From Xanthobacter autotrophicus (GTDB lineage Bacteria > Pseudomonadota > Alphaproteobacteria > Rhizobiales > Xanthobacteraceae): 64,000 nucleotides of DNA. The stretch lies in the NCBI RefSeq assembly GCF_030015065.1, contig NZ_JAIVFN010000001.1:1-64000 (forward strand), in the 5' to 3' direction. The position numbers and the translations under genes are program-made. Shown piece by piece: positions 1 through 64,000 of the stretch; position 1 is the stretch's first letter; each line of letters begins with the position of its first letter. Below the pieces are notes generated by a model. It was given only the letters and a program-made list of their open reading frames with translations, made no database searches and had not been told where the DNA came from.

Positions 1-370
1 GCCCCACCTCCCCCACGGCGAGGCGCTTGCCGAGCTTGATCAGCTTCGCATCGGCGAACATGGGCCCCGGAGCGGGCTTGCGCAGGAAGTTGATGGACAG
101 GCTGGTGGTCACGGCAAGCCCCACCGGCCCGATCTGTCCCAGCAGGGCCACGTAGATGGCCACGTCCGCCAACGCCATCATGGCGGGGCCGGAGACCGTG
201 CCGCCGGGGCGCAGGTGGCTCTCGTCCGCATCGAGGCGGACCGTGGCGACGTTGCGGCCGACGCTCTCCACATGGTGCGGCTTGCCCGGCCCGAAGGCCT
301 GGGGAAACTCCCGCGTGAGGAAGGCTTCCAGCTCCTTCACCGACATCACCGCACCGCGCGCCGCGTCCAT
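1..370 (-). CDS. PaaI-type hotdog-fold thioesterase (partial, 3' end outside window)
   Basis: The first 123 codons lie in the window and the stop is beyond the left edge. The visible protein begins MDAARGAVMSVKELEAFL and continues into RPGGTVSGPAMMALADVA, the helix region of PaaI-like acyl-CoA thioesterases, where the Asp of ALAD is the expected catalytic acid. It then runs through SLSINFLRKPAPG, the usual beta strand of the hotdog fold. The family hydrolyses acyl- or aryl-CoA esters in the cytoplasm. The gene is divergent from the crotonase-fold gene that starts at 477, which suggests a shared acyl-CoA role, but the substrate cannot be read from sequence. The start at 370 gives a normal N-terminus; the internal ATG eight codons later is an alternative. 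Confidence 0.8.
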   Translation of the reverse strand, partial: MDAARGAVMSVKELEAFLTREFPQAFGPGKPHHVESVGRNVATVRLDADESHLRPGGTVSGPAMMALADVAIYVALLGQIGPVGLAVTTSLSINFLRKPAPGPMFADAKLIKLGKRLAVGEVG

Positions 371-476
371 GCCGCTCGTCCCCTGCCCTTGAATGCGCTT
401 TGGCCCCGGCTCGCGCCGGCCGCTTCTTGTGAATAGGATAGTACCCTGAAGGTCAAACATAAGAGGGCGGAAACCC

Positions 477-1307
477 ATGTCGGCTGTGCCATCGGCCCAC
501 CCCGTCGCCAGCGCGGCGTCCCCGATCGTGACGCTGAGCTGCGATGACGGCGTTGCGACGCTCACGCTGGCGCGGCCGGAGCAGCGCAACAGCCTCTCCG
601 AGGCGATGATGGCCGCGCTCACCTCCGCGCTCGCGGCTGTTGCGGCTGACACCTCGGTGCGCGCCGTGGTGCTGGCGGCGGAAGGCCCGGTCTATTCCGC
701 CGGCCACGACCTGAAGGAGATCCAGAGCCATCGTGGCGATGCCGACCGGGGTCGGGCCTATTTCGAGGACGTGCTGAAGCGCTGCGCCACGCTGATGACC
801 GCCATCGTCCGCCTGCCCCAGCCGGTGATCGCGGCCGTGGAAGGCATGGCCACCGCCGCCGGCTGCCAGCTGGTGGCGAGCTGCGACCTTGCCGTGGCCG
901 GCGAGAAGGCGCGCTTCTGCACGCCGGGCGTGAATATCGGCCTGTTCTGCCACACCCCCATGGTGGCGCTTTCGCGCAACCTGGTGCGCAAGCACGCCAT
1001 GGAGATGCTGCTGCTGGGCGAATGGGTGGAGGCGCAGGAGGCCCACCGCATGGGCCTCGTCAACCGGGTGGCGCCGGCCGGCGAGGCGCTGTCCGCGGCG
1101 CAGGCCCTCGCCCGGCGCATCGCCGAAAAGTCCCAGGTGCCGGTGAAACTGGGCAAGGCTGCCTTCTACACCCAGATGGAGATGGGCCTCGACGACGCCT
1201 ATGCCTATGCCTCCCGCGTCATGGCCGAAAACATGCTGGCCCGCGACGCCGACGAAGGCATGTCCGCGGTACTCGCAAAGCGCGCACCCTCCTGGGAGGA
1301 CCGGTGA
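477..1307 (+). CDS. enoyl-CoA hydratase/isomerase (crotonase) family protein, ECHDC3-like
   Basis: This 276-residue protein has the crotonase fold: the SAGHDLKE strand-turn (about residues 74-81) and TAAGCQLVASCDLA (126-139) form the CoA oxyanion hole. Against rat mitochondrial enoyl-CoA hydratase, the two catalytic glutamates appear to be replaced: Gln131 sits where GCEL has Glu, and Gly151 sits in TPGVNIG where QPEILLG has Glu. Simple hydration of trans-2-enoyl-CoA is therefore doubtful, and another crotonase-type reaction or a non-catalytic role is possible. A GAGG-like ribosome site precedes the ATG at 477. The gene is divergent from the thioesterase at the left edge. Family is certain; reaction is unknown. 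Confidence 0.85.
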   Translation: MSAVPSAHPVASAASPIVTLSCDDGVATLTLARPEQRNSLSEAMMAALTSALAAVAADTSVRAVVLAAEGPVYSAGHDLKEIQSHRGDADRGRAYFEDVLKRCATLMTAIVRLPQPVIAAVEGMATAAGCQLVASCDLAVAGEKARFCTPGVNIGLFCHTPMVALSRNLVRKHAMEMLLLGEWVEAQEAHRMGLVNRVAPAGEALSAAQALARRIAEKSQVPVKLGKAAFYTQMEMGLDDAYAYASRVMAENMLARDADEGMSAVLAKRAPSWEDR

Positions 1308-1534
1308 CAGCCCTGCCCTGACGGAGGTGTTGCGGCCCCTGTTTACCAACCATCAACCATAATCCGCTCAACTCGACACAGGCTGGCGCGACTCGTGCCG
1401 CCTGCGAGGGCCCGTTCCGACCGGCGTGTTCCACGCGTGCGGCCGGGGAAATGGTCCCTTCCTCGAAGTTTCGGGACGGCCCGTGGGCGGCTTATCTGAG
1501 CCTCGACGGGTCCGGCTCCGGGGAGAGCGGCCCA

Positions 1535-2983
1535 ATGGCGCACACGGATGTGGCGCACACGGATATGGCTCAGGCACCCGCCGCAGGGGGGTGGTCGGCG
1601 CGCGCTTGGCGTCCCAGCCTCTGGCAGGTGGCGTGGCTGGCCCTTCTCCTGGCCGTCGTTGCCAGTTTCTTCCCGCTCCGCTTTACCGCCACCACCACCA
1701 TTGCCTTCGATGTGGGCGCCCAGCCGCCGGCCATGGCGGCGCGCGGCGTGGCGCAGGTGCTCGCCTCGCGCGAACTCGCCTACAAGGCTGTCGACCGGCT
1801 CGGGAGCGATGACCGGGCGCGGCTGGCGGGCGGCTTCGGGATTCGCCTTCCCGGTGCCCGCGCCGATGCCGAGGAGCGCCCGGAGCCCGTGCGCGCCGCC
1901 TGGCGGCTCCTGGATGATCTCAACGTCACCACCATCAATGGCGGGCGGGGCCTTCGCCTGACCCTCTCGGCCCCGACACCATCCCTCGCCCTGCGTGCGG
2001 CGGATGCCTACGTGGCCGCCTTTCTCGCCCTGGACGCGGAGACGCGCGCCGCGGCCGACGAGCCCGCCACACTTCCGACCCTGCGGCACGGGGAGAGCGC
2101 GCACGTCGCCTTCCTGCCCGATCCCCCGCGCCCGCTCGCGCTGGCCCTGCTCCTGGCGGCGGCCGTGACCCTGCTGCTTGCCCAGCGCAACGCCGCCGCG
2201 GAGCCCGAAGTCGAAGGGCCGCTCACCGGCACCGACCTGCCGCTTGAGCTGAAGGGCAGCCATCGCATCGCCTGGCTCGGCGGTCCGGACGGCGGGCTTG
2301 AGATCGAGCCGGCGGTAGCCCGCCTTGCCGCCCAGATGGCGCGGTCCGGCACCTCCTCTCTTGTCATCCTGACTTCCGATGATCTGCCGGAGGCCTCGGC
2401 CGCCTGCGCCGTCGCCCTGGCCCGGCGGCTGTCGGACGAGGCGCGGGTTGCATTGGTGGCGCTCGACGGCGCGTCCGAGAACCTCGCGACCCTCGTTGCG
2501 GACCCGTGGTCGCCGGGCATGAGCGAGCTTCTGTTCGGGGTCGCCGGCTTCGGCGAAACCATCCATCGCGATGCCCATTCGCGTGCCCATGTGATCCCGC
2601 CCGGCCGCGATGCGCGTGGCGGGCCGGCCGTAATCGGGGCGGAGCGTCTGGCGCTCGTGCTCGAATCGTTGAAGCGCACCTACGATTATGTGGTGGTCGC
2701 CGCCCCCAGCCTGTCCGGCGCCAATGGTGGGGAACGGCTTTCAGCTCTCGACCCGCTGGTGGTGTGCCTCAGTGCCGACACCGCGCCCTCGACTGCGGCC
2801 GTGGAAAGCTTCGATGCGCTGGCGGAGCAGCGGTTCGCCCGCGTGGTGATGCTCTGCCTCGCCCTGCCGCCGGCCGAGAATGAAGGCGCCGAAGACGAGG
2901 GGAGGCCCCTGCCCACCATCGACGTGGTTGCAAGCCGCTCGCTGCACCGCGAGACGTCCATGCGTTACGCCGGCGCAGCTTGA
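1535..2983 (+). CDS. Wzz/GumC-like membrane protein with degenerate BY-kinase-type ATPase domain
   Basis: A 482-residue protein from the ATG at 1535, chosen because GGGGAGAG sits 7 bases upstream; an earlier in-frame ATG at 1451 has no usable ribosome site. Two membrane helices (about residues 30-49 and 200-217) bracket a periplasmic segment, the layout of polysaccharide co-polymerases of the Wzz/GumC type. The cytoplasmic C-terminal half resembles the P-loop domain of bacterial tyrosine kinases: VILTSDD and ALVALDG occupy the Walker A and A' strands, and YDYVVVAAPSL the Walker B strand. The Walker A Gly-Lys-Ser/Thr is absent, the Asp of Walker B is replaced, and there is no tyrosine-rich tail. 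A role in surface polysaccharide chain-length control is inferred. No glycosyltransferases lie nearby. Confidence 0.6.
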   Translation: MAHTDVAHTDMAQAPAAGGWSARAWRPSLWQVAWLALLLAVVASFFPLRFTATTTIAFDVGAQPPAMAARGVAQVLASRELAYKAVDRLGSDDRARLAGGFGIRLPGARADAEERPEPVRAAWRLLDDLNVTTINGGRGLRLTLSAPTPSLALRAADAYVAAFLALDAETRAAADEPATLPTLRHGESAHVAFLPDPPRPLALALLLAAAVTLLLAQRNAAAEPEVEGPLTGTDLPLELKGSHRIAWLGGPDGGLEIEPAVARLAAQMARSGTSSLVILTSDDLPEASAACAVALARRLSDEARVALVALDGASENLATLVADPWSPGMSELLFGVAGFGETIHRDAHSRAHVIPPGRDARGGPAVIGAERLALVLESLKRTYDYVVVAAPSLSGANGGERLSALDPLVVCLSADTAPSTAAVESFDALAEQRFARVVMLCLALPPAENEGAEDEGRPLPTIDVVASRSLHRETSMRYAGAA

Positions 2984-2998
2984 AAGCCGAGCTAATTA

Positions 2999-3031
2999 TT
3001 AGCCGACGAATTAAATAAATAAGCCGGCTAA
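2999..3031. terminator. AT-rich inverted repeat after the Wzz-like gene
   Basis: TTAGCCG (2999-3005) and CGGCTAA (3025-3031) form a perfect 7-bp stem around an AT-rich loop, shortly after the stop at 2983. The surrounding 60 bases are far more AT-rich than the rest of the window. It may act as a terminator or insulator between the two convergent genes. There is no clean T-run, so the assignment is tentative. Confidence 0.35.
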
Positions 3032-3152
3032 TTTATGCATTGAAGCATAGGGATTTGCCGTGCGGAAAATGCCCCGGGCGCGCCTTCGGCCGGCTCATCT
3101 CCTGCGTGAGAAAAGCCATATAATACATTGAAATTTATTTTTCTTTCGGCCT

Positions 3153-3365
3153 TTACGCCTTGCGGTCCGGCTGTTCCATCCACCGGATCAGCAGCCCGCC
3201 GGGAATGATCCAGAGCACTCCGAGCAGGATGTAGCAGATCATCTGCCAGAACCAGCCGAGCTCGGTCACGCGGCCCTGCGCCAGCGCCATTGCCGAAAGA
3301 GCCCAGAACACCACGAGGAGGAGCAGCAGCACCGTGCCGATGAGCTTTCGGATGCGTTGGGGCAT
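3153..3365 (-). CDS. DUF2842 small membrane protein
   Basis: A 70-residue protein beginning MPQRIRKLIGTVLLLLLVV, with two membrane helices (about residues 8-29 and 39-60) and the closing motif PGGLLIRWME. This matches the DUF2842 family, which is confined to alphaproteobacteria; its function is unknown. It is divergent from ctaA, a recurring arrangement that may point to cytochrome oxidase assembly, but that is inference. The short length is normal for the family. Confidence 0.85.
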   Translation of the reverse strand: MPQRIRKLIGTVLLLLLVVFWALSAMALAQGRVTELGWFWQMICYILLGVLWIIPGGLLIRWMEQPDRKA

Positions 3366-3617
3366 GGTCCTGCTGTCCTCCTCTTGCCATCACATGGTCC
3401 GGCGAACCGATGGGCATGCGGCACCCGCGCCCTTGCGCGCCCTATCCGCCCTCTATAACGGATCGAAGTCGAGGGGCCAGTGCACGTTCCGTCAGCGCCC
3501 ATGGCGCGCGGCGGGCAAATGCGATCATTGAGGCTTGCGCCAGTTCCGGAGCCGGCGGACGGATCGGCCCACGAGGCAGCCTCCGCCCCCGGACAGCGCA
3601 CGGAAGCTGAGGGACAC

Positions 3618-4709
3618 ATGCCGCACGCCGAGGCCATCACTTTGACCCCAGACCGACACCGCCCTGGTCTCGCCAGCGTGCGCCTGTGGCTTTATGCCGT
3701 CGCCGCGCTGATCGTCGCCATGGTGGTGGTGGGCGGCGCGACCCGCCTCACCGAATCGGGCCTGTCCATTACCGAATGGAAGCCGGTCACCGGCGCCCTG
3801 CCCCCGCTGTCGCAGGCGGACTGGCAGGCGGAATTCGACAAGTACAAGGCCATTCCCCAGTACGAGATCCTCAACAAGGGCATGGGGCTCGAGGCCTTCA
3901 AGCAGATCTACTGGTGGGAATGGGGCCACCGCCTGCTCGGCCGCCTCATCGGCTTTGCCTTCCTGCTGCCATTCCTGTGGTTCGCGTGGCGCGGCGTTCT
4001 ACGCGGGCGCCTGCTGGGGAAGTGCCTCGTCCTGTTCGTCCTGGGCGGGCTTCAGGGCGCGGTCGGCTGGTGGATGGTGGCGTCGGGGCTCACGGCCCGG
4101 GTATCGGTAAGTCAATACCGTCTCGCCATTCACCTGACATTGGCCTGCATCATCCTGTCCGCCATCGTGGCGGTCGCCCGCTCCTTGTCACCGGAGCCGC
4201 GCCGGGCGGTGAGCGGCCGCGTGCGGGCCACCGCGTGGGCGCTGCTGGTGCTGGTGCTGGTGCAGATTTTCGCCGGCGGGCTGGTGGCCGGGCTCGATGC
4301 CGGCATGGCGTACAATACGTGGCCGCTCATGGACGGCCACTTCATACCGCCCGCAGCCCAGCTGGCGGCGGCGGAGCCGTTGTGGCGCAATCTGTTCGAG
4401 AATGCGCTGACGGTGCAGTTCAGCCACCGCATGGTGGCCTATGCCTTGTGGACGCTGGCCTTGCTGCACGCCCTCGACGCCCGCCGGATCGGTGGTGCGG
4501 TGGCGAAGCGTGCCTTTGTGCTGTTCGCCCTCGTGACCGCCCAGGCAATGCTGGGCATCCTCACCCTGATCCATCAGGTGCCCATCGACCTGGCCTTGGC
4601 CCATCAGTTCGGCGCCACCCTCGTGCTGGTGGTGGCGACCCTTCATCTGGGCGGGCTCGCCGCCCCGTCCGGTGCGGCGGCGCCGACGCTGAAGCTGGTG
4701 AAGGGCTGA
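3618..4709 (+). CDS. ctaA: heme A synthase (COX15/CtaA, type 2)
   Basis: Converts heme O to heme A for aa3-type cytochrome oxidase, in the inner membrane. The 363-residue protein has eight membrane helices. It carries the conserved [14 protein letters not shown] loop with a heme-ligand histidine, a second in [12 protein letters not shown], and later histidines in QFSHRMVAY and LAHQFGATL. The start at 3618 is preferred because GAGGGA lies 4-9 bases upstream and the protein then begins [11 protein letters not shown], as expected. Longer in-frame starts from 3480 add only low-complexity sequence. It is divergent from the DUF2842 gene; no other oxidase genes lie in the window. Confidence 0.96.
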
Positions 4710-4786
4710 ATGCCTTTACCAGCAGTAGCTTGGAGCCGGATTTGCCCAGTTTGATTCAGCTGGGTGCGTGTGTTCTTTCCTTATGT

Positions 4787-4840
4787 TTAGAGGGCGGTTC
4801 ACCGAGCAAATTGGTTCAATCTGATCGGATCGCTCTCTAG
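4787..4840 (-). repeat. palindromic intergenic repeat, family A, copy 1
   Basis: A 54-bp stretch running from TTAGAGGGCGG to CGCTCTCTAG. It matches, in opposite orientation and over the same 54-bp length, the sequence at 21967-22020. Similarity continues upstream to about 4765 (a purine/pyrimidine-rich tract that reads AAAGAACACACGC on the other strand). The repeat ends inside the lrgB stop codon. The core around GAGCAAATTGGTTCAAT is a decayed version of the perfect palindrome in copy 2. Confidence 0.75.
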
Positions 4841-5532
4841 GTCATCAGGGCGGCGACGATGGGCGCCATCAGCACGTTGAACAGGCCGGCCAGTACCATC
4901 ACCAAGCCGGCTATGGAGCCTTCCTCCCCGCCGATCTGGTGGGCGCGGGCGACGCCGGCGCCATGGGCGCCCATGCCGAACAGGGCGCCGCGCGCAAGTG
5001 ACGAGCGCAGCGGCATCAGCTTCATCACCACCTCGCCGATCGCCGCGCCGCAGATGCCGGTGACGATTACGAACACGGCCGTGAGGTCGGGCACGCCGCC
5101 GATATCCCCGGAGACGGTCATGGCGAAGGGCGTGGAGGTGGAGCGCGGCATCAGGCTGAGCTGGAGCGTGTGCGACAGGCCCAGCAGGTCCGCCAGCAGG
5201 AAGGCCGTGGACATGGCCAGCGTCGATCCCACCAGCACGCCCACCAGCAGCACCGGCCAGTGTCGGCGGATGAGCGCGCGCTGCTCGTAGATGGGGATGG
5301 CGAAGGCCACCGTCGCCGGCCCCATCATCAGCACCAGCCAGTGGGTGCCGCGGATATAGTCCGCATAACCCGTGTGAAGGCTGAGGGCGATGATGCCCAC
5401 TGCCACCGGGGTGAGAAGCAGCGGCGAGGTCCACCAGAAGCGCCAGCGTCGGGCGACAAGCCGTGCCGCCGCATAGCAGCCGATGGTCACCGCCGACCAG
5501 AACAGGGTGGCGAACAGGGGGTCACGCAACAT
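4837..5532 (-). CDS. lrgB: LrgB/CidB family membrane protein
   Basis: A 231-residue polytopic membrane protein with the family landmarks SLMPRSTSTPFAM, DIGGVPDLTAVFVIVTGI and GMGAHGAGVARA. LrgAB/CidAB proteins are holin-like or small-metabolite exporters linked to cell lysis, pyruvate or glycolate transport; which applies here cannot be told. The start overlaps the end of the LrgA gene by 11 bases (5522-5532), so translation is probably coupled. The divergent LysR gene is the likely regulator. Confidence 0.9.
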   Translation of the reverse strand: MLRDPLFATLFWSAVTIGCYAAARLVARRWRFWWTSPLLLTPVAVGIIALSLHTGYADYIRGTHWLVLMMGPATVAFAIPIYEQRALIRRHWPVLLVGVLVGSTLAMSTAFLLADLLGLSHTLQLSLMPRSTSTPFAMTVSGDIGGVPDLTAVFVIVTGICGAAIGEVVMKLMPLRSSLARGALFGMGAHGAGVARAHQIGGEEGSIAGLVMVLAGLFNVLMAPIVAALMT

Positions 5533-5920
5533 GGCCCGCCTCCGGAGCCACGGTGCGCATGCGCCAGCGATAGCACAGGTCCACCGCCAGCGCGGTGCCG
5601 CCCATGACCATGACGGTGCCGGCGAGAATCACCGCGGCGATCTTGAGACCCACGAGGCCCATCAGCTCGCCATGGTCGAGGATGGCCATCACCGCCGGAA
5701 CGAAGAAGAGCAACATTTCAGCCAGCAGCCACCCCGCCCCGCGCCGCACCACGGCCGGCCGGATATGGCCGGTGGCGAGCAGCGCCAGCACCACCACCAT
5801 GCCGACAATGCCGCCGGGCAGAGGCAGATGGGTGAGCCGCACCGTCGCTTCCCCAACAGCCCAGAAGCCGGCGAGAACCGCGATCTGAAGGATCATGCTG
5901 CGATGCAATATCGCCCGCAT
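5522..5920 (-). CDS. lrgA: LrgA/CidA family holin-like membrane protein
   Basis: Predicted partner of LrgB in the inner membrane. From the ATG at 5920 it has 132 residues and four membrane helices, with GEATVRLTHLPLPGGIVGMVV as the family signature near the N-terminus (the glycine-proline turn is diagnostic). No good ribosome site decides the start: codons at 5974 and 5896 are also possible, and the last would give a typical LrgA N-terminus (MILQIAVLAGFW). The sequence just upstream is rich in TGCGCA repeats, which argues for a start near 5896-5920. Overlaps lrgB. Confidence 0.85.
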   Translation of the reverse strand: MRAILHRSMILQIAVLAGFWAVGEATVRLTHLPLPGGIVGMVVVLALLATGHIRPAVVRRGAGWLLAEMLLFFVPAVMAILDHGELMGLVGLKIAAVILAGTVMVMGGTALAVDLCYRWRMRTVAPEAGHVA

Positions 5921-6040
5921 GCTGCGCAGTATGTTGCGCAATATATGTTGATGGGACAAGGAATGTGAAGACATTGGGGCAGACACCGTTCGGCACCTGA
6001 AGTGCCATTGCCGGCAATATAGTATGCGTCGCAGCATGAT
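5892..6040. promoter_or_regulatory. lrgAB-lysR control region with long-range inverted repeat
   Basis: Between lrgA and the divergent LysR gene, the 15-mer at 5892-5906 reappears inverted at 6026-6040 (14 of 15 matches, core TCGCAGCATGAT). TGCGCA occurs twice 12 bases apart (5923-5928, 5935-5940). Spaced repeats beside a divergent LysR gene are typical places for the activator and its target promoter. Binding is inferred. The left part overlaps the beginning of lrgA. Confidence 0.35.
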
Positions 6041-6084
6041 GAAAATGAATTGACTGAATTAATATCATTCCATAATCGCATGAT

Positions 6085-6978
6085 ATGGAACTTCGCACGC
6101 TCAAGGTTTTCGTGGAGGTGGTGCGGCAGGGCGGTTTCTCCCATGCGGCCAAGGCGCTGTTTTCAACGCAGCCCACCGTCTCGAAGGCGGTGAAGCAGCT
6201 GGAGGACGAACTGGGCGTGCCCCTGCTCGACCGCATCGGCCACCGAAGCCAGCTCACCGCGGCGGGCGAGATCGTCTATCGTCGCGCCCTGACCCTGCTG
6301 GCGGAGCGTGAGGGCCTCATCGCCGAGCTGGACGACCTGCGCGGCCTCAGGCGCGGCAGCCTGCGCCTCGGCCTGCCGCCGCTGGGCGCCAGCACCCTGT
6401 TCGCGCCGCTGTTCGCCATCTTCCGGGCGCGTTATCCGGGCATCGACATCCGCCTCACCGAACACGGCTCGAAGCGGCTGGAGGAAATGCTGCTGGAGGG
6501 CGAGGTGGAACTCGCCGGCTCGCTCATCCCGGTGCGCGATGTCTTCGACGCGCAACCGGTGCGGCGCGAGCCTCTGATGGCGGTGCTGCCCAAGGCTCAC
6601 CCCCTGGCGGGGGACGAAAGCACCGGCATCGCGGCGCTGGCGTCATCGCCCTTCATCCTGTTCGAGGGCGGCTTCGCCCTCAACCAGGTGCTTGAGGACG
6701 CCTGCGCCCGCAACGGCTTCGCCCCGCAGGTGGCGGCGCGCAGCGGGCAGATCGACTTCATCGTGGAACTGGCGGGGGCGGGCCTCGGCATAGCCTTCCT
6801 GCCCCGCACCATCGCCGAGCAGAGGGCGACACCCTCCGTCGCCCTCACCCGGCTCGACGAGCCGGGCACCGAATGGCAGATGGCCATCGTCTGGCGGCAG
6901 GGCAGCTACCTCTCCCACGCCGCGCGCGCGTGGCTGGAGCTCACGCGCGAGGTCTATGGTCCCGAGGGCTCCGGCTGA
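6085..6978 (+). CDS. LysR-family transcriptional regulator, probable regulator of lrgAB
   Basis: A 297-residue LysR regulator. The N-terminal winged helix-turn-helix spans about residues 1-60 (GGFSHAAKALFSTQPTVSKA is the recognition part), followed by the linker helix and a periplasmic-binding-protein-like effector domain from about 90. It starts at the ATG at 6085 and is divergent from lrgAB with about 165 bases between starts, the standard layout for a LysR protein controlling its neighbour. CidR-type regulators of lrg/cid genes belong to this family. The effector is unknown. Confidence 0.9.
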   Translation: MELRTLKVFVEVVRQGGFSHAAKALFSTQPTVSKAVKQLEDELGVPLLDRIGHRSQLTAAGEIVYRRALTLLAEREGLIAELDDLRGLRRGSLRLGLPPLGASTLFAPLFAIFRARYPGIDIRLTEHGSKRLEEMLLEGEVELAGSLIPVRDVFDAQPVRREPLMAVLPKAHPLAGDESTGIAALASSPFILFEGGFALNQVLEDACARNGFAPQVAARSGQIDFIVELAGAGLGIAFLPRTIAEQRATPSVALTRLDEPGTEWQMAIVWRQGSYLSHAARAWLELTREVYGPEGSG

Positions 6979-6987
6979 GGCCGCGCC

Positions 6988-8289
6988 TCAGACCTTCGCC
7001 AGCGCCTGCTCGAGGTCGCCGATGATGTCGGCGACATCCTCGATGCCCACCGAGAGGCGCACCACTTCCGGCCCGGCGCCCGCCGCAACCTTGGCGTCGT
7101 CGGCCAGCTGGCGATGGGTGGTGGAGGCCGGGTGGATGATGAGGGAGCGTGTGTCGCCGATATTGGCGAGATGGGAGAACAGCTCCACGTTCGACACCAG
7201 CTTCACGCCCGCCTCGTAGCCGCCCTTCAGGCCGAAGGTGAAGACGGCGCCAGCGCCCTTGGGCAAATACTGCTTCGCCAGGGCATGGTAACGGTCGCTC
7301 GCAAGGCCGGGATAGCTCACCCAGTCCACCTTGGGATGGGCGGCGAGATATTCGGCCACCTTCAGCGCATTCTCGCTGTGCCGCTGCATGCGCAGCCCCA
7401 GCGTCTCGATGCCGGTGAGGATGAGGAAGGCGTTGAAGGGCGACAGCGCCGGACCGAGATCGCGCAGGCCCAGCACCCGGGCTGCGATGGCAAAGGCGAA
7501 ATTGCCGAAGGTCTCGTGCAGCACCATGCCGGAATATTCCGGCCGCGGCTTGGACAGGAACGGATAGCGATCAGTGGCGGACCAGTCGAAGGTGCCCGCG
7601 TCCACGATCACGCCGCCAATGGAATTGCCGTGGCCGCCCAGGAACTTGGTGGCCGAATGCACGACGATGTCGGCGCCGTGCCTGATGGGCTGCCACAGAT
7701 AGGGCGTCGCCAGCGTATTGTCGACGATGAGCGGCACGCCCGCCTTCTTCGCCACCGCCGAGATGGCGGCGATGTCGGTGACCACGCCGCCGGGATTGGC
7801 GATGCTCTCGGTGAAGATGGCCTTGGTCTTCGGCGTCACCGCCTTCTCGAAGGAGGAGATGTCGTCGGGATCGGCCCACACCACATTCCAGCCGAAGCTC
7901 TTGAAGGCATGGCTGAACTGGTTGATGGAGCCGCCATAGAGCTTGCGGGAGGCGATGAACTCATCCCCCGGCGTCAGCAGGGTATGGAACACCAGGTGCT
8001 GCGCCGCATGGCCCGAGGCCACCGCCAGCGCCGCCGTGCCGCCTTCCAGCGCCGCCACGCGCTCTTCCAGCACCGCATTGGTGGGGTTGGTGATGCGCGA
8101 ATAGATGTTGCCGAAGGTCTGGAGGCCGAACAGGGCCGCGGCGTGGTCCACATCGTCGAACACGAAGGACGTGGTCTGGTAGATGGGGGTCGCCCGCGCG
8201 CCGGTGGTCGGGTCCGGCTGCGCCCCGGCATGGATGGCGAGGGTGGAAAAACCCGGCTCGCGCTGCGGCGCGCTGGTCTCGTCGGTCAT
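6988..8289 (-). CDS. metY: O-acetylhomoserine aminocarboxypropyltransferase (sulfhydrylase)
   Basis: A PLP enzyme of the Cys/Met metabolism family that makes homocysteine from O-acetylhomoserine and sulfide, giving direct sulfhydrylation in methionine synthesis. The 433-residue length fits this subgroup, which is longer than MetB/Met[11 protein letters not shown] places the PLP lysine at 215, VDNT at 189-192 holds the pyridine-binding Asp, and YSRITNPT (63-70) is the substrate and phosphate region. It stands alone, with no met genes beside it, and lies tail-to-tail with the LysR gene. O-succinylhomoserine as substrate cannot be excluded. Confidence 0.92.
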
Positions 8290-8361
8290 AAGCGCTGTCT
8301 CCCAGTGGCATGACGCCGACCCATGAGGACCCGGCGTGAGTTTTTATATTAAATCGACAGT

Positions 8362-8901
8362 TTATGTATTATTAGGTCCGCGCGGTGCGATGGAAAGCCG
8401 CTGCACCCCCTGCCCCAGCCGCAGCGGCTTGCGGGAGGAGATGGTGCGGGAATTCACACCGGTCCAGCCGATCTCGCCGGAGAGGCGGCCATATTCGATC
8501 TTGGGGCAGCGGTTCATCACCACCTGAAGCCCCGCCGCCTCGGCCCTGGCGGCGGCCTCGTCGTTGCGCACGCCGAGCTGGGTCCACAGCACCTTGGGGA
8601 GGGGGGCGAGCTTGAGAACCTCGTCCACCACCGCCGGCACATGCTCCGGCGCGCGGAACACGTCCACCATGTCGATCGGCTCGGGCACATCCGCGAGCGT
8701 GGCGACGAAGGTGAGGCCCGCCACGGTCTTGCCCGCCTGTCCCGGATTGACCGGGAACACGCGATAGCCGCGCTCGGACAGGTATTTCATGACGAGATAG
8801 GAGGGCCGGGCCGCATTGGCGCTGGCGCCCACGATGGCGATGGTCCGCACCTGGGACAGGATGGCGCGGATATGGGCGTCGTCGTAGCGGTCGTGGTTCA
8901 C
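8362..8901 (-). CDS. CoA-binding (YccU-like) Rossmann-fold protein
   Basis: A 179-residue cytoplasmic protein with one CoA-binding Rossmann domain: TIAIVGASANAARPSYLVM holds the nucleotide loop, and GYRVFPVNPGQ and VDVFRAPEHVPAVVDE follow. Small stand-alone proteins of this type bind CoA or acyl-CoA; the physiological role is unknown. The start is the GTG at 8901 because GAGAGGA lies about 8 bases upstream, and it gives the usual N-terminus. It follows the tatD stop by 19 bases on the same strand, so the two are probably co-transcribed. Confidence 0.85.
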   Translation of the reverse strand: MNHDRYDDAHIRAILSQVRTIAIVGASANAARPSYLVMKYLSERGYRVFPVNPGQAGKTVAGLTFVATLADVPEPIDMVDVFRAPEHVPAVVDEVLKLAPLPKVLWTQLGVRNDEAAARAEAAGLQVVMNRCPKIEYGRLSGEIGWTGVNSRTISSRKPLRLGQGVQRLSIAPRGPNNT

Positions 8902-8920
8902 CGGGCGCGTCCTCTCGCGT

Positions 8921-9703
8921 TCAGGGCTGGCTTTTGGCCTTGGAGAACAGAGTGAAGAAATTCCGCGTGGTGGCCTGCGCAAAATCCTCGAACGCCTCGC
9001 CCCGCGCCTGCGCGAGCACCTGGGCGGTCTCCCGCACGAAGGAGGGCTCGTTGCGCTTGCCGCGATAGGGCGTCGGCGCGAGGAAGGGCGAATCGGTCTC
9101 CACCAGGATGCGGTCGGCCGGCACGCTGGCTGCGATGGCGCGCAGGTCCTCGCTCTTCTTGAAGGTCACCACGCCGGAAAACGACACGTAGCCGCCCAGC
9201 GCCAGCGCGCGGCGCGCCAGATCCGGCCCCGCCGTGAAGCAGTGCAGCAGGAAGGGGAAGGCGCCCTTGGCGCTCTCCTCCTCGAGGATGGCGGCCACGT
9301 CCTCATCCGCCTCGCGGGCGTGGATGACGAGGGGCAGGCCGGTCTCCCGCGCCGCCGCGATATGGGTGCGGAAGCCCTGCTCCTGGGCCTCGCGGGGGCT
9401 GGTGTCGTAGTGATAGTCGAGCCCCGCCTCGCCGATGGCCACCACCTTCGGGTGGCGGGAGAGGGCCACGATCTCGCCCAGGGTCACGTCCAGCTCCTCG
9501 GCCGCCTGGTGCGGATGGGTGCCCACCGAGCAGGAGACCTGCTCGAACCGCTCGGCGATGGCGAGGATCTGCGGAAACCGCCGCACCCGGGTGGAGATGG
9601 TGACGAGATGGGACACCCCGGCCGCGCCGGCGCGGGCCACCACATCCGGCAGCTCGGCGGCGAAGTCGGGAAAGTCGAGATGGCAATGGCTGTCGACGAG
9701 CAT
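8921..9703 (-). CDS. tatD: TatD-family metal-dependent hydrolase
   Basis: A 260-residue TIM-barrel hydrolase, the usual TatD length. It begins MLVDSHCHLDFPDF (metal-binding HxH) and continues with IGEAGLDYHYD (Glu ligand), PLVIHARE, LLHCFTG-like LLHCFTAGP and VETDSPFLAP (final Asp ligand). Family members are 3'-5' DNA/RNA exonucleases or deoxyribonucleases; older annotations call them YcfH. In many alphaproteobacteria the gene follows metG, but here it is several kilobases away and sits upstream of the CoA-binding gene. The start at 9703 gives the conserved N-terminus, although the ribosome site is weak. Confidence 0.92.
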   Translation of the reverse strand: MLVDSHCHLDFPDFAAELPDVVARAGAAGVSHLVTISTRVRRFPQILAIAERFEQVSCSVGTHPHQAAEELDVTLGEIVALSRHPKVVAIGEAGLDYHYDTSPREAQEQGFRTHIAAARETGLPLVIHAREADEDVAAILEEESAKGAFPFLLHCFTAGPDLARRALALGGYVSFSGVVTFKKSEDLRAIAASVPADRILVETDSPFLAPTPYRGKRNEPSFVRETAQVLAQARGEAFEDFAQATTRNFFTLFSKAKSQP

Positions 9704-9844
9704 GGCATTCACATTCGAAAGGTCGGCCTCACATAAGCGCATCCCCCCGCCGCGTCGAGGTGGCGGTGCGCCGTCGCCGGGCGCGCGTTGACGGAGCGCT
9801 CCGCTTCCGCCTTTGTGCACGCATTGCTGCAACGGATCCTGGTC

Positions 9845-10426
9845 ATGGCATTGCCTGTCGCTCCCTTCCGCCCCGCCCTCGCCCGCCTCGCCGATTTTTC
9901 CGCCGCCTGGGCTGTCGCCGCCCTGGTCGCTGGGGTCGCGCTGCTGGCCTGGAGCGCGCAGGTCTCCATTCCCATCCAGCCCGTTCCCATCACGCTGCAA
10001 AGCTACGTGCTGATCACGCTGGCTGCGCTCATGGGCTGGCGGTTCGGCGGGCTGACCGTCGCCATCTACCTGTTTGCCGGACTCATGGGCCTGCCGGTGT
10101 TTTCCGGCGGGCGCAGCGGGCTTGGGATGCTGACCGGAACGTCAGGGGGCTTCATCGTCGGCTTTCTTCTGACGGCGCTGCTGGTGGGCTGGCTTCAGGA
10201 GACCTGGGCGCGGCTCAAGCCGTTGCCCTTGTTCGCAGCGCTGGCGCTCGGCCACCTGCTGCTGATGGTGCTCGGCGCCGGCTGGCTCGCCACCAAGATG
10301 GGGCCGATGGCGGCGCTGGAGAAAGGCTTCCTGCCCTTCCTTCCCGGCGCGGCGGTGAAGACGGTGGCGGCGCTTGCCACCGTCATCCTCGTCGAGCGCC
10401 TTTCGGGAACCGAGCGGTCGCGCTGA
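9845..10426 (+). CDS. bioY: BioY biotin transporter (ECF S component)
   Basis: A 193-residue membrane protein with six helices. The BioY signature is present: VSIPIQPVPITLQSYVLI near residues 40-57, then LMGLPVFSGG and the glycine-rich GLGMLTGTSGGFIVGF. BioY captures biotin and works with an ATP-binding module (BioM or shared EcfA) and EcfT. Neither is nearby, so it may act alone or use shared ECF parts. The ATG at 9845 is favoured over a TTG at 9788. No BioR-type operator was seen upstream. Confidence 0.92.
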   Translation: MALPVAPFRPALARLADFSAAWAVAALVAGVALLAWSAQVSIPIQPVPITLQSYVLITLAALMGWRFGGLTVAIYLFAGLMGLPVFSGGRSGLGMLTGTSGGFIVGFLLTALLVGWLQETWARLKPLPLFAALALGHLLLMVLGAGWLATKMGPMAALEKGFLPFLPGAAVKTVAALATVILVERLSGTERSR

Positions 10427-10435
10427 GACGCCCTT

Positions 10436-10978
10436 TCAGTGGGCCTGCCGGCCCAGATGGCGGATGAGGACGAGCGCTTCTTCCGGCGGGCGCTGCTCAA
10501 TCCGCCGATAGCATCGTCCGTCCGCGGTGCGCCAGAGGCGGCCTGTGTCGACCAGGCACCGGCGCAACAATGCCGGGTCATCGAACAGGTGCCACGCCCG
10601 CAGCAGTTCGTTCACCTGCGCCTCGTTGAAGGTCTCGCCCGCCGGAATGCGGGACCACAGCACCCACAGGCACAAATTGCGACGGCTGTCCTTGGCGGGC
10701 CAGCGCGCGAGCCTGCCGGCGCCGTCGAAATGCTTGACTGCGTGCTCCACGCGCTTCAGGTCCACCGGCTCGGGCGGAGCGGGCTGGCTGGCGAGGCGGG
10801 CCTCGGCGGCGTGGTTGGCACGCAGATGCTGGAAATTGCGATAGCCGGCCGAGCGCGCCAGCATGTTCAGCAGCTGGACGTGGCCCGGCGTCGTCTCGCA
10901 GGCCGCAAGCTCGCGACCGAGCGCGCGCGCCAGCGCGGAGACGTCCCGGGTGGCGAAGGGCAGTTGGGTTCTGGACAT
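10436..10978 (-). CDS. DUF2087 domain-containing protein
   Basis: A 180-residue soluble protein. The C-terminal half (about residues 80-160) matches DUF2087: FDGAGRLARWPAKDSRRNL, then TFNEAQVNELL and DPALLRRCLVDTGRLWR. The N-terminal half has the associated motif GHVQLLNMLARSAGYRNFQHL, seen in other DUF2087 proteins. DUF2087 is found alone or attached to helix-turn-helix domains; its function is unknown. It is convergent with bioY, with 9 bases between the two ends. Confidence 0.75.
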   Translation of the reverse strand: MSRTQLPFATRDVSALARALGRELAACETTPGHVQLLNMLARSAGYRNFQHLRANHAAEARLASQPAPPEPVDLKRVEHAVKHFDGAGRLARWPAKDSRRNLCLWVLWSRIPAGETFNEAQVNELLRAWHLFDDPALLRRCLVDTGRLWRTADGRCYRRIEQRPPEEALVLIRHLGRQAH

Positions 10979-11167
10979 GACCTATCCCTCAGGTGCCGAG
11001 GTTTTCAGTCGTTGGTCGCTGGCTTACGACACGGCACGGGATAAGTGTCTGCCGAGGGACGATGGCAGGTTTAGCTCCCCTTGCGGGGCAGCGACGCCTC
11101 GGTGAACTGCCGACCGAGGGCGCTTCTACACGCAGCGGCGGCGGCGATGCAAGGGGCGGCGCCCCTC

Positions 11168-11677
11168 TCAGCCGGACGCCGCGATCTCCTGCTTGAGCGC
11201 GTCGGCATCGCTTGCCGGCATGGTGATGGCGCGCACCTGCTCGCCCGGGCGCCCGGGATTGGTGACGATGGAGGCTTCCAGCGAGACGGTGACCGTGCCG
11301 CCGGAGGTGTTGAAGATATAGTCGAGCCGGAATGCCGCATCCTGGCTCTGGCCATTGGTGCGCTTCAGGGCCTCGTCCGGCGTCAGGCGCTTTTCGGCGA
11401 CAAGCTGGGACGGCTGATCGACGGTAATATTATATTGCCGGGCCCGTCGGGAGGTGGCGATACGGGCCCGCACCAGCGTCGAATCGGCGTTGGGCAGCTT
11501 CACCTCGATGCGGGGGACGGCAGGGCCTTCCGGCAGCGGTGCCTGCTCGGCGGGCATCAGCGGGGGAATGGGGTCCATGGACGCCTGTGGCGCGCGGTCA
11601 TACCGCTCGGCGGAACAGCCAGCGAGAAGCAGCGCGACGGCGACTGCCGTTATCCCTTTTCCGCCCGTCATCCGCAC
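11168..11677 (-). CDS. hypothetical lipoprotein
   Basis: A 169-residue predicted lipoprotein: after a basic start (MRMTGGKG) a short hydrophobic stretch ends in the lipobox LLAGC (cysteine near residue 21). The rest is a soluble domain of about 110 residues with no family I recognise, containing beta-strand-like runs (VTVSLEASIV, VRAITM). It is probably anchored in the outer or inner membrane facing the periplasm. It lies between DUF2087 and metG on the same strand, with no clear operon link. Confidence 0.7.
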   Translation of the reverse strand: MRMTGGKGITAVAVALLLAGCSAERYDRAPQASMDPIPPLMPAEQAPLPEGPAVPRIEVKLPNADSTLVRARIATSRRARQYNITVDQPSQLVAEKRLTPDEALKRTNGQSQDAAFRLDYIFNTSGGTVTVSLEASIVTNPGRPGEQVRAITMPASDADALKQEIAASG

Positions 11678-11866
11678 GGCTCCCGCTGCCTCCCGCTGCC
11701 GCGCGCCTCTGGCGCGCTTGTATTGAAAATGCCCGGATCGAGATTAACACCAGCTCCCGCCTAAGCCTGTGTGGTGCAAGGGCGAGGGCGAACCCTGCGG
11801 GTCATCCTGTCAACCCGTATAGGGCATTTTGGGGCGTGGCATCCATCCCGTCGCGGCGTTTTGCGT

Positions 11867-13423
11867 TCACGCCGCCGTTTCCGGCTCCACATAGCGGGGG
11901 AAGACACCCGCCGGCGCCGGCAGGGCGCGGCCGGCGGGAAGCCGGTGAACGGCGCCGAGCCGGTCGAAGCCGCGCTCGTCCGGCGGCACGGCCACGAGGT
12001 CGAGCAGCTTCGCCGCGCTCTGCGGCATCACCGGCTGCACCAGAATGCCCACCTCGCGGATAACCTCGGCGGTCACCCAGAGCACGGTCGCCATGCGGGC
12101 TGGGTCGGTCTTGCGCAGCGCCCAGGGGGCCTGGGCAGCGAAGTAGCGGTTGGCCTCCGCCACGACGGCCCATACCGCGGCGAGATAGTGGTGGATCGCC
12201 TGCCCTTCCATGGCCTCGCGGCTCTTCTCCAGCATGCCGTCGGCCAAAGCGAGGATGGCCTCGTCCTCCGGCGAGAGCGGGCCGGGCTGCGGCACCACGC
12301 CGTCGAGGTTCTTGGCGATCATGGACAAGGAGCGCTGGGCGAGGTTGCCGAGGTCGTTGGCGAGGTCCGCGTTCATGCGCGCCACGATGGCCTCGTGGCT
12401 GTAGGAGCCGTCCTGGCCGAACGACACCTCGCGCAGGAAGAAGTAGCGGATGGCATCCACGCCATAGGTGGCGGCGAGATCGAACGGGTCGATCACGTTG
12501 CCCACCGACTTCGACATCTTCTCCCCGCGGTTGAACAGGAAGCCGTGGCCGAACACGCGCCTGGGTGCCTCCAGCCCCGCCGACCACAGGAAGGCCGGCC
12601 AGTAGACCGCGTGGAAGCGGATGATGTCCTTGCCGATCACATGCACGTTCGCCGGCCAGAACCGCTTGAACAGCTCCGCGTCCGTGTCCGGATAGCCCAG
12701 CGCCGTGATGTAGTTGGTCAGCGCGTCCACCCACACATACATGATGTGCTTGTCGTCGCCGGGCACGGGAATGCCCCAGTCGAAGGTGGTGCGGGAGATG
12801 GAGAGGTCCTGCAATCCACCGGACACGAAGCTCACCACCTCGTTGCGCCGCGCCTCCGGCATGATGAAGCCGGGGTTTTCCGCATAATAGGCAAGCAGCC
12901 GGTCCTGATAGGCGGAGAGGCGGAAGAAGTAGCTCTCCTCCTCCACCCACTCCACCGGCGTGCCCTGGGGGCCGAGGCGGACGCCCTGCTCGTTCAGCTG
13001 GGTCTCGTCCTCGGCGTAATAGGCCTCGTCGCGCACCGAATACCAGCCGGCATAGGTGGATTTGTAGATGTCGCCGTTGGCGGCCATCTTCTCCCAGATG
13101 GCCTGGCTGGATGCGTGGTGCCGCTCCTGGGTGGTGCGGATGAAATCGTCTATGGAGAGATTGAACGCCTCCACCATGGCCTCGAAGCGCGGCACGTTGC
13201 GCGCCAGAAGCTCGCGCGGGGTGAGGCCGGCCTTCTGGGCGGTCTGGAGCATCTTGATGCCGTGCTCGTCGGTGCCGGTCAGGAAGCGCACGTCATAGCC
13301 GTCGAGCCGCTTGAAGCGCGCGATGCAGTCGGTCGCGATCGCCTCGTAGGCGTGGCCCATGTGCGGCACGCCGTTGGGATAGGCGATGGCGGTGGTGATG
13401 TAGAAGGAGGGCTTCGCGGACAT
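11867..13423 (-). CDS. metG: methionyl-tRNA synthetase
   Basis: Charges tRNA-Met with methionine. The 518-residue class I enzyme starts [18 protein letters not shown] and carries the HIGH-type motif PHMGH and the KMSKS loop ([11 protein letters not shown]), then an alpha-helical anticodon-binding domain. It lacks the C-terminal EMAP-like tRNA-binding domain of the longer bacterial forms, which is normal for this short type. The ATG at 13423 is chosen because the upstream in-frame sequence is compositionally non-coding. Same strand and order as tmk and holB; the gap to holB is 61 bases. Confidence 0.97.
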
Positions 13424-13484
13424 CGGACGCTCGGAACAGGCTGGCTCGGAAAAGGGCTCCGGCCCCGCGCGTCGCGGCGGCTTC

Positions 13485-14516
13485 TCAGCGCACGGCTTCG
13501 GCGAGGTCGGCGAAGATACGGAACACCAGCGCCTTGCGATCGAGATTGAAGACATCCGCCTCCATCGCGCTGCGCCGCACCTTCTCCCATACCTCGCCGA
13601 GGCGGACAAGGCGATGGCGGGGCTCGTCGCCCCGCGTGGCGCGCTCGGCCACATAGTCGCTCACGGCCTCGATGAAGAGGTCGAGCCCGTCGGCGCGGTC
13701 GCCCTGGAGGCGGGCCCCCAGCGCGTGAAGGTCCTCGGGCCGGGGGCGGGGAAGCTGCGCCAGCGCCCGCAGGGTGGCGGAGCGCACCTCCATCCCCTCC
13801 CCCCGCGCCAGCACGATGGCCCGGCGCACGCTGCCCCCGCTGGCCTCGGCGGCCGCCGGCAGGGTGGCTGCGTCGAGGTCGTCCGTCTCGCCCTTCAGAT
13901 GGTCGAGGGCGGCCAGCACGTCACCCTCGCCGAGGGGGCGCAGCCCCAGCAGGCGCGTGCGCGAGCGGATGGTGGGCAGCGCCCGGCCCGGCGCATGGGA
14001 GATGAGCAGGAACAGCGCTTTGGGCGGCGGCTCCTCCAGCGTCTTCAAAAGCGCGTTGGCGCCGAACGCGTTGAGGTCGTCCACCGCATCCACGATGCAC
14101 ACCCGCCAGCCCCCCGCCGCCGCCGTGGCGCCGAAGAAGCTGCGCACCCGCCGCACCATCTCGGCCGGGATGACGGTGGGGATCTTCTCCTCCCCGGCCT
14201 CGGGCACCCGGCGCAGCACCAGGAGATCCGGATGGCTGAGGGAAGCCACCTGCCGGAACACGGGATGGGCGGCCGGAAGATCGAGGTCGTGGGCGCCCGG
14301 CACGGGGCCGCCGGACAGCACCATGCGGGCGAGACGGTAAGCGAGGGTCGCCTTGCCGATCCCCTCCGGCCCGCCGATGAGCAAAGCGTGGGGCAGCCGC
14401 CCGGCGCGGAAATCCGCGATGAGGTCGGCTTCCAGCAGCCCATGGCCGAACAGGCGCGTCTGTTCCCTGGGATGCGGCGCGCCCGGCAGCGCGTCGCCCG
14501 CGACGACCTCGCTCAT
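13485..14516 (-). CDS. holB: DNA polymerase III subunit delta prime
   Basis: A 343-residue AAA+ subunit of the clamp loader. It has a Walker A sequence ([12 protein letters not shown], about residues 48-59), the sensor region [11 protein letters not shown] and TIRSRTR in place of the SRC arginine-finger motif of E. coli. The cysteine-rich zinc module between the Walker motifs in E. coli is missing here: no cysteines occur in that segment. The ATG at 14516 has a G-rich sequence upstream. The gene follows tmk by 40 bases, a widespread alphaproteobacterial order. Confidence 0.92.
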
Positions 14517-14556
14517 GGCGCCCCGCCCCGGATGCCTTGCGCACGGAGCGTCGCCA

Positions 14557-15210
14557 TCACGACGCGGCGGCCTGCACTGCGAGCCCGAGGCGCGAGGCGA
14601 CGATGCCGGCAATGGCCGCCGCCACCACATCTGCATCGGGCGTCGCGTCCACCACCACGCAACGCCCCGGCGCTCCCGCCGCACGCGCGAGAAAAGCCTC
14701 GCGGACGCTTGCGTGGTAGGCGACGCCTTCCTTCTCGAACCGGTCTGGATCGCCCATGCCGCGCCCGGCGGCCCGCGCGAGGCCGGTTTCCGGCGGCACG
14801 TCGAGGATGAGGGTCAGATCCGGCCGCGTGTCGCCGGCGGCCATCTCCTCCAATGCGTCGAGGAGGGACGATTCCACCTGGCCCACGGCGCCCTGATAGA
14901 CGCGGGTGGAATCGATGAAGCGGTCGCAGATCACGATTTTGCCCGCCGCCAGTGCCGGGCGGATCAAGGTGTCCACATGGTCGGCCCGCGCCGCGGCGAA
15001 CAACAGCGCCTCGGCGACCGGCCCCAGCGGCTCGGCCGCGCCGGAGAGCAGCACATGGCGCACCGCCTCCGCCCCTGGCGATCCGCCGGGCTCGCGGGTC
15101 TCCACCACGTCATGGCCGAGGGCGCGCAGACGGGCGGCGAGACGGCGGGCCTGGGTGGACTTGCCCGTCCCCTCCCCGCCTTCCAGCGTGATGAAGCGTC
15201 CGTTGGTCAT
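14557..15210 (-). CDS. tmk: thymidylate kinase
   Basis: Phosphorylates dTMP to dTDP. The 217-residue protein has the P-loop GGEGTGKST near the N-terminus, the TREPGG segment that binds dTMP, the DRFIDST motif and a lid region with RAAGRG. Its ATG overlaps the TGA of the upstream S11-peptidase-like gene in an ATGA arrangement, so the two are translationally coupled. holB follows. Confidence 0.97.
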
Positions 15211-16406
15211 TTGTGCAGCTTGGCCAGCGCGCGCCTGGCGAGATCGCGCACGCTGTCGCCCATCAGCGTCAGCCCGCCGTCGAGGGCGCGATCCACCAGG
15301 GAGCCCACCGGCACGTCCTCCTGCGTGTAGAGCGGCACCTCGAGCACTTTCACCTGGCCGCGCGTCACCTCGAGCCGGCCCACCTGCGTGCCCTTCGTGA
15401 CCGGAGCCCGCAGCGGCCCGTTATAGACCGCGCGGGCGGTGATGCGCTCGTTGCCCGCACGGGGGGTGAGGACCGAGACCGGCCGTCCCGCCACCAGCCC
15501 CACGCTGCCGGACGCCCCGCCGAACACCTGGGCACGCCCCACATCCTGGTCGGCGGCGAAGATCACGCGCTGGCGGAACGCCTGGAAGCCCCATTCGACG
15601 AGCTTGCGGGTTTCATCCAGCCGTTCCTTCTCGCTCCTCGCTGCCAGCACCACCACGACGAGCCGCTGGCCGTTCTGCACCGCCGAGCCGAGGGCGTGAT
15701 AGCCGACATCCTTGAGCCAGCCCACCTGCAGCCCGTCGGCGCCAATGCCCGCATCGAGCAGGACGTTGCGGTTGCGCTGCTTGATGCGGCTCCATTCGAT
15801 GCCCGGGCGTGAAAACACCGGGTAATAGTCGGGATAAGTGCGGATGATATGCTGGGCCAGCACCGCCAGATCCCGCGCCGTGGAATACTGCCCCGGGTCG
15901 GCGAAGCCGGTGGCATTGCGGAACTCGGAATTGGCCATGCCTATGGCCTTCGCCCGGTCCGTCATCATCTGCGAGAATTCGACCTCGGTGCCGCCGACGC
16001 CCTCCGCCAGCGCGATGGCCGCGTCATTGCCTGAAACCACCAGCATTCCGGCGAGGAGCTCGCCCACGGGGGCAGGCTTGTTCACCTCGGCGAACATGGC
16101 GGCGAGGCCCGAGGGGGCGCCGCCCCGGCGCCAGGCGTTGACGCTCACGACGAACGGCGTGTCGAGGGCGATCTTGCCCGCCTTCAGCTGGGAGAAGACG
16201 ACATCCGCGGTCATCACCTTGGCGAGGGCGCCGGGGGCGATGCGGCGATCCGCCTCCTTCTCGAACAGGGTCGTCCCGGTCTCGTAGTCGACGAGCATGG
16301 CGGAGGGCGCCGAGGTCTGGAAGCCGTCCGCCGCACGCGTCGTCTCTGCGCCGGCGAGCCCCGCGAGGCCTGCGAGAAGAAGGGCGAAGCAGAGCTTCCG
16401 CAGCAT
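15207..16406 (-). CDS. S11-family D-Ala-D-Ala carboxypeptidase homologue lacking catalytic residues
   Basis: A 399-residue secreted protein (signal peptide [20 protein letters not shown]) with the DacA/DacF fold and a C-terminal beta domain from about residue 300. In active family members the motif is PASxTK; here it reads PGALAK (residues 58-63), so the nucleophilic serine is Ala60 while Lys63 remains. The second motif SGN is kept (125-127). The third, KTG, is QVG (227-229). With two of three catalytic motifs lost it is probably not a carboxypeptidase and may bind peptidoglycan or a partner instead. The gene occupies the place of dacF upstream of tmk, which it overlaps by 4 bases. The reading frame is intact, so this is a pseudoenzyme, not a pseudogene. 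Confidence 0.85.
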
Positions 16407-16421
16407 GGTGATCCACTCAGA

Positions 16422-16466
16422 GCATTTTCAGGCGAAAAGGAACCTGGTTCGCATGAAGAAAATGCG
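16422..16466. repeat. palindromic intergenic repeat, family B, copy 1
   Basis: A 45-bp element from GCATTTTC (16422-16429) to GAAAATGC (16458-16465), perfect complements, enclosing a second inner stem GCGAA/TTCGC (16432-16436 and 16448-16452). It is homologous to 35375-35418. It lies just upstream of the S11-like gene, in its probable promoter region. Repeats of this shape are dispersed in many rhizobial genomes. Confidence 0.7.
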
Positions 16467-16677
16467 ACGAACCATGGAGATAGATCATTCCTGCGCGGTC
16501 GGGAAAGCGCAAGATGCCCCGTTGAGCCGGACCGCCCGCAACCGCCGCGTACGAGGTTTGTCTAACGGAAAATGCCCGCAGGGACTCACCCGCGCCGCTG
16601 CCGGCGCACCTTGATCATCCTCCAGGGTTGGGAGGCGGGTAAAGCCCTGGACCGTGGGTCGCGAAAAAATGTGCCGG

Positions 16678-17607
16678 TCAGCGCGCGGCGTCGGCCGGCA
16701 CGCCGGCGAAGCCGAGCCCGCTCACCGGCTCGGGACCCGAAGACCAGCCGGAGGCATTGGCCACCGCCACTGTGCCGGCGCTGCCGGAAATGCCGAGATC
16801 ATAGGGCCGCCCCGGCGGCACGGGAGCCTCGGCGCTGGGCGGCGTAGAAGCCGGAACCGCGCGCATGGAGGGCACCTCGGGCACGAACGGCTTGGCCGAG
16901 GCCACCATGACCGGCGAGGTGGTCTTCAGATCGGCGAGGGTGCCATCCTGGCGCAGCGTCGAGGCGAGCTTGACGTCGTCGTCCTCGTCGAGCGGCGCGC
17001 GGCCCAGATAGTCCACCCGGACGCGGGCGACGCCGAACTTGGCGAAGCCGAGCAGCTCGGCAGCGCGATAGGAGACATCAATCACCCGCCCGCCCACATA
17101 GGGTCCGCGATTGTTCACGCGAACGACGATGGAACGCTTGTTGGCGAGATTGGTCACGCGCACGTAAGACGGCATGGGCAGCGTCTTGTGGGCTGCCGAG
17201 ATGGAGCCCATGTCGAAGATCTCGCCATTGGCGGTCTTCCGGCCATGGAAATCCTTGCCATACCAGGAGGCGAGGCCCTCGGCGGTGTAGTCGGGATTTT
17301 CCGCCGGCACGTAGGTGCGACCTGCAACCGTATAGGGCTTGCCCACCTTGTATCCGCCGCCGCCCCGCGGCACGGGATCGCCCTCCGCCACGACGCGCGG
17401 GCTGGCGGAGACGCCGTAGAGCGGATCAATCTTGCTTCCGAGGGTTTCGACCGATCCGCATCCCGCAACGACGAGGCATCCGGCGAGAGCGACCGCCATT
17501 CGCGCTGCTGCACCGCTTCCGCCTCTCGCCCCGCTCTCCGGGGGGAGCGCCTTGCACGCAGGGGCGGGAGTTCGCGGAAGGAAGTGCAACGACGGTCCCC
17601 TCTTCAT
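16678..17607 (-). CDS. rlpA: RlpA-family septal ring lytic transglycosylase (lipoprotein)
   Basis: A 309-residue envelope protein. A lipobox LVVAGC (cysteine near residue 50) follows a long N-terminal region. The double-psi beta-barrel domain spans about 105-200: EGLASWYGKDFHGRKTANGE, then VRVNNRGPYVGGRVIDVS, with the catalytic-type Glu/Asp residues of RlpA present. There is no C-terminal SPOR domain; instead the last 100 residues are Pro/Ala-rich. RlpA cleaves peptide-free glycan strands at the septum. The start at 17607 has GGAGA about 10 bases upstream; a start at residue 37 would give a shorter lipoprotein signal. Confidence 0.88.
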   Translation of the reverse strand: MKRGPSLHFLPRTPAPACKALPPESGARGGSGAAARMAVALAGCLVVAGCGSVETLGSKIDPLYGVSASPRVVAEGDPVPRGGGGYKVGKPYTVAGRTYVPAENPDYTAEGLASWYGKDFHGRKTANGEIFDMGSISAAHKTLPMPSYVRVTNLANKRSIVVRVNNRGPYVGGRVIDVSYRAAELLGFAKFGVARVRVDYLGRAPLDEDDDVKLASTLRQDGTLADLKTTSPVMVASAKPFVPEVPSMRAVPASTPPSAEAPVPPGRPYDLGISGSAGTVAVANASGWSSGPEPVSGLGFAGVPADAAR

Positions 17608-17850
17608 CGGTGCCAGGTCTCCAGCTTGCGCCGAAACCCGGCCGAGATGTCTTCAAGGCGCGCGCCGTCCTTGAGCCGGACAACCGCATTCGACGCCACA
17701 AGGGTGACTAAACACGGCAAAAATGGGGCAAGCTTGCGGCCATGGTTAATGACACGGCCTCCCATGCGGGCCTCGACGGGTGCCGGCGGGTGAGCTAGAG
17801 GAGGTCCTGCGCCAGCTCGGACCAGGGGCAACGCCCCCTGATGCATCAGC

Positions 17851-17940
17851 GGAAGGGTGGCCGAGCGGTTTAAGGCAGCGGTCTTGAAAACCGCCGTGGG
17901 TGCAAGCCCACCGTGGGTTCGAATCCCACCCCTTCCGCCA
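17851..17940 (+). tRNA. tRNA-Ser (UGA anticodon)
   Basis: A 90-base type II tRNA. The acceptor stem GGAAGGG pairs with CCCTTCC, CCA is encoded at 17938-17940, the T-loop reads GGTTCGAATCC and a long variable arm (GTGGGTGCAAGCCCAC) is typical of serine tRNAs. The anticodon loop CTTGAAAA contains TGA, reading UCA-type serine codons. Serine tRNA genes are common phage and island integration sites, but no integrase follows here. Confidence 0.95.
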
Positions 17941-18285
17941 AAAGTGATGCAAAATCACTGGGTTATGACGGGCTGTGGTAGGGCGGATGTGCGGGCGGCG
18001 CAGCGAACAAATCGGCACCATCGGAGCTGAAAAGCGCTGTTCGGGACAAAAAGTCCCGAAAAAGTCCCGAACTGCGTTCACGCCATCCCCCGACACCAGC
18101 GTCTGGACGAGCCGGGACTTCGATCCCATGATTGAAACTTCGCCCTCGGCGACTTCGACGCGCCGGCCGAGCGCAATCTCGGCTTCCTTCTCGCCGCCGC
18201 CGCCCCGCTATGGACGGGGGTGTTGGTCCGGGGTCTGTCAGCGGTGAGTTGAATTCGCTGCGGTGGCGTCTTATCCGTGGACGCC
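17941..18285. other. intergenic region after tRNA-Ser, with hairpin
   Basis: These 345 bases hold no gene I can support. At 18040-18060 TTCGGGAC and GTCCCGAA form a perfect 8-bp hairpin with an A5 loop, and GTCCCGAA is repeated at 18064-18071. It could end tRNA transcription or be a remnant of an integrated element. The minus-strand frame that crosses the tRNA is a translation of the tRNA itself. Confidence 0.5.
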
Positions 18286-20319
<2,034 letters not shown>

Positions 20320-20368
20320 GCAGTCGGAGCGGGCAGGAGGTGTTCCCTGCCTTGCCCGGCACCAGCCA

Positions 20369-21745
20369 TCACTCGGGCGAGGGCGCAGCCTCGCGCTGCA
20401 GGACGGCAGCAAAAAAGCCATCGGTATCGTGGCGCGCGGGCGTCAGAGACAGGTAGTCCGGATGGGCGGACTCGGCCAGTTGCGGCGCAGCCTCTCGTAG
20501 CGGCACGACGTGAAAGGCGGGATGCGCCGCGAGGAAGGCGGCCACCTGCGCCTCGTTCTCCTCGGCCAGCATGGAGCATGTGGCGTAGACGAGCCGCCCG
20601 CCGGGCTTCACGAGCCGCGCCGCGCTCGCGAGAATACTGGCCTGCAGCGGCAGGAGATTTTCAAGTCCGAGGCCCAGAACGCGCCAGCGTGCGTCCGGAT
20701 TGCGCCGCCACGTGCCGGTGCCGCTGCAAGGGGCATCGACCAACACGCGATCGAACCCGCCCTTGTGACGCTTCACCCAGCGATCGGTCTCGCTGGCCAG
20801 GAGTCTGGTCTCGATATTGTGCAGTCCCGCACGCCTGAAACGCTCGGCGGCGCGCTTCAAACGGCTGTCGAGGACGTCGCAGGCGATGACGTGGCCCTTG
20901 TTTGCCATCTGCGCGGCAATGGCCAGTGTCTTGCCGCCGGCTCCGGCGCAGAAATCCACCACGCGTTCGCCCGGCCGTGCGTCGACCAGCATGGCCACGA
21001 GCTGCGAGCCCTCGTCCTGAATCTCGACCTCGCCGCTTTTCAACATCGGCAGGCTGGCGAGTGAAAGGCGCCCTTTCACGCGGATACCATAGGGCGCCAT
21101 GCGGGACGCCTCGGCCGGCAAGCCAAGATCCCGCAACGCGGACAGCACGGCCTCACGCGTGGACTTGACCGGATTCACGCGCAGGTCGAGCGGGGCTGCT
21201 GCCAGAAGCGCGGCCATCTCGCGCGCGAACGCCTCGTCGAAACGCCGCCGCAGAGGCTCGACCGCCCAGGATGGACATTCAAAGCGCACCTCGTCCGGCA
21301 TGGCTGGATGGTCGATCGGGCAGCCCTGCAATTTGACCAGCAGCGCGCGCTCGTGATCCATCAGGACGGCAGGGGCGAATTTGCCCCCGTTGAACAGACC
21401 ATGGATCTGACCCCGCGTGTTGCCTCCCGGGGTCTTGCCCCCAAAGATGTTGCCCCCATCGAGCGCAAGCCATGCCAGCAGCCGGTTGCGAGGCACGTCC
21501 TTTCGTCCGTGCTTCGCCAGCCACCAGCCCACCCGTGCGTGATGTCGCAGCAGCGCATAGAGCAAATCGGAAATATGGCCACGATCCTCGTCGCCGATAT
21601 AGCGTCTGGCCCGAAACCACGCCGAGACGACAGCATCGGCGGGACGCGCGACACTATCGACTTCATGCATCAGGTCGAGAGCAGCTTGCAGACGGGCGGC
21701 GGGGGTCACGGAAAGACGATTAGGCTGGAAAAACCGCGGCACCAT
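20369..21745 (-). CDS. RsmB/NOP-family class I SAM-dependent RNA cytosine-C5 methyltransferase
   Basis: A 458-residue enzyme with an N-terminal NusB-like RNA-binding part and a C-terminal Rossmann methyltransferase domain. VVDFCAGAGGKTLAIAA binds SAM, DAPCSGTGTWRRNPD holds the cysteine that releases product, and YATCSMLAEENE holds the catalytic cysteine. This family makes m5C in 16S rRNA (RsmB) or tRNA; the exact target is not clear. An odd glycine-rich stretch (GGNIFGGKTPGGNTRG) interrupts the N-terminal domain. The start at 21745 is tentative because no ribosome site is clear. Confidence 0.88.
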   Translation of the reverse strand: MVPRFFQPNRLSVTPAARLQAALDLMHEVDSVARPADAVVSAWFRARRYIGDEDRGHISDLLYALLRHHARVGWWLAKHGRKDVPRNRLLAWLALDGGNIFGGKTPGGNTRGQIHGLFNGGKFAPAVLMDHERALLVKLQGCPIDHPAMPDEVRFECPSWAVEPLRRRFDEAFAREMAALLAAAPLDLRVNPVKSTREAVLSALRDLGLPAEASRMAPYGIRVKGRLSLASLPMLKSGEVEIQDEGSQLVAMLVDARPGERVVDFCAGAGGKTLAIAAQMANKGHVIACDVLDSRLKRAAERFRRAGLHNIETRLLASETDRWVKRHKGGFDRVLVDAPCSGTGTWRRNPDARWRVLGLGLENLLPLQASILASAARLVKPGGRLVYATCSMLAEENEAQVAAFLAAHPAFHVVPLREAAPQLAESAHPDYLSLTPARHDTDGFFAAVLQREAAPSPE

Positions 21746-22099
21746 AGACGAAGGCGCTGTTGTTGGCGATTGATTCGCATGTCGCTCGGACCCGGTCCGT
21801 CCGTGTTTGCGATCTCGGATCACTTCCGATCACGATTCGGGAGGCTCGGCCTGCCCGCAATTGTCGAAAGCAGGCCTCGCCAAGGAGCGCTCCGCGGGCT
21901 GCCGTCCGGCCGACCGCCTCTTTCCAAGGCGACGCTGGAGCTGTATTTTCGAGCGCCTACGGTCCGTTAGAGCGCGATCCGAGCAAATTGAACCAATTTG
22001 CTCGGTGAATCGCCCTCTAAACGCAAGAAAGAGAACGCGTTGTCCGATCAGCTTGCGATGCAAGCAGATCGGCACGTGCTCTAGACGTCTGATGGCGGA
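21746..22099. other. intergenic region at left edge of the caspase island
   Basis: These 354 bases separate the RsmB-type gene from the CHASE2 gene. The right part is the palindromic repeat element at 21967-22085. Nothing recognisable lies in 21746-21966. Any promoter for the CHASE2 operon must be within or beside the repeat. Confidence 0.6.
21967..22085 (+). repeat. palindromic repeat element, family A, copy 2
   Basis: An element of about 118 bp bounded by TTAGAGCGCG and CACGTGCTCTAGA, whose ends are near-inverted copies of each other. Inside, GAGCAAATTG and CAATTTGCTC (21981-22003, spacer AAC) form a perfect 10-bp stem. Its first 54 bp match copy 1 at 4787-4840 in opposite orientation. The shape is that of a small non-autonomous palindromic element. 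It ends 15 bases before the CHASE2 start. Confidence 0.7.
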
Positions 22100-23518
22100 G
22101 TGTGTCGTGGCATTCGCACCGGGGTCGAAGCTTTCGTGAAACGTCCGTCCCGGTGGATCGGCCTGCTCGCCAAGCCGGCAATCCTTGCCAGTGTCATCGG
22201 CTTCCTTTCGTTTTTCGGCCTGGCCGACCAGATCGCCGGCTTCAGCGCCAATCTCGGTGAGAAGGACAGGATCGTGCGCTGGTCGGCCGTGCTGTCCGGC
22301 GCCACCCGCGATGCCGTTCCCGTGACGCTGATCGACATCGATGCCGCGACGATGGCGCTGCTCGGGCACCCCCAGCGCGTGCCCCGCGATCTGGTCGCCG
22401 GGCTGGCGTCGCTGGCCGCGGCCAAGCGGGCAAGCGGCATCTTCCTCGACATGGATACCTCGCAGCCGGGATCTCCGGCGGGCGATCAGGCCCTCCTCGC
22501 CTTCATCTCGGCCTATCCGGGGGATGCGCCGCCGCTCGCGCTCGCGCGCCGGCTGGGGCCGGTGGAGCAGGCCGGCAGCCGCGACGAGGCCCTTGCCGAG
22601 CAACCCTCCATCCTCGATGCCGCGGTGCGCGGGCGGGCGAACATCCTCTGGGTGACGAGCATCAGCCGCATCGACGAGGACCGTGTCGTCCGGCGGTGGG
22701 AGCTCAGCCGGACGTTCTGCGCGCCGGACGGCGGACGCACCCTGCCCTCGCCGCAGCTCTTCGCCGCCGCGGTAGCGAGCGCGGATCCGCGGCCATTGTC
22801 CGATATCCAGGCCTTCGCGGCGGCCCGCACCCAGGCGATCTGCGATCCCGGCGCGGCAACCGCCCCGGCCTCGCCCTGGCCACGCAATCCCGACCAGCGG
22901 GCGGCAATCGCCTTCCTGATCGCCGACGGACCCGATCACGCCGATCCGCAATTCATCCGGCGCGATGGCCGGAACGTGCCCCTGTTCCGCAGGGTATCGG
23001 CGCGCGCGCTGATGACCTCGGCGGGAACGATCGTCGCCCCCCGCGCGGTCGCCGACGATCTTCTGCGTGACCGGTTCGTGATCATCGGCGCCAGCCATGC
23101 CGAGAGCCTCGACGGGCATCTCACGCCGATCGGCTTCCTCCCCGGGGCGCTCATCGTCGCCAATGCGGTCGCCACGGCCCCCGCGGTGCTGTCCGGGCAG
23201 CCGCTGGGCCCGCTCGGTGCGACGCTGATCGCGCTGGCGCTGTTCGGCGCCATGATGGTGGTCACATCCCGCCTGCGGGCGGTGGCGGCGAGCGTCGTCA
23301 TCGCCGTCGCGGTGCTGGTTTCGCTGATGGCGCTCGGCCGCATCTTCGCCCCTTCCACCGCCGGCGACATCGTACTGGCCGCCTTCGGCATGGTGGCCTT
23401 TCTTTCGACACTTGAAGGCCTCTACACCATTTGCAAGGAATGGCGTGCACGAGGATGGCGCGCGCTGCTGAAGCCGGAAAAGCCGCAGGCATCGCAACGC
23501 ACGGAGGACATCGCGTGA
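22100..23518 (+). CDS. CHASE2-domain membrane protein without an output domain
   Basis: A 472-residue inner-membrane protein. One helix near residues 24-46 is followed by a periplasmic CHASE2-type sensory domain (PVTLIDIDAATMALLGHPQ, then DRFVIIGASHAESLDGHLTP near its end) and three helices at about 375-455. CHASE2 normally feeds a cyclase, kinase or phosphodiesterase; here the protein stops after a 30-residue cytoplasmic tail with no catalytic domain. The GTG at 22100 is the first possible start; a GTG at 22136 would remove 12 residues. Its stop overlaps the next start (GTGA), so it begins a three-gene operon with the FecR-like and caspase genes. A sensor for the operon is inferred. Confidence 0.78.
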   Translation: MCRGIRTGVEAFVKRPSRWIGLLAKPAILASVIGFLSFFGLADQIAGFSANLGEKDRIVRWSAVLSGATRDAVPVTLIDIDAATMALLGHPQRVPRDLVAGLASLAAAKRASGIFLDMDTSQPGSPAGDQALLAFISAYPGDAPPLALARRLGPVEQAGSRDEALAEQPSILDAAVRGRANILWVTSISRIDEDRVVRRWELSRTFCAPDGGRTLPSPQLFAAAVASADPRPLSDIQAFAAARTQAICDPGAATAPASPWPRNPDQRAAIAFLIADGPDHADPQFIRRDGRNVPLFRRVSARALMTSAGTIVAPRAVADDLLRDRFVIIGASHAESLDGHLTPIGFLPGALIVANAVATAPAVLSGQPLGPLGATLIALALFGAMMVVTSRLRAVAASVVIAVAVLVSLMALGRIFAPSTAGDIVLAAFGMVAFLSTLEGLYTICKEWRARGWRALLKPEKPQASQRTEDIA

Positions 23519-24420
23519 AGAGTGCAGCCATGCTGCTTGCCCGGATGCGCCCTGCGCTGCTGGCCTTCGCCTTCGTCGCTGCCGCAAGCCTTCCCGTGCG
23601 AGCGGAGGACGAGGCCATGCGCACCCCGGCGGGCTACATCGTCGGCGTCGAGACTCCGGCCGCCGATCCCGACGAGGCCGCCCATATCCTGCGCGAGGGA
23701 CAGGAAGTCTCCGTCCAGATCGGTGGCGCGCTGTTCGACGGCGACCAGGTGGTGGTGCGCGAGCCCCGCACCTCGGTCGTCATCGAGACGGTGAATGATC
23801 GCCATCTGCGCGTGGACGCGGCGCACTCGCCGCATCCCATCAAGGGCGAGCTTCCCGCCGGAGGACGCTTCAGCGCATTCGCGGCCATGGTCGGGGAGCT
23901 GTTCCGGGCGCGTCCGGAGGCACGGACCGTCAATCTCATAGGGCGCACCGACGGCACCCTGCGGCTGCAGCTCGGTCGTACCGTCACCCAGCGCGTGGTT
24001 CCCGGGACGCGACTGTGGATCGCCTGGGACGGCGGCATGAAGCCTTATACAGTCGAGATCCGTGGCCGGGCCGAAGGCGGCACGGCGCTGGCGACGACGC
24101 GCGCGAGCGGGCGCTCCGCCGTCGTGGCGCTTCCGCGCAAGGCATCCGGCCCCCTGCTTCTGGCGGTGAGCGATGCGGTCGGCGCGCAGGTCCGTATCGA
24201 CCTTCTCGCCGACCCGACACCGCCCGCCGTCCCGGAATGGATCAGCGAAGGCGCGCCGACGCCTGCCTTCGGCCAGGTGGCGACCGCGCTCTGGCTGCTC
24301 GACCGCAAGCCTGCGGAATGGGATCTGCACGCCGCCGCCATTGCCGCGGAGGCGGGAAACTACGGTGCCGCCGAGGAGTTGCTGCTCCGTCTTGCCGAAG
24401 GCAAGAGACCTGCCCGATGA
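23515..24420 (+). CDS. secreted FecR-like domain protein
   Basis: A 301-residue protein starting at the GTG at 23515, which overlaps the CHASE2 stop; GGAGG at 23503-23507 lies 7 bases upstream and fixes the start. A signal peptide covers about residues 1-30 (ending SLPVRA). Residues 55-100 resemble FecR: ILREGQEVSVQIGGALFDG, then DQVVVREPRTSVVIETVN, the beta-rich segment that in these proteins handles ligand or partner signals. The C-terminal half has beta-rich and then helical sequence of unknown type. It is predicted to work in the periplasm between the CHASE2 protein and the caspase. The call of FecR rests on motif resemblance. Confidence 0.6.
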   Translation: MKSAAMLLARMRPALLAFAFVAAASLPVRAEDEAMRTPAGYIVGVETPAADPDEAAHILREGQEVSVQIGGALFDGDQVVVREPRTSVVIETVNDRHLRVDAAHSPHPIKGELPAGGRFSAFAAMVGELFRARPEARTVNLIGRTDGTLRLQLGRTVTQRVVPGTRLWIAWDGGMKPYTVEIRGRAEGGTALATTRASGRSAVVALPRKASGPLLLAVSDAVGAQVRIDLLADPTPPAVPEWISEGAPTPAFGQVATALWLLDRKPAEWDLHAAAIAAEAGNYGAAEELLLRLAEGKRPAR

Positions 24421-24450
24421 CTTGCCGAAGGCAAGAGACCTGCTCGATGA
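24391..24450 (+). repeat. 30-bp tandem duplication at a gene junction
   Basis: Bases 24391-24420 and 24421-24450 are identical at 29 of 30 positions (C/T difference in the CTGC-[CT]-CGATGA part). The first copy ends with the FecR-like stop codon; the second ends at the caspase start ATG. Each copy is 10 codons, so both frames stay open. Confidence 0.95.
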
Positions 24451-26588
24451 GATTGCGCAGCGTCCTGCTGGTCGCGCTCTCCGCCCTCGCCTGCGCCGCC
24501 GCGCCCCACGGGGCAACGGCGAAGACCCGGGCCCTGCTGGTCGGGGTCTCCGAATATCCGAGCTTTCCGGCGGAGAAGCAGCTGAAGGCGCCGGCCAACG
24601 ATGTGCGCCGCATGCAGCTCGCGCTCAAGGCGCGCGGCCTCTCCCAAGGTGATCTCGTCGTGCTCGCCGATGGGGTGGAGGGCTCGGCCGGCGCGCCGAC
24701 CCGTGCGGCCATCCTGGAGGGCATGGAACGGCTGGCGCGGGAGGCGGAAAAAGGCGACCTGGTCATCTTCTATGCCTCCGGCCACGGCACCCGCCAGCCC
24801 TCGCGCACCAGCCTCAAGGTGGATGGCCTCGACCAGGTGTTTCTCCCCCGCGATGCATCTCCGCCAGGACCAGGCGGGCCGCGCAACCGGTTCGACAATG
24901 GCATCGCCGGGCCGGATTTCGGCGAACGGCTCGATGCCATCCGTGCCCGTGGCGCCGATGTCTGGTTCATTCTCGACAGCTGCTTTTCCGGATCGGCTTC
25001 GCGTTCGGTCGGCGAGGGCGTGCACGACAAGAAGATCGAGCTAGAGGACATCGGCCTTGCGTCCGCCACGGCCATGGCTCCCGAAAAGGCGACCGTGCTC
25101 GCCGACATGGCACCGGCCCTGCCGCCCGGCTCCGGCAGGCTGACGGCCTTCTATGCCTCACAGCCGAACGAGACGGCGCGGGAGGTGGCCCTGCCGCCCG
25201 GGGCGCCGATGGAAAGGCGTGTCTGGGGCTCGATCTTCACAACGGCCCTCGCCGAGGTGCTGCAACGCGCTCCCTCCCTCACCTATCGCCAGATGATGGT
25301 CGAAACCGGCCGCGTGCTCCGCGCTGACGCCGCCTTCCAGGCCCGGCAGACGCCGAGCTTCGAGGGCGATGGCATGGATGGGGTGCTGCCCGGCGCGGCG
25401 GCGCCAACTGCCGGCGCGACCTGGCGGGTGAGCGGCGGCATTCTGCATGCCGGGCAGATCGAGGGGGTGGAGGCAGGCGCCGTCGTGGCGCTCTATGACA
25501 GCGCGGCACCCGGGGTCGGAAAACCCACCGGCTTCGCGGTGGTTCAGGATGTGGAGGCGACCCGCGCCACGCTGGCGGCGGTCAAGCCGGGTTGCATGCC
25601 CACCACGACACGCTGCCCGACCGCAGCAAGCTCCCCGGCCCTGAAGCAGGCGGCTTATGCGCGGCTCGCCCGCCCCGCGCCACCGGTCACCTTCAGCATT
25701 TCTCGCCCTCGCCCGTGGCCCGGCGCGGGCGCACCGGATGCGGCAACCGAGGAACGCCTGCGCAAGGGGCTGGAAGCCGCGCTTGCGGGCCCGCTGAAGG
25801 ACCGCGCGCGGCTCGACGACGCTGCCCCTGCCCTGACGACATGGATGACGGCCGACGGCTTCCGCTTCATGCCGGACGGCTTCGACCCGCTTGCGGTGGA
25901 GGCCGGACCGGCGGTGCTGATCGCGCCTGACGCGGATAGCGGCAGCACCGCCGCCGCGATTGCGCGCGCGGTGCTGCGCGCACGCCAGCTCTCGCGGCTC
26001 CAGGCCCTCGCCACAGCCAGCGGCACAACCGGCGACCTGGAGGTATCGGTCGAGGTCCGGCGCTTCGGGCTCGATCCGGCGACGCGGCAATGCGCGTTCA
26101 AGGGCGCCGCGACGCCGGTTGGCGAGGATGCCCTCGTCAAGCTCTGCGACAAGGTACAGGTCACGGTGGAAAATCGGAGCACCCGCCCGTTCCTGGCGGC
26201 GATCTTCTTCCTCGACGACGCGTGGAATCTGATGGCGCGCCGGCCGACCTGCCCCATCGGGCTCACCGTCTCGGACCGGCTGGAGCCCGGTCGGCGGCTG
26301 GTGTTCGAGGTGCCCTATCACGCCCGGGCCATCGTGGCCGGGCGGGCGCCCTCCACCACCAATGGCGTCTTCGTCACGGGCGTTCCCTTCGTCGAAGGCG
26401 AAACGGACCTGCCCGCCTTGTGTGCCCTGACAGGGTTCAACGACACCGGCGGACCGGCCACCCGGGGTAGCGAGACCGGCGATCTCGACGACCTGATCGA
26501 AGGTTCCACGCGCGGGGGTCGGCTGCCGCTCGAAAGCGCCAGCCTGTCTTTCGCCTTCTGGCCCATCAGCCAGCCCGTGAAGCCCTGA
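24447..26588 (+). CDS. secreted caspase-fold (peptidase C14) protease, first of two
   Basis: A 713-residue protein with a signal peptide (about 1-25, ending HGATA), a caspase p20-like domain (27-300) and a C-terminal region. FYASGHGTRQ gives catalytic His113 and FILDSCFSGSAS gives Cys179, so the dyad is intact. Residues 560-680 (VQVTVENRSTRP, AAIFFLDDAWN) resemble the DUF4384-type beta domain that often follows bacterial caspases, and the same region recurs in the second caspase of this window. The ATG at 24447 is preferred because it gives a normal signal peptide; the ATG at 24417, which overlaps the previous stop, would add 10 residues created by the local duplication. Prokaryotic caspases usually cut after Arg or Lys. 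Last gene of the CHASE2 operon and convergent with the trypsin gene. Confidence 0.85.
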   Translation: MRLRSVLLVALSALACAAAPHGATAKTRALLVGVSEYPSFPAEKQLKAPANDVRRMQLALKARGLSQGDLVVLADGVEGSAGAPTRAAILEGMERLAREAEKGDLVIFYASGHGTRQPSRTSLKVDGLDQVFLPRDASPPGPGGPRNRFDNGIAGPDFGERLDAIRARGADVWFILDSCFSGSASRSVGEGVHDKKIELEDIGLASATAMAPEKATVLADMAPALPPGSGRLTAFYASQPNETAREVALPPGAPMERRVWGSIFTTALAEVLQRAPSLTYRQMMVETGRVLRADAAFQARQTPSFEGDGMDGVLPGAAAPTAGATWRVSGGILHAGQIEGVEAGAVVALYDSAAPGVGKPTGFAVVQDVEATRATLAAVKPGCMPTTTRCPTAASSPALKQAAYARLARPAPPVTFSISRPRPWPGAGAPDAATEERLRKGLEAALAGPLKDRARLDDAAPALTTWMTADGFRFMPDGFDPLAVEAGPAVLIAPDADSGSTAAAIARAVLRARQLSRLQALATASGTTGDLEVSVEVRRFGLDPATRQCAFKGAATPVGEDALVKLCDKVQVTVENRSTRPFLAAIFFLDDAWNLMARRPTCPIGLTVSDRLEPGRRLVFEVPYHARAIVAGRAPSTTNGVFVTGVPFVEGETDLPALCALTGFNDTGGPATRGSETGDLDDLIEGSTRGGRLPLESASLSFAFWPISQPVKP

Positions 26589-26603
26589 AGCACACGGGTC
26601 CGG

Positions 26604-26633
26604 TCAGGGGCGCTCAGGGGCGCTCAGGGGCGC
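26604..26633 (+). repeat. 10-bp tandem repeat, three copies
   Basis: TCAGGGGCGC is repeated three times between the convergent caspase and trypsin genes. The last copy contains the trypsin stop codon (26624-26626, minus strand). It is probably a slippage product. Confidence 0.85.
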
Positions 26634-27865
26634 TTCTGCGGCTTGGCCGGTGCTTGCGTTGCCGCGGCAGCCGGAGGCGGAGCCGGTGGCGTGGCGATGG
26701 TCTTCTTCATCCAGTCGGTATAGAGCGCCAGCCGGGTATAGACGCCGGGCAGCTCGGCGTGGCCACAACCGATGCCGAAGCTCACGATGCCCACCTGCAC
26801 GAAGGAGCCATTGGCCTTGCGACTGAGGATCGGGCCTCCGGAATCACCCTGGCACGTATCGATCCCGTCCACGGCCGCTCCGGCGCAGAACATCTGCGGC
26901 GTCACCACGCCACCAATCTGCGGGAGCTGCTGCTCAAGGGCCCTGCGGCCGGCGGGCGAGAGGTTGAACACGTAGCTGAGGTTCTCGATCGCCTTGCGGG
27001 CATCCGGCGAATTCACCAGCGCCGAGGTCAGAACCCGGTTGCACTGATTGCGATCCACGGCGTTGAGCTTGGTTTCCAGCAGATCAGGCGAAGGACTGCC
27101 GCCCTCCGAGGTGGTGCCCCAGCCGATGATATGCAGCTCGGCCTCGCTCGGGAGGTCGGCGGACTCCGAATCCAGGGTCGTCACCGTGACCTGCGCGACC
27201 TTGACGTTGCGCTTGGGCGCACGCTCGAGCTCGATCAGGGCGATGTCGTTGACGTTGGTGCCGGTCACATATTTGGGGTGCGGGATGATGCGCTTGATCG
27301 GAATCCAGTCGCGCTCGTCATCCTCGGCGAGAAGGCTGGTATTGCCCACATGGACCAACAGGTTCTTGGTGTTGCGCAATCCTTCGACCTTGCCGCCTTC
27401 GCCCTCGACGAAGCAATGGGCCGCGGACAGGATCCAGCGCGAAGTCAGAACGCTTCCCCCGCACATGGGGGCGAGGCCCGTGATCTTTCCGTTGGTGGAG
27501 GTCACGCGGATGATCCCGGCCTGGAACGGATAGCTGCCCGGGGCCGCCTGCTGCCCGCCGACGATCTTCTCGTTGGCGCCCTTCTTCAGGATCCCGCCCG
27601 TCTTGAGCGCGGCGCCAGCGGCGGCGTAGGGCAGTGTCTTCGCATTGCTGCCGGGACGGAACGGGCGATCGGCGGTGCCGATGTCATCCGATGCCGGCAG
27701 CGTCGACGGGCGCGCACCCGCTGCGGCGGGGGCCTGCTCGAGGCGCAGTTCGTCTCCCGGCGCCTGGGCCTGAGCGGCGGATGCGGTGGCGGAAAGACAG
27801 ACCGCAAGCGCGACGAAGCGGAGCGTCGGCCTTTGGACAACGGGGCGAAGCAACTGAAGCATCAT
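26624..27865 (-). CDS. trypsin-like serine protease zymogen (S1 family), secreted
   Basis: A 413-residue secreted protease. Signal peptide about 1-34 (ending ASAAQA), a propeptide of about 65 residues, then the activation junction NEK-IVGG (Lys100/Ile101) that mimics chymotrypsinogen-type zymogens. Catalytic triad: SAAHC (His150), NDIALI (Asp207), GDSGGP (Ser342). Asp336, in DTCQGDSGGP, matches Asp189 of trypsin, so cleavage after Lys or Arg is predicted, which would allow autoactivation. A 40-residue insertion (about 280-320) is not in classic trypsins, and the tail is Pro/Ala-rich. The ATG at 27865 starts a clean signal peptide, though no ribosome site is visible. Same strand as, but 440 bases downstream of, the CHAT/caspase operon. 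Confidence 0.93.
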   Translation of the reverse strand: MMLQLLRPVVQRPTLRFVALAVCLSATASAAQAQAPGDELRLEQAPAAAGARPSTLPASDDIGTADRPFRPGSNAKTLPYAAAGAALKTGGILKKGANEKIVGGQQAAPGSYPFQAGIIRVTSTNGKITGLAPMCGGSVLTSRWILSAAHCFVEGEGGKVEGLRNTKNLLVHVGNTSLLAEDDERDWIPIKRIIPHPKYVTGTNVNDIALIELERAPKRNVKVAQVTVTTLDSESADLPSEAELHIIGWGTTSEGGSPSPDLLETKLNAVDRNQCNRVLTSALVNSPDARKAIENLSYVFNLSPAGRRALEQQLPQIGGVVTPQMFCAGAAVDGIDTCQGDSGGPILSRKANGSFVQVGIVSFGIGCGHAELPGVYTRLALYTDWMKKTIATPPAPPPAAAATQAPAKPQKRP

Positions 27866-28305
27866 GGGAGGCACTCTGTGACGACGGAGGGGCGTTCCGG
27901 GCCGATGCGACGGGGCTCTTGCCCTTGGGATGGCATGGTCACCGGGCTGAACGGGGCAGAACTGGACTGATCGGGACAGGACCGATCGGAAGGCCGAGTG
28001 CGTCCGGATGGAGCCTGGCTCACGGGTGCGGGCGTCTGCGGCAACGCCGCCCCTCAACTCCAGGGACGTTTCAGTACCTGCCGGGCACAACGATGAATGC
28101 TGGTTTCATTCGGTTTCCTCTCCATGTGACGCTGCGAGAATGTCAGACATTCGGAGAAGGTCAAATGGCCCCGCTAAAGCATGCACCGAACGGCTTGCAT
28201 CACGATCCGACCGCACACCGCGTTCTCCTTTCACGGGCTTGGAGACGAATCCGGCTGGCTTATCCATGTCGCTGGAAAAGAGCCGTCGTCATGCCCGGGC
28301 TTGTC
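27866..28305. other. intergenic region upstream of the trypsin gene, with palindromes
   Basis: These 440 bases between the helical-repeat gene and the trypsin gene hold no credible gene. At 28138-28152 GAATGTC-A-GACATTC is a perfect 15-base palindrome, a possible operator for the trypsin gene. A second inverted repeat (GATCGG/CCGATC) lies near 27970-27990. The region is long enough for an independent, regulated promoter. Confidence 0.5.
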
Positions 28306-30738
28306 CTAAGGTGCGTCCGCCGCACGGCTGCCGAGCCAATCCGCACCCACCAGAGTCTCAAGCAGCTTGCGATCTTCCCGCGCGCTCGTGGTGTCGGTCG
28401 CCGGGGGCTTGGGGGTCCGCAATGCGTCGAGGGCCGCCTCCCGTGCCTTCGCCCCTTCGCCAAGGCCGAGATAGGCGAATGCCTGCGCGCGAAGGATGCG
28501 CCGGCCCAGGTCGCGATCGTCCTTCACCCGGCGCCGCGCGCGATCAAGGAGCGCCGACAGGGTTCGGACGGTCTTTTCGTCGGGGCCGTAATAGGATTCC
28601 AGATTGGCGAGTCCGAGTTGGTCCGAAATGGCCTTCTCCTCGCCGACGAGGACAGGGTCGCTGAGCGGGAAGACATAGGTTTCATAGGTCTTGCGCGCGT
28701 CATCCATGCGGCCGAGGGCGGCATAGAGGCCGGCCAGGTTGCGGGCCGGCTCGACGATGGCCCAGCTGTCCCCCTTGCCCGCCGCAACGAGGCTGGCGAC
28801 GGCCCCTTCCCCCAAGCGCAGAGCCAAGGCATGGTCGCCGTCATCGAATGCCAGGAAGGAGCGCTTCAGGTCGAGCCGCACCTGCGTCCGCAGGTTTATG
28901 GTGCCGGTCGCCTCCCGCAGCTTCTGCGCCTCGCCGACGAGTGCGAGCGACAGCCCCCTGTCGGTCTGGTCCGAGGCCATGTCGAGCAGCAGCTCGATGC
29001 GGTCCGATTCGCGGCCGGGCTGGCTGGCGACGATTTCATAGGCCTCGCGCGTATAGCGCACCGTGAGCGCCGGGTTCGTCGTTTCCACCAAGCCGGCGCG
29101 CAGGGTCAGCAGGCGCGCGAGCGCCGTGAGGCGCCCCTCCGGCGCCGCGCGGATCTCGCGGATCGCCTCGTCAGCCATCGCGTCGGCGCGGACGCTGTCG
29201 CCCCACCAGGCCTCGACGGCGCTGATCCAGCCCGCAATCGCCTCGTCGCGGCGGGGATCCTGCGCGGGTAGCCCGCGCGCCAGGCGCCCGACGAATTCCA
29301 CCGCGGCTGCGTAGGACGGGAAGACATAGTCCTTGACCCCCGCATAGTTGATCGTGGTGAGCCGTTCGATCTTTTCGAAATCGCCGAGGGCGACGGTGGC
29401 GACCAGGCGATCGACATCGGCCCATTCGGCGGCTGCGACGCGCGGATAATTGGCGGTCGAGGCGATCTGGGCGCTTTCGATCTGGAGAAGAGCGGCGATC
29501 ACCTGCCGCTCCAGAATGTCCGGCGTGGCGGTGGACAGAGGCGTGTCGGCGTCCGCAATGCCGGACAGGGTAACGGCGCGCTGGACCGCCAGCATGCGGA
29601 GTGCCAGTTCCGCGGAGCCGTTTCGCAAGGCCCGCCGTGCGATGTGGCCGCACATCTGGGCGATGCGCGGGTCATAGGTTCCGCGGTCGATGACCGTGCG
29701 GGCAACGCGCGTTCCGATGAGCGCGGCCACCGTCGCCTCGTTGATACTGGCGAGATAGTTGGCGACGAGGTCCGCGCTCTCCAGCAGAGCCGGATCGTGA
29801 TCCTCGCGGTTCAGCTGGCGCAGCAGATAAAGGTCGCGCGCCGCGTCGTAGCGCTCCTCGCGCAGCGAGCCCAGGGGGACGTCGTTCAGGAGATTCGACA
29901 GGATCTTGTCCGCCAGGATGGCATTGCCGGTCATGATGGCGCGGTCTGCGGCCTGCCGGCACGCCGCCATGCGGGTGGCATCCGGCCTGGCGCTGCCCAG
30001 GCAGTCGTCCGGCCCGGGCAGCGGGTTACGGTCCCGCCCCGCCACCGGTGCCTCCAGCTCGCCGATGACCGTATCGAGCTTCCCGGCATTGACCGCGTCC
30101 ATCCGCCCCTTGCGCGCCAGGACCTGGGCCCGCCGGAAGAAGAAGAGCGCCAGCTCCGGCCGCCCGTCGGCTTGCAGCCGCTGCCCCGTGAGGGCCTCGG
30201 CCATGGCCAGCGTTTCCTCCATGTCGTCGGAAAGCGGGCCGCCCCAGCGGGCGGTCTTTCCCGCCGCCAGCACATTCATCAGAACGTAGAGTTGAGCTTC
30301 GCGAATGTCATAGCGGCGATAGGTTTCGGCGAGTGCCAGTTCCGCCATGACCGTGTCGGGCGCATTCAGAGGCGCCGCAAGGTAGTTCAACAGGACCGAA
30401 TGGACGTTGCCGCGGATTTCCGCGGCGCGGTCCTTCAACCGGGCGCCGGCATATCCGGTCAGGTCGTAGAGGACGAGCAGGAGATCGGGATTTCCCTCGT
30501 CCTCGAGAGCGTCGCGCAGCGGCAACAGCAACGCCATGGCATCCTTCGGCCGTTTGTCCTCGACCAGCCTGTGCGCGGCCCGCAGCCGGTCCCGGATATC
30601 CGACAGGCGTCGCGCGGTGTCGGCCGCGTCCCGGGCCGCCGGCGCAGCCGGTCCGCCTGCAGTCTGCGACCACCCGGGACCAACGCCCGTCAGGGCCATC
30701 ACATGAACGATCAAGCCGATCAGCGCGAGATGCTTCAC
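28306..30738 (-). CDS. secreted helical-repeat (TPR-like) protein
   Basis: An 810-residue protein with a signal peptide (MKHLALIGLIVHVMALTGVG, cleavage near 25) and otherwise almost all alpha-helix. Repeating helix pairs with TPR-like spacing appear throughout, clearest near the C-terminus (residues about 640-780: ARNLAGLYAALGRMDDARKTYE, then RAQAFAYLGLGEGAKAREA). Its ATG overlaps the CHAT gene stop (ATGA). TPR and CHAT proteins are often paired or fused, the repeats acting as the sensing or regulatory part of the protease. A binding platform for the CHAT protein in the periplasm is inferred. Last gene of the minus-strand operon. Confidence 0.75.
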   Translation of the reverse strand: MKHLALIGLIVHVMALTGVGPGWSQTAGGPAAPAARDAADTARRLSDIRDRLRAAHRLVEDKRPKDAMALLLPLRDALEDEGNPDLLLVLYDLTGYAGARLKDRAAEIRGNVHSVLLNYLAAPLNAPDTVMAELALAETYRRYDIREAQLYVLMNVLAAGKTARWGGPLSDDMEETLAMAEALTGQRLQADGRPELALFFFRRAQVLARKGRMDAVNAGKLDTVIGELEAPVAGRDRNPLPGPDDCLGSARPDATRMAACRQAADRAIMTGNAILADKILSNLLNDVPLGSLREERYDAARDLYLLRQLNREDHDPALLESADLVANYLASINEATVAALIGTRVARTVIDRGTYDPRIAQMCGHIARRALRNGSAELALRMLAVQRAVTLSGIADADTPLSTATPDILERQVIAALLQIESAQIASTANYPRVAAAEWADVDRLVATVALGDFEKIERLTTINYAGVKDYVFPSYAAAVEFVGRLARGLPAQDPRRDEAIAGWISAVEAWWGDSVRADAMADEAIREIRAAPEGRLTALARLLTLRAGLVETTNPALTVRYTREAYEIVASQPGRESDRIELLLDMASDQTDRGLSLALVGEAQKLREATGTINLRTQVRLDLKRSFLAFDDGDHALALRLGEGAVASLVAAGKGDSWAIVEPARNLAGLYAALGRMDDARKTYETYVFPLSDPVLVGEEKAISDQLGLANLESYYGPDEKTVRTLSALLDRARRRVKDDRDLGRRILRAQAFAYLGLGEGAKAREAALDALRTPKPPATDTTSAREDRKLLETLVGADWLGSRAADAP

Positions 30739-32435
30739 CGTCCCTCCCCCACCATGACGAAAGGAGCCCAGATCGCCGGATGTGCCAGCGTCGGGTCCGA
30801 GGGATCGGTAATCAGCGCGAGCGTCGCGCGGCGGAAGGCTTCAGCCTTGGCGAGGGTGGGCTCGGTCCGCAACGCGGCAAGGGCCCCGGTCGTCAGCCGC
30901 GCGGCCGCGTCGTCGCGCACCGGCCAGTGCGAGACCAGCAATGTGCGGGCGCCCGCATAGAAGAACGCGCGGGCGAGCCCCGACAGGCCGTCCGCGCCGG
31001 GCGTGCCGTCGCCGCCGGCCGTGTTGCAGGCGGACAGGATCACCCAGTCGGCGGACAGATTGAGCCGTGCCGCTTCGGACGCGGTGAGAAGGCCGTCGTC
31101 CGGTCCATCCACGGCCGGTGGCGTGAAGACGAGGGCAGGTTCCGACAGGCCGGGAATGTCGCCCGCCAGCAGGCCATGGGTGGCGAAGGCGAGGACGCGG
31201 TAGCGGGAGAGGTCGGCCGCCTGGACCGCGCTCTTGGTGGCGGCGGCACCGACCTGCACGGAGTCCGGGGCGGCACCCAGCGCCTCCGCCAGCCGGCGCA
31301 GCTCGCCTTCCGTCTGGGGCAGCGGCGACAGGCTGCGGACGGTTTCCAGATTGACCGCGCCGCCCCGCAGCAGCGTTCCCGCAACATGCTCCGCATTGCT
31401 GGCGACCTGCGCCGGACCGTGACGTCCGCCCAGAAGTGGCGCGCCATAGCCGCGGAACGGCAGGGGGGCCGGCGGCGCGGCAGCGGCGGCGCGCAGGGAT
31501 CTGAGGCTCGACACCGATGGCAATGTCACGATGCCCTGCCGCCGGATCAGCCACGCGGTCTGGCGCAGCGCCGCCGGATCGGTGTCGTCGCCCTGCGGCG
31601 GCTCGGTCACCAGCAGCGCGAAGGGCAGCGAATCGAATGGACGCTCGGCGACGACGAAGACGCGCTCGCGATGCGCCAGCACCTTGTCGAGCGGCGCCAG
31701 GATTCGCCGGAACAGGTCATGGGCGATCGCGCGGCTGAAGCTCACGCGCGCACCGGCGGCGGCGCCCTCGACATCGGTGTCGCCGAAGTCGCGCAGCGCC
31801 GAGCGCAGCACCGCGACCGCCCCCGGATCGAGGCCGGCGCGCAATGCCTTCACCTGCTCGACCAGCACGTCGCGTTCCACCGGCACGCGGTGCCAGTCGG
31901 CAGCATCGTGCGTCACCACCCAGACGAAAGTCTCGCGGGTGGCGACGAAGACCAGCACCAGCGCCTCGTTCTCGCCCAGCAGGGCCTGCGTCGCGGCGAT
32001 GGAGACGGGCTGCGGCTGGGAGAGCTCGGCATAGGAGGGGAAGCGCGCGGCCATGTCGCCGTCGCTCTCGGCGATGCGCGCCTGCAAGGCATCGACTGCG
32101 GCGCGACGGGTCTCCACCACCGGATCATTGCCGCTGTCGGCCGATCCGAGCGCCTGCACCAGCGCCTGGTCGGCGCTCTTCCAGGCGGCGACCAGGTCCT
32201 GCCGCTGGCGCACGAGGCGGGCGAGGTCGTCGGACCCGGCGGCAAAGCGCACGCCGAGTTGCGCCAGCGCCATGCTGGCCGAGGTCAGCATGGCCTTTTG
32301 CGCCGACTGGAAGGCTTCGTCCCGCAATTGGGCGGGGGGCGGCAAGGGGTCCTGCGCCAGACCGGGCGCGATGCCCGACAGGAGCAAGGCGAGCACGCAG
32401 ATCGCAACCAAAGCGGGATGGACGACGCGGCGCAT
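30735..32435 (-). CDS. secreted CHAT-domain protease
   Basis: A 566-residue protein with a signal peptide (about 1-27, ending GIAPGLA), a helical region (30-130) and a CHAT domain (about 150-560), a caspase-related cysteine protease. LAFATHGLLAGD gives His420 and VILSACNTAGGDG gives Cys470, both needed for catalysis. CHAT proteins act in separase-like proteolysis and in several bacterial immunity systems, where helical repeats control them; export is less usual. The ATG at 32435 shares one base with the caspase stop (TGATG), and the stop overlaps the helical-repeat start, so the three genes form one tightly coupled operon. Confidence 0.92.
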   Translation of the reverse strand: MRRVVHPALVAICVLALLLSGIAPGLAQDPLPPPAQLRDEAFQSAQKAMLTSASMALAQLGVRFAAGSDDLARLVRQRQDLVAAWKSADQALVQALGSADSGNDPVVETRRAAVDALQARIAESDGDMAARFPSYAELSQPQPVSIAATQALLGENEALVLVFVATRETFVWVVTHDAADWHRVPVERDVLVEQVKALRAGLDPGAVAVLRSALRDFGDTDVEGAAAGARVSFSRAIAHDLFRRILAPLDKVLAHRERVFVVAERPFDSLPFALLVTEPPQGDDTDPAALRQTAWLIRRQGIVTLPSVSSLRSLRAAAAAPPAPLPFRGYGAPLLGGRHGPAQVASNAEHVAGTLLRGGAVNLETVRSLSPLPQTEGELRRLAEALGAAPDSVQVGAAATKSAVQAADLSRYRVLAFATHGLLAGDIPGLSEPALVFTPPAVDGPDDGLLTASEAARLNLSADWVILSACNTAGGDGTPGADGLSGLARAFFYAGARTLLVSHWPVRDDAAARLTTGALAALRTEPTLAKAEAFRRATLALITDPSDPTLAHPAIWAPFVMVGEGR

Positions 32436-34735
32436 CAGCGGCTCGCCTCCGGCGGCAGCAGATCGAGGGTGAACTGGCGCACCACCACGGAATTCGCCTC
32501 GCCCGCCTCCTCCTCGAACGGGTTGGCCGCGCGCAGGCTCGCATCGACCAGCGCGGCCCGTCCGAGCAGATCGACGAAGGCCCGGTGGCCGGTGCCGCTG
32601 CGCATGGACGCTGCGCCGGCCGCCGCCGCCTCCACGTCGCGCTGCAACAGGTGGCAGAGCGAGGGCGGGATGCCGCCGGCACGGGGCAAGGCGAAGACGA
32701 GGATGCGATGCAGGCCGATCTGGGCGGGGCCGTCCTTGCCCCAGGTCCGCAAGGTCGTGCGCAGCACCATGGGGCTTGCCGCCTTGGCCGGCAGCGTCGC
32801 GATGCAGCCATTCTGGCGCCAGCTGCGCACCGGCAGGTCGATGCCGGCCAAAGGATCGAGAAAGAAGATGCCGAGATCAATGTCGCGATCGGAGCGGTTG
32901 GTGATGGTCAGGCGAACCGTGTCGCAATGGGAGACCGCCGCCGCCGTGCCGCTGTCCACGGGCAAGGGGGGCGAAGCCTGCGAGACCTGTCCGCAACCGC
33001 GCCGCGGATCGGCAAGCTGCGCGGGATCGGTCTCCCGGACCCGGTCGAGGCTGATGTCGATATCGCCCGATGCGCCGTTCGAGCCCATTTCCGCGCTGCT
33101 GGCGACGCGCACGAGATTGGCCGCGCGCGCGTAGGCCCAGACGGCGGTGCGCAGCTGCTGCGCGAGCAGGCCGTCCGGAGAGGTCAAGGGGATCGAGAAG
33201 CTGCGCCCGTAGGCCTGCGGATCGCGGACCAGCAAGCCGCCTTCCGGCACCAGCCAGAGCTGCCCGTCGGCGAGGTGCAGGCGCAGGTCCGCCGGCTGTC
33301 CGGGCTCCGCCATCTCGACCCCGATGGCCGGCGCGCCCTCACGCGGGCGCAGGGCGAGCGCGAGTGCTTGGGCCACTCTCGGCTCGTCGACGCCCGCCAC
33401 CCGGAAGCGGAAGGCGACGCCCGGGCGCTCCATTTGCGCCCACAGATCGCCACCGGCTTCGGTCCGGCCGCCCGCAGATGCCGGTGCTTCAGCCAGGGGC
33501 GCGCGGCTTTCGCCAGCCGTGGTGGCCGCGAGCCGCGCCATGCCGAGCCGGCGCGCGTCCGCCAGCGGGCCGTCGAACAAAGCGATCTCGGCGCCCACGT
33601 CGAACCCCTGCAGGGCACCGGCCTCGATCACCAGGTCGGCGCCGTCGCGCCGCGCGGGGAAACGCGGAACGGATCCCGGCTGCACGCCGGACACGCCGTG
33701 GTCGAGGTCGCCCTCGAACACCGGCAAGGGGGCGTGGGCGAGGCGCGCGGCCGCGGCGATGTCGAGGGAAACCATGCGGGCGAGATCGCGAAAGGTGCGC
33801 GCCCGCCCGGTTTCGAGCGCGCGCAGGAGGTGCCAGGTGAACACGCCGAACATCGCCTGCGGCGCGTCACCCGCGGCGCTTTTTCCGGCAAGCCCCGCCG
33901 CAGGCGCCGGATAGGCCCGCTCGATGGCCGGAGTCCAGGAATCGACCGCGAAGAACGCGATCAGCGAGCCCGTGTCGGCCTTGGAGGGGCGTTCGAACCC
34001 TCGCAGTGTGCCGCCGCGCTCCGGCGCGGATGTCGGCGCGGCCTCGGGCGCCGGGGGCGGCACCCCGAGCATCGTCGCATCAATGCCCCGCGTGGCGTCG
34101 GCCGAGCGCGTGACGGTTCCCGCATGGCAGGCATCGACGATGACCCAGACCGTCGCGCCCTTGGCCCGGATGCGGTCGAGCGCGGCGCCGAGCTCGTTGT
34201 CCACGATGGCATTGCGAATGGTCTTCGCCGCCGCATCGTACAGACCGGCATCCTTGGGGAGCAGAACCTGGTCGCGGCCCCCCGCCTCGGGCTCGGCGCC
34301 CGCGGCCGTCGGCGCCTGCGGCTGGGTGGTGCCGTGGCCGGAGAAGTGGAACAGGACGAAATCGCCGGGCCCGGCGCGATCCGCGAGGCGGGCGAGGCCG
34401 TCCAGGATGGCCGAGCGCACCGGCGCCGCCAGGGGGCGCGGCGTATCGGCGGCCTCCGGCAATCCCTCGGCCAGCACCTCGATGTCGGCGGCGTCGAAGG
34501 CGTGGCGGGTGAGGTAGCGCCACAGCAGAATCACATCATTGCGCGGACCCGCGAGGGCGCGGATCTGCGGTTCGTCATATGCGGCGACGCCCACCAGAAG
34601 CGCGAGATTGCGCGCCGACGCAAGGTTTGGCGCCAAAAGCACGACGAGGGCGACAAGACAGCCGAACCCGCGCGACACGCGCCCCATCGACACCCGGGAC
34701 ATGGCGCGGCTGCTCAAAGGGGGCCTCGACGACAT
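32435..34735 (-). CDS. secreted caspase-fold (peptidase C14) protease, second of two
   Basis: A 766-residue protein from the ATG at 34735 (GGGG lies just upstream; a TTG at 34780 and ATGs at 34702 and 34687 are alternatives). Signal peptide ends near LAPNLASA. The caspase domain carries LFHFSGHGTTQ (His134) and WVIVDACHAGTV (Cys203). The middle is a long Pro/Ala-rich and beta-rich stretch, and the C-terminal 170 residues (VRLTITNRSDRDIDLGIFFLD) resemble the end of the first caspase in this window. The two differ strongly elsewhere, so the duplication is old or they were brought together. First of the caspase-CHAT-helical-repeat operon. Confidence 0.87.
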   Translation of the reverse strand: MSSRPPLSSRAMSRVSMGRVSRGFGCLVALVVLLAPNLASARNLALLVGVAAYDEPQIRALAGPRNDVILLWRYLTRHAFDAADIEVLAEGLPEAADTPRPLAAPVRSAILDGLARLADRAGPGDFVLFHFSGHGTTQPQAPTAAGAEPEAGGRDQVLLPKDAGLYDAAAKTIRNAIVDNELGAALDRIRAKGATVWVIVDACHAGTVTRSADATRGIDATMLGVPPPAPEAAPTSAPERGGTLRGFERPSKADTGSLIAFFAVDSWTPAIERAYPAPAAGLAGKSAAGDAPQAMFGVFTWHLLRALETGRARTFRDLARMVSLDIAAAARLAHAPLPVFEGDLDHGVSGVQPGSVPRFPARRDGADLVIEAGALQGFDVGAEIALFDGPLADARRLGMARLAATTAGESRAPLAEAPASAGGRTEAGGDLWAQMERPGVAFRFRVAGVDEPRVAQALALALRPREGAPAIGVEMAEPGQPADLRLHLADGQLWLVPEGGLLVRDPQAYGRSFSIPLTSPDGLLAQQLRTAVWAYARAANLVRVASSAEMGSNGASGDIDISLDRVRETDPAQLADPRRGCGQVSQASPPLPVDSGTAAAVSHCDTVRLTITNRSDRDIDLGIFFLDPLAGIDLPVRSWRQNGCIATLPAKAASPMVLRTTLRTWGKDGPAQIGLHRILVFALPRAGGIPPSLCHLLQRDVEAAAAGAASMRSGTGHRAFVDLLGRAALVDASLRAANPFEEEAGEANSVVVRQFTLDLLPPEASR

Positions 34736-34818
34736 GTCCCCGACCCAGCCATGATCCGGTAATCCCTCCCGTTTTTCCAACTATAGGGTGTGGACACAGG
34801 GCCCGGAAGAGGCCGGGG

Positions 34819-35340
34819 TCAGGCGCGGCAGCCGGTCAACTTCCACAGCCCGTCCGGCGGAATGAAGCGTCGCCCCTCGCGCTTCCAGTTCCAGAACGCC
34901 TTGGAGAGGCCCGGAAGCTGGATCAGCGGAGGAGCCAGGGGCCGGCCCTCGCCGGCTGGGTCCACCCGCTTCAGGTCGTCGCCGAAATAATACAGGAGGG
35001 ACGACGGCGCCGTCGTCGTCTTGAACCCCTTGCGGCTGCCCTCCGGCGGAACCAGCATGAAGACATGAGTTGCGCTGAAGCCGGGCGGGTCGGCGACGCC
35101 GAACTCGGCGGCGAGCTTCTGCCGGTTTTCGGCGAGGCGGATCACCCAGGGCCGCTCCGAGGACGTGCCCGGTTTCAGCGGATGGGTAATCTCCCAGGAA
35201 TTGGCGACACCTTCCGGCGCGCCCCAGTCGTCGTCGGCGTCGAGCGGAGTGTAGACTGCCTGATCGAGGGGGCAGTCGAGAGCCGGCGCCGGCATGGCTG
35301 TCGCAACGAGGACGAAGGCGGCGCAGACGCATCGGATCAT
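34819..35340 (-). CDS. small secreted protein of unknown family
   Basis: A 173-residue protein from the ATG at 35340, supported by GAGG about 8 bases upstream. A signal peptide covers about residues 1-20 (ending MPAPA), followed by LDCPLDQAVYTPLDADDDW; two cysteines (near the mature start and at the last residues) could pair. No family is recognised. It lies 83 bases upstream of the second caspase gene on the same strand, so it may be the first gene of that operon and share its envelope role. Confidence 0.65.
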   Translation of the reverse strand: MIRCVCAAFVLVATAMPAPALDCPLDQAVYTPLDADDDWGAPEGVANSWEITHPLKPGTSSERPWVIRLAENRQKLAAEFGVADPPGFSATHVFMLVPPEGSRKGFKTTTAPSSLLYYFGDDLKRVDPAGEGRPLAPPLIQLPGLSKAFWNWKREGRRFIPPDGLWKLTGCRA

Positions 35341-35374
35341 GAATCGACCTCGTGCAGATTGCACGCGAGGTTAA

Positions 35375-35418
35375 GCATTTTCGAGCGAAGTGGATACCGG
35401 TTCGCGTGAAGAAAACGC
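35375..35418. repeat. palindromic intergenic repeat, family B, copy 2
   Basis: Homologous to 16422-16466: outer arms GCATTTTC (35375-35382) and GAAAACGC (35411-35418), inner arms GCGAA (35385-35389) and TTCGC (35401-35405). It sits at the right edge of the caspase island, upstream of the small secreted protein gene. Confidence 0.7.
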
Positions 35419-35494
35419 ATTGAAATAGAGCGACTTCCGTAGGCCGGGACGAGCGAGGGTCGCTCTCGCGAGGCGATGGGGCCACAAGAGGTGA

Positions 35495-36526
35495 ATGTTG
35501 CGGATGAATGAGGACGGTATCGACAGGCCGGCGGTGCTCGCGGCGATCCGGATGGATCGCCATGCGGTGGACCGGCTGGCCGCCCGTGGCCTCATAACCG
35601 GGGACGCGCGGGATCAGGCCCTCGCCTTGATCGAGCCGCCGCGCCGTTGGGGGCTGTGGGCCGGTCGGCTGCTGGGGACGGTCGGAGCGGCGCTGGTGCT
35701 CTCCGGCATCGTCTATTTCTTCGCCTTCAACTGGAATGCCATCCCGCCCTTCGCCAAGCTGGGGGCGATTGCGGCCATGATCGCCGCGGCCTGCCTTGCC
35801 GTCGCCCTCCTCGGCTTCGGCCGGCGGGCGTCGGAGCCTGCGGCTGCGGCGGCAGTGACCCTCGTGGGCGTCTTCCTCGCCGTCGAAGGCCAGATCTACC
35901 AGACCGGCGCCGATGCCTGGACGCTGTTTGCCGCCTGGGCCGGGCTGACCCTGGCGTGGGCGCTGCTCGCCTGCTCGGCGGCCACATGGGCGGTGTGGAT
36001 CGCCGTCGCCGCGGTGACGCTCATCACCTGGTGGGACCAGACGCAGCCCGCCGACGCAAGCTTCCATACCGGCAGGAGCCTCAGCCTGATGGTGCTCTTC
36101 GGCATGGCGCTGGGCGCGCGGGAGGCGCTGGCGGCGCGGGGTTTCTCCTGGCCTGCGGCGCGCTGGACGCGATTTTATCTCGCCTTGCCGATCCTTGTGG
36201 CGGGAGCCCAGCTGGCCTTCTTCCTGCTTGAGGATCTGCGGGGCTTCGGTCCCGCCGAATGGGCGGCCATCGCGTTGATCACCCTCGCCCTCGCCGCCAT
36301 GGGCACGGTGTACCGATATGCGATCCCCGACGTGGTCATGCTGGCGGCGGTGACCCTCGCGGGATGCGCCATCGCCGACTTCGCGTTGTTCAGGCTGCTC
36401 GCCAACGGCAGCAGGCGGACCGACATGGGCACCTTTTTCCTCATGGGGCTCGCCACCCTTGCCCTGTTCGCGGCCGCCGTTGCCTGGCTCAGGTCGGTCT
36501 CGCGGCGGATGGAGGTCCGGCCATGA
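35495..36526 (+). CDS. DUF2157 polytopic membrane protein
   Basis: A 343-residue inner-membrane protein with a short cytoplasmic N-terminus (LAARGLITGDARDQALALI, the DUF2157 entry motif) and about ten helices. The motif LSGIVYFFAFNWNAIPPFAKL is characteristic of the family. Function is unknown. Its stop overlaps the next start (ATGA), and it heads a three-gene operon with DUF4401 and GDYXXLXY proteins, a grouping known from many bacteria. Confidence 0.85.
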   Translation: MLRMNEDGIDRPAVLAAIRMDRHAVDRLAARGLITGDARDQALALIEPPRRWGLWAGRLLGTVGAALVLSGIVYFFAFNWNAIPPFAKLGAIAAMIAAACLAVALLGFGRRASEPAAAAAVTLVGVFLAVEGQIYQTGADAWTLFAAWAGLTLAWALLACSAATWAVWIAVAAVTLITWWDQTQPADASFHTGRSLSLMVLFGMALGAREALAARGFSWPAARWTRFYLALPILVAGAQLAFFLLEDLRGFGPAEWAAIALITLALAAMGTVYRYAIPDVVMLAAVTLAGCAIADFALFRLLANGSRRTDMGTFFLMGLATLALFAAAVAWLRSVSRRMEVRP

Positions 36527-37635
36527 CCCGTCCGTCCATTGATGCCGCGACCCTCATTAACGCCTGGCAGGCCTCCGGCGTGCTGCCGCCGGACGCGCAT
36601 GCGGCCGTGGTGGAGGCGGTTCTCGCCTCCGCGGCCGAGGAACGTCCCCCGCTCTACCTCAAGATCCTCTCCGCCGTCGGCACCTTGCTGGCGACCCTGT
36701 TCTTCCTCGCCTTCCTGTTCGTCGCCGACATCATCTCGCTCAAAAGCGGCAGCAGTCTTCTGGGATGGGGCCTTGCCTTCCTCGCAGCCGGCATCGGGCT
36801 GTCGCTGGTCCTTCCGCGCATCGCCGAGGGCATCGGCCGCAGCGTGCTTGCTCAGACGGCCTTCACCGCCATGGCGCTCGGCAAGGTGATGAGCGTGTTC
36901 GGCGTCGTCCTGCTTGCCGGGACAGACACGCCCTGGGTGCCGACCGCCGCCATCGCCGCCGTGACCATCGCCACCTATCCGGTCTCCGCCTCGTCCCTGG
37001 ACCGCGTCCTGTCGCCTTATGCCGTCGCGGCCTCGGCGCTTGCGGAGATCCTGGGGCGCTCGACCTTCAATACCGATCCCAGCCTCCTGCTCGCCGCCTT
37101 CTATGGGATGGCCACAGCCGTGGCGGGGCTTCTGATCCTGGTCCATCGGGTGCCGCTGGCGCTGCGGCCCATCGGGATCGCCGCCCTCGCAGCCATGGGC
37201 ACCATCGTCTGTATTCTCGCCTCGGGCCACGATGCGGGATTGTGGGCGAACCGCCACCCGCTGGATCCGCGCCCGATCGAGACGATCCTCACGCTGTCGC
37301 TGATCGGCACCCTCGCCTGGGTCGCGGGCGGGGTCGGCCGGCTTGCCGAGCCCCCGCTGGCCGCAGCGGCGGCCGGCATCGTCCTCCTCGGCCTCGCCGG
37401 AGCGCCGGGCGTCAGCTTCGCCCTGCTCGTCCTCATCGTCGGCCATGCCCTCCACGACGTGCCGCTGCGGGTCGTCGGCGTGCTGGCGCTGCCGGTCTTC
37501 CTGGTGCTCTGGTACTATGGGCGCGACCTGTCGTTCCTGGAGAAATCGGCCACGCTGGTCGGCAGCGGCCTGCTGCTGCTCGGCGGGCAGTTCGTCATCG
37601 CCCGCGCCGGCTGGGATCGGGAGGAGACGCCATGA
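36523..37635 (+). CDS. DUF4401 polytopic membrane protein
   Basis: A 370-residue protein starting at the ATG at 36523, which overlaps the DUF2157 stop. A short soluble N-terminus (MTRPSIDAATLINAW) is followed by about ten membrane helices. The position between DUF2157 and a GDYXXLXY protein and the end LWYYGRDLSFLEKSATLVGSG match DUF4401. Function unknown; probably forms a membrane complex with its neighbours. Stop overlaps the next ATG. Confidence 0.85.
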   Translation: MTRPSIDAATLINAWQASGVLPPDAHAAVVEAVLASAAEERPPLYLKILSAVGTLLATLFFLAFLFVADIISLKSGSSLLGWGLAFLAAGIGLSLVLPRIAEGIGRSVLAQTAFTAMALGKVMSVFGVVLLAGTDTPWVPTAAIAAVTIATYPVSASSLDRVLSPYAVAASALAEILGRSTFNTDPSLLLAAFYGMATAVAGLLILVHRVPLALRPIGIAALAAMGTIVCILASGHDAGLWANRHPLDPRPIETILTLSLIGTLAWVAGGVGRLAEPPLAAAAAGIVLLGLAGAPGVSFALLVLIVGHALHDVPLRVVGVLALPVFLVLWYYGRDLSFLEKSATLVGSGLLLLGGQFVIARAGWDREETP

Positions 37636-38150
37636 AGCGGGTGACGTGGCAGGTGACGTGGCATGCGGCGCGGCGCGCGCTGTTCCTCGCCGCCGGCCTT
37701 GCCGTGCTCGCCGCGCTGGGCTGGAGCGTCCGCGGCTTCGAGAGCCTGATGGCGTCAGGCGAAGTGGTTCTCCTCGACCTCGCCCCGGTGGATCCGCGCT
37801 CGCTGATCCAGGGCGACTACATGCGGCTCTCCTTTGCGCTGGAGCGGCAGCAGATCCGCCTCGGCGCGCCGACCGGTACCGTCATTCTCAAGCTGGACGA
37901 GCGCCGCATCGGCAGCTTCCGCCGCCTCGGCAGCGCAGGGCCGCCCGCGCCCGGCGAGCAGGCCTTTCACGTGCGCGCCCAGCCCGGCGGCGACGGGGTG
38001 ATCGTCGAGCCGCACTCCTTCCTGTTCCAGGAGGGTCAGGCAGAACTTTATGCGAATGCGCGCTACGGCATTTTCCGCGTGGATGCGGCCGGGCGCCATC
38101 TGCTGGTCGGCCTCGCCGACGCCGAAGCCGGAAAGATCGAGCCGCGCTGA
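37632..38150 (+). CDS. GDYXXLXY domain-containing protein
   Basis: A 172-residue protein with one N-terminal membrane helix (about 16-36) and a periplasmic domain. The naming motif appears as GDYMRLSF (about residues 61-68), with YGIFRVD and further strands after it. It is the third gene of the DUF2157-DUF4401 operon and begins by overlapping the previous stop. Function is unknown; the extracytoplasmic domain may be the ligand-contacting part of the trio. Confidence 0.88.
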   Translation: MKRVTWQVTWHAARRALFLAAGLAVLAALGWSVRGFESLMASGEVVLLDLAPVDPRSLIQGDYMRLSFALERQQIRLGAPTGTVILKLDERRIGSFRRLGSAGPPAPGEQAFHVRAQPGGDGVIVEPHSFLFQEGQAELYANARYGIFRVDAAGRHLLVGLADAEAGKIEPR

Positions 38151-38175
38151 AGACGGACACCACCGCGCCGCATCG

Positions 38176-38712
38176 TCAGGTCTCGTCCGCCTTGCTGGTG
38201 AACCCGCGCACGCGGAGTGCCCGGACCGTCCAAGCCATGCCAAGGACGAGCGCCAGGCCGGCTGCGGCAAGGAGCCAGACCGGCATTTCCTGCCAGGGCC
38301 GCAGCACGCCCGCCTTCGCCGCCGCCACCACGAGGATCGTCACCACCAGGTAGACGAAAGCGGCCTGCCAGGTCTTCGCGCGCCCTGCCCCGTCGGGCGT
38401 GTCGTGCGGATCGAGAAAGCGCGGGGCGACGATGGCGAGATAGACCATTTGCTGGAGCGCGCCGAGCACGAACAATACGGCCGCCACGTCGAGCCGCAGA
38501 ACTAACGCGAGACCGCCCGCCCCGATCAACACGGAGCCGGCGGCGAGCCAGATTTCCCGCGCGCGCGCGGCCGGATGCGGGGGAGCACCCATGATCGCCG
38601 CATAAGCCGTGTCGGCCATGGCCGAAACCGCGAGCGAGCGCACCACGAGCACGCCGCTCAGCACATAGAACAGGCCGAGGACCCTCAGGCCGGTTTCGAT
38701 GACGATGTTCAT
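38176..38712 (-). CDS. hypothetical four-helix membrane protein
   Basis: A 178-residue membrane protein with about four helices (for example LRVLGLFYVLSGVLVVRSLA and LLAAAGLALVLGMAWTVRAL). I recognise no family. The start at 38712 has a GAG about 9 bases upstream; an ATG three codons earlier is equally possible. It is convergent with the GDYXXLXY gene. Nothing shows its role. Confidence 0.6.
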   Translation of the reverse strand: MNIVIETGLRVLGLFYVLSGVLVVRSLAVSAMADTAYAAIMGAPPHPAARAREIWLAAGSVLIGAGGLALVLRLDVAAVLFVLGALQQMVYLAIVAPRFLDPHDTPDGAGRAKTWQAAFVYLVVTILVVAAAKAGVLRPWQEMPVWLLAAAGLALVLGMAWTVRALRVRGFTSKADET

Positions 38713-38974
38713 GTGGAGCATCTCAAGGCGTGGCGTGCCGTCAAAGCAGGGCTGAAGAACGGGAGCCGAGGCAAGTGGCAGCTGCCAGGGCGAGGCTCGG
38801 CACGCAAGATCGGGCTCGGGAATGGCGCATGGACATGAACTCGCGTCGTACCGGACCGGTGGAGACGGACCACAACCGATTCCGGATCATCTCGGCGGGC
38901 CGAAGCGAAAGCAATCAGCCTCAGGACTCGGTTAGGGTCATGTCCAGCCCCCATGGCCGCCGTTGCGCGACGGC

Positions 38975-41900
38975 TCACCACCGGCGCCTCGGGACCGAAA
39001 GACGCCTGGAGACCGATCTCGGCAGCATCGCCAGCAGCCGCGTGGCGAGCATGGGCCCGCCTTCCACCGCGATGGATGTGCGTGCAAGTGTGACGAGCAT
39101 CGGCCCTGGCGGTCCGCCACGCTGGTGCGGGGCATCGGCAAGGCCGAGGATGAATTCGTGACGACCGGGCTCGGCGGGAGCGGAAACGCTCATGCGCACC
39201 GTTGCCATGCCGCCGGGTGCCATGGGCGGCAGGGGCGTCGTCGAAACAGCGCCCCCGGGCGTGATCGGCCCGCCCTCGCGCAGCCAGGTGCCGGCCAGCA
39301 CGATGCCGGCGGCCTCGGTCCCGATCATGTCGTCGTCGAGATTGCGCACCGCCACATCGAGATGAACCCGCTCGCCGGGCCTGGCCGGAGACGGCGCGGC
39401 CTCCAGCCCGAGCTGTACGATCTCGTCCCAGCTCGCCCAGGGTCGCGGCCATCGCGCCAGCGCGTCGGCGATGTGTCGGGAGAGCGTCGACGCCAGCGCA
39501 CCGATATTGGCGGGCGTGTAGAGCTCGCCATAGGCGCCGTCAGTCTCCTCAAGGGCGAGGCTGGCGAAGCTGTCGCGCCAAAGCGGCACCGGGTCCTGCG
39601 TCGCAGCTTTCGGATTGAGCACGCTGTCGCGGCCATGAAGGACCAGCACGTCGCCGGGAAAGCGGAGCGGCTCCCCCGTCAGCTCGACCAGCATCAGCAG
39701 GGGGAGATCGCGGCCACGCCGCACCAGATGGCGCGCCATGGCCAGGGCGATCTCGGCCCCCTGGCACTGTCCCAGCAGAAGCACCGGCCCCGTCGGGCAC
39801 ATGGCCTGGACGTGCTGCACGTAGCGCTGGACCAGGGCCCGGATGACGGCCTTGTCCGATCGGCCGACCAGATGGGCCGAGCGGAAGGCATAAAGCGGCT
39901 GGTCGGCTCCGAGGGCCGCCGCCAGACCAACAGGCTCTTCCGCGCTGTTGAAGACGCAGAACAGCGGCGGCCTCGTGCCCGCCTCGTTCCAGGCGAGCAT
40001 CAGCCTGTCGTGCGAGACTCTCCTGCCCTCCCAGGTCTCGATGAAGGACGCCATCTTGCGCCACATCCCGCGCGACTGGGTGCGCGGCGGACCGGCCTGC
40101 CGGGGCGCGGGGCCGGAGCGGGCCTGCTCCACCAGCGCGCGCAGCGTGTCGAAGCGGGGATCGGCGAAGAAGGCCTCGATGGCGAACGGCTGTTCGATGA
40201 TCGCGTCCACCCCAGCCACCAGCGTCGCAGCGCGCAGCGAATCGCCACCGCACGCGAAGAAGTTGGCGCCGCGGTCGAAATCCGTGTCCAGATCCAGCAC
40301 GTCGCGCCACAGCGCGCTCAGGACCGCGTCGATGTCGCCATCGGGCCTGCCGCCCGCGGGATTGCGCGCAAGCGTTGCTCCGCCCTGATCTGCGGCACGG
40401 GCGGCCAGAGCCAGCCGATCCACCTTGCCGGTGGCCGTGAGGGGCCATTCGCGCGGGCGGACCGCCATGACCAGCGCCGGCGCGATGCCGAAGCGGCGGA
40501 CGAGCGATCGGCGGATATCGATGGTGCGCAGCTCCGGGCGCACCTCGTCCTCGCCGATCCCGACCGCGATCCCGAGCCGGTCGGTGGCGTCGGCGGTCCG
40601 ACGCAGGACGAAGGACACCGCGCGGCCGTCAAAGCCGGGGATGGATTGCAGATGCGTGTCGAAATCATCGAGGGCGAACTTGCGTCCCCCGATGACGAGG
40701 ACATGCTTCGCACGACCACGGAAGGCAAAGCCGCCGGGCCCGATGACGCCGAGATCGCCGGTCTTCCACCATCCATCCGCGCTCAGGCCCGCGCGGAACG
40801 CTTCCAGCTCTCCCCAATAGCCTGAAAACAGGGTCTGCGGCGCGCGCACCTCCACGTGCCCGACCTCTCCCGGCCGCGCCGGCGCGCCGCCATCGCCGAC
40901 AATCCGCAGCGAAACGCCTGCGGCGCAGCCGCCAAGGATGGGCGCGCCCGCATTGTCCAGCGGCGCGGTCGCCGGATCGACCCCGGCGAGGATATGGCTC
41001 GTCTCCGTGGTCCCGTAGCCGGCGCGCAGGACATCGGCGGCACCATGGCGCCGCAGCAGGGCATCGAGGCGGGCGGATACGGGACGGGTGACCGTCTCGC
41101 CCCCGAGGCCCACCACCCGCAGGGAGCGCAGATCGAATGCGGACGCGCTGCCGGCGAGGCTTTCCGTCAGGCGTGCCGCCATGGAGTTGGTCATCTGGAC
41201 GGACGTGATGGAAAAGCGCTCGATCGCCTCCAGGATCGCCGCCGGCCGGGCTGCGAGAAGCTGCGGCGACATCTGCGTCCAGCTCGCGAACTGAAGGAAG
41301 ACCGCGCGCTGGCCACTGACGCCTTCCTGCGGGAAGACGCCGAGGCAGTGGTCGCGCAGCCATGCCGGTGCGTAATTGGCCGGAAAATGCCGGGACACCA
41401 TCGCGCTGCGGCTTACCATGGCCAGCTTCTGCGCGCCGGTGGAGCCGGAGGTGGGGATGAGGCAGACGACCTCGTTCTCCTCCCCCACTTCGGCCATCTC
41501 CGCTTGCGTGTCGCCGACCTCCTCAAGCCGGACGACCGGCGCGCCGGGCCGCAGTGCGATCAGGCGGTCGAGGCCCGACGCGGGATCATCGGTGACGAAC
41601 ACCGGATCCCTGAGGCTGCCGACGAGCCGCGAGAGGGTCTCGTCCGCCGCGGTCCGGGCGACGCCTCCGAAGGGAATGACCGTGGCGCCCAGGCGCAGGC
41701 CGGCCCAGAACGCCGGGATGAAATCGAGAAGGTCTTCGGCCAGCAGGACAATATGGCGATCGGCTCCGGCGCCGGCGCCACGCAGGGCGGTGGCGATGCG
41801 CCCGGACCGTCGCCACGCGGCGGCGACCGTCTGCTCCACGACCCCGCCATCGGGCTGAAGACTGCGCAGGAGCGCGTCGGGCGACGCAGCGACGCGGCGG

Positions 41901-42001
41901 GCCAGGTTCCGGGTGACCGTCGCAGCCGCGTCGTCCGCGAGACTGCGCGCCGGACCGTTGAGAATTGCGACCTCCGGGGCCTGCTCAGGCCGCTGCAGCA
42001 T
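38975..42001 (-). CDS. single-module A-PCP-TE (NRPS-like) protein with C-terminal beta-sandwich
   Basis: A 1008-residue multidomain enzyme. An adenylation domain spans about 60-535: P-loop IPTSGSTGAQKLAM (182-195), GYGTTE (329-334), WKTGDLG (412-418) and TGKVDRL (524-530), all intact. A carrier domain follows with FFACGGDSL (phosphopantetheine on Ser588). A thioesterase-like alpha/beta-hydrolase covers about 680-880; its nucleophile elbow reads GQCQG, so Cys746 replaces the usual serine. The last 110 residues look like an Ig-type beta-sandwich. There is no condensation domain. The protein could activate one acid and load, cyclise or transfer it. Its start lies inside the end of the HExxH gene (17-base overlap), so the two are coupled. 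Confidence 0.85.
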   Translation of the reverse strand: MLQRPEQAPEVAILNGPARSLADDAAATVTRNLARRVAASPDALLRSLQPDGGVVEQTVAAAWRRSGRIATALRGAGAGADRHIVLLAEDLLDFIPAFWAGLRLGATVIPFGGVARTAADETLSRLVGSLRDPVFVTDDPASGLDRLIALRPGAPVVRLEEVGDTQAEMAEVGEENEVVCLIPTSGSTGAQKLAMVSRSAMVSRHFPANYAPAWLRDHCLGVFPQEGVSGQRAVFLQFASWTQMSPQLLAARPAAILEAIERFSITSVQMTNSMAARLTESLAGSASAFDLRSLRVVGLGGETVTRPVSARLDALLRRHGAADVLRAGYGTTETSHILAGVDPATAPLDNAGAPILGGCAAGVSLRIVGDGGAPARPGEVGHVEVRAPQTLFSGYWGELEAFRAGLSADGWWKTGDLGVIGPGGFAFRGRAKHVLVIGGRKFALDDFDTHLQSIPGFDGRAVSFVLRRTADATDRLGIAVGIGEDEVRPELRTIDIRRSLVRRFGIAPALVMAVRPREWPLTATGKVDRLALAARAADQGGATLARNPAGGRPDGDIDAVLSALWRDVLDLDTDFDRGANFFACGGDSLRAATLVAGVDAIIEQPFAIEAFFADPRFDTLRALVEQARSGPAPRQAGPPRTQSRGMWRKMASFIETWEGRRVSHDRLMLAWNEAGTRPPLFCVFNSAEEPVGLAAALGADQPLYAFRSAHLVGRSDKAVIRALVQRYVQHVQAMCPTGPVLLLGQCQGAEIALAMARHLVRRGRDLPLLMLVELTGEPLRFPGDVLVLHGRDSVLNPKAATQDPVPLWRDSFASLALEETDGAYGELYTPANIGALASTLSRHIADALARWPRPWASWDEIVQLGLEAAPSPARPGERVHLDVAVRNLDDDMIGTEAAGIVLAGTWLREGGPITPGGAVSTTPLPPMAPGGMATVRMSVSAPAEPGRHEFILGLADAPHQRGGPPGPMLVTLARTSIAVEGGPMLATRLLAMLPRSVSRRLSVPRRRW

Positions 42002-42980
42002 GGCTCATATAGTCGGCGGCCGCGCGCATCACCTCGTCTCCCAGAGGGGTGAGATCGGCAGCGCCGAAGACCACGCCGGCCCCATCGTCGAACCGCGATG
42101 CCAGATGCGCCAGGGTCTGTTCGATCTGCCGCCGGTCGAGGGCGGAGCCTCCCGGAGCGCCGCGGGCCAGCAGGCGACCGTAGAACAGATGCAGCCGCGA
42201 ACAGACGAAGGTGGCGTGGAACACGCCATCCATGGGCCGGGGATCGGAGCGCAGCGGCGAGCTGAAACGCTGCGAATCGGGATTGCGGACCAGAGGCTCC
42301 TCGTTGCTCAGCCCGAACAGCAGCAGGTGCGCGGCTTCGTGGACGAGGCTCTCGGCGATCTGCAGGGACGAGCGATGGATATCGACGTTCAGCGTCGCCG
42401 CGCCCCACAGCATGAGCGAGGAATCGCTGCCGAACGTGGCATCCGGGCTGAAGGGCGCCGCGCCGATGATCTGCACCACCAATGCGCGCACCTCCCTGCC
42501 GAGGTCGCTGTCCACGTGGTCGATGAGGGCGAGAGCCTCCTCCACATCCGACACGAATGTCTGCCATTGCGCGGCAAGACGACCGGCATCGAGCGGACCG
42601 ATCACCGGCCTTGCCTCGCCCGCATTCAGGAGACGGCAGATGCGTGCCGCATCCTCGCCCAGCTTTTCCTCGTTCAGGGGGACGAGTTCATGGCGCGCGT
42701 CCTGGGCCGCCAGGGTGATGATTCGGCGCCAGAGCCGAGCCGCTTCCTCGGGGCGGCCGGCCTTCAGCGCGAAGACCAGCTCGAAATAGCAGCCGAAGAC
42801 GCAGGGCTGGACGCGATGGTCTCTGACGTCGGCGAACAACCGCGCCGTTTCATCCGGCCCTGAGCCGAGCATTTGCCCGGTCTGCGCGAAGATGTGCTCC
42901 AGGCTCGACGCCAGCCTCAGCCGCGTTTTGCGATCCAGCTCTTCAATTCTGCTTTGGCCTTTTGGAAAGAATACCGACAC
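41985..42980 (-). CDS. HExxH-motif protein resembling aKG-HExxH-type peptide beta-hydroxylases
   Basis: A protein of about 331 residues. SLVHEAAHLLLFGLS carries HEAAH (residues 214-218 from the GTG at 42980), followed by a conserved-looking segment (SSPLRSDPRPMDGVFHATFV) matching the family called aKG-HExxH-type peptide beta-hydroxylase, or HExxH motif-containing putative peptide modification protein. Such enzymes use iron and 2-oxoglutarate to hydroxylate ribosomal peptides; despite the motif they are not peptidases. The N-terminal 200 residues are helical. The start is uncertain (GTG at 42980 or 43037). It is divergent from the candidate precursor peptide gene and upstream of the A-PCP-TE gene. 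Confidence 0.72.
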   Translation of the reverse strand: MSVFFPKGQSRIEELDRKTRLRLASSLEHIFAQTGQMLGSGPDETARLFADVRDHRVQPCVFGCYFELVFALKAGRPEEAARLWRRIITLAAQDARHELVPLNEEKLGEDAARICRLLNAGEARPVIGPLDAGRLAAQWQTFVSDVEEALALIDHVDSDLGREVRALVVQIIGAAPFSPDATFGSDSSLMLWGAATLNVDIHRSSLQIAESLVHEAAHLLLFGLSNEEPLVRNPDSQRFSSPLRSDPRPMDGVFHATFVCSRLHLFYGRLLARGAPGGSALDRRQIEQTLAHLASRFDDGAGVVFGAADLTPLGDEVMRAAADYMSHAAAA

Positions 42981-43016
42981 AGAAAAGCTCACCCTTTTTA
43001 AGCTTAAGAGAACAGA

Positions 43017-43036
43017 TGTTGTCACAAAGGACAACA
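43017..43036. promoter_or_regulatory. candidate operator between the hydroxylase and the peptide gene
   Basis: TGTTGTC (43017-43023) and GACAACA (43030-43036) are perfect inverted arms with a 6-base spacer. They lie between the divergent hydroxylase and peptide genes, 37 bases upstream of the GTG at 42980. If translation began at 43037 the palindrome would be coding, so it mildly supports the shorter start. Confidence 0.35.
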
Positions 43037-43078
43037 CCGCTCTGCGATCGGGGCGGTTTCACCGTAGCAGGCCTTCCA

Positions 43079-43107
43079 TTGACCGTCGAGATACGCTCCC
43101 TTATGGA
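43079..43107 (+). promoter_or_regulatory. possible sigma-70 promoter of the peptide gene
   Basis: TTGACC (43079-43084) matches the -35 box in 5 of 6 positions. A 17-base spacer leads to TATGGA (43102-43107), a weak -10 box. It lies 76 bases before the peptide start at 43183. Confidence 0.3.
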
Positions 43108-43182
43108 AATAAATGGCGAGAGCCGTAATCGCATGACGCGGTATTATTTTAGGCCGCCTCACGAATGGGCAAGGAGGGCGAG

Positions 43183-43425
43183 ATGACCAAGTCTTCGATC
43201 GGGACGACCAACGCCGGGTTCACCGCAAATCTGGATGAAGCCATGCTTTTCGGCTTTGATCGGCTCCTCGGCGCGCGAGACGCGGAAGCTGCGGGCGTCG
43301 CCCTGAACAAGCGGGCTGAAACGCCGCCTTCCGACGCGATCACGAACGTCGCCGGCATCGCCTTCAACAAGCGTGGCGAAGGCCCGGTCCAGAAGCCGGC
43401 CCAGTCTCGCGACAACCAGTCCTGA
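43183..43425 (+). CDS. candidate modified-peptide precursor with two repeated core motifs
   Basis: An 80-residue peptide. The ATG at 43183 is fixed by a perfect Shine-Dalgarno AAGGAGGG at 43171-43178, five bases upstream; the ATG at 43165 would place that site inside the gene. The first 34 residues look like a leader (helix LDEAMLFGFDRLLGARDAE). Then AAGVALNKRAE (36-46) and VAGIAFNKRGE (56-66) repeat with a 20-residue period, and a polar tail ends it. There are no cysteines. The gene is divergent from the HExxH hydroxylase gene and followed at once by a strong hairpin. Repeated short motifs beside a peptide-modifying enzyme suggest a RiPP precursor, possibly hydroxylated on the Asn or neighbouring residues and cleaved at KR. 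I know no family for it. Confidence 0.65.
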   Translation: MTKSSIGTTNAGFTANLDEAMLFGFDRLLGARDAEAAGVALNKRAETPPSDAITNVAGIAFNKRGEGPVQKPAQSRDNQS

Positions 43426-43430
43426 ATTCA

Positions 43431-43464
43431 AAGCCTTCCCAGGCCGTGGCGTCTGGGAAGGCTT
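43431..43464 (+). terminator. strong hairpin terminator after the peptide gene
   Basis: AAGCCTTCCCAG (43431-43442) and CTGGGAAGGCTT (43453-43464) form a perfect 12-bp stem with a 10-base loop, 5 bases after the peptide stop. A T-run is missing, but the stem is the strongest in this region. It could also serve the convergent GNAT gene. Confidence 0.75.
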
Positions 43465-43487
43465 GCCCGTGCGCGCTTGCGGCCGGC

Positions 43488-44048
43488 TCAGCAGGTGGAG
43501 AGCGGCAGCGGCGGCGGCGGGGTTGTGGATCCGGGACCGAGAGAGCGCTGCACCATCACGCTGTCGGACCAGCGGCCATAGCGATAGGCGACCCCCGGCA
43601 GGAGCCCCACGCGCACGAAGCCGAACCGCTCGTGCAAGGTGAGCGAGGCTTTGTTGTCGGCATCAATATAGCCGATCATCTGACGGAAGCCCGCCGCGGC
43701 GCAGGCGTCGATCAGCCCTTGCATGAGATGGCGGCCGATGCCCTGGCCGAGATGCTCGTGGTGCACATAGATCGAGTGCTTGACGCTGTAGCGGTAGGCC
43801 GGCCGCTTGCGGAACAGCACCACATAGGCATAGCCCACCACCTCCTCGCCGCGGAGCGCGACGATGTGGGGAAACCGGCGGCTCTTGAAATTCTTGCGGC
43901 GCTCGCGCAAGTCGTCGGGCTGCGGCGTGTCGCCGTCGTCCACGCCCTCCTCGACACCACGGCGGATGTGGCGGCGATAGATCGCCAGCATGGCATCCAC
44001 GTCGGAATCCCGCGAGGGCCGAAGGATGACGGCTTGCTCCTGCTCCAT
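43488..44048 (-). CDS. GNAT family N-acetyltransferase (phosphinothricin acetyltransferase-like)
   Basis: A 186-residue acetyltransferase. VILRPSRDSDVDAMLAIYRRH begins the domain, HEHLGQGIGRHLMQGLI holds the acetyl-CoA pyrophosphate loop, and DADNKASLTLHERFGFVRVG is the C-terminal signature of the PAT/bar-like subgroup. Substrates in that subgroup are amino-acid analogues such as methionine sulfoximine. It lies 23 bases after the amino-acid decarboxylase gene on the same strand, so a diamine or amino-acid substrate is possible but unproven. Confidence 0.88.
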   Translation of the reverse strand: MEQEQAVILRPSRDSDVDAMLAIYRRHIRRGVEEGVDDGDTPQPDDLRERRKNFKSRRFPHIVALRGEEVVGYAYVVLFRKRPAYRYSVKHSIYVHHEHLGQGIGRHLMQGLIDACAAAGFRQMIGYIDADNKASLTLHERFGFVRVGLLPGVAYRYGRWSDSVMVQRSLGPGSTTPPPPLPLSTC

Positions 44049-44071
44049 GGGCGAACCTGAAACTCCCTGCC

Positions 44072-46429
44072 CTATTCCGCAACCACATAAGTATGGAGCC
44101 GCACGCGGCCGGATGCATCCGTCTCGCGATAGACGCCCTGGATCTCCACGTCGAAGCCGGGGAAGGTGTTGAAGCAGGCCTCGAACATCTTGAGATAGTC
44201 GATCATGGGCCTGGCGCGCCCGGTCAGCCGCTCGCCGGGCACGATGGTGGCGATGCCCGGCGGATAGACCACGAAGGGCGTCGTCGCGATGCGGCCCGAA
44301 ATGGCGTCGATGGGCAGGTACTCCACATCGTTGCGGACCAGGCAGCGCGCCGCGTCGTGGGGCGAAAGGACGATCTCCGGCAGGTGCTCGGCCGAGAACT
44401 GCATGGCCTGCAGGGCGCTGACATTGGCGGCGCGGAAGAAACGGTGCATTTCCCCGCACAGGTCGCGCAGGCGCACGCCGGCATAGCGCGCCGGCCGGCG
44501 GCGGTAGAATTCCGGAATGGCGTCTTCCAGCAGCGCATTGTCGTCATGCAGCTTCTTGAAGGCGACGAGGCCAGAGATGAGGGTGCCCGCCTTCGACGCC
44601 TCGACGCCGGGGGTGAGCAGAAACAGCAGGGAATTCAGGTCGTTCTTCTCGGCGACGATGCGATTCTCGCGCAGATATTGCGCCACCACGGGCGCGGGGA
44701 TGCCGTGCTCGGCATAGGCTCCAGTGGCGCGGTCGAAGCCGGGGGTCAGAAGGGTCAGCTTGTTGGGATCGGTCATGGCGAAGCCCTCCGCCATGCCGTC
44801 GAAGCCGTGCCAGGAGGCTCCGGGGGTGAGGTGCCAGAAGGCGGGGTTGGTGGCGAGAAGGTCGGTGGCGACGCTCTCCCACGGCACCTCGTGCGCCGCG
44901 CCGGGGCTCGACACGTCGGGGATCGACACCCGGTCGGGCACGAACGGCTCGAAGAACCAGCGCCGCTCGGGGCGCTGCTCCTTTTCCTCGAACTCGCGGC
45001 GCACGGCGCGGATCTTCTTGCGCAGCTCGATGCCGAGCCGGATCGTGTCGTCCCACAGCACTTCGCCCGAGCGGCCCTTCATCATCTGCGCGCCCACGTC
45101 GAGGGAGGCGAACAGCGGATAGAAGGGCGAGGTGGAAGCGTGCTGCATGAAGCTCTCGTTGAAGCGCCGGTGCTCCACCCGCCGCTTCTGGCCGGTGATG
45201 TGCCGGTCCTTCATGTGGATCTGGGAGGCCTGCGAGAAGCTCGCCAGCTGCTTGTGGGTGGACTGGGTGGCGATGATGCCCGGCGCGTCGGGTCCGAGGT
45301 CGGCGAGGCCCATGGCGAAGCGCCCGGCATAGAGCGGGTGGAACTTCATGAAGCCCGCCCACGCCTCGTCGAACAGGATGTAGTCGGTGAGATGGCCGAT
45401 GGCCTTGAGGATCATCTCGGCATTGTGGATGGTGCCGTCATAGGTGCACTGCTCCACCACCGCGACGCGGAACGGGCGGGGCTTGCGCCACGCGTCGGGG
45501 TCCTTCACCAGGGGGTGGGTGCGGATGCGCTCGCGCAGGGCGGTCTCGTCCAGCGCGGCGAAGTCCATGGGGCCGATGAGGCCATGGGCGTTGCGCACGG
45601 TGGGCACATAGACCGGGATGCCGCCGGAGATCATCAGCGCGCCGTGATGGGCGGCCTTGTGGTTGTTGCGGTCGAACAGCACCAGGTCGCCGTCGGTGAC
45701 GAGGGCGGAGAGCGCCACCTTGTTGGAGGTGGAGGTGCCGTTCAGCACGAAATAGGTCTTCTCGGCGCCGAAGATCTTCGCCGCCTCCTTCTGCGCCGCC
45801 AGCGCCGGGCCCTCGTGGGTCAGCAGGTCGCCGAGGTCGAGCACGGAATTGTCGAGGTCGTCGCGGAACACCGCCTCGCCCAGATGCTCCATGAACACCC
45901 GGCCGATGGGGCTGCGGGAATAGAACACGCCGCCATTGTGGCCGGGGCAGGTCCACAGCTGGTTGCCCTCCTCGGCATAGTCCACCAGCGCGCCGAAGAA
46001 CGGTGTCTTCAGCGTCTCGGCATATTGCTTCAGGCGGCTGATGAGGTTGCGGGCGATGAAGGTGGGCGTCTCCTCCGAGAGGAACACGTAGCCGTCGATG
46101 AAGTCGAGCACCTCCACCGGCACGTCCTCGAGGCGCTTCCTGCGGATCAGGAGCAGAATGGGGAAGTCGAGCCCGCGGCGACGCATCAGGTTGATGAGGG
46201 CGGCGGTCTTGCCTTCCAGGCCCTTCTTGCCCCAGTCCACCAGCATGCAGCCGATGGCAGCGTCGGTCTGTACGGCGATCTCGGCATCTTCCAGATTGCG
46301 CGCCTTCACCACCTCGAAACCGGAGCGTTCAATCTCCGCGACGATCTGGTTATAGCGGGCGCCCTCCAGGTCGTCGGCGTCGAAGACCGGCGTCGCGAAC
46401 AGGAAGGTGAAGCGTCTGAAATAGTCCAT
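44072..46429 (-). CDS. Orn/Lys/Arg decarboxylase (PLP-dependent, class with N-terminal wing domain)
   Basis: A 785-residue amino-acid decarboxylase. An N-terminal response-regulator-like wing (about 1-130) precedes the PLP domain: TCPGHNGGVFY, NGTSTSNKVAL and the PLP lysine in TQSTHKQLASFSQ. A C-terminal domain completes it. Members act on ornithine, lysine or arginine, for polyamine supply or acid resistance; the substrate cannot be read from this sequence. The ATG at 46429 gives the usual start (MDYFRRFTFLF). Probably co-transcribed with the GNAT gene downstream. Confidence 0.93.
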   Translation of the reverse strand: MDYFRRFTFLFATPVFDADDLEGARYNQIVAEIERSGFEVVKARNLEDAEIAVQTDAAIGCMLVDWGKKGLEGKTAALINLMRRRGLDFPILLLIRRKRLEDVPVEVLDFIDGYVFLSEETPTFIARNLISRLKQYAETLKTPFFGALVDYAEEGNQLWTCPGHNGGVFYSRSPIGRVFMEHLGEAVFRDDLDNSVLDLGDLLTHEGPALAAQKEAAKIFGAEKTYFVLNGTSTSNKVALSALVTDGDLVLFDRNNHKAAHHGALMISGGIPVYVPTVRNAHGLIGPMDFAALDETALRERIRTHPLVKDPDAWRKPRPFRVAVVEQCTYDGTIHNAEMILKAIGHLTDYILFDEAWAGFMKFHPLYAGRFAMGLADLGPDAPGIIATQSTHKQLASFSQASQIHMKDRHITGQKRRVEHRRFNESFMQHASTSPFYPLFASLDVGAQMMKGRSGEVLWDDTIRLGIELRKKIRAVRREFEEKEQRPERRWFFEPFVPDRVSIPDVSSPGAAHEVPWESVATDLLATNPAFWHLTPGASWHGFDGMAEGFAMTDPNKLTLLTPGFDRATGAYAEHGIPAPVVAQYLRENRIVAEKNDLNSLLFLLTPGVEASKAGTLISGLVAFKKLHDDNALLEDAIPEFYRRRPARYAGVRLRDLCGEMHRFFRAANVSALQAMQFSAEHLPEIVLSPHDAARCLVRNDVEYLPIDAISGRIATTPFVVYPPGIATIVPGERLTGRARPMIDYLKMFEACFNTFPGFDVEIQGVYRETDASGRVRLHTYVVAE

Positions 46430-46644
46430 GGGGCACCCGATCTGATCCGACGCGAGATGTCGCGTCCTTACGTGACAAGCCCGCGACAGGACTGTGACCA
46501 TCCTCCGGGCGCTGGCCCCGCGCCCCTCATCCGCGTCGTGTTTACGACATTCGTCGGCCTTCAGGCGCCGCTCGCTGGTGGCTTTGGGTGGTCCGCAAAT
46601 TGCGTGTGGTGGGCGAGACGTTCAATTTCGGAAGGCGACCCCCG

Positions 46645-46983
46645 ATGGCGTTCACCCCAGTGTGTCAAACGAGTGCCGTGAGCGAAGGGGCCATGGGCCT
46701 GTTCCAGGTCGGTCGCAAGAGCGTGCTTCTGGTCTGGCCGGAGGGCGGGGAGCTCAAGGCCTTTCGCGGTCGCTGCCCGCATGCGGACATGCCGCTGACC
46801 GACGCGACCTTCAACGGCAAGACGGTCACCTGCCCGATCCACCAGTGGGGGTTCGACGGCACCAGCGGCAAGTGCGTGACGCACCTGGTCCGCAACGAGC
46901 TTCACCCCTATCCGGTGCGGGTGGAAGGCGACGAGATCCAGGTCGATGTCGGGCCGGTGAAGGCGCCGCGCGCCCCCGCGTGA
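46645..46983 (+). CDS. Rieske [2Fe-2S] ferredoxin, toluene/alkene-monooxygenase type, orphan
   Basis: A 112-residue soluble Rieske ferredoxin. CPHADMPL and CPIHQWGFD provide the two Cys-His cluster-binding pairs. Length and sequence resemble TmoC, the ferredoxin of toluene-4-monooxygenase, and its relatives in alkene monooxygenases (matching stretches: VKAY-like LKAFRGRCPH, then YPVRVEGDEIQV). The ATG at 46645 has GGAAGG 9 bases upstream. No oxygenase or reductase genes are in the window, so its electron-transfer partner is unknown; it might serve another Rieske-using system. Confidence 0.85.
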   Translation: MAFTPVCQTSAVSEGAMGLFQVGRKSVLLVWPEGGELKAFRGRCPHADMPLTDATFNGKTVTCPIHQWGFDGTSGKCVTHLVRNELHPYPVRVEGDEIQVDVGPVKAPRAPA

Positions 46984-47041
46984 GCGTCCTCCCGCGGCGG
47001 CCGTTCGCCGGAGCCAATGCCCGGAACCCAGTGCCCGGAGC

Positions 47042-47608
47042 CTACGAGGCGCCGGCGAACTGCTCCAGCAGCGCGTCGCGCGCCTCCGCGATGCGGCGAT
47101 AATGCTCGCTGCTGCCGCCCGCGTCGGGATGCGCCGTCTTGGCGAGGCGCCGGAAGGCGGCATTGATATCCGCCGGCTTGAGCGCGCCTTCCATCGGCAG
47201 GTTCAGGACCTCGCGGTGCTCCTTGTCGTCTTCGTCGAATTCCAGCCGGAACAGGAAAGCCCTGCGCTTTTCCTGCGCTTCGCGGCGCAGCCCGACCTGG
47301 TCCTCCTGCCATCTCTGGCGTGACATGACGAGGCATTCGCCGAAGGCAATCCGCCCTTGCGATTCAAGCTCGTCGAGGCTGAAGGGCCCGACCACGCTGT
47401 AGGGCGGCGCCAGAAAGGCGCTCCTGCCGCCCTCGCCCTCCTCGATACGGCCGATGCTCACCATGTCGAGAACGCCCAGCGAGCCATTCCAGACGACCCA
47501 TTCCACCTTGTCCGTCATGCGCGCGCTCTCATGCATGAGCCGGCGCCGCTCTCCCGTCATGTGTGCGAAAGGGTTCGCGACCGCTGGACCGTTCGTGCGC
47601 CCATGCAT
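47042..47608 (-). CDS. J-domain (DnaJ-like) protein
   Basis: A 188-residue protein. The C-terminal 40 residues form a J-domain end: ALKPADINAAFRRLAKTAHPDAGG, with the HPD tripeptide that stimulates Hsp70. The N-terminal part (VEWVVWNGSLGVLDMVSIG) is of unknown fold. The layout, J-domain last, is typical of a group of alphaproteobacterial proteins. The start is uncertain: ATGs at 47608, 47560, 47536 and 47518 are possible, the last with GAGAG well placed. Convergent with the Rieske gene. Confidence 0.8.
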   Translation of the reverse strand: MHGRTNGPAVANPFAHMTGERRRLMHESARMTDKVEWVVWNGSLGVLDMVSIGRIEEGEGGRSAFLAPPYSVVGPFSLDELESQGRIAFGECLVMSRQRWQEDQVGLRREAQEKRRAFLFRLEFDEDDKEHREVLNLPMEGALKPADINAAFRRLAKTAHPDAGGSSEHYRRIAEARDALLEQFAGAS

Positions 47609-47809
47609 GTTCAGGGCCAAAAACGTGCCGGGTGGCGCATGCGCTCTTTCATCGGCCGCCTGCTCCCGGGTAAGCAGGACGTGGGAACGGTGCGGCCACC
47701 GCCCGCGATGGACCGGCGGTGTCCGGGCCGTGACGCATCGGGGCCCTGCCACTCACCGGCCGGCGTGACGTCGCAAGCGGGCGCCGGCCATCGCGAAAGG
47801 AAGCCGGGC

Positions 47810-48778
47810 GTGGAAATCGTCGCTGTCGATATCGGGGGCACCCATGCACGCTTCGCGCGTGCGGAAGTGGCGGACGGACGGGTGGTGTCGCTGGACGCTC
47901 CCGTGGTCATGAACGCGGCCGACCATGCCAGCTTCCAGCTCGCATGGCAGGCCTTCGCCGAAACGGTCGGGGCGGGCCTGCCCCGCGCCGCCGCCATTGC
48001 CATTGCCTGCCCCGTCGATGGAGAGGTGCTGAAGCTCACCAACAATCCCTGGATCATCCGCAAGGATCTGATCTCCGAGAAGCTGAACGTGGAGGCCTGG
48101 ACCCTGGTCAATGATTTCGGCGCCATCGGCCACGCGGTCGCGCAGATCGGCGAGGACGGCTTCGCCCATCTCGCCGGTTCCGAGGCGCCGTTTCCCGACG
48201 AGGGCGTGATCAGCATCATCGGTCCCGGCACCGGGCTGGGTGTCGCCCATGTGCTGCGCCAGGGCGGCCGCTATCATGTGATCGAGTGCGAGGGCGGACA
48301 CATCGACTTCGCCCCGCTCGACTCGCTGGAGGAGTCCATCCTCCACCACCTGCGCCAGCGCTATTCGCGCGTCTCGGTGGAACGGATCGTCTCGGGACCC
48401 GGCCTTCTCAACATCTATGAGGCCCTGGCCGCCATCGAGGGCTGCGCCATCAGCCACATGGAGGACCGGACCCTGTGGGAGCTGGCCACGGCGGGCAAGG
48501 ATAGCCTCGCCGCCGCCGCGCTCGACCGGTTCTGCCTCAGCTTCGGGTCGGTCGCGGGCGACATCGCCCTGGTGCAGGGCGCCAAGGCGGTGGTGATCGC
48601 CGGCGGCATCGCCCCGCGGATCGCCCACCTGCTTCCCCAATCCGGCTTTGCCAGCCGCTTTTCGGCCAAGGGACGGTTCGCGCAGCGGATGGCGGAGATC
48701 CCGGTGCGGCTCATCACCCATCCCCAGCCCGGCCTCTACGGCGCGGCCGCCGCCTTTGCGGCGCAGCATACGCGCTGA
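47810..48778 (+). CDS. glk: glucokinase
   Basis: Phosphorylates glucose with ATP. The 322-residue protein starts at the GTG at 47810 (AAAGG 9 bases upstream), beginning VEIVAVDIGGTHARFA, the phosphate-1 motif. NDFGAIGHA holds the catalytic Asp, GPGTGLGVA and ECEGGHIDFAP follow, all as in the proteobacterial (non-ROK) glucokinase family. It stands alone; no sugar-transport or Entner-Doudoroff genes lie beside it. Confidence 0.95.
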   Translation: MEIVAVDIGGTHARFARAEVADGRVVSLDAPVVMNAADHASFQLAWQAFAETVGAGLPRAAAIAIACPVDGEVLKLTNNPWIIRKDLISEKLNVEAWTLVNDFGAIGHAVAQIGEDGFAHLAGSEAPFPDEGVISIIGPGTGLGVAHVLRQGGRYHVIECEGGHIDFAPLDSLEESILHHLRQRYSRVSVERIVSGPGLLNIYEALAAIEGCAISHMEDRTLWELATAGKDSLAAAALDRFCLSFGSVAGDIALVQGAKAVVIAGGIAPRIAHLLPQSGFASRFSAKGRFAQRMAEIPVRLITHPQPGLYGAAAAFAAQHTR

Positions 48779-48790
48779 CCGGACTGGATT

Positions 48791-49408
48791 TCAGCGCCGC
48801 CCCGCCGCCAGCAGTAGCGCCGCCCCGCCCACCAGGATGCCGGCCGAGACGCGGTCAGCGACGAGTGTGAAGCGTCCCGAGAGCGCGGCCCGGGCCTTGT
48901 CCGCCACCACGGCCCACAGCACGTCGCCCACCAGGGCAATGGCGGCGAACACCGCCGCCAGAAGGGCGATCTGCGGCACCGGATTGGCCGTGTCGGTGAT
49001 GAATTGCGGCAGGAACGCCGCGTGGAACAGCAGGGTCTTGGGGTTCGCGAAGGCGACCGCCAGCCCCCGCCCGAACGAGGCGCGGGCCGAGGGTGTCGGC
49101 GCAGCGACCGCGGAACCGGCGCTGCGCCATTGCAGCACGGCGAGCCAGAGGAGATAGGCCGCGCCAGCATAGCGCACCAGATCGAAATGGCGGGAGAAGG
49201 CCTCGACCACATAAGCGAGCCCCCCCGCCACGAGCGCGAGCTGGGCGATCAGCCCCACATTCACGCCTGTCGCGGTGAGGATGCCTGCCCGGCGCCCGTG
49301 CTTCAGGCTGGTTCCGACAATGAGCGCCACGTTCGGCCCTGGCGTCGCCGCGAGCGCGATGCACGCGATGACGAACAGAGCGAGGCTTTCCGCCGAGATC
49401 ATTGCCAT
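48791..49408 (-). CDS. LysE/RhtB-family amino-acid exporter
   Basis: A 205-residue inner-membrane protein with six helices. ATPGPNVALIVGTSLKHGRRAG is the family signature near residues 21-42, and AFANPKTLLFHAAFLPQF follows near 118. Members export amino acids such as lysine, homoserine or threonine. Its start lies 35 bases after the gyrA stop on the same strand, so it may be read through from gyrA. Substrate unknown. Confidence 0.92.
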   Translation of the reverse strand: MAMISAESLALFVIACIALAATPGPNVALIVGTSLKHGRRAGILTATGVNVGLIAQLALVAGGLAYVVEAFSRHFDLVRYAGAAYLLWLAVLQWRSAGSAVAAPTPSARASFGRGLAVAFANPKTLLFHAAFLPQFITDTANPVPQIALLAAVFAAIALVGDVLWAVVADKARAALSGRFTLVADRVSAGILVGGAALLLAAGRR

Positions 49409-49443
49409 CCCCCGATCCGGCGGGCACCCCGACCGCCGCCTGC

Positions 49444-52188
<2,745 letters not shown>

Positions 52189-52502
52189 AAGTCAACACTC
52201 TCAATCGTGGAACGCGAGCTTTCCTTCTAGCCGATTCACCTCTGCGACGCCAGAGAAACCCCTCCGACGCAACGATTTTTAATTCTTTATTTTCAATTAC
52301 TTATTAGCCACTTCCGGCGGCACATGCCCGCAATTTGACCCTTTTGCGTCGAAACCGCCCTCAAAGGTCAAAAACAGCGCTCCCGAAAGCGATGTCGCGC
52401 CACGCCATCGTCCTGCAATCCCAAGGCGTCCCGGCCCGACCCGCCAGCGACCGCCAATCTCGCGCACGCTTGTCCTTACCGGGAAGCGCGCGCCGGAGCC
52501 CG
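52189..52502. other. intergenic region between ssb and gyrA
   Basis: These 314 bases upstream of gyrA contain an AT-rich patch at about 52275-52310, unusual in this GC-rich sequence and a likely promoter zone for gyrA. No gene or operator could be recognised. Confidence 0.5.
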
Positions 52503-53039
52503 TCAGAACGGAATCTCGTCGTCGAGATCCGCTGCAGGGCGCCCGCTGCCGGAGCCGCCCCCCGACGGCGGAGGCGACCGGCGCGCGCCCCCCGAGCCAC
52601 CGCCATAGCCGCCGCCCATGGGGCTTGCCGATCCGAAATCCGAGCCGCCGGCATAGTCGTCACCCCCGGCACCCGCACCGGAGCCCTCGCCGCGCCCGTC
52701 GAGCAGGGTCAACTCACCCCGGTAGGGCCGCAGCACCACCTCCGTCGTGTAGACATCGCGGCCGTCCTTCTCGTACTTGCGGGTCTCGAGCTGGCCCTCA
52801 AGATAGACCTTCGAGCCCTTCTTGAGAAAACGCTCGGCCACACCGATCAGGTTTTCATTGTAGATGGACACGGCGTGCCATTCGGTCCGGTCTTTCCGCT
52901 CGCCGGTGGCCTTGTCACGCCAGCTTTCGGAAGTGGCAATGCGCAGGTTGCACACCCGTCCACCGCTCTGGAAGCTGCGAACCTCCGGATCCCGGCCGAG
53001 ATTGCCGATCAGGATCACCTTGTTGACGCTGCCGGCCAT
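52503..53039 (-). CDS. ssb: single-stranded DNA-binding protein
   Basis: A 178-residue SSB. The N-terminal OB fold (about 1-112) begins [20 protein letters not shown]; a Gly/Ser-rich linker follows; and the C-terminus is DLDDEIPF, the acidic tip that recruits repair and replication proteins. It is divergent from uvrA with an SOS box between them, an arrangement known from E. coli and other proteobacteria. Confidence 0.97.
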
Positions 53040-53404
53040 CCTGCCGCTCCTCGCTCGTGGTCGCCTGTTCGCCGCACCCTACCGCCCCCTGAGCCGCAGG
53101 CCAGCCAAAAGCCGACTTTTCCCCATGATGTGCCACGCGAACCCGCGCTCCGGCACACTGATGCCCACCTACTGTTCACGTTGTGTTCCTAGCTGTTCCG
53201 CCATCCCGATGCAAGCTCCATCTTCACCGCCGATTCCGGGCGCCCTGGATTTTTGGCTGGCGGCGGGCTCTGGTTCCTGATATGTTCTCTACCGCATTGC
53301 ACACGGTCGACTACATTCAGGCCATGACCCCGGGCCGCTTCCCGGCCCGGGGCGTTGCCCTTCTGCCCTGATCCTTCCGCGCCTTTGGGCGCCAATGGAA
53401 ATCC
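53040..53404. other. shared ssb-uvrA control region
   Basis: A 365-base divergent intergenic region. Apart from the LexA box at 53174-53188 and a third GTTC at 53195-53198, no gene or other clear signal is seen. Small frames here lack ribosome sites. Confidence 0.6.
53174..53188 (+). promoter_or_regulatory. LexA (SOS) box between ssb and uvrA
   Basis: GTTC-ACGTTGT-GTTC is an exact match to the alphaproteobacterial LexA consensus GTTC-N7-GTTC. A further GTTC follows 6 bases later (53195). It lies 217 bases before uvrA and 135 before ssb. DNA-damage control of uvrA, and perhaps ssb, is expected from known alphaproteobacterial SOS regulons. Confidence 0.8.
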
Positions 53405-56400
53405 ATGTCTGATCGCGCCTTTCCCAAGCGGGCGGCAACCGCCCCTGACATTGCCGGCCGCCGGGATGCCCGCACCCTCACGGTGCGCGGTGCGCGCGAG
53501 CACAATCTGAAGAATGTGGATCTCGAAATCCCGCGCGACAGTCTGGTGGTATTCACCGGGCTTTCCGGCTCGGGCAAGAGCTCGCTCGCCTTCGACACCA
53601 TCTATGCGGAAGGCCAGCGCCGATATGTGGAAAGCCTCTCGGCCTATGCGCGCCAGTTCCTGGAGATGATGCAGAAGCCGGACGTGGACCAGATCGACGG
53701 CCTGTCGCCGGCCATTTCCATCGAGCAGAAGACCACCTCCAAGAATCCGCGCTCGACTGTCGGCACCGTGACGGAGATCTACGATTACATGCGCCTCCTG
53801 TGGGCGCGCACGGGCGTGCCTTATTCCCCCGCCACCGGCCTGCCCATCGAAAGCCAGACCGTCTCGCAGATGGTGGACCGCACGCTGGCCCTTCCCGAAG
53901 GCACGCGGCTGTACCTGCTCGCGCCGGTGGTGCGCGGGCGCAAGGGTGAGTACCGCAAGGAACTTGCCGAATGGATGAAGAAGGGCTTCCAGCGGGTGAA
54001 GATTGACCGGGCGTTCCACGAGATCGCGGAGGCGCCGGCCCTCGACAAGAAGTTCAAGCACGACATCGACGTGGTGGTGGATCGTATCGTGGTGCGGCCG
54101 GATCTGGCGGCGCGCCTCGCCGACAGCTTCGAGACGGCGCTCGCGCTGGCGGATGGCATCGCGGTGGCGGAGTATGCCGACGAGAAGGACGAGGCGGGGG
54201 AGCCGCGACGCATCCTGTTCTCGGAGAAATTCGCCTGCCCGGTTTCCGGCTTCACCATTTCCGAGATCGAGCCGCGCCTCTTCTCCTTCAACAATCCTTT
54301 CGGCGCCTGCCCGGCCTGCGACGGTCTCGGCGTCGAGCAGACCATCGACCCGGACCTCGTGGTGCCGGACCGGATGCGCTCGCTGAAGCAGGGCGCCATC
54401 GCCCCATGGGCGAAATCCACGTCGCCTTATTACGGCCAGACCCTGGACGCGCTGGCGAAGCACTTCCATTTCAAGCTCAACGTGCCGTTCGCCGACCTGC
54501 CGGAGAAGGCGAAGGCGGTGCTGCTCTATGGCTCCGGCGACGAGAAGATCACCTTTTCCTACGATGACGGCATGCGGGCCTACGAGACTTCCAAGACCTT
54601 CGAGGGCGTGGTGCGTAACCTGGACCGGCGCTGGAAGGAAACGGACAGCGACTGGGCGCGGGAGGAAATCTCCAAATATTTCTCGACCGTTCCGTGCAAA
54701 GCCTGCTCGGGCTACCGCCTGAAGCCGGAGGCCCTCGCCGTGAAGGTGGCCGGCAGGCATATCGGCGAGGTGGGCGAGCTTTCGGTCCGGGCGGCATCCG
54801 CGTGGTTCGAGGCCCTGCCGGGCGCGCTCACCGACAAGCAGAACGAGATTGCCGGGCGGATCCTCAAGGAGATCCGCGAGCGGCTGGTCTTCCTGCTGGA
54901 TGTGGGGCTCGAATATCTCACGCTCGCCCGGGCCTCCGGAACCCTGTCCGGCGGCGAGAGCCAGCGCATCCGTCTCGCCTCGCAGATCGGCTCGGGCCTG
55001 ACCGGCGTGCTTTATGTGCTGGACGAGCCTTCCATCGGCCTGCACCAGCGCGACAATGCCCGTCTCCTGGATACGTTGAAGCACCTGCGCGACCTCGGCA
55101 ATACGGTGATCGTGGTGGAGCATGACGAGGACGCCATCCTCGCCGCCGACTATGTGGTGGATGTGGGGCCCGGCGCGGGCATCCATGGCGGGCGCATCGT
55201 GGCCCAGGGAACGCCGGCCGAGATCCTGGCCGACCCTAATTCCCTCACCGGCCAGTATCTCACCGGCCAACTGTCCGTGGGCGTGCCGGCGCGGCGCAAG
55301 CCCAACTCCAAGCGCGTGCTCAAGCTTTCGGGCGCGCGGGGCAACAATCTGAAGGACGTGACGGCGGAGATCCCCCTCGGCCTGTTCACCTGCATCACCG
55401 GCGTGTCGGGGGGTGGCAAATCCACGCTTCTCATCGACACGCTGTACAAGGCGGTGGCGCGGCGGCTGAACGGCGCCAGCGAGGCCCCCGCCCCGTACGA
55501 CCGGCTGGAGGGGCTCGAGCATCTCGACAAGGTCATCGACATCGATCAGTCGCCCATCGGCCGGACCCCGCGCTCAAATCCCGCCACCTATACGGGTGCC
55601 TTCACGCCGATCCGCGAGTGGTTTTCGGGGCTGCCCGAGGCCAAGGCGCGCGGCTACGGCGCCGGGCGCTTCTCCTTCAACGTGAAGGGCGGGCGCTGCG
55701 AGGCCTGCCAGGGCGACGGCGTCCTCAAGATCGAGATGCACTTCCTGCCGGACGTCTATGTCACGTGCGATGTCTGCAAGGGCAAGCGCTACAACCGCGA
55801 GACCCTGGAGGTCACCTTCAAGAACAAGTCCATCGCCGACGTGCTGGACATGACGGTGGAAGAGGGCGCGCAGTTCTTCAAGGCGGTGCCTTCCGTCCGC
55901 GAGAAGCTGGAAACCCTGCATCGCGTGGGGCTCGACTACATCAAGGTCGGCCAGCAGGCGACCACGCTGTCCGGCGGCGAGGCGCAGCGGGTGAAGCTGT
56001 CCAAGGAGTTGTCCAAGCGCGCCACCGGCCGCACCCTCTACATCCTCGACGAGCCCACCACGGGCCTGCACTTCCACGATGTGAAGAAGCTGCTCGAGGT
56101 GCTGCACGAACTGGTGGAGCAGGGCAACACGGTGGTGGTGATCGAGCACAATCTGGAAGTCATCAAGACCGCTGACTGGATTCTCGATCTGGGTCCCGAA
56201 GGGGGAGACGGGGGCGGCGAGATCGTTGTGGCGGGCACGCCCGAACAGGTGGCGCAGCACCCGCGCTCCCACACCGGGCACTTCCTCGCGGAAGTCCTGG
56301 CGCGGCGCCCCATGGCCAAGGCGCCTTCGACGCAAAAGCCGGCGAGCCGGAAGGCCGATGCCCGCAAGCCGTTGGCGACCAAGACAGCTGCAGCGACAGC

Positions 56401-56527
56401 CGCAGCGATCAAGGCGGGGGAAGATGAGCCGCCGGCTAATCTCTCGGAGAGTGCGGTCGAGGAGCACACCGCGCCGGCCAGGGCAGCACCCCGCCCCCGG
56501 GGGCGGCGTCGGCAAGCCGCGGAGTAG
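53405..56527 (+). CDS. uvrA: excinuclease ABC subunit A
   Basis: DNA damage recognition ATPase of nucleotide excision repair. The 1040-residue protein has two ABC modules: Walker [10 protein letters not shown] (52-60) and GVSGGGKST in the second half, with signatures LSGGESQRI and LSGGEAQRV. The second zinc finger is complete (CEACQGDG and CDVCKGK); the first reads CPVSG where E. coli has CPHCG, so one cysteine is absent. Residues 969-1040 form an Ala/Lys/Pro-rich tail beyond the normal end near EVLARR. An SOS box lies upstream. Confidence 0.98.
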
Positions 56528-56958
56528 GCTGGGCCGGGAAAGGGGCTGGACTTCCCGGCTTTCGTGGCTTCGGGCTTGCGCCGTGGCGTTGCGGCCCGGC
56601 GATGCGGGGAACCGCTCCTCCGGCAGGACCTGTCCGAAGCCTGATAGCCCCGCGACGACACTCGCGGGGGCCTGCGCGTCGCCCCTGACCGGGAGGCGTC
56701 CGGGCCAGATCGCCGTTTGGAGCGCGACCGGCAAGAGCGGCCATCATCGGTGCAAGATGCAAAGTCGTTCTTGTGGTCGGAGGCTCGGCGTTTCCGGTCG
56801 CACCGCGATGGCGGCCCGCTCGTCTCAACCGTGCGCTCCATGCACACTCCGCAATGCTGCATTGCATGATCAGATCTATGGCATTGCAGCAAGAGGGCGT
56901 ATCTAGGAGGCGAAAGTCGCGGAAGCAGAGTGAAGCTTCCGCAAAGTGGAGAAGACCA
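56528..56958. other. intergenic region upstream of the DUF1127 gene
   Basis: These 431 bases between uvrA and the DUF1127 gene hold no credible gene. Around 56850-56890 short inverted pieces of CAATGC/GCATTG occur, perhaps part of the control of the microprotein gene. Nothing else is recognisable. Confidence 0.5.
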
Positions 56959-57120
56959 ATGTTGCTCTGGGGTTTCCTGGCTCGCCAGTTCCGCCGGTGG
57001 CAGACGTATAATCGCACTGTCACTGAGCTGTCCAAGCTCGATGATCGCAGCCTCGCCGACATCAACGTGTCGCGCAGCGAGATCCGTGCCCTCGCCCGGC
57101 ACGCCTCCGCCGGCATCTGA
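56959..57120 (+). CDS. DUF1127 microprotein
   Basis: A 53-residue basic protein. The ATG at 56959 has GGAGAAG 5-11 bases upstream, so the longer in-frame start is rejected. The C-terminal half (TVTELSKLDDRSLADINVSR, then SEIRALAR) is the DUF1127 motif. Family members are small arginine-rich proteins, some affecting phosphate or carbon metabolism and RNA turnover in alphaproteobacteria; this one's role is unknown. A strong terminator follows. Confidence 0.88.
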   Translation: MLLWGFLARQFRRWQTYNRTVTELSKLDDRSLADINVSRSEIRALARHASAGI

Positions 57121-57165
57121 TCCGACGACGCCGACATAGCCCGGCCCTCCTGGCCGGACGTCGAC

Positions 57166-57195
57166 AATGGCCCCGCTCGGGGCCATTTTCGTTTT
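57166..57195 (+). terminator. rho-independent terminator after DUF1127
   Basis: AATGGCCCCG (57166-57175) and CGGGGCCATT (57178-57187) form a 10-bp GC-rich stem with a 2-base loop, followed by TTCGTTTT. A second hairpin (CCGGCC/GGCCGG, about 57141-57156) lies just before it. Confidence 0.85.
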
Positions 57196-57307
57196 CCGGA
57201 TGCCAGATCCCGCGCGGGGGTTGAAGTTTCTGGCGCGCCTGTGGCACATGGCTCCTCCCGCCGCGCCCCGGCCGCAAGGCCCCCTTCCCCGGCGGAGCGG
57301 AGGAGCC

Positions 57308-58723
57308 ATGCCCGAGACAGCCGAGCCCGTCCACGTCGTCGGCGGCGGCCTCGCCGGATCGGAGGCGGCCTGGCAGATCGCGAGCCGCGGCGTTCCCGTG
57401 GTGCTGCACGAGATGCGGCCCCAGCGCACCACCGACGCCCACCTGACCGACGGCCTCGCCGAGCTGGTCTGCTCCAATTCCTTCCGCTCCGACGATCCGG
57501 AGGGCAATGCGGTGGGCGTGCTGCATGCCGAAATGCGGCAGGCCGGTTCCCTCATCCTCGCCGCGGCCGACCGCAACCAGGTGCCCGCGGGCGGCGCTCT
57601 GGCCGTGGATCGCGAAGGCTTCTCCCGCGCCGTCACACAGGCGCTCGAAGGCCACCCCCTCATCGAGATCCGCCGCGAGGAACTCACCGCACTGCCGCCA
57701 GCCGACTGGGACAAGGTGATCCTTGCCACCGGCCCCCTCACCTCGCCGGCGCTCGCCGAGGCCATCCTTTCGCTGACCGGCGAAACGGCGCTCGCCTTCT
57801 TCGATGCCATCGCGCCCATCGTGCATTTCGACTCCATCGACATGGGCAAGGCCTGGTTCCAGTCGCGCTACGACAAGCCGGGGCCCGGAGGCACGGGCGC
57901 GGACTACATCAACTGCCCGCTGGACGAGGCCCAGTACCACGCCTTCGTGGACGCGCTGATTGCCGGAGAGAAGGCGCCCATGCGCGACTTCGAGGCCAGG
58001 ACGCCCTATTTCGACGGCTGCCTGCCCATCGAGGTGATGGCCGCGCGCGGCCGCGAGACCCTGCGCTTCGGCCCCATGAAGCCTGTGGGCCTCACCAACC
58101 CGCACGCGCCCACCGTGAAGGCCTACGCCATCGTCCAGCTGCGGCAGGACAACAAGCTGGGCACGCTCTACAACATGGTGGGCTTCCAGACGAAGCTGCG
58201 CCACGGTGAGCAGGCGCGCATCTTCCGCACCATTCCCGGGCTGGAGAATGCGGAATTCGCGCGGCTCGGCGGGCTCCACCGCAATACCTATCTCAACTCC
58301 CCGCGCCTGCTCGACGGCACGCTGCGGCTGAAGGCCGACCCGCGCCTGCGCTTTGCCGGACAGATCACCGGCTGCGAGGGCTATGTGGAAAGCGCGGCCG
58401 TGGGCCTGATGGCCGGGCGCTTCGCGGCGGCCGAGCGGAGGGGCGAGGTCATCGTGCCGCCCCCGCTCACCACGGCACACGGGGCGCTGCTCGCCCACAT
58501 CACCGGCGGGCACGTGGAGGCGGAGGAGGCCGGGGCGCCGCGCTCGTTCCAGCCCATGAACATCAATTTCGGCCTGTTCCCGCCGCTGGAGGAAGCCACC
58601 CGCGGCGAGCCCGGCAAGCGCCTGCGGGGCGCGGAGAAGACCCTCGCCAGGAAGAAGGCGATGGCCGCCCGCGCCCTCGCCCACATGGCGGCGTGGCTCG
58701 ACACGCCGGCCCGGGCGGCTTAA
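57308..58723 (+). CDS. trmFO: methylenetetrahydrofolate-tRNA-(uracil-5-)-methyltransferase
   Basis: Folate- and FAD-dependent enzyme that makes ribothymidine at position 54 of tRNA. The 471-residue protein starts at the ATG at 57308 (GGAGGAG ending three bases before it) and begins with the FAD fold [40 protein letters not shown] and [16 protein letters not shown] are TrmFO signatures, the last carrying the catalytic cysteine region. The kinase-like gene follows 9 bases later. Confidence 0.96.
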
Positions 58724-58732
58724 GAGGCGCCG

Positions 58733-59836
58733 ATGCCGCGTATTTCGAGCCCGCCGCCTCCCGTGGAATATCACGCCGATCCGGCCCGTTTCGCCGTGGA
58801 CACGGTGCTGAAGCGCGACGTCTTCTCCACGGTCGAGCGAGGCACCTGGACCGACCGCAACGGCAAGCCGTGGCCCGCCGTGCGTCGGCGCTGGAACGAG
58901 GTCTCGCTCTGGCTCGGGCCGCTGGCCCGGCGTCTTGCCGCGTTCGAGGTCAAAGCGCTGGAGCGCGTGACCCGGACCGGCGTGACCACGCCGCTGCTGG
59001 CCGTGGGCGACCGCTTCCTGGTGCGCGGCTGGGTGGAGGGCGCGCCGCTGCAGATCGCGCGGCCCACGGGCGACCTTCATTTCTTCCGCTCGGCGCGCGC
59101 GGCGCTGCATACGCTGCATGCCGCCGGCTATGTCCACAACGATCTCGCCAAGCAGCAGAACTGGCTACGCGGGGCCGATGGCGAAGCCTGGCTCATGGAT
59201 TTCCAGCTGGCCCTGCCCATCAGCCGGCGCTGGAAGCTCGGCCGGGTGCTGGCCTATGAGGACATTCGCCACCTCTTGAAGCACAAGCGCACCTATTGCC
59301 CGGACGCGCTCACGGCGCGCGAAAAGAAGGTGCTGGCCACCAAAAGCCTGCCCACCCGCATCTGGATGGCCACGGGCAAGAAGGTCTACCGCTTCGTCAC
59401 GCGGCGGCTCCTGTCCTATTCGGATACCGAGGGGCGCGGTCCACGGGTGACGCAGGTAGCCCCGCGCATCGCCGCGGCGCTGGCCGCCCATCCGGCGGTG
59501 GCCGAGGTGCACATGGCCGATTTCCAGACCCTGGGCGGCAAGGTGGGACTCTATGCCTTCGTGGCCCCGCGCGAGCCGGTGACGGTGGAGGCGCTGCGGG
59601 CGCACCTCGCGCAGGCGCTGCCCGACCGGCCCCATCTCGACCAGCTCCAGCTCGTGGAAGCCTTGCCCCACGGCGCCGACGGCGCGGTGAGGGATGACCT
59701 GCTGCTGCTCATCGCCCGCAACCAGATCGAGATGCTCGACGTGCTGGCGGGCTCGGAAGCGGTGCGCCTCCAGGTGGCCGAGATTGCGCGCGGACGGCTC
59801 AATCTGACGGACCGGATCACCCGCCCGGCGGCGTGA
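58733..59836 (+). CDS. RIO-like kinase fused to an acyl-CoA-synthetase-type C-terminal domain
   Basis: A 367-residue protein. Residues about 20-200 form a small kinase domain: the catalytic loop reads GYVHNDLAKQQN (Asp137, Asn143) and the metal site MDFQLA (Asp156), most like RIO or lipopolysaccharide kinases. Residues about 250-345 resemble the mobile C-terminal domain of AMP-forming acyl-CoA synthetases (HPAVAEVHMADFQTLGGKVG, then EALRAHLAQALP and a LP-x-GADGAVRDDL end), but without the usual catalytic lysine (GK replaced by GA). No adenylation N-domain exists here. The biochemical role is unknown. It follows trmFO by 9 bases. Confidence 0.72.
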   Translation: MPRISSPPPPVEYHADPARFAVDTVLKRDVFSTVERGTWTDRNGKPWPAVRRRWNEVSLWLGPLARRLAAFEVKALERVTRTGVTTPLLAVGDRFLVRGWVEGAPLQIARPTGDLHFFRSARAALHTLHAAGYVHNDLAKQQNWLRGADGEAWLMDFQLALPISRRWKLGRVLAYEDIRHLLKHKRTYCPDALTAREKKVLATKSLPTRIWMATGKKVYRFVTRRLLSYSDTEGRGPRVTQVAPRIAAALAAHPAVAEVHMADFQTLGGKVGLYAFVAPREPVTVEALRAHLAQALPDRPHLDQLQLVEALPHGADGAVRDDLLLLIARNQIEMLDVLAGSEAVRLQVAEIARGRLNLTDRITRPAA

Positions 59837-59941
59837 GGCGCGAAGCCACAGGCCCACGCGGATCGGCCCGCCACGAGAGCGATTCCGGCAAACGTGTGCG
59901 GTGCTTTGGCGTCCGGATTTGCGCAAGGCGACAGACCTGGC

Positions 59942-60838
59942 TCAGAACCAGACCTTTCCGGCCGCGGCCCGGCGCGAGCCGCGCCAGAGCGCGAACTGGC
60001 GGCGGAACGGGGACAGGCCAGCCACCTCCTGGAAGGGGTCGCGCACCCGCGCCAGCGCCTTGAGGTCGCCCGGAACCAGCGCCAGCGGCAGATAGGGCGC
60101 GGCGAACGCCGCCGCCGGGCCCAATCGTGCTGCAGCCTCGCGTGCGGCCCCAAGATGGCGCTTCGCCTCGGCCCTCAGGTCCGAAAGCGCAGCCAGCAGC
60201 GCCGGCGACGCCTTGCCCGAGACCGCCTCGTCCCGGCCGATGCCGTGGCGCGCGAGGAGATCGAGGGGCAGGTAGCATTGCCCGCGCGCCGCATGGATGG
60301 GAAAGGCGCGCATGAGGCCGGTCATGGCAATGGCAACGCCGCCATGGCCCGAGAGATCCCCCGTCCCGGATGCGGCCTGGGGGGACAGCACGAGGGCAGA
60401 CAGCTGGAGCAGCGCGGCGGCGGTCTCCCCCGCATAGCCCTCCAGGTCCACGACCTTGGGCATGGGATCGTCATAGAGGTCGAAGATGCGCGCATCCACC
60501 AGCGCAATCAGGCTGGCACGCGGGAGAGCGAAGCGCTCGGCCGTATCGAGCAGCGCCGCGGCGATGGGGTGGCCTTCCACCGAACCCCGTCCCTGCCCCT
60601 CGATCACCTCCCGCCACCAGGCGAGGCGCACCTCGCCGGGCAACGCCTCGCGCACCACCTCGCGCACCCGCGCCACATCCAGGTTGAAGGCATAAAGGGC
60701 GAGGAGGTGCCGGCGCTTGTCCTCCGGCGCGAACAAGGCGGCGAGGAAGCGGTCGCGGTCCTGGGCGCGGACCTGCTCGGCGCAATAGGCATAGGCCGCG
60801 TCGAGGGTGGCGATGTCGGGCGCGATCTCGTCCGGCAC
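59942..60838 (-). CDS. squalene/phytoene synthase family protein (NDUFAF6-like)
   Basis: A 298-residue protein of the trans-isoprenyl diphosphate synthase head-to-head family. It has LALYAFNLDVARVREVV and GYAGETAAALLQLSAL regions, but the two aspartate-rich substrate motifs are degraded (for example DLYDD survives, DVxxD is not clear). Alphaproteobacteria carry such a gene behind secDF; the mitochondrial relative NDUFAF6 helps assemble complex I. A carotenoid-forming role is unlikely because no carotenoid genes are near. Starts 9 bases after the Mth938 gene. Confidence 0.85.
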   Translation of the reverse strand: MPDEIAPDIATLDAAYAYCAEQVRAQDRDRFLAALFAPEDKRRHLLALYAFNLDVARVREVVREALPGEVRLAWWREVIEGQGRGSVEGHPIAAALLDTAERFALPRASLIALVDARIFDLYDDPMPKVVDLEGYAGETAAALLQLSALVLSPQAASGTGDLSGHGGVAIAMTGLMRAFPIHAARGQCYLPLDLLARHGIGRDEAVSGKASPALLAALSDLRAEAKRHLGAAREAAARLGPAAAFAAPYLPLALVPGDLKALARVRDPFQEVAGLSPFRRQFALWRGSRRAAAGKVWF

Positions 60839-60847
60839 GGCCCGGGC

Positions 60848-61228
60848 TCAGACGGCGATGAGGGCCGCGCCCACGCGGCGACCCTCGCCGAGCAGCACGT
60901 TGTAGGTGGAGGCGGCGCTCGCCGTCGGCATCAGCTCGAAGCGCAGGCCCTGTTCCCGCAGCAGCTGCTTCAGCGGCTCCTTGAGATGCGCCGGATCGCG
61001 TCCGGTGCCGAGGAGCAGCAGCTCGAATGCGCCCGCCTCGGCGAGGATGGGCGCGAGGGCAGCGGTGTCCACATCCGCCATCCGCAGCGGTGCCCAGGGG
61101 CGGATGCCCGAGGGAAGGGCGAGGATGGAGCCGGCATGGGACATGCCGGCGAAGTGGAAGAAGCTGTCGCCATAGCCGTCTATGGTGACCTGCCGGGGGA
61201 AGAAAGGCGCGCCGGACGGGCTTCCCAC
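60848..61228 (-). CDS. Mth938-like (DUF498) domain protein
   Basis: A 126-residue protein of the Mth938/NDUFAF3 family: FFPRQVTIDGYGDSFFHFAG, then LLLGTGRDPAHL and TASAASTYNVLLGEGRRVGAALI. The mitochondrial relative NDUFAF3 is a complex I assembly factor; bacterial function is unknown. The start is a GTG at 61228, 4 bases after the secF stop, with AAGG about 9 bases upstream. Longer frames from 61432 overlap secF and are not credible. Lying between secF and the NDUFAF6-like gene, it supports a shared assembly role. Confidence 0.85.
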   Translation of the reverse strand: MGSPSGAPFFPRQVTIDGYGDSFFHFAGMSHAGSILALPSGIRPWAPLRMADVDTAALAPILAEAGAFELLLLGTGRDPAHLKEPLKQLLREQGLRFELMPTASAASTYNVLLGEGRRVGAALIAV

Positions 61229-61232
61229 CGGA

Positions 61233-62309
61233 TCACGCCTTGGCGGGACGGGCCGGCGGGCGCTTGCCCCCCTTCGCCACGCCCTTGCCGGAGGATTTGG
61301 CCGGGGCCGGAGCGATGGGCTCGTCCACGATTGCGGCTTCGGCCTCGGAGAGCTTGGCCGCCTCGTCCACACCCAGCACGGCCTCCGGCTCCTCCTTGGC
61401 GGGACCGGCGACGGTCTGCGAGCGCAGGCCAAGATGGATGAGGATGGGCGCGGCCACGAAGATGGTGGAATAGGTGCCGATCACCACGCCCACCATCATG
61501 GCCAGCGAGAAGCCGCGCAGCACCTCGCCGCCGAAGAAATACAGGGCCAGGGTGGCGAAGAAGGTGGTGGTGGAAACGATGATGGTCCGCGAGAAGGTCG
61601 CGTTCACCGCGATGTCCAGCAGGTCCGGAAGGGGAAGCTTCTTGTAGCGGCGCAGCATCTCGCGGATACGATCGTACACCACCACCGTATCGTTGAGCGA
61701 ATAGCCCATGATGGTCAGGATGGCCGCGATGGACGTCAGGTCGAAATCAATGCCGAAGGCCGAGTAGATCATCAGCGTGACGAAGATGTCGTGCATCGTC
61801 GTCACGATGGCGCCCACGGCGAACTGCCACTCGAAGCGGAACCACAGATAAGCGAGGATCGCCACCGCGCCGAGCACCAGGGCGAGCGTGGACTGGCGCA
61901 CCAGCTCGCCTGATACGCTCGGGCCCACCGTTTCCACCCGGCGGACGGAGTATTCCGCGCCCAGGACGTCGCGCACCTTGGTGATGATCGCCTGCTGGGC
62001 CTCGTCGCTGGCACCGAACGCGCCGACGCGGATCAGCACGTCGCGGGGCGAGCCGAACTCCTGGATCTGCACGTCGCCCACATCGAGGTCGGTCAGATGC
62101 TCGCGCAGGGCGCCGATGTCCGCTGCCGGCTGGCTGGTCTGCGCCTCGATGAGGGTGCCACCCCGGAAGTCGATGCCGAGATTGAAGCCCATGGTCGCGA
62201 ACAGGAGCACGGCGACGAGGGACAGCACCGCCGAGAACGGGAACGTCCAGTGGCGCAGGCGCATGAAGTGGATGTTGGTCTGCGCCGGAATGTAGTCGAT
62301 CAGGGGCAT
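61233..62309 (-). CDS. secF: protein translocase subunit SecF
   Basis: A 358-residue inner-membrane protein with six helices and a periplasmic P1 domain. NLGIDFRGGTLIEAQTS and later GYSLNDTVVVYDRIRE are SecF signatures. With SecD and YajC it helps the Sec translocon move proteins into the periplasm using proton flow. A basic Ala/Pro/Lys-rich tail of about 60 residues extends past the last helix. Directly follows secD (13 bases). Confidence 0.97.
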   Translation of the reverse strand: MPLIDYIPAQTNIHFMRLRHWTFPFSAVLSLVAVLLFATMGFNLGIDFRGGTLIEAQTSQPAADIGALREHLTDLDVGDVQIQEFGSPRDVLIRVGAFGASDEAQQAIITKVRDVLGAEYSVRRVETVGPSVSGELVRQSTLALVLGAVAILAYLWFRFEWQFAVGAIVTTMHDIFVTLMIYSAFGIDFDLTSIAAILTIMGYSLNDTVVVYDRIREMLRRYKKLPLPDLLDIAVNATFSRTIIVSTTTFFATLALYFFGGEVLRGFSLAMMVGVVIGTYSTIFVAAPILIHLGLRSQTVAGPAKEEPEAVLGVDEAAKLSEAEAAIVDEPIAPAPAKSSGKGVAKGGKRPPARPAKA

Positions 62310-62322
62310 GTGCGGCGCACTT

Positions 62323-63930
62323 TCAAATGGGCAGCTTCGCTGGCCGCCGCCACTTCACCCAATAGGCGATCATCAGTCGCGTCAGGGTATAGGCGGTGAA
62401 CATGGTGGTCAGAAGGCCGAGAATATAGGTGACGGCAAAGCCGCGCACCGGGCCTGAGCCACCCATGAGGAACAGGATCACGGCCGTGGCCAGCGCCGTG
62501 ATGTTGGCGTCGAGGATGGTGCCCAGCGCGTTCACGAAGCCCTTGTCGATCGCCGAGATGGCGGAGCGGCCTTCCCGTGCCTCGTCGCGCATGCGCTCGA
62601 AGATGACCACGTTCGAATCCACCGCCATGCCGATGGTGAGCACCACGCCGGCGATGCCCGGCAGGGTCAGCGTCGCGCCCAGCACCGATTGCAGCGAGAA
62701 CATGAGGATGATGTGGACGACGAGCGCCACCAGCGCGAACAGGCCGAACAGGCCGTAGACGCCGATCATGAACACCGCCACGAGCCCGCCGGCCACATAG
62801 GCGGCGGTCTTGCCGGCATTGATGGAATCGGCGCCGAGGCTCGGGCCCACCGTGCGCTCCTCCACCACCTTGAGCGGGGCGGGCAGCGCGCCGGCACGCA
62901 GCAGGATGGCGAGGTCGTTGGCCTGCTGGACGGTGAAGGAGCCGGAGATCTGCCCGGAGCCGCCGAGGATGGGCTCGCGGATCACCGGCGCGGAGATCAC
63001 CTGGTTGTCGAGCACGATGGCGAAGGGCCGGCCCACCGCATCCTGCGTGGTGGCGGCGAAGCGACGGGCGCCATTGTTGTTGAAGCGGAAGGAGACGATG
63101 GGCTCGCGGGAGTTCTGGTCGAAGCCCGGCTGGGCATCCACGAGATCCTCACCGGACACGCGCACCTGCTTCTCGACGAGGTAGGGCTGGCCGTCCTGGC
63201 CCTGCAGCACCTCCGATTCCGGCGGCGGGCGGCCTTCCAGCGCCTGCTGCGGCGACATGGACTGATCGACCATGCGGAAGGAGAGCTTGGCGGTCTGGCC
63301 GAGCAGGTTCTTCAGCCGCTGGGGGTCCTGAAGGCCGGGCACCTGGACCAGGATGCGGTCGATGCCCTGGCGCTGGATGTTGGGCTCCACCGTGCCGAGC
63401 TGGTCGATACGCCGGCGGATGATCTCGATGGACTGGTCGACGGCCGAGCGCATGCGGGCGGTAAGCCCGGCATCGGTGAGTTGCACGGTCACGGCGCCGT
63501 CGGAGCCGGAGGAGACCAGAAGGTCCATCTCGCCGGAGGAATTGCCGAACAGCGCGTTGGTCACCGGCGCCGCCAGCTTGCGCAGCTCGGTGACCGCCTT
63601 CTGGGTGTCGGCGGCATCGCGCAGGCGCAGGCTCACCGTGGTGTCGCGCACGGCGAGGTTGGAATAGCCGATTTTCTGGTCGCGCAGGACGCGGCGCACC
63701 TCGTCGCGCACCTGTTCCGTGCGCTCCTTGCGCAGCGCCGCGCCGTCCACCTCGAGCAGGATGTGCGAGCCGCCCTGAAGGTCGAGCCCCAGCGTCACGC
63801 GGCTGGAGGCCAGCCAGGTGGGCAGATATGCCAGCGCGCTCTGGGGCAGGACGTTCGGCAACGCGAACAGCAGTCCCACGGCGATGGTGAGGAGAATCGC
63901 CGTGGTCTTGAGGCGGGAGAAATGCAGCAT
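62323..63930 (-). CDS. secD: protein translocase subunit SecD
   Basis: A 535-residue partner of SecF with one N-terminal helix, a large periplasmic domain and five C-terminal helices. LGLDLQGGSHILLEVD, the P1 base strands, and GMAVDSNVVIFERMRDE in the helical region are family signatures. Starts at the ATG at 63930 and precedes secF. Part of the yajC-secD-secF operon. Confidence 0.98.
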   Translation of the reverse strand: MLHFSRLKTTAILLTIAVGLLFALPNVLPQSALAYLPTWLASSRVTLGLDLQGGSHILLEVDGAALRKERTEQVRDEVRRVLRDQKIGYSNLAVRDTTVSLRLRDAADTQKAVTELRKLAAPVTNALFGNSSGEMDLLVSSGSDGAVTVQLTDAGLTARMRSAVDQSIEIIRRRIDQLGTVEPNIQRQGIDRILVQVPGLQDPQRLKNLLGQTAKLSFRMVDQSMSPQQALEGRPPPESEVLQGQDGQPYLVEKQVRVSGEDLVDAQPGFDQNSREPIVSFRFNNNGARRFAATTQDAVGRPFAIVLDNQVISAPVIREPILGGSGQISGSFTVQQANDLAILLRAGALPAPLKVVEERTVGPSLGADSINAGKTAAYVAGGLVAVFMIGVYGLFGLFALVALVVHIILMFSLQSVLGATLTLPGIAGVVLTIGMAVDSNVVIFERMRDEAREGRSAISAIDKGFVNALGTILDANITALATAVILFLMGGSGPVRGFAVTYILGLLTTMFTAYTLTRLMIAYWVKWRRPAKLPI

Positions 63931-63967
63931 GTCGCGCGCTTATCTCAAAAAGGAATCGGGCGGCAGC

Positions 63968-64000
63968 TCAGGCCGCGGGCGCTTCGTCCTTGGCCGGCTC
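63968..64000 (-). CDS. yajC: YajC, last codons (partial at right edge)
   Basis: Only the final ten codons lie in the window (ending EPAKDEAPAA and TGA), 37 bases upstream of secD on the same strand. The assignment rests on gene order: yajC precedes secD in nearly all alphaproteobacteria. The acidic Ala/Lys/Glu tail fits YajC C-termini. Confidence 0.55.
   Translation of the reverse strand, partial: EPAKDEAPAA

Follow-up and report, generated by a model that had tools for sequence, protein, structure and literature searches.

The enzymes of the aKG-HExxH family (TIGR04267/IPR026337), including ChlB, BpmH, PflC/PosC and PesO, form a family that is still young, and few of their substrates have been characterised. 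According to the available portions of two reports, the members so far characterised act on ribosomal peptides, and the known targets are few, namely Asp, His, Gln, Phe and Pro residues (PMC12636437, PMC13060819). No substrates of a stand-alone HExxH branch were described in the aKG-HExxH literature surveyed, which was partially covered. Other described systems are comparable in part. Selidamides such as phaeornamide are hydroxylated and then acylated on a basic side chain, with a GNAT acylating (hydroxy)ornithine or Lys of an NHLP-family precursor, as stated in the accessible part of the source (PMC9505594), while graspetides and other multi-core ATP-grasp RiPPs carry repeated cores. Finally, the termini of ObiF and SulM are one-module NRPS with a Cys-type thioesterase (TE), and catalytic-Cys TEs close the β-lactone and β-lactam rings in obafluorin and sulfazecin synthesis, as far as the texts were available (PMC6668435, PMC11298585).

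The locus described here lies in the window, that is, the whole stretch of 64,000 nucleotides of Xanthobacter autotrophicus DNA that was analysed. Like the aKG-HExxH pathways, it combined an enzyme of that family, alike by profile, motif and fold, with the gene of a short putative precursor having an N-terminal recognition part. However, the window enzyme was stand-alone, without a radical SAM fusion, its partner was an A-PCP-TE protein, the five window proteins scanned included no recognisable MNIO, and the leader and core of the peptide were unlike those in the accessible parts of that literature. The features of the locus were the following:

38975–42001, minus strand: A-PCP-TE protein of 1008 aa with a C-terminal extension; TE nucleophile motif GQCQG at residues 744–748 (Pfam; alignment)
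41985–42992, minus strand: predicted aKG-HExxH protein, HEAAH at 42327–42341 (TIGR04267; ChlB HExxH domain as the closest fold)
43017–43036, no strand: palindrome TGTTGTC-N6-GACAACA between the divergent genes (sequence; stem-loop scan)
43171–43177, plus strand: Shine-Dalgarno AAGGAGG, 5 nt 5′ of the ATG (sequence)
43183–43425, plus strand: putative precursor peptide gene, 80 aa and stop codon (ORF from ATG; L031 homologues; profile match)
43225–43260, plus strand: leader motif ANLDEAMLFGFD, residues 15–26 (kept in the L031 peptides; leader-only model)
43291–43326, plus strand: core repeat 1 AGVALNKRAETP, residues 37–48 (direct repeat D1; aligned cores)
43351–43386, plus strand: core repeat 2 AGIAFNKRGEGP, residues 57–68 (direct repeat D1; NKRGEGP identical in three of three aligned peptides)
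43431–43464, plus strand: hairpin 3′ of the peptide gene, perfect 12-bp stem and 10-nt loop (inverted repeat I1)
43483, no strand: right edge of the stretch not common to other species of the genus (three further genomes of that genus show similarity from 43483 or 43484 onward)

The HExxH protein scored 111 bits against the TIGR04267 mod_HExxH profile (cut-off of 40) and contained HEAAH and SPLRSDPRP, which were aligned to ChlH with a P-x-R-x-D-x-RP segment common to both. As for its fold, the model (mean pLDDT of 70) had matches with E ≤ 0.001 only to four chains of 8s5f (probability of 1.00), with TM values of 0.54–0.57 and an rmsd above 8 Å. By profile and model, the protein is predicted to belong to the aKG-HExxH peptide β-hydroxylase family; its start codon was uncertain (GTG at 42992, or 43037 upstream). 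The gene overlapped that of the A-PCP-TE protein by 17 nt, and AMP-binding, PP-binding and Thioesterase were all above their Pfam cut-offs in the latter, Thioesterase barely so (27.4 vs. 26.4 bits), which bore out the divergent operon claimed in the original prediction. It is very unlikely that the HExxH protein would instead be a zincin-type protease cutting the peptide, or would cleave its backbone oxidatively. The accessible text on PflC describes oxidative cutting of its precursor, and hydrolysis when the leader is missing (PMC12636437), but the best profile and fold matches of the window protein corresponded to the ChlB/ChlH hydroxylase domain, and the ARMD cleavage motif named for PflA was absent from the peptide.

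The small gene had been predicted to encode an 80-residue peptide without Cys, preceded by a perfect Shine-Dalgarno and carrying two AG[VI]A[LF]NKR repeats spaced 20 residues apart, and all of these traits were found. At the DNA level, the repeat consisted of two 30-nt copies, 60 nt apart and 77% identical. The best internal 12-residue match in the peptide comprised 8 of 12 positions, a value reached by none of 2,000 shuffles (7 was reached by two); among 315 small stop-to-stop ORFs in the window, however, one other also contained a match of 8. Repetition within the peptide is therefore modest evidence by itself, and its conservation in relatives argues more strongly for it. That other ORF, together with the lack of a significant homologue in 13 other genomes of the genus, would favour an ORF that arose by chance or is a remnant, but the Shine-Dalgarno was strong and both leader and core were conserved in two other genomes (L031 and G938). 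This conservation at the sequence level largely refutes the chance reading, which we consider extremely improbable. Furthermore, the peptide matched the three-peptide alignment, which itself includes it, with an E-value of 1.6e−24.

The palindrome expected in the divergent intergenic region was located there, and is possibly an operator. Regarding the gene's own hairpin terminator, the perfect stem was present, but no T tract followed it in the sequence, and it was absent from the list of the terminator scan, whose loop limits are 3–8 nt; the hairpin is kept as an unproven candidate terminator. Rfam gave no match within 42500–43700.

Conservation was found in several bacteria. In the MAG locus L031, the HExxH protein was 55% identical to that of the window, and the same gene pair was accompanied by two divergent peptides sharing the leader DL[DN]xAELLGFE and the NKRG..GEGP core with the window peptide. 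In G938, a further genome from the family sample of that MAG's genome, such a peptide adjoined the HExxH/A-PCP-TE pair, while a second pair carried a Cys-tailed peptide. Beyond the window and L031, three genomes in all had pairs with such peptides; two tandem peptides lay 34 nt ahead of the gene pair in L032 (Bauldia), and L077 had one peptide with two LGRLFSKRG repeats. Neither outcome named as refuting the original prediction occurred: homologous small genes stood beside other HExxH/A-PCP-TE pairs (L031, L032, L063 twice and L077), and the NKR-type core and the N-terminal leader motif were conserved in them. The repeat number varied from one to three among relatives. The core Lys was present in all 10 aligned cores, although its presence is partly a matter of choice, because these were selected visually, with the NK/SK motif as guide; in an alignment without such forcing, it fell in a single column for seven peptides. 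In two genomes, Peptidase_S74 was fused to a peptide directly after the core (SDRRLK), the L063 peptide being one of the two, for which no match was found among PDB sequences. The precursor-enzyme unit was conserved in the window, L031, L032, L063 and L077, with leader and core recognisable, as in RiPPs. Since the three genes recur together in related bacteria, along with the peptide signature, the small repeat peptide very probably serves as the substrate in a peptide-modification pathway not yet described, and we are highly confident that it is a substrate of the HExxH enzyme.

The peptides of these loci form a family with a leader, a core and linkage to the HExxH gene, which extended to other HExxH loci. 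In 11 further ones, an adjacent peptide with an LDxx[KR]LLGF leader and C-terminal K-x-G units scored above controls. Adjacent peptides at six HExxH loci outside the model obtained 11.7–27.6 bits, compared with ≤6.1 for all controls except L051, and a leader-only model separated 13 chosen peptides, which it included, from all controls but L051. For peptides included in them, the second-round and leader-only scores are not independent. The L051 control ORF, antisense to a longer ORF, reached 17.5, 18.6 and 21.0 bits; its scores and those of the other 16 control loci are biased upward because these loci were fetched by peptide search. In the first round, ORFs at L037, L082 and L038 (6.2–6.9 bits) were just over the control maximum of 6.1 and were left uncounted. 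With the leader-only model, a non-adjacent ORF of L037 (12.3) outscored the adjacent one (11.3). L082 offered a weak candidate only. The peptides of L040 and L046 were admitted on visual inspection only, while those of L041 and L043 were unlike and multi-copy, and the model cannot tell them from noise. No peptide above controls was found at six of the 25 distinct HExxH loci (L035, L042, L044, L045, L048 and L083), among which L048 had a weak and partial HExxH match and L045 a C39-peptidase ABC transporter near the HExxH gene.

An ATP-grasp-like divergent gene, tentatively assigned, replaced the A-PCP-TE gene in 10 of the 25 other HExxH loci, so HExxH proteins in general do not depend on the A-PCP-TE protein for their function. 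This recalls graspetides, although the scan of five window proteins gave no ATP-grasp domain. The replacement would also suit a RiPP modified by the HExxH enzyme only, the A-PCP-TE protein being a mere neighbour with no role on the peptide. We regard this as rather unlikely, as the ATP-grasp-like gene would serve as a functional substitute, and adjacent HExxH and A-PCP-TE genes recurred in six copies in five genomes, overlapping in the window, L031 and L063. Adenylation-carrier proteins serve as platforms for amino-acid hydroxylation in other pathways, and this, together with the gene overlap in the window, is consistent with the pair making a separate small molecule by hydroxylation of a carrier-held amino acid, the peptide being another substrate or a regulator. 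Nevertheless, a leader-type peptide was a constant HExxH neighbour even where A-PCP-TE was missing, and the TIGR04267 members characterised in the available text act on peptides (PMC12636437, PMC13060819), which makes this explanation decidedly improbable.

With regard to the A-PCP-TE protein, the A, PCP and TE domains were also above Pfam cut-offs in L077 and in one L063 copy (10982–13501), while Thioesterase was under its cut-off in the L032 copy and in the other L063 copy (4142–7027). The closest solved chains to the A domain were McyG and similar adenylation domains, followed by acyl- and aryl-acid ligases, and its score against the AA-adenyl-dom model (89 bits) was far under the cut-off of 317. 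The TE nucleophile was Cys in all six copies. At the triad position, Tyr in the window copy replaced the His of four aligned relatives, and the window TE may therefore be slow or inactive. In its A, PCP and TE domains and its Cys nucleophile, the protein resembles the ObiF and SulM termini, although it has no condensation domain and is linked to a ribosomal peptide. The Cys-TE precedent of obafluorin and sulfazecin (PMC6668435, PMC11298585; accessible text), along with the adjoining β-hydroxylase, could point to an HExxH-hydroxylated RiPP in which the A-PCP-TE protein closes a ring, for instance a strained lactone or lactam on the hydroxylated unit, with no acylation of Lys. However, the obafluorin and sulfazecin substrates sit on the carrier of the same NRPS, whereas here the A domain would need to activate the peptide itself, and the core Lys would be left without a role; ring closure is thus an unlikely reading.

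The chances that the A-PCP-TE protein also acts on the peptide appear even, and the same holds for the explanation that we prefer, namely a RiPP precursor hydroxylated by the HExxH enzyme and acylated by the A-PCP-TE protein, leaving the target residue open. Each chemical step is an inference, and so are the order of the steps, the identity of the acyl group and the residue targeted. In this scheme, the 80-aa peptide would be a RiPP precursor whose N-terminal portion, bearing ANLDEAMLFGFD, would act as recognition leader and whose two AGxAxNKRxExP repeats would be the core units, while the products of the divergent gene pair would be the maturation enzymes. Core residues would be hydroxylated by the HExxH enzyme with Fe(II) and 2-oxoglutarate, while the A-PCP-TE protein would activate a carboxylic or amino acid and hold it on its carrier domain, from which the Cys-type TE domain would transfer it to the peptide, the likeliest acceptor being the conserved core Lys through its side-chain amine. 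Phaeornamide offers a precedent for a basic side chain that is acylated after a hydroxylation step, in that case by a GNAT (PMC9505594; accessible part), while the carrier in the window would be the A-PCP-TE protein. Against acylation, there is no C domain or acyltransferase obviously able to pass the unit to the peptide. A fuller version can be offered only tentatively: a nonribosomal-type module would add an acyl or aminoacyl unit to the core Lys alongside HExxH hydroxylation, an ATP-grasp-like ligase would perform the equivalent step in related pathways, and in two genomes the core would acquire its C-terminus through S74 self-cleavage. With leader, core and partner enzyme now given for a stand-alone aKG-HExxH branch, the chemistry can be tested by simple co-expression and, if the A-PCP-TE step is real, it would link ribosomal peptides with carrier-protein chemistry and might provide a tool for site-specific peptide acylation.

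No description of a pathway with these substrates was found in the open-access literature, as partially covered. A leader peptidase or an exporter is usual in a RiPP cluster, not obligatory, and a scan of five window proteins revealed neither. Searches for the HExxH protein in 13 other genomes of the genus and in viral contigs found none. In the peptide search over 14 genomes of the genus, only the peptide's own match was significant (E-values of 0.06–0.92 for the others). The plasmid search gave no match, three of 384 other genomes in the class sample had a match at E ≤ 0.05, each within a longer ORF of another kind, and the genomes of HExxH relatives yielded peptides from that of L031 only. 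These negatives are weak, as the three-peptide profile was insensitive, missing peptides later found in L032 and elsewhere. Two of the four plasmid matches (H1–H4) were inspected, and both were set aside: H4 (Methylomagnum), a multi-domain NRPS with other neighbours, and H2 (Xenorhabdus) differed from the window in architecture. Finally, unlike selidamides, the window had no cluster GNAT. The neighbouring GNAT was rejected as the pathway acyltransferase, being 78–92% identical in six other genomes of the genus in which HExxH was absent, and thus conserved genus background; it resembled ArsN1-type acetyltransferases, under their cut-offs.

The candidate precursor gene and its surroundings were laid out in the window as follows:

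38975-42001, strand opposite the peptide gene: A-PCP-TE gene
41985-42992, strand opposite the peptide gene: HExxH gene
43017-43036: palindrome TGTTGTC-N6-GACAACA, within the 190-nt gap separating the divergent genes
43183-43425, + strand: putative precursor peptide ORF, 80 aa (from ORF and sequence)
residues 37-48 of the peptide: repeat unit 1, AGVALNKRAETP
residues 57-68 of the peptide: repeat unit 2, AGIAFNKRGEGP
43431-43464: hairpin behind the peptide gene, perfect 12-bp stem, no T tract

The cysteine-free peptide with two repeats and a strong Shine-Dalgarno sequence (AAGGAGG, 5 nt upstream of the ATG) was present as originally noted, and so were the divergent HExxH and A-PCP-TE genes, overlapping by 17 nt, and the palindrome between them. 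Of the proposed hairpin terminator, the hairpin was found but its T tract was missing. At the DNA level, the repeats were two 30-nt copies spaced 60 nt apart and 77% identical.

The internal 12-residue match of the peptide (8/12) was equalled by none of 2000 shuffles of the peptide. However, one other of 315 small stop-to-stop ORFs of the GC-rich window reached the same value, so that the repeat by itself gives modest support for a real peptide. The window peptide had no match at E <= 1 among Pfam or NCBIfam models, and none of nine relatives' peptides scanned reached the cut-off of any NCBIfam model. It was comparison with other genomes that settled that the peptide is more than a chance ORF.

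Genomes scanned with this HExxH protein as query yielded three loci, the best of which (L031, from a Hyphomicrobiales MAG) encoded an HExxH protein 55% identical to that of the window, followed by an A-PCP protein whose TE part appeared as a separate reading frame in a stretch containing N. Two ORFs divergent from this HExxH gene read ...TADLNDAELLGFEHIE...AVGLALNKRGESGEGPVII... and ...VADLDNAELLGFEWLE...AIALAFNKRGLSGEGPIIK, and their alignment with the window peptide revealed a common leader (A-x-L-x-x-A-x-L-x-G-F) and a common N-K-R-G...E-G-P. Because these peptides lie beside an HExxH/A-PCP-TE pair and share both elements, the homologous small genes and the repeat conservation on which the original prediction depended were both found. 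A further small ORF with three EEGP repeats (L031:6592-6813, - strand; ...MVKTEEGPTMVRTEEGPAMVRTEEGPV) lay between the two precursors and the HExxH gene, with no leader motif seen in it.

The three peptides were combined into a profile and run against the 248 genomes of the family sample to which the L031 genome belongs; four matched at E <= 0.05, and two of these proved real on inspection, namely the L031 genome itself and genome G938 (E 2.7e-9), whose peptide reads ...ELDDTKLLGFEQVE...AIGLVFNKRGELPSDRRLK.... The G938 locus (L063) had three HExxH and two A-PCP-TE genes, and a second peptide of 59 aa (L063:8034-8213, - strand), ending in the five-Cys tail CNKIGTECCCCC, preceded the second HExxH/A-PCP-TE pair. 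Furthermore, two tandem peptides (...ELDLSRLVGFD...LLSKVGE[LI]P...) preceded such a pair in a Bauldia MAG (L032), and locus L077 had one peptide with two LGRLFSKRG repeats. Among ten aligned cores from these five genomes, chosen by eye, the core Lys was present in all and preceded by N or S; it was followed by x-G in nine and by x-A in the first repeat of the window.

Two of the candidate precursors were fused to a Peptidase_S74 (endosialidase chaperone) domain:

L031:5637-6089, - strand: fusion, Pfam 26.1 bits (cut-off 22)
L063:9442-9873, + strand: fusion, Pfam 30.3 bits (cut-off 22)

These regions matched phage structural-protein families, and the domain started with SDRRLK directly behind the core. 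The S74 chaperone domain of endosialidases cleaves itself at such a Ser through a Ser-Lys dyad; if this holds for both peptides, the C-terminus of the core would be defined.

A wider survey covered 26 stretches around HExxH genes, 25 of them distinct (L032 and L034 coincide), in which 4580 small ORFs near HExxH were scored with a model of seven peptides (one from the window and two each from L031, L032 and L063). An ORF adjoining HExxH scored 11.7-27.6 bits in six loci outside the model (L077, L047, L033, L039, L078 and L081). The maximum among 6339 controls (818 window ORFs off the locus, 4580 reversed ORFs and 941 ORFs from 17 other loci) was 6.1 bits, save one ORF at 17.5 from L051, a control locus that had itself been retrieved via the peptide search. 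With the six newly scored peptides added to the model, L080 (22.4 bits), L079 (13.4), L038 (12.8), L037 (11.3) and L036 (9.6) followed, the control maximum being 7.0 bits, save L051 at 18.6. The plan common to the family was an N-terminal L-D-x-x-[KR]-L-[LF]-G-F and at least one K-x-G type unit near the C-terminus, also visible by eye in L040 and L046. L082 had a weak candidate, and scoring of nearby small ORFs yielded no candidates in six loci of the survey. All placed peptides lay upstream of their HExxH gene and shared its strand for 16 of the 17 HExxH genes tabulated (some ends approximate), the exception being L031, divergent like the window. Outside the A-PCP-TE group, peptide assignments are less secure than within it.

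The peptides of L041 and L043 were unlike these and multi-copy. Their tandem small ORFs before HExxH (L041:7765-8746, L043:7947-8657, +), marked by LFGF, the motif ARR[GA] and a tail of acidic residues, are precursor-like and may form another multi-copy family.

Full A-PCP-TE genes adjoined HExxH in six copies from five genomes (window, L031 interrupted, L032, L063 with two, L077). L047 had an A-domain match alone, and L082 an AMP-binding protein adjoining HExxH with a TE-like ORF apart. No full A-PCP-TE was found in ten other loci (L033, L035, L036, L038, L039, L041, L043, L079, L080 and L081), which carried near HExxH a conserved family of ~320-350 aa with a terminal E-x-NTNP motif. This family may tentatively be assigned to the ATP-grasp proteins: its best PDB profile match was D-Ala-D-Ala ligase (E 0.012), and among three members scanned against Pfam, one hit Dala_Dala_lig_C with 14.2 bits, under the cut-off of 24, the scanned members being nearly devoid of Pfam or NCBIfam matches.

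The window HExxH protein belongs to TIGR04267 (111 bits), with no further members found in the same genome. Its family profile matched ChlH (E 1.6e-9) across the HExxH and P-x-R-x-D-x-RP segments, and the PDB matches of a structure model built from four sequences (mean pLDDT 70) at E <= 0.001 were four ChlB HExxH-domain chains only (TM 0.54-0.57, rmsd >8 Å). Characterised aKG-HExxH enzymes are described as hydroxylating Asp, His, Gln, Phe or Pro in ribosomal peptides, some cutting the backbone oxidatively instead (PMC12636437, PMC13060819), and radical-SAM fusions as the largest cluster of their similarity network (PMC12636437). A link between the peptide and the HExxH enzyme is highly probable, in which the leader would direct hydroxylation. 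That the A-PCP-TE protein also acts on the peptide is an evenly balanced proposition; it would acylate it, the conserved Lys being the likeliest acceptor. Phaeornamide, as described in PMC9505594, follows a similar hydroxylate-then-acylate logic, but there hydroxyornithine is acylated by a GNAT.

The TE nucleophile was Cys in all six copies (GQCQG in the window, AHCQG in L031), and TEs with a catalytic Cys are described as able to close strained rings (PMC6668435, PMC11298585), so that closure of such a ring by the TE is a live alternative to acylation. Around residue 824 (DGAYG at 821), the His of four aligned relatives, presumably the catalytic residue, is replaced by Tyr in the window TE. 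No description of the trio of peptide, HExxH and A-PCP-TE was found in the open-access titles and abstract openings searched.

Among 14 genomes of the genus, HExxH was found in the window's own alone; the counts were 14 of 397 in the order sample, 2 of 248 in the family sample of the L031 genome and 8 of 398 in the phylum sample, these three including the genome of the window or of L031. DNA similarity (91%) to three other genomes of the genus began at 43483 or 43484 and ran rightward. The left flank (30000 to ~38760) was found elsewhere in three of four genomes of the genus searched and, save a short dispersed repeat, was not found in the fourth. The cassette therefore sits between two synteny blocks (43483 on the right, with the left limit only provisionally near 38760), as if inserted or left over from a rearrangement. 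A dispersed intergenic repeat of ~45 nt lay at ~35373-35418; other genomes of the genus contain numerous near-identical copies of it.
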